Shown piece after piece: positions 1 to 11,821 of a DNA stretch of 11,821 nucleotides. The number at the start of each line of letters is the position of its first letter. Positions within the stretch are counted from its first letter, which is position 1. The DNA is from Ruminococcaceae bacterium UBA4306 (GTDB taxonomy: Bacteria > Bacillota > Clostridia > Oscillospirales > Acutalibacteraceae). The translations under genes were made by a program, and so were the position numbers. The stretch lies in contig DGUQ01000033.1 in the NCBI GenBank assembly GCA_002394725.1, forward strand, positions 1-11,821, given 5' to 3'. The notes beneath the pieces are model-generated. The model did no database searches, was not told the DNA's origin, and saw nothing but the letters and a program-made list of their open reading frames with translations.

Positions 1-1159
1 ACATGCCCTCGCGGTTCTCGCCGGTTTCAATGCCGTCAGCCTCGGCAACATCCGCGACGATACTCTGCGGAATAATACCCAACAGCGCCATCGGGAACGC
101 CGCGATCAGGCAGATCACAACGCCGTATACTACGCCGGGGATCACGGTGGTGCCGATGATACCGATCAGACCCGCGATCACATACGCGAGCGCCAGCCCT
201 AAGAAGCCGCAGATGACGAGCTTCTTCTTGCCGAACTTCTTGACCAGCTTAGAAACAAACGGATAGAAGCAGGCGGACAGCACCGTCATGCCGCCGAGGA
301 AGTACATGGTAAAGCTCTCGTCGAGCTTCATGCTGACCTTGACAAAGAACGGCAGACCCGTCTGGAACAGGGTCAGACCCACCCAGTACATGATGTCGGA
401 GCCGGCAAAGGTGCGGAAGCTCTTGTTCTTGAAGGTCGCGGAGAGCGACTTGAGCATATTGACCTCAGAGGGCTTGGTATCGACAAATTCCTTCTCTTTG
501 AGGGCAAAGGTCGGGATCAGCATGCAGATGCACGAGATGATCGCCAGCACGATAAAGCAGATACGGTAGCTCCACGCGAAGCCGACCGAGCCGCGCAGCA
601 TACCGGCAAAGACAAAGGGCGTATACGCGAGCATCGTGCCGCCGAAGAAGGTCAGCGAGATCGCGGTGGAGATATACATGCGGTCATCCTGCGTCTTGCC
701 GAACTCGGAGATCAGCGCGTTGTACGGCGTACAGTACATGGTCATAAACAGGTAGAACAGCACGATGAAGACCGAGATCCACACGATGTTCCATGAGCTG
801 ATCGCGTTGATCGGCGCGCAGAACAGCAGTACGGTCACCAGCGACAGCGGAATCGCCGCGTACTGCATGAAGGGGATACGTCTGCCGCGCGGATTCTTGC
901 TGCGGTCGGAGAGTGAGGCGATCCACGGATCGGTGACTGCGTCAAAAATACGGGACAGGGCGGTGATCAGACCGAGCACGGTCAAAAAGCCGCCGATGAC
1001 CAGACCGGGCACGATGTACTGGATCGCGCCGTTTTCAATGTCTACCTGTGTGGGCAGGTAAAAGGTGACAAACCACGCGCTGATGATACCGCTGAGCGTC
1101 GACCATCCGAGCTGACCGACAGCGAAGATTCTCATTTGTTTTTTGGTTAATCGTTTCAT
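1..1159 (-). CDS. GPH-family (MelB-like) sugar:cation symporter, 3' end cut by window
   Basis: This is a membrane transporter of the glycoside-pentoside-hexuronide (GPH) branch of the major facilitator superfamily, which couples sugar or glycoside uptake to a cation. The frame is open from an ATG at 1159, preceded by GGAGGA at a good distance, to the window edge, giving 386 residues. Seen in the translation are long hydrophobic segments throughout, the family motif FDAVTDP at residues 72-78 followed by SDR and a Gly-Arg-Arg loop at about 84-94, and near the edge the ETGENREG segment typical of the late cytoplasmic part of GPH proteins. Family members usually have about 450-480 residues, so perhaps 60-90 are missing. 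It lies downstream of the GT-B-like gene on the same strand, with a hairpin element between them. The substrate cannot be inferred. Confidence 0.88.
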   Translation of the reverse strand, partial: MKRLTKKQMRIFAVGQLGWSTLSGIISAWFVTFYLPTQVDIENGAIQYIVPGLVIGGFLTVLGLITALSRIFDAVTDPWIASLSDRSKNPRGRRIPFMQYAAIPLSLVTVLLFCAPINAISSWNIVWISVFIVLFYLFMTMYCTPYNALISEFGKTQDDRMYISTAISLTFFGGTMLAYTPFVFAGMLRGSVGFAWSYRICFIVLAIISCICMLIPTFALKEKEFVDTKPSEVNMLKSLSATFKNKSFRTFAGSDIMYWVGLTLFQTGLPFFVKVSMKLDESFTMYFLGGMTVLSACFYPFVSKLVKKFGKKKLVICGFLGLALAYVIAGLIGIIGTTVIPGVVYGVVICLIAAFPMALLGIIPQSIVADVAEADGIETGENREGM

Positions 1160-1195
1160 GTTGTCCTCCGAAGCTATTGATTTGCATTTGCATAA

Positions 1196-1384
1196 AGCCT
1201 CCCTTTTCTAAGGGAGGTGGCATGGGACGTGTGTCCCATGCCGGAGGGTTGCCATCTGTATAAAGTGCTTTTGCAACCCCCAGTCGCCTTTGGCGACAGC
1301 CCTCCTCAGCGGAGGCAGCAGACCCTTTTGTCCGCTTTGCGGACATTTCCCCTAACAGGGGAATCTCCTTAGGAAAGGGGGCCT
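1196..1384. repeat. MITE-like multi-hairpin intergenic element with terminal inverted repeats
   Basis: The segment begins and ends with imperfect inverted copies of one 18-base sequence (1196-1213 and 1367-1384; about 15 of 18 positions agree, core TTTTCTAAGG/CCTTAGGAAA). Between them lies a string of hairpins: CCTCCCTT/AAGGGAGG (1198-1217), a 10-bp stem GGCATGGGAC/GTCCCATGCC (1219-1242), GGGTTGC/GCAACCC (1246-1279), GTCGCC/GGCGAC (1283-1297), CCTCC/GGAGG (1301-1315), GTCCGC/GCGGAC (1330-1344) and TTCCCCT/AGGGGAA (1347-1363). No open frame of note lies inside. It resembles a small non-autonomous mobile or RNA-folding element. Its right end overlaps the 3' end of the neighbouring coding sequence. 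Whether it is dispersed in the genome is not visible here. Confidence 0.7.
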
Positions 1385-2844
1385 GATTTCTTTGCCATCG
1401 CGAGCTTGACGACCTCATACGCGCCGTTGTACAGCCCTGCGGTCTTGTTCTCTTTGATGCGGTCGCACATGTATTTCAGGGTGTCCTCTTCCTCGAGGAA
1501 CATCTTGACCATCTGTAGGGTATGCGGAATATCCTCGCACTCAAGTGAGCCGTCGCCCATCTCGGCGGAGTGGATCGCGCCCCACTTTTCGTGACCGCCG
1601 ATGCGCTTCAGAAACAGCTTGGGGATGGGGTAGAAGGCGAGCTCACTGGGCTTTGTCAGCAGCACATCCGCCGAACGCATCAAGAGATTGGTGCAGTAGA
1701 CCGCCTCAAAGATGTTCTCGTGCCAGAACGCGTGCACGCCCTCAACGCTGCCGTCGATCGCGTCCTGCGCGAAGCCGTTGGTGTCCGCCCAGTCATTGAA
1801 GTGGGTGGTGCTCACCTCATTAAGGCTCGGGATCTCGCGGCACAGCTCCTCCCATACCGCCTTGTAGTCGCCCACGTTGACATACAGGGCGGCTTTCTTT
1901 GCCTTAACGGCAGGCATTAAGTATTTGATGACAGCCGCGAACAGCTCGCGCTGCGCGCCGGCGCCGCCGATGGTGAGCAGGAACCGCATCGGCTCGCCGT
2001 TCTTCTTGCGCTCAAGCCTTGCGTCACAGTCCTTCTCGATATTCGCGACCAGCTCGTGGTCGATGTAGTGACCGGTATAGACCAGATCCTCTGCCGGCAT
2101 GGGGTTGAGGACTTCCTTTTTCTTAAAGCCGTTGAGGATGCGGTAGCCCATGTAGCTCTGGTGCGTCTGGACGGTGTGGGTCGCGCCCTCGGCGAGGTGC
2201 AGCGCCATCGGCCAGTTATCGGGGATTGCGTTGACCACATGCTCCATGCCTGCGTGCAGCGCTGCCTGAGCCGGCCACACATGGGTGCCGATCAAGGGGA
2301 TGTCCTTGGGAACGCTGTGGAACACCGGCGCCATCAGCTCGGCGTTCTTCTGGTCGGCGGCATTGTAGCTCAGCTGACGGAAGCCCTCGTAGTTCATCGG
2401 CTCCCATACGAGCTTGTTGAACAGGCTGAATTTTTGGCTCAGGCGTGAGCCGAGGCTGTACAGATCGTTCTGCTTGCCGATGACCTTGGTGCAGGTGGTG
2501 TCCTTGTAGGAGTTCAGATCCATCCAGTAGGGCGTGTAGCCCAGCGCCTTGGCGGCGGATGCCATCGCAATCGAGATGCGATAGTGACCGAAGCCCATGC
2601 GGATGTTGCCGACGATGATGCCCTTCTCGGTGTCAAAGGGGATCTCACCCTCGCCCTCGTTTACGCGGATATCATACACGCCTAACGGTTCAAACAGGGT
2701 GGCGTTCTCGACCAGCTTGGCGGAATACGCCGCCTTGCTGTCGTCGCCGAATTGCCTGAGATAGCTCTTCTTTTTTTCGAGCGCTTTTTTATAATCCTTC
2801 GCGCTCATTTGGTTGCCGAAAATGACTTTGCTTCTATCAGCCAT
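1369..2844 (-). CDS. GT-B/GT28-like protein of unknown function
   Basis: The predicted protein has 491 residues and is not one I can name. The start is the ATG at 2844 (MADRSK), chosen because AAGGAGG lies just upstream; the frame could extend nine codons further but without a better site. Three features suggest a glycosyltransferase-like double Rossmann (GT-B) fold as in MurG or MGDG synthase: a Gly-rich loop GNIRMGFGHYR (79-89) at the N-domain, IGGAGAQ (292-298) where GT28 enzymes bind the nucleotide phosphate, and LLTKPSE (395-401) resembling their late acceptor/donor motif. There is no signal peptide or membrane span. The last four residues (GPLS) are encoded inside a repeat element, so the C-terminus may have been rewritten by insertion. 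It precedes a GPH transporter, suggesting carbohydrate or glycolipid metabolism. The fold assignment is inference. Confidence 0.72.
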   Translation of the reverse strand: MADRSKVIFGNQMSAKDYKKALEKKKSYLRQFGDDSKAAYSAKLVENATLFEPLGVYDIRVNEGEGEIPFDTEKGIIVGNIRMGFGHYRISIAMASAAKALGYTPYWMDLNSYKDTTCTKVIGKQNDLYSLGSRLSQKFSLFNKLVWEPMNYEGFRQLSYNAADQKNAELMAPVFHSVPKDIPLIGTHVWPAQAALHAGMEHVVNAIPDNWPMALHLAEGATHTVQTHQSYMGYRILNGFKKKEVLNPMPAEDLVYTGHYIDHELVANIEKDCDARLERKKNGEPMRFLLTIGGAGAQRELFAAVIKYLMPAVKAKKAALYVNVGDYKAVWEELCREIPSLNEVSTTHFNDWADTNGFAQDAIDGSVEGVHAFWHENIFEAVYCTNLLMRSADVLLTKPSELAFYPIPKLFLKRIGGHEKWGAIHSAEMGDGSLECEDIPHTLQMVKMFLEEEDTLKYMCDRIKENKTAGLYNGAYEVVKLAMAKKSGPLS

Positions 2845-2897
2845 AGCGATCCTCCTTACAGAATCTATCACATTTTACTTAGTTAAAGTGATAAAAA

Positions 2898-2913
2898 CTA
2901 ATAGTTGTATTAG
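2898..2913. promoter_or_regulatory. candidate operator palindrome in leader of GT-B-like gene
   Basis: A perfect inverted repeat CTAATA-GTTG-TATTAG lies in AT-rich sequence between the candidate minus-strand promoter (2934-2962) and the start codon of the GT-B-like gene, where a repressor could act as a roadblock. Only its symmetry and location support this. Confidence 0.3.
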
Positions 2914-2933
2914 CTTATTTTTATACATGTTAT

Positions 2934-2962
2934 ATAATATCATAAAGATTGATAAAACGCAA
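2934..2962 (-). promoter_or_regulatory. candidate extended -10 promoter for GT-B-like gene
   Basis: Read on the minus strand, TTGCGT (2962-2957) is followed after 17 bases by TATTAT (2939-2934), and the -10 box is preceded by TGA, which fits the TGn extension. The leader would be about 80 bases long. The -35 match is weak. Confidence 0.4.
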
Positions 2963-3019
2963 TCCGCAGTATGGCAATATTTGAGCCTCTTTTCTATTCA
3001 ACATATACAAAAAGTCAGG

Positions 3020-3116
3020 GAGGAGTTGAGGTGCTGTCCAAATCACGGATTTGGACAACTCCTCATCAGTCCCCCGACACGCGTGTCGGGGGACTGCTCC
3101 CTTTACCAAAGGGAGC
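3020..3116. repeat. tandem hairpin cluster with perfect 30-bp palindrome
   Basis: This gene-free stretch holds three adjacent stem-loops. The first pairs GTCCAAATC (3036-3044) with GATTTGGAC (3048-3056) around a 3-base loop and is extended outward by GAGGAGTT (3020-3027) pairing with AACTCCTC (3057-3064), leaving an 8-base bulge. The second is a perfect 30-base palindrome (3067-3096; each half CAGTCCCCCGACACG or its complement). The third pairs GCTCCCTTT (3096-3104) with AAAGGGAGC (3108-3116) and resembles the first hairpin of the element at 1196-1384. None is followed by a T-run, so they do not look like simple terminators. Confidence 0.65.
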
Positions 3117-3136
3117 CTATGGTAGTGCTATAAACT

Positions 3137-3199
3137 AAATCGGGTGTGGGCAACGCCCACCATTCACTCCTCACTCCTAACTCCTCACTCCTCACTATT
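3137..3199 (+). repeat. heptamer-array plus hairpin module, copy 1
   Basis: The module starts with AAATCGGGT, then a hairpin GTGGGC-AAC-GCCCAC (3146-3160), a CATT linker, and consecutive heptamers CACTCCT, CACTCCT, AACTCCT, CACTCCT and a decayed CACTATT (3165-3199). The first 28 bases match the inverted copy at 6824-6851 in 25 positions. Two of the three differences form a compensatory T-A/C-G pair in the stem. The array ends one base before the -35 box of the bioY promoter. Confidence 0.8.
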
Positions 3200-3200
3200 A

Positions 3201-3229
3201 TTGACTTCCCCTATCAAACGGCGTATAAT
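3201..3229 (+). promoter_or_regulatory. sigma-A-type promoter of bioY operon
   Basis: TTGACT (3201-3206) and a perfect TATAAT (3224-3229) are separated by 17 bases. Transcription would start near 3236, giving a leader of about two dozen bases. I see no BirA-type inverted repeat and no Mn riboswitch in this short leader. Confidence 0.85.
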
Positions 3230-3258
3230 ACATTCAGTTCAACGGAAAGAGGGATATT

Positions 3259-3813
3259 ATGTCGGCAAACACCCATGACAACAAAAAAGCTCCCACAGCG
3301 GTCAAGGATCTGGTCTTTACCGCTATGTTCACCGCGCTGATCGCGGTTTGCTCCATCATCAGCATCCCCATCGGCGAGGTGCCCGTCACCCTCCAGACCT
3401 TCGCGATCTGCCTTGCCGCCGCCATGCTCGGCGTCAAACGCGGCACGCTCAGCGTATTGATCTATATCCTGCTCGGCGCGGTCGGCGTACCTGTATTCGC
3501 GGGAATGTCGGGCGGTATCGGTATCCTTGCCGGTCCTACGGGCGGTTATATCATCGGCTTTATCTTGACGGCGCTCGTCGTCGGCTTTGCGGCGGATCAT
3601 TGGAAGCGCAAGGCGCTGCCGCTTACGATCGCCATGGCAGTCGGCGTACTGCTGTGCTATGCGGTCGGCACCGTTTGGTTCATGGTCGTGACCAAAATGA
3701 ACCTCGGCGAATCGCTGCTGCTGTGTGTGGTGCCGTTCCTGATCCCTGACGCGGTGAAGATCGCGCTCGCGGTGATCCTCTCCAACCGCCTCTCGAAGGT
3801 CGTCACCCTGTGA
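3259..3813 (+). CDS. bioY: Biotin transporter BioY (ECF S component)
   Basis: BioY is the biotin-binding integral membrane component that works alone or with a shared ECF energizing module (EcfA/A'/T) to import biotin. The 184-residue length is typical of the family. After a short polar N-terminus come about six hydrophobic segments; the sequence around residues 40-47 (EVPVTLQT, before FAICLAAAMLG) and the Gly-rich stretch around residues 75-97 (containing GAVGVPVFAG and GPTGGY) are characteristic of BioY. The ATG follows GGAAAGAGGG at a suitable distance, and a strong promoter lies just upstream. It is the first gene of an operon with DUF1284 and mntP; its TGA stop overlaps the next GTG start. 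No energizing genes are in the window, so an unlinked ECF module is assumed. Confidence 0.95.
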   Translation: MSANTHDNKKAPTAVKDLVFTAMFTALIAVCSIISIPIGEVPVTLQTFAICLAAAMLGVKRGTLSVLIYILLGAVGVPVFAGMSGGIGILAGPTGGYIIGFILTALVVGFAADHWKRKALPLTIAMAVGVLLCYAVGTVWFMVVTKMNLGESLLLCVVPFLIPDAVKIALAVILSNRLSKVVTL

Positions 3814-4196
3814 ACGATCCGTTTCTGCTCCGCCCCCATCACGCGCTGTGTATCCGCTTCTTTGAGGGCAAGGGCTACAGTGAAGCGTTCATCCGCCATA
3901 TGACCGCGGTCATCGAGACGTTACAGCGTGACGATCCCTCGATCACCCTCTGTGAAGGCTGTGATATCCTGTGTGATCAATGTCCGCACAACAAAGGCGG
4001 CGTCTGCGATCATGACGAAAGGGTACGTGGGATCGATGAAAGGGCGCTGGAAATGATGGAGCTTTCTACCGGCACTGTCCTTTCATGGCATGAATTATAT
4101 ATCCGCGCATATGATAGTATCATCAAAACAGGCAGGCTCAAAGAGGTCTGCCGCGACTGTCAGTGGCTCAGTATTTGTCACAAGAAAAGCGAGTGA
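3810..4196 (+). CDS. DUF1284 family Cys-rich protein
   Basis: This 128-residue soluble protein matches DUF1284 by its opening LLRPHHALC (6-14) and following GKGYS (20-24). Function is unknown. It holds nine cysteines, most in pairs: C48-x2-C51, C55-x2-C58, C66 and C114-x2-C117 with C123, plus C14 next to H10/H11. The spacing looks suited to binding metal or an Fe-S cluster (inference). The start is GTG at 3810, overlapping the bioY stop as GTGA, which indicates translational coupling; the next in-frame Met (residue 31) would remove the conserved RPHH segment. mntP begins only seven bases after its stop, so the three genes are surely co-transcribed. There are no membrane spans. Confidence 0.88.
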   Translation: MNDPFLLRPHHALCIRFFEGKGYSEAFIRHMTAVIETLQRDDPSITLCEGCDILCDQCPHNKGGVCDHDERVRGIDERALEMMELSTGTVLSWHELYIRAYDSIIKTGRLKEVCRDCQWLSICHKKSE

Positions 4197-4203
4197 TGAT
4201 CTA

Positions 4204-4776
4204 ATGTGGCTGTTTCTCTTCAACTCCATATTACTCGGCGTCGGGCTGGCGATGGACGCCTTCTCGGTATCGATCGCCAACGGCATGAGCGAACCGCATA
4301 TGCGGCGGCTCAAATGCGTCGGCGTGGCAGGGGCTTACAGTGTGTTTCAGTTTTTGATGCCGATGCTCGGCTGGGTGCTGGTCACTGCACTGATGGGCTG
4401 GTTCCGCGTGATCGAGCGCTTTGTGCCGTATATCGCGCTCATACTCCTTCTGTTTATCGGGATCAAAATGATCGTTGAATCTTTGCGTGGGGGAGAGGAA
4501 CAGCAAACGCGCCGACTGACTGTCCCGATCCTGCTGATGCAGGCGGTCGCCACCAGCATCGACGCATTGTCGGTGGGCTTTACCCTTGCCGCTTATGAGC
4601 TGCCCTCGGCGCTCACGGCGTCCCTGATCATCGGCGCGGTCACCTTTGTGATATGCCTGCTCGGGCTGTGGATCGGCAAGCGCTTCGGCAGTGTGTTCAA
4701 GCACGCCGAGGTCGTCGGCGGTATCATCCTGATCCTGATCGGGATCGAGATTTTTGTCAAAAACGTTTTCTTCTGA
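4204..4776 (+). CDS. mntP: Manganese efflux pump MntP
   Basis: MntP exports Mn2+ from the cytoplasm and protects against manganese excess. The 190-residue protein has six hydrophobic segments, as expected. The two internally repeated helices carry the family motifs with membrane aspartates: LAMDAFSVSIANG (D18) and SIDALSVGF (D120). The start is the ATG at 4204, because the hydrophobic N-terminus begins there (MWLFLF); a longer frame running back into DUF1284 is not supported. Only a weak purine-rich stretch (AAGAAAAGCGAG) serves as ribosome binding site, so translation is probably coupled to DUF1284. mntP is often controlled by a yybP-ykoY Mn riboswitch, but I see none here; expression appears to follow the bioY promoter. 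A hairpin terminator follows the stop. Confidence 0.94.
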   Translation: MWLFLFNSILLGVGLAMDAFSVSIANGMSEPHMRRLKCVGVAGAYSVFQFLMPMLGWVLVTALMGWFRVIERFVPYIALILLLFIGIKMIVESLRGGEEQQTRRLTVPILLMQAVATSIDALSVGFTLAAYELPSALTASLIIGAVTFVICLLGLWIGKRFGSVFKHAEVVGGIILILIGIEIFVKNVFF

Positions 4777-4779
4777 TAC

Positions 4780-4804
4780 GGGGGCTCTGCGGAGTCCCTT
4801 TTGC
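4780..4804 (+). terminator. Rho-independent terminator of bioY-DUF1284-mntP operon
   Basis: GGGGCTC (4781-4787) pairs with GGAGTCCC (4791-4798), including one or two G-T pairs, around a short loop, and runs into TTTT just after the mntP stop. The T-run is short. Confidence 0.65.
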
Positions 4805-4898
4805 ATAGGGTGACAGGAATAATCCGAACCGTGGTTTTGACGGGCATATTTCCGCCTGCCCATTGTTAAAATCCTCGCGAACCCGTCAGGTATATATG

Positions 4899-4928
4899 TT
4901 GACAATGCCGACTGTTATGTGATAGAAT
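4899..4928 (+). promoter_or_regulatory. promoter of surface-polymer operon
   Basis: A perfect TTGACA (4899-4904) and TAGAAT (4923-4928) are 18 bases apart, and TGA directly before the -10 box provides the TGn extension. The leader would be about 45-50 bases long, ending in AAGGAAAGGA before the cytidylyltransferase start at 4982. Confidence 0.75.
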
Positions 4929-4981
4929 AACCATGTATAACTATGCCCTTTGCATATTGAGATAAGGAAAGGAACAATACT

Positions 4982-5722
4982 ATGATTACTGCGATGTTAT
5001 TTGCAGGCGGTAAAGGCGCGAGGATGAAATCCGTCGATCTGCCCAAGCAGTTTTTAGAGGTGGGCGGCAAGCCCATCATCATCCACACCATGGAGCATTT
5101 TGCGCACCATCCGATGGTCGACCATATTGTGGTCGCCTGTAAGGAGGACTGGATCGATCACCTCGAGGGGCTGATCGAGAAGTTCAACGTGCAAAAGGTC
5201 AAGTCCATCGTCCCCGGCGGCGCTACCGGCTTTGATTCCATCCATAACGGCGTTGTCGCGACGCACGAGTTCTCACGCGATCCCGAGGATATCATCCTGA
5301 TCTGCGACGGCGTGCGCCCGATGCTCTCCGAGCAGCTGATCACCAACTGTATCTTAGAGACCAAAAAGCACAAAACCGCCGTACCCGTCACCCCGTCTAT
5401 CGACAGCCTGCTCTATTCCGAGGACGGCAAGACCTGCGGCAAAAGCTACCAACGCTCGACCATGTACATCACCCAGGCGCCTCAGGGCTACACCATGGAG
5501 CGCATCCTCTGGGCGCATGATCAGGCGTACAAGCGCGGTATCTTAGAGCCGGTTTCCTCCAGCGAGCTGTTCATCGAGCTGGGCGAAAAGGTACATATCT
5601 TCATCGGCGAGCGCTTTAATATCAAGGTCACGACCCCCGAGGATCTGACCACCCTGCGCTCTCAGTATTACTATGAGAATTACAAGAAATTCGCCAAGGA
5701 GGAATTGAAGTATGGCTTATAA
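4982..5722 (+). CDS. TarI/IspD-family cytidylyltransferase
   Basis: This 246-residue enzyme belongs to the IspD/TarI nucleotidyltransferases, which use CTP to activate a polyol- or sugar-phosphate as a CDP-linked donor. The CTP loop is seen as FAGGKGARM (7-15) with R14, followed by LPKQF (20-24) with K22; the C-terminal NIKVTTPEDL (213-222) is the family's late motif. LPKQFL followed by KPIIIHTMEHF resembles ribitol-phosphate TarI more than IspD. Substrate-side motifs differ from both: CDGVRP (108-113) replaces HDAARP/HDAVRP, the usual Arg in the GG-x-x-R segment is replaced (GGATGFDS), and SSE stands where IspD has TDD. The acceptor is therefore probably not methylerythritol phosphate and may not be ribitol phosphate. 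It is first in an operon with an SDR and a LicD protein, consistent with surface glycan decoration. Confidence 0.85.
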   Translation: MITAMLFAGGKGARMKSVDLPKQFLEVGGKPIIIHTMEHFAHHPMVDHIVVACKEDWIDHLEGLIEKFNVQKVKSIVPGGATGFDSIHNGVVATHEFSRDPEDIILICDGVRPMLSEQLITNCILETKKHKTAVPVTPSIDSLLYSEDGKTCGKSYQRSTMYITQAPQGYTMERILWAHDQAYKRGILEPVSSSELFIELGEKVHIFIGERFNIKVTTPEDLTTLRSQYYYENYKKFAKEELKYGL

Positions 5723-6785
5723 GGTAAAGGACTATGTTAAAAAGAGTATCTATACCAACTTAGAGGATATCGCGAACGCTCCCATCTCATGGGACAAGCT
5801 GAAGAACAAGACCCTGCTCCTCACCGGAGCCGGCGGCTTCATCGGCTACTACATGACCTGCGGTATCCTCTTGAGAAACGACCTCTACGGCGACAATATC
5901 AAGGTATTGGCGCTCGAGCGCTTCGGCGATTTCGCGAAGAAGAAGTTCGGCAAGTTACTTGAGCGTGACGACGTCGAGCTGATCGTGCAGGATATTACCG
6001 AGCCCATCGAGGCGGAGCGCGCGGATTTTGTCATCCACGCGGCTTCTCAGGCAAGCGCCATCGAATTCGAGCGCGACCCCGTCGGCACTATCAGCGCCAA
6101 CCTCAGCGGTACGGAAAACGCGCTGAACTACGCGAAGAAAAGCGGAAGCGAAGCGTCGCTGATCGTTTCCTCGTTAAAGGTCTACGGTACGCTGTATACC
6201 GGCAAGCCGTTTATCGAGGAGGACGACAACGGCTATGTCGACTTTACTTCTTATAAAAACTGCTATGCCATCGGCAAGCGTGCTGCCGAGACCTTAGCCG
6301 CGAGCTACTCAAAGCAGTATGATATGAACATCCGCATCGTCCGTCCGTCTTACATCTTCGGCGCGAGCCGTCTGGACGACGACCGCGTGTGGGCGCAGTT
6401 CATCGCGAACATCGTCCGCGGACAGGATATCTTACTCAAGAGCAACGGAGCGACCAACCGCTCCTTCTGCTATGTCACCGACACTGTGACCGCCATGCTG
6501 CACGTCCTGCTCGACGGCGAGAATTGTGTGCCGTATAATATCTCGAACGAGAAATCCAACACCACCATCCGCGGCTTTGCGCAGGCGGCGTGCGAGGTGT
6601 TCCCCGAGCGTCATATGAAGCTCGCGTTCGCCAATCCCGAGGATGAAGTGATGCCTGAGCCTTCGCCGCTCGATCCCACCCCCGAGATCATGGACAACAA
6701 GCGCATCCGCTCCATCGGCTGGGAGCCGAAGATCGACCTCAAAGAGGGCATCCGCCGCGCGGTCGCGATCTTAGAGGAAGAATAA
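5712..6785 (+). CDS. NAD-dependent epimerase/dehydratase (extended SDR)
   Basis: A 357-residue extended short-chain dehydrogenase/reductase, the family of nucleotide-sugar epimerases, 4,6-dehydratases and decarboxylases. The NAD-binding loop TGAGGFIG lies at 38-45, the catalytic region has SSLKVYG (153-159) and YAIGK (Y185, K189), and VRPSYIFG is the usual substrate-domain strand; the active site looks intact. The length is normal. The ATG lies 11 bases inside the preceding gene, with AAGGAGGAA upstream, so the two are translationally coupled; a CDP-activated intermediate from TarI-like activity is a reasonable substrate guess. The next gene begins with a degenerate homologue of this protein: both have the D/E-LK-x-KT lead into the nucleotide loop and a matching end around IGW/LGW. 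The exact reaction cannot be assigned. Confidence 0.88.
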   Translation: MAYKVKDYVKKSIYTNLEDIANAPISWDKLKNKTLLLTGAGGFIGYYMTCGILLRNDLYGDNIKVLALERFGDFAKKKFGKLLERDDVELIVQDITEPIEAERADFVIHAASQASAIEFERDPVGTISANLSGTENALNYAKKSGSEASLIVSSLKVYGTLYTGKPFIEEDDNGYVDFTSYKNCYAIGKRAAETLAASYSKQYDMNIRIVRPSYIFGASRLDDDRVWAQFIANIVRGQDILLKSNGATNRSFCYVTDTVTAMLHVLLDGENCVPYNISNEKSNTTIRGFAQAACEVFPERHMKLAFANPEDEVMPEPSPLDPTPEIMDNKRIRSIGWEPKIDLKEGIRRAVAILEEE

Positions 6786-6795
6786 AATTTTAGTT

Positions 6796-6947
6796 AGGAG
6801 TTAGGAGTTAGGAATTAGGAGTTAATGGCGGGCTTTGCCCGCACCCGATTTGTATGGAGTCGCCGTCTTTCGTTGGTTTTTCAAACACATACAAATACAA
6901 AACGCGAAGCGTTTCCCGAAACTCCTCACTCCTCACTCCTCACTTTT
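6796..6947. repeat. symmetrical inverted-repeat element: heptamers-hairpin-core-hairpin-heptamers
   Basis: Left arm: four heptamers AGGAGTT/AGGAATT (6796-6823), then hairpin GCGGGC-TTT-GCCCGC (6828-6842), then ATTTGTATG (6848-6856). Right arm in mirror order: CATACAAAT (6888-6896, exact complement), hairpin AAACGC-GAA-GCGTTT (6900-6914), CCCGA, and four heptamers AACTCCT, CACTCCT, CACTCCT, CACTTTT (6920-6947). The core is about 31 bases. The left arm is an inverted copy of the module at 3137-3199. The element lies between two operon genes and ends five bases before the ribosome binding site of the SDR-LicD gene, so it is transcribed and could form a large cruciform-like RNA fold. Confidence 0.82.
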
Positions 6948-6961
6948 CATTTGGAGGACCT

Positions 6962-8782
6962 ATGCCTCTTAAAAACAAACTCAACCAATATGAGCTGGAT
7001 ATGGTGCTTGCCGTTTTGCGCGACAAGCACCTGCCGCTCAATGAACTCAAACAAAAAACCGTAGCGGTCTCGGGCGGCGGCGATCTGCACCGCGCGATCC
7101 TCTACAGTTTGTTATATCTGAATGAAACAAAAGCCCTCGATATGCAGGTGATCAGCGTAGGGGAGAGGTTCCCGACCCTCTACGAGGATGACGGCTTCCG
7201 CGTCAAGGAGCCCGACGAGCTCGGCGCGGTCGATTACTATATCGAAGTGGGCTTTTTGCGCTATGCAGGCTGTGATGATACGGCGTTTTCCGATTGTATC
7301 GGCAGGGCGATGCGCGTGATCGCTGCCTTATCCAAGGCGCAGGTCGGCAGGGTGCTCCTGCTGTCATCGACAGCCGTCTACGGCACACCCGACAAGGAGA
7401 TGTCTCTTGCCGAAAACGAGTATGCCGACCCGGGCTTTGCGCTCAACAACGCGACCGCGATCATGCTCCAATGTGTGGAGAATATCTTCTCCGGAGCGGC
7501 ACACATGCACGGCTTTGCCGTGACGACACTGCGCTGCGCGGCATTGCTCGCTCCCTTTGCGGAGTTGGAGGCGACGGAAAAGCTCTTACAGCCGCTCTCA
7601 CAAAAGCAAACGCTCACCTTCGCTTCACACGGCAGGAAAACCACGCTCGTATCCATCAACGACCTGCTCACCGCACTGTATTACGGGCTGTTGCTCTGTG
7701 ACGCAGGTGGCGTGTACAACGTCGGCGGCGACGACAGCGATCTGTCTCCCTTGATGCTCGCCGCCGTGACAGAGGAGCTGTTCGGCGTCGATGTGAGCAT
7801 CGCGGAGGACGGCGTCCGGCTGCATGGCTGCGCCGTGAATTGCGACAAGCTCAAGCAGCTCGGCTGGACACCCCTTGTGGGCGCCAAGGACGCGTTTTTG
7901 ATCGCAAAGAACGCCTATGACGGCTCCGATCGGGTGTTCATGTTCAGCGATTCCTACGACGGCAAGCTCAGCGCGGTACAGCAGACCCTGCTCGGCTTCC
8001 TCAAAGAGGTCGACCGCATTTGCCGCAAGAACAATATCAAGTATTTCTTAGGCGGCGGCACCCTGCTTGGCGCGGTACGTCACAAGGGCTTTATCCCGTG
8101 GGACGACGACGCGGATGTGATGATGCTCCGCGACGATTACGAAAGGTTCCTCAGTGTGCTGAAAACCGACCTGCCGCCCTATATCACCGACCAGAATACC
8201 GAACAGGCGAATCACTTCGCGTTCACCAAGCTCAGGCTCAACGATACCATTCTTTCCACCGAGTTCTCCGCGCGCTTCAAGGGCTTGCATAACGGCGTGT
8301 TCTTAGATGTGTTAGCACAGGATAAAACATCCAATAAAAAAGCGGCAAGCCGCCTGCACATGAAAATGACCGCTCAATTGCGCTGGCTCGTGCTCAACAA
8401 ATGGCGCGGCACGCCGATGAACGCGAACAACAAGCTCGTTTCCTTTATCGGTGACGTTATCAAGGCGATCCTGCCTTTGTCGCTCCTCGAAAAAATGCAG
8501 AACGGCATCATGAAGCGTTACCGCCATAAAGACACCGGCATGCTGTACGACAGCATGGGGCGCAACGTCGAGCGCGGCGCTTTCCCCGAGGAATGGCTCA
8601 AGGAAGCGGTCTATGTCGATTTTGAGGACACCAAGCTCCCCATTCCCAAGGAATGGGATCGATATCTGACCTACCTCTACGGCGATTATATGGACATGAT
8701 CCCTGTGTCCGAGCGCCATGTCAGCCACGATATCGTGCGCATCGATCTGGGGCGCTTCATCGATTACGGAGACAAAGCATGA
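6962..8782 (+). CDS. Fusion protein: degenerate SDR domain plus LicD phosphotransferase domain
   Basis: A 606-residue two-domain protein. Residues about 30-330 form an extended-SDR domain related to the preceding gene: SSTAVYG is kept (135-141) and the fold-typical IND and LGW segments are present. The nucleotide loop, however, has become SGGGDLH (37-43), and the catalytic Tyr and Lys are replaced by Thr and Leu in NATAIML, so it is probably inactive. Residues about 334-606 form a LicD domain with the hallmark GTLLGAVRHKGFIPWDDD (366-383), followed by AD and VMM; LicD proteins transfer phosphocholine or other phospho-alditol groups from CDP donors to cell-surface glycans. The start is the ATG at 6962, preceded by GGAGG; the longer frame upstream is repeat sequence. 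There is no signal peptide. The fusion suggests the dead SDR domain positions a nucleotide-linked donor (inference). Confidence 0.88.
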   Translation: MPLKNKLNQYELDMVLAVLRDKHLPLNELKQKTVAVSGGGDLHRAILYSLLYLNETKALDMQVISVGERFPTLYEDDGFRVKEPDELGAVDYYIEVGFLRYAGCDDTAFSDCIGRAMRVIAALSKAQVGRVLLLSSTAVYGTPDKEMSLAENEYADPGFALNNATAIMLQCVENIFSGAAHMHGFAVTTLRCAALLAPFAELEATEKLLQPLSQKQTLTFASHGRKTTLVSINDLLTALYYGLLLCDAGGVYNVGGDDSDLSPLMLAAVTEELFGVDVSIAEDGVRLHGCAVNCDKLKQLGWTPLVGAKDAFLIAKNAYDGSDRVFMFSDSYDGKLSAVQQTLLGFLKEVDRICRKNNIKYFLGGGTLLGAVRHKGFIPWDDDADVMMLRDDYERFLSVLKTDLPPYITDQNTEQANHFAFTKLRLNDTILSTEFSARFKGLHNGVFLDVLAQDKTSNKKAASRLHMKMTAQLRWLVLNKWRGTPMNANNKLVSFIGDVIKAILPLSLLEKMQNGIMKRYRHKDTGMLYDSMGRNVERGAFPEEWLKEAVYVDFEDTKLPIPKEWDRYLTYLYGDYMDMIPVSERHVSHDIVRIDLGRFIDYGDKA

Positions 8783-9216
8783 AACGAATTCTATTGATCT
8801 TGACGGCGGCGGTATGTATCGCGTTATGCGGCTGTGCCGCGCAGAATCGGACTGCTTCCGGTATGACGGCTCCGTCCGTGACAACGCGGGAGAACGCCTC
8901 CTATACGCAGATTGATTCAGCAGAAGCGGCACGCCTGATGCAAACCGAAAAGGATTATATCCTCCTCGATGTTCGCACTGAGGAGGAATTCAAATCGGGT
9001 CATATCCCGAACGCGGTCTGCATCCCCAATGAGTCCATCACCGACAAGGAGCCTTCCGAGCTGCCCGATAAGGATCAGTTGATCCTCGTCTATTGCCGCA
9101 GCGGCAGACGCAGTAAGGAAGCGGCGCAAAAGCTCGCCGACCTCGGTTATACCAACGTAAGGGAGTTCGGCGGCATCATCGACTGGACAGGCGAGACCGT
9201 CACCGGGTCCGAATAA
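8779..9216 (+). CDS. Rhodanese-domain lipoprotein
   Basis: A 145-residue predicted lipoprotein: Lys/Arg start, hydrophobic segment, and lipobox LCGC with lipidated Cys19, then a polar linker of about 20 residues. Residues about 42-143 form one rhodanese domain with LLDVRTEEEF (62-71), GHIPNA (74-79), and the active loop CRSGRRS starting at Cys106, so sulfur transfer or a thiol-redox role outside the membrane is possible; the actual substrate is unknown. The ATG overlaps the LicD stop as ATGA, indicating translational coupling; a longer frame upstream is inside the LicD gene and lacks the signal peptide start. Its link with LicD may be functional, or it may simply ride in the operon. The length is ordinary for a single-domain rhodanese with a signal. 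Confidence 0.9.
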   Translation: MKRILLILTAAVCIALCGCAAQNRTASGMTAPSVTTRENASYTQIDSAEAARLMQTEKDYILLDVRTEEEFKSGHIPNAVCIPNESITDKEPSELPDKDQLILVYCRSGRRSKEAAQKLADLGYTNVREFGGIIDWTGETVTGSE

Positions 9217-9232
9217 CAGAAAGGTATTTGAC

Positions 9233-9931
9233 ATGAAAAAACATTTGATCCCGATCATTTTGATACTCGCGCTGCTGACAGGGCTTTGCCTGACGGCGTG
9301 CGGCAATAAAGATAACGGCGCTGCGCCCGATTCGGCTTCTGCCGATCAAAGCGCGACCGCCGATTCCCGAGAGACATCCTCCGCGGCAGCTCAAGCGGCG
9401 TCATCCGCCAACAAGGATGATGCCGATGACAAGAGCGAGGCTCCGGCGTCCTCCAAAGCCTCTGGCGCGGACGCGGCTGCTCCTCAGCAGGAAAACGCGC
9501 AGAACAACGATGATAATGCTGTTGAGGAGGAAAATGCTCCTGCACCCGAAAAGCAGGAGCAAAGCACGCCGAAGAAGAGCTCGGGCAATACTCCTGCCTC
9601 TTCCGTATCGCCGAACCCTGCTTATGACGACGACCATCGTCCGCAGTTTACGATCGTGATGACCGACAAATCGAGCAAAAAGGAATACTCCGCCGCCTGC
9701 AGTTACACCACGGATAAGGAGAATGAAGCCTACGCTTCCTTCTTCCTGCCTGCCGGTAACTACGATATCGCGGTGTATGAGTACGCCGACAAAATCGACA
9801 AGGATCATCCGCTCGCGGAATCCGCCTATCATAACGACAACGCGACCAAGCGCAAGTCGATCCGCGTCTATTACACCCCCAAGGATAACAAGATCGAGGT
9901 CAAAGAGAGCGCTTCGAGCAGAACACAGTAA
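9233..9931 (+). CDS. Lipoprotein of unknown function with low-complexity linker
   Basis: A 232-residue predicted lipoprotein that I do not recognise. It has a signal peptide (MKKH, hydrophobic core) and lipobox LTAC with Cys23. Residues about 25-134 are a disordered-looking linker rich in Ala, Ser, Asp, Glu, Lys and Pro with no obvious exact repeat. Residues about 135-225 look like a small beta-rich domain, with alternating hydrophobic strands such as FTIVMTD, YASFFLPAGNYDIAVYEY and SIRVYYTPK. The layout fits a membrane-anchored domain held away through the cell wall. The start has AGAAAGG upstream and lies 16 bases after the rhodanese stop. It is the last gene before a hairpin terminator. 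A role in binding or supporting the surface polymer made by the operon is only a guess. Confidence 0.85.
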   Translation: MKKHLIPIILILALLTGLCLTACGNKDNGAAPDSASADQSATADSRETSSAAAQAASSANKDDADDKSEAPASSKASGADAAAPQQENAQNNDDNAVEEENAPAPEKQEQSTPKKSSGNTPASSVSPNPAYDDDHRPQFTIVMTDKSSKKEYSAACSYTTDKENEAYASFFLPAGNYDIAVYEYADKIDKDHPLAESAYHNDNATKRKSIRVYYTPKDNKIEVKESASSRTQ

Positions 9932-9952
9932 AAAAAGAATCAGCATACAAAA

Positions 9953-9975
9953 AGGGCTTCCACAGCGGAAGCCCT
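9953..9975. terminator. bidirectional terminator between convergent operons
   Basis: AGGGCTTCC (9953-9961) pairs with GGAAGCCCT (9967-9975), a perfect 9-bp stem with a 5-base loop. On the minus strand it is followed by TTTTT, making it a strong terminator for the SDR gene; on the plus strand the tail is TAACTTTA, so it is weaker for the lipoprotein operon. Confidence 0.82.
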
Positions 9976-9988
9976 AACTTTATGCGGT

Positions 9989-10789
9989 TCATTTTGCGTA
10001 GATCTTACCTACGATGTAGTTCGAGAGCCGGCGCGGTAACAGCTTGGTCAGCACCGCGACCGCCTTGTAGGAGAAGCCGATCGCCTTGAGCGGACGCGAG
10101 TTCTTTTTGATCGCCAGCTTCGCGATATATTCGCCTGCCTTTTGGGGACTCATGCCGCCGCGTTCATCCTTTTCCATCACGGCGACGGAGCGGCGCACGC
10201 GTTCGCTGTAGGCGCTGTTATCACAGTCGTCCTTCTGCCTTGCGTCGGTGAAGCCCGTGGCAATATCGCCCGGCAGTACCGCGCACACGGTGATCCCGTA
10301 GGGACGGAGCTCGTTTTGCAGTGCCAGCACATATGCCGCGATCGCCGCCTTGCTCACGCTGTACCATAGCTGGAACGGGATCGGCAGGATGCCGGCGATC
10401 GAACTGACGCAGACGATCCGTCCGCGCTTTCTCTCACGCATATGGGGCAGTACGGCACGGATGACGTTGTCCGTACCGAACAGGTTGAGCTCCAACTGCG
10501 CGTGTGCATCGGCGGAGCGCGTCATCTCGGCAGCGCCCGAGATCCCGTAGCCTGCGTTGCTGATCAGGATATCGATCTGCCCCTCGTGCGTGATGATCTC
10601 CCCGATCGCCTTATTCACCTGTTCTTCATCGGTGACGTCGGCAGAGAGGTGCCGCACGCCGTAGGGTGGGTTATCGCGGCGTGACAGCTCGTAGACGGTG
10701 CAGCCCTGCTTTGACAGGCTCAGCGCTGTTTCTCTGCCGATACCGCTGCTGCCGCCCGTGACGACGGCAACTCGTTTTTCGTTACTCAT
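9989..10789 (-). CDS. Classical SDR oxidoreductase, possible 3-ketosphinganine-type reductase
   Basis: A 266-residue classical short-chain dehydrogenase/reductase. It has TGGSSGIG (11-18), NAG (78-80), catalytic N102, S130, Y143 and K147 (YSVSK), so it should be active. Arg37-Arg38 right after the second strand suggest NADPH preference. A basic, hydrophobic C-terminus (about 235-266) could touch the membrane, as in sphingoid-base and retinol-type SDRs. The ATG lies inside the end of the upstream alpha-oxoamine synthase gene, an 8-base overlap, with AAGGTG upstream. In sphingolipid synthesis a reductase of this type (KDSR) reduces the 3-keto product of serine palmitoyltransferase; the pairing here makes that role attractive. 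Sequence alone cannot exclude another keto-lipid or alcohol substrate. A terminator follows. Confidence 0.86.
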   Translation of the reverse strand: MSNEKRVAVVTGGSSGIGRETALSLSKQGCTVYELSRRDNPPYGVRHLSADVTDEEQVNKAIGEIITHEGQIDILISNAGYGISGAAEMTRSADAHAQLELNLFGTDNVIRAVLPHMRERKRGRIVCVSSIAGILPIPFQLWYSVSKAAIAAYVLALQNELRPYGITVCAVLPGDIATGFTDARQKDDCDNSAYSERVRRSVAVMEKDERGGMSPQKAGEYIAKLAIKKNSRPLKAIGFSYKAVAVLTKLLPRRLSNYIVGKIYAK

Positions 10790-11821
10790 TGCTCAACAGC
10801 ACCTTCGCGATGATGTGAACTGCCTCGTCGATCAGCTCCTCTGTCAGCGTCGCCATGTAGCTGGTGCGCAACAGGCACTCGTTCGGAGCAGTCGCAGGGG
10901 GCAGGACGGGGTTGACATATACGCCTGCTTCATAGACCTCCTTCGCCTTGATCAGGGTGTTTTCCATCGTGTAGGTGTAGATGGGCACGATCGGCGTTTC
11001 GCTCTCGCGGATCTTCAGTCCTGCGTCACGCAGACCCTTGCGCGCGTGAGCGGACAGGGCATTGAGCTTTTCGGGCAGCTCGGGGTGCGCCTTGAGGTGC
11101 CTGAGTGCGGCAAGCGCTACCGCGCAGCATGCCGGAGGGATCGACGCCGAGAAGATGAACGGGCGCGAGTTGTGGCGCACATAGTCGCACACCGTGTGTG
11201 ACGCCGCCATGTAGCCGCCTAAGGAGGCTAAGGATTTCGAGAAGGTGCCCATGATGATGTCTACCTTGTCCTCGAGCCCGAAGTAGCTTTCGGTACCTCT
11301 GCCGCCCTCACCGATCACGCCTAAGCCATGCGCGTCGTCTACCATGACGCGCGCGCCGTATTGCTCGGCGAGTTGACAGATCTCGGGCAGCTTGGCGATA
11401 TCGCCGCCCATCGAGAACACGCCGTCGGTGACGATCAGCACACCAGCGGTCTCGGGGATCTTCTTGAGGATCTTTTCGAGATCCTCCATATCGTTATGCT
11501 TGTAGCGCAGCATCTTGCCGAAGCTGAGCTGACAGCCGTCATAGATGGACGCGTGATTCTCACGGTCGCAGACGACATAGTCATTCCTGCCGACGATCGC
11601 GCTGATGATACCCAGATTGCTCTGGAAGCCGGTCGAGAAGGTGACCGACTCCTCCTTGTTGACAAAGGCGGCAAGCTCACTTTCGAGCTCGAGGTGCATG
11701 TTCAGCGTACCGTTGAGGAATCGAGAGCCCGAGCATCCGGAGCCGTATTTTTCCAGCGCCTTGATACCTGCCTCCACCACGGTCGGCTCGGTGGTCAGAC
11801 CCAGATAGTTGTTGGAGCCCA
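10782..11821 (-). CDS. Alpha-oxoamine synthase, serine palmitoyltransferase-like, 5' end cut by window
   Basis: A PLP-dependent condensing enzyme joining an amino acid to an acyl thioester with loss of CO2. The frame runs into the window edge: 345 residues are visible, beginning with SNNYLGL, and about 45-50 N-terminal residues should lie outside (family about 390-400). The GTG at 11780 is internal, not the start. Motifs seen are GSGCSGSRFLNGT (substrate loop), HASIYDG, the PLP-binding DDAHGLG, and GTFSKSLASLGG with the Schiff-base lysine (codon 11235-11237). TFSKS and the SRFLNGT form recall Bacteroidetes-type serine palmitoyltransferase rather than E. coli KBL (GTLGKA) or BioF (VTFGKG). It overlaps an SDR gene by eight bases. 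Alternatives are a cysteate-using enzyme of sulfonolipid synthesis or a KBL-like enzyme. The family is certain; the substrate is inferred. Confidence 0.85.
   Translation of the reverse strand, partial: GSNNYLGLTTEPTVVEAGIKALEKYGSGCSGSRFLNGTLNMHLELESELAAFVNKEESVTFSTGFQSNLGIISAIVGRNDYVVCDRENHASIYDGCQLSFGKMLRYKHNDMEDLEKILKKIPETAGVLIVTDGVFSMGGDIAKLPEICQLAEQYGARVMVDDAHGLGVIGEGGRGTESYFGLEDKVDIIMGTFSKSLASLGGYMAASHTVCDYVRHNSRPFIFSASIPPACCAVALAALRHLKAHPELPEKLNALSAHARKGLRDAGLKIRESETPIVPIYTYTMENTLIKAKEVYEAGVYVNPVLPPATAPNECLLRTSYMATLTEELIDEAVHIIAKVLLSNE

Follow-up and report, generated by a model that had tools for sequence, protein, structure and literature searches.

We found that two overlapping minus-strand genes in a clostridial genome probably form a bicistronic unit for the synthesis of long-chain bases, in which an alpha-oxoamine synthase (AOS) would act first and a classical SDR would then lead to sphinganine. 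The pair, which an initial annotation had pointed out and which was confirmed here, lies at 9989-11821 of the window, meaning the whole stretch of 11,821 nucleotides analysed from contig DGUQ01000033.1 of Ruminococcaceae bacterium UBA4306. The proposal builds on the gene pair itself, its residues, its tree position, the predicted fold and the co-occurrence of the two genes, and from these we infer the serine substrate, the chain length, the acyl carrier, the direction of reduction and the product. In the proposed pathway, the AOS, with PLP on its lysine and presumably as a homodimer, would condense L-serine with a long-chain acyl-CoA or acyl-ACP to give 3-ketosphinganine and CO2, and the overlapping SDR would reduce 3-ketosphinganine with NADPH to sphinganine. 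Beyond this step, sphinganine may be N-acylated, receive a headgroup, or serve as a free amino lipid, and the genes for this would lie outside any conserved neighbourhood of the two. Sphingolipids, membrane lipids most familiar from Bacteroides and animals, are attributed in the gut mainly to Bacteroidota, and a sphingoid-base operon distributed across gut and rumen clostridia would add an overlooked Gram-positive source; a defined two-gene pair also makes the sphingoid-base question directly testable.

The features of the locus are collected in Table 1. The AOS open frame (10782-11819, minus strand) is open at the window end, which coincides with the start of a 74-base N run (contig 11822-11895) inside the gene, and the AOS N-terminus (MDIFEKCERFT...) lies past this run, outside the window. 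The contig extends to 15012 and carries, beyond the AOS N-terminus, a divergent acyl-ACP thioesterase and a FliB-like gene. The source genome, 79% complete, spans 207 contigs with a total of 2.18 Mb. Judging from their 8-base overlap, the two genes may be translationally coupled, and a terminator-like hairpin (0.2 expected in shuffles with the consensus scan) suggests that the transcript could end after them. GC content was 0.59-0.60 in the pair and 0.52-0.60 in its neighbours, close enough to give no indication of a recent import. Scanning the window for Rfam families and tRNAs gave no matches. Elsewhere in the window, 1369-2871 encodes a protein with full DUF6937 and DUF6938 domains.

Table 1. 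Features of the gene pair, in window positions
Feature	Position	Strand	Basis
SPT-clade alpha-oxoamine synthase (PLP), C-terminal 345 residues	10782..11821	-	sequence, structure matches, trees, residues
Codon of the PLP-binding lysine (TFSKS), AOS	11235..11237	-	alignment
Codon of the AOS alanine aligned to SulA Lys281 (available text of PMC9304779)	11145..11147	-	alignment
8-base overlap ATGAGTAA: AOS stop / SDR start	10782..10789	-	sequence
Classical SDR, likely 3-ketosphinganine reductase, 266 aa	9989..10789	-	sequence, NCBIfam, predicted structure
YxxxK catalytic motif codons, SDR	10349..10363	-	sequence
Terminator-like hairpin and T run, 13 bases past the SDR stop	9953..9975	-	consensus scan only

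Both TFSKS and SRFLNGT, the motifs from which the initial annotation had read a condensing enzyme of the serine palmitoyltransferase (SPT) type, were present in the window AOS, and trees and residues agreed with that reading. The AOS matched a solved SPT far above chance (E 1.7e-113), and the alignment contained all of the catalytic Asn, His, Asp, His, Lys and Arg residues, a set common to most AOS and not SPT-specific. In the trees, it was placed in a clostridial clade (clade A) within the SPT clade (98/96 in one tree; 100/99 and the AU test in the other) and outside KBL, BioF and ALAS, so that a KBL or BioF placement, which the initial annotation had named as evidence against itself, did not materialise. 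Grouping clade A and Bacteroidota SPT without clade B was not rejected (p-AU 0.204), so the deep branching order is provisional. According to the available text of PMC9304779, Lys281 separates SulA from SPT, which has Ala there. The corresponding residue was Ala in 105/105 clade A rows (102 distinct), in 10/10 clade B rows, in the Sphingobacterium SPT, in three of three further SPT-like plasmid proteins and in all four SPT reference rows (three Bacteroidales and one Roseomonas, taken as SPT and not themselves assayed). Thr occupied this position in all three BioF rows, in ALAS and in nine of 10 other Firmicutes AOS, the tenth having Ala, and KBL had Asn. Ala was also found in two of four unclassed AOS, so Ala by itself is no proof of SPT. 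Against NCBIfam NF047600 (SerpalmtaseCFB), the truncated window copy scored 483 bits, and the 19 full-length SPT-clade matches in a phylum sample of 398 genomes scored 534-571 bits, with the next match below the SPT-clade set at 430. The curated cut-off of 640 was exceeded in 0/398 genomes, and the AOS is therefore not filed under this equivalog.

The overlap, the intact catalytic set and the Arg-Arg pair that had been ascribed to the SDR were all verified in the sequence. It carries TGGSSGIG, Asn102, Ser130, Tyr143 and Lys147, with Arg-Arg at 37-38, and is thus a classical SDR with N-S-Y-K and an NADPH-type Arg, as in the KDSR type. It also matched Pfam adh_short (E 5.2e-44). Its best NCBIfam model was 3-ketodihydrosphingosine reductase (NF049977 KdsR) at 235 bits (next model, 200), below the curated cut-off of 400, which no SDR scored reaches. 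Four further clade A SDRs, each encoded downstream of SPT (215-226 bits), and the SDR of locus L071 (269 bits), which lies on the opposite strand 2.4 kb from SPT, likewise had KdsR as their best model, below threshold. Within the window's genome, the next SDRs scored only 104 and 73 bits with this model. Two clade B SDRs (214-216 bits) and a Prevotella SDR (223 bits), the best match of the window SDR in the plasmid collection, scored alike and preferred general oxidoreductase models, so KdsR scores of such size are not specific. The structure model of the SDR (pLDDT 92) was nearest in fold to 3m1a, listed as a putative dehydrogenase, followed mostly by 17-beta-hydroxysteroid dehydrogenases.

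The two genes were found to travel together. Among the 80 named loci (the best 80 of 577 confirmed stretches), an SDR lay directly downstream on the same strand in 55 and was absent there in 23, the other 2 loci being cut by the contig end. The genomes of the 23 unlinked loci contained an SDR match elsewhere in 21 cases at E <= 1e-25 and in 18 at E <= 1e-40, two of the 18 carrying one in-frame stop; two of the 23 had no match at 1e-25 and three more only weak ones, in MAGs that may be incomplete. In a genus sample of 60 genomes (E <= 1e-40), SPT occurred in 12 and the SDR in the same 12, leaving 48 with neither; the SDR search also took in 40 further genomes outside the SPT comparison, 7 of them positive. 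Across the phylum sample, the SDR (E <= 1e-30) was present in 19 of the 20 SPT-positive genomes, the window's own included, versus 21 of 378 others (Fisher p 1.9e-20, relatedness ignored, the genome counts not being phylogenetically independent). The SPT-positive exception, G487, has a convergent SDR of 31% identity beside its SPT, and a convergent SDR within 160 bases was observed in 8/10 clade B loci. Taken with the downstream SDRs and the unlinked matches, these indicate that the pairing holds in two arrangements and mostly also when the genes are unlinked. In a mirror-tree comparison covering 53 loci, the distances of AOS and SDR had a modest Spearman correlation of 0.38, with 0/999 permutations as high.

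When open frames of at least 90 aa were clustered across 99 loci, some of them drawn from overlapping sources, the SDR was the most recurrent neighbour; the other large clusters were antisense over the AOS or SDR or common to genus members, and one same-strand cluster (6 loci) was a MarR regulator. Seven of the best 80 of 577 loci (L019, L051, L053, L057, L059, L069 and L081) had a same-strand MarR-family gene immediately upstream of the AOS, at a distance of 26-100 bases or overlapping it, and each of the seven had the SDR downstream; in an eighth locus the MarR gene was 2.4 kb off. Acyl-ACP is sensed in other Firmicutes by MarR regulators, FabT among them, and lipid-sensing control of the pair is possible. 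We scanned with Pfam 109 same-strand neighbours of 68 loci (two open frames on each side, up to 900 aa) out of 244 chosen, the others being opposite-strand or longer. MarR was named in 6, and nothing else appeared in more than 3 among the 25 of 91 families listed. The initial annotation had suggested looking upstream of the pair for further pathway genes. An acyl ligase domain occurred in 1/109 same-strand neighbours, and a motif search for acyl carrier protein (60-130 aa) in the best 80 of 577 loci returned two open frames, neither of them ACP-like. Isolated cases were an AMP-binding enzyme, a FakA-like protein, DegV in 2, epimerase-type domains in 2/109, and an MBOAT gene in L071.

On these short contigs, no bCerS- or CerR-type gene or ceramide synthase recurred beside SPT. 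PF04339, presumably the family of the Caulobacter ceramide synthase, was found in 0/60 genus genomes, with the Caulobacter and Synechococcus controls matched. The neighbours of SPT in the 23 unlinked loci, and those of 17 unlinked SDRs, had nothing common to more than four loci. The thioesterase divergent from the pair (L106:3248-3964; contig 12247-12963), just past the window, had close matches (E <= 1e-100) in 8/12 SPT-positive and 0/48 SPT-negative genus genomes; the gene was adjacent to the pair in six of the 8, was separated from it by 8 kb in G004 and lay on a different contig in G035. These eight genomes have the closest SPTs (89-100% identity) and form one subgroup, so shared ancestry explains the thioesterase link as well. 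At 4982-8782 the window encodes an IspD-like cytidylyltransferase, an NAD epimerase and an epimerase-LicD fusion, which might make up a phosphodiester module of the cell surface; this module was considered as an SPT partner and rejected, as IspD-like matches occur in 37/60 genus genomes, SPT-negative ones included. A BioY biotin transporter is encoded at 3259-3813, 6 kb from the pair. No bioB over the cut-off was detected in the 12 SPT-positive genomes, so BioY points to biotin uptake, and the gene content suggests that these genomes may be biotin auxotrophs.

Other products of similar enzymes have to be weighed. By the same chemistry, the pair could yield a product other than a membrane lipid: an aminoketone or amino alcohol of small or medium chain length, serving as a signal or natural product. 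Signals are made by AOS relatives, for instance CqsA, and the patchy spread (12/60 in the genus) and the lack of recurrent lipid genes adjoining the pair suit an accessory product. We consider this quite unlikely, given that tree and score group the AOS with long-chain SPTs; the steroid dehydrogenases among the SDR's nearest folds, with their large apolar ligands, weigh weakly in the same direction. Unlikely too, if a little less so, is that the AOS uses alanine, glycine or homoserine as the partner of a long acyl chain and that reduction of the resulting ketone by the SDR yields bases of the 1-deoxysphinganine type. The available text of PMC10196870 describes a Sphingobacterium SPT that accepts all three, which means that the protein sequence does not reveal which amino acid is used, and 1-deoxysphingolipids of the euxinic Black Sea are described in that of PMC11334938. 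At the residue aligned to SmSPT Ala79, which lies close to the substrate side chain, 103/105 clade A rows moreover have Ser; against this, Asn52, Ser81, Thr241 and Lys244 of SmSPT, around the serine aldimine, were kept in 105/105.

The initial annotation had left the first two steps of sphingoid-base and of capnine synthesis side by side. Trees, residues and co-occurrence favour the former, with an SPT-like AOS and an SDR. A sulfonolipid route, with the AOS as a cysteate acyltransferase (SulA) and the SDR as a 3-ketocapnine reductase, has very little probability in our estimate: the diagnostic lysine, as defined in the available text of PMC9304779, is Ala in 115/115 clade A and B rows (105/105 in clade A), and SulA structures rank below those of SPT and KBL as matches of the AOS, the trees having contained no SulA sequence. 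In its favour are the relatedness of SulA-type enzymes to the AOS (222 bits) and, in the available text of PMC11211663, Cys/cfat/kcr homologues that, under a loose cut-off, extend to Firmicutes_A genomes (kcr in 12.3% of them). We hold it just as improbable that the AOS is an ordinary BioF or KBL enzyme of biotin or threonine/glycine metabolism. BioF and glycine C-acetyltransferase models do match it at 361 bits, and BioY lies in the window, but it branches outside KBL, BioF and ALAS and differs from them at the Lys281 position taken from PMC9304779 as available. Its partner is moreover an adh_short SDR, not the threonine dehydrogenase or biotin synthesis gene that the initial annotation had set as a counter-sign, and none of the 12 SPT-positive genomes has bioB over the cut-off.

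The named relatives (best 80 of 577) were MAGs of uncultured Ruminococcus, Oscillospiraceae, Lachnospiraceae and Clostridiales, many of them of ruminant gut origin; three clade loci carry other labels as binned (L046 Spirochaetaceae, L078 Sutterella, L082 Kiritimatiellae). Lateral transfer between gut phyla had also been raised. Bacteroidales SPTs are 50-52% identical to the close relative L083, which is full-length and has a 97% identical AOS, and together with the separate clostridial clade this makes a recent jump from Bacteroides unlikely. That 12/60 genomes of the genus have SPT suggests repeated loss or transfer between clostridia. Plasmids hold further AOS genes. L159 (Priestia megaterium, 5989-7203) has an SPT-like AOS in Bacilli, 48% identical to L083 and branching within the SPT clade, with genes for an acyltransferase and a methyltransferase nearby. 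In L165 (Rubrobacter, 1899-5146), genes for a GNAT protein and an HpnA-like NAD(P) reductase come after an SPT-like AOS, a set that resembles a ceramide cassette in a Gram-positive. L153 (Bacteroides, 3911-5146; typed as conjugative) and similar plasmids carry a separate AOS before a TetR regulator, with 36% identity and Ala at the SPT position.

More tentatively, several uncultured gut and rumen clostridial lineages might make sphingoid bases through an old SPT-SDR pathway of their own that lacks the known bacterial ceramide synthase and, in some, is controlled by a MarR-type regulator, perhaps an acyl-sensing one; this would give membranes with free long-chain bases or ceramides from a novel N-acyltransferase.

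Compared with Bacteroidota SPT (Sphingobacterium 3a2b/8guh; Bacteroides finegoldii L152, which we take to be the known Bacteroides SPT locus), the AOS is alike in fold, catalytic residues, SPT alanine, ~50% identity and tree clade, and differs in having its own clostridial clade and an overlapping dedicated SDR. The stretches around Bacteroides, Parabacteroides and Prevotella SPT genes contained no open frame matching the clostridial SDR (E <= 1e-5). The Bacteroides 3-ketosphinganine reductase BT_0972, as described in the available text of PMC9278070, is also a classical SDR with YxxxK, an NADPH glycine motif and the same proposed reaction; by this description, the clostridial protein differs in adjoining SPT and in scoring below threshold for NCBIfam KdsR. 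The Caulobacter-type Spt-bCerS-CerR system (PMC11087976 and PMC11334938, as available) has its first step in common with the clostridial pair, whose loci lack a recurrent bCerS- or CerR-type neighbour, in contrast to the SPT, GNAT and HpnA-like genes of the Rubrobacter plasmid. SulA, the cysteate acyl-ACP transferase of Alistipes, shares AOS fold and chemistry and has Lys281 where the clostridial clade has Ala (PMC9304779, available text).

Bacterial sphingolipid detection is largely limited to Bacteroidota and certain alpha-Proteobacteria, according to the available text of PMC10191378. We found no report of clostridial sphingolipid synthesis in the literature on Gram-positives and clostridia, nor a description of a tight two-gene SPT-SDR unit, within the openly available texts searched. 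The main text of PMC11334938 reports Spt-like proteins in 38 Black Sea phyla, 40 in all, and names neither Firmicutes nor Bacillota, which may be included among the 38. With SPT-like genes reported there from about 40 phyla, the pair is best regarded as a clostridial variant of the SPT-KDSR pathway.
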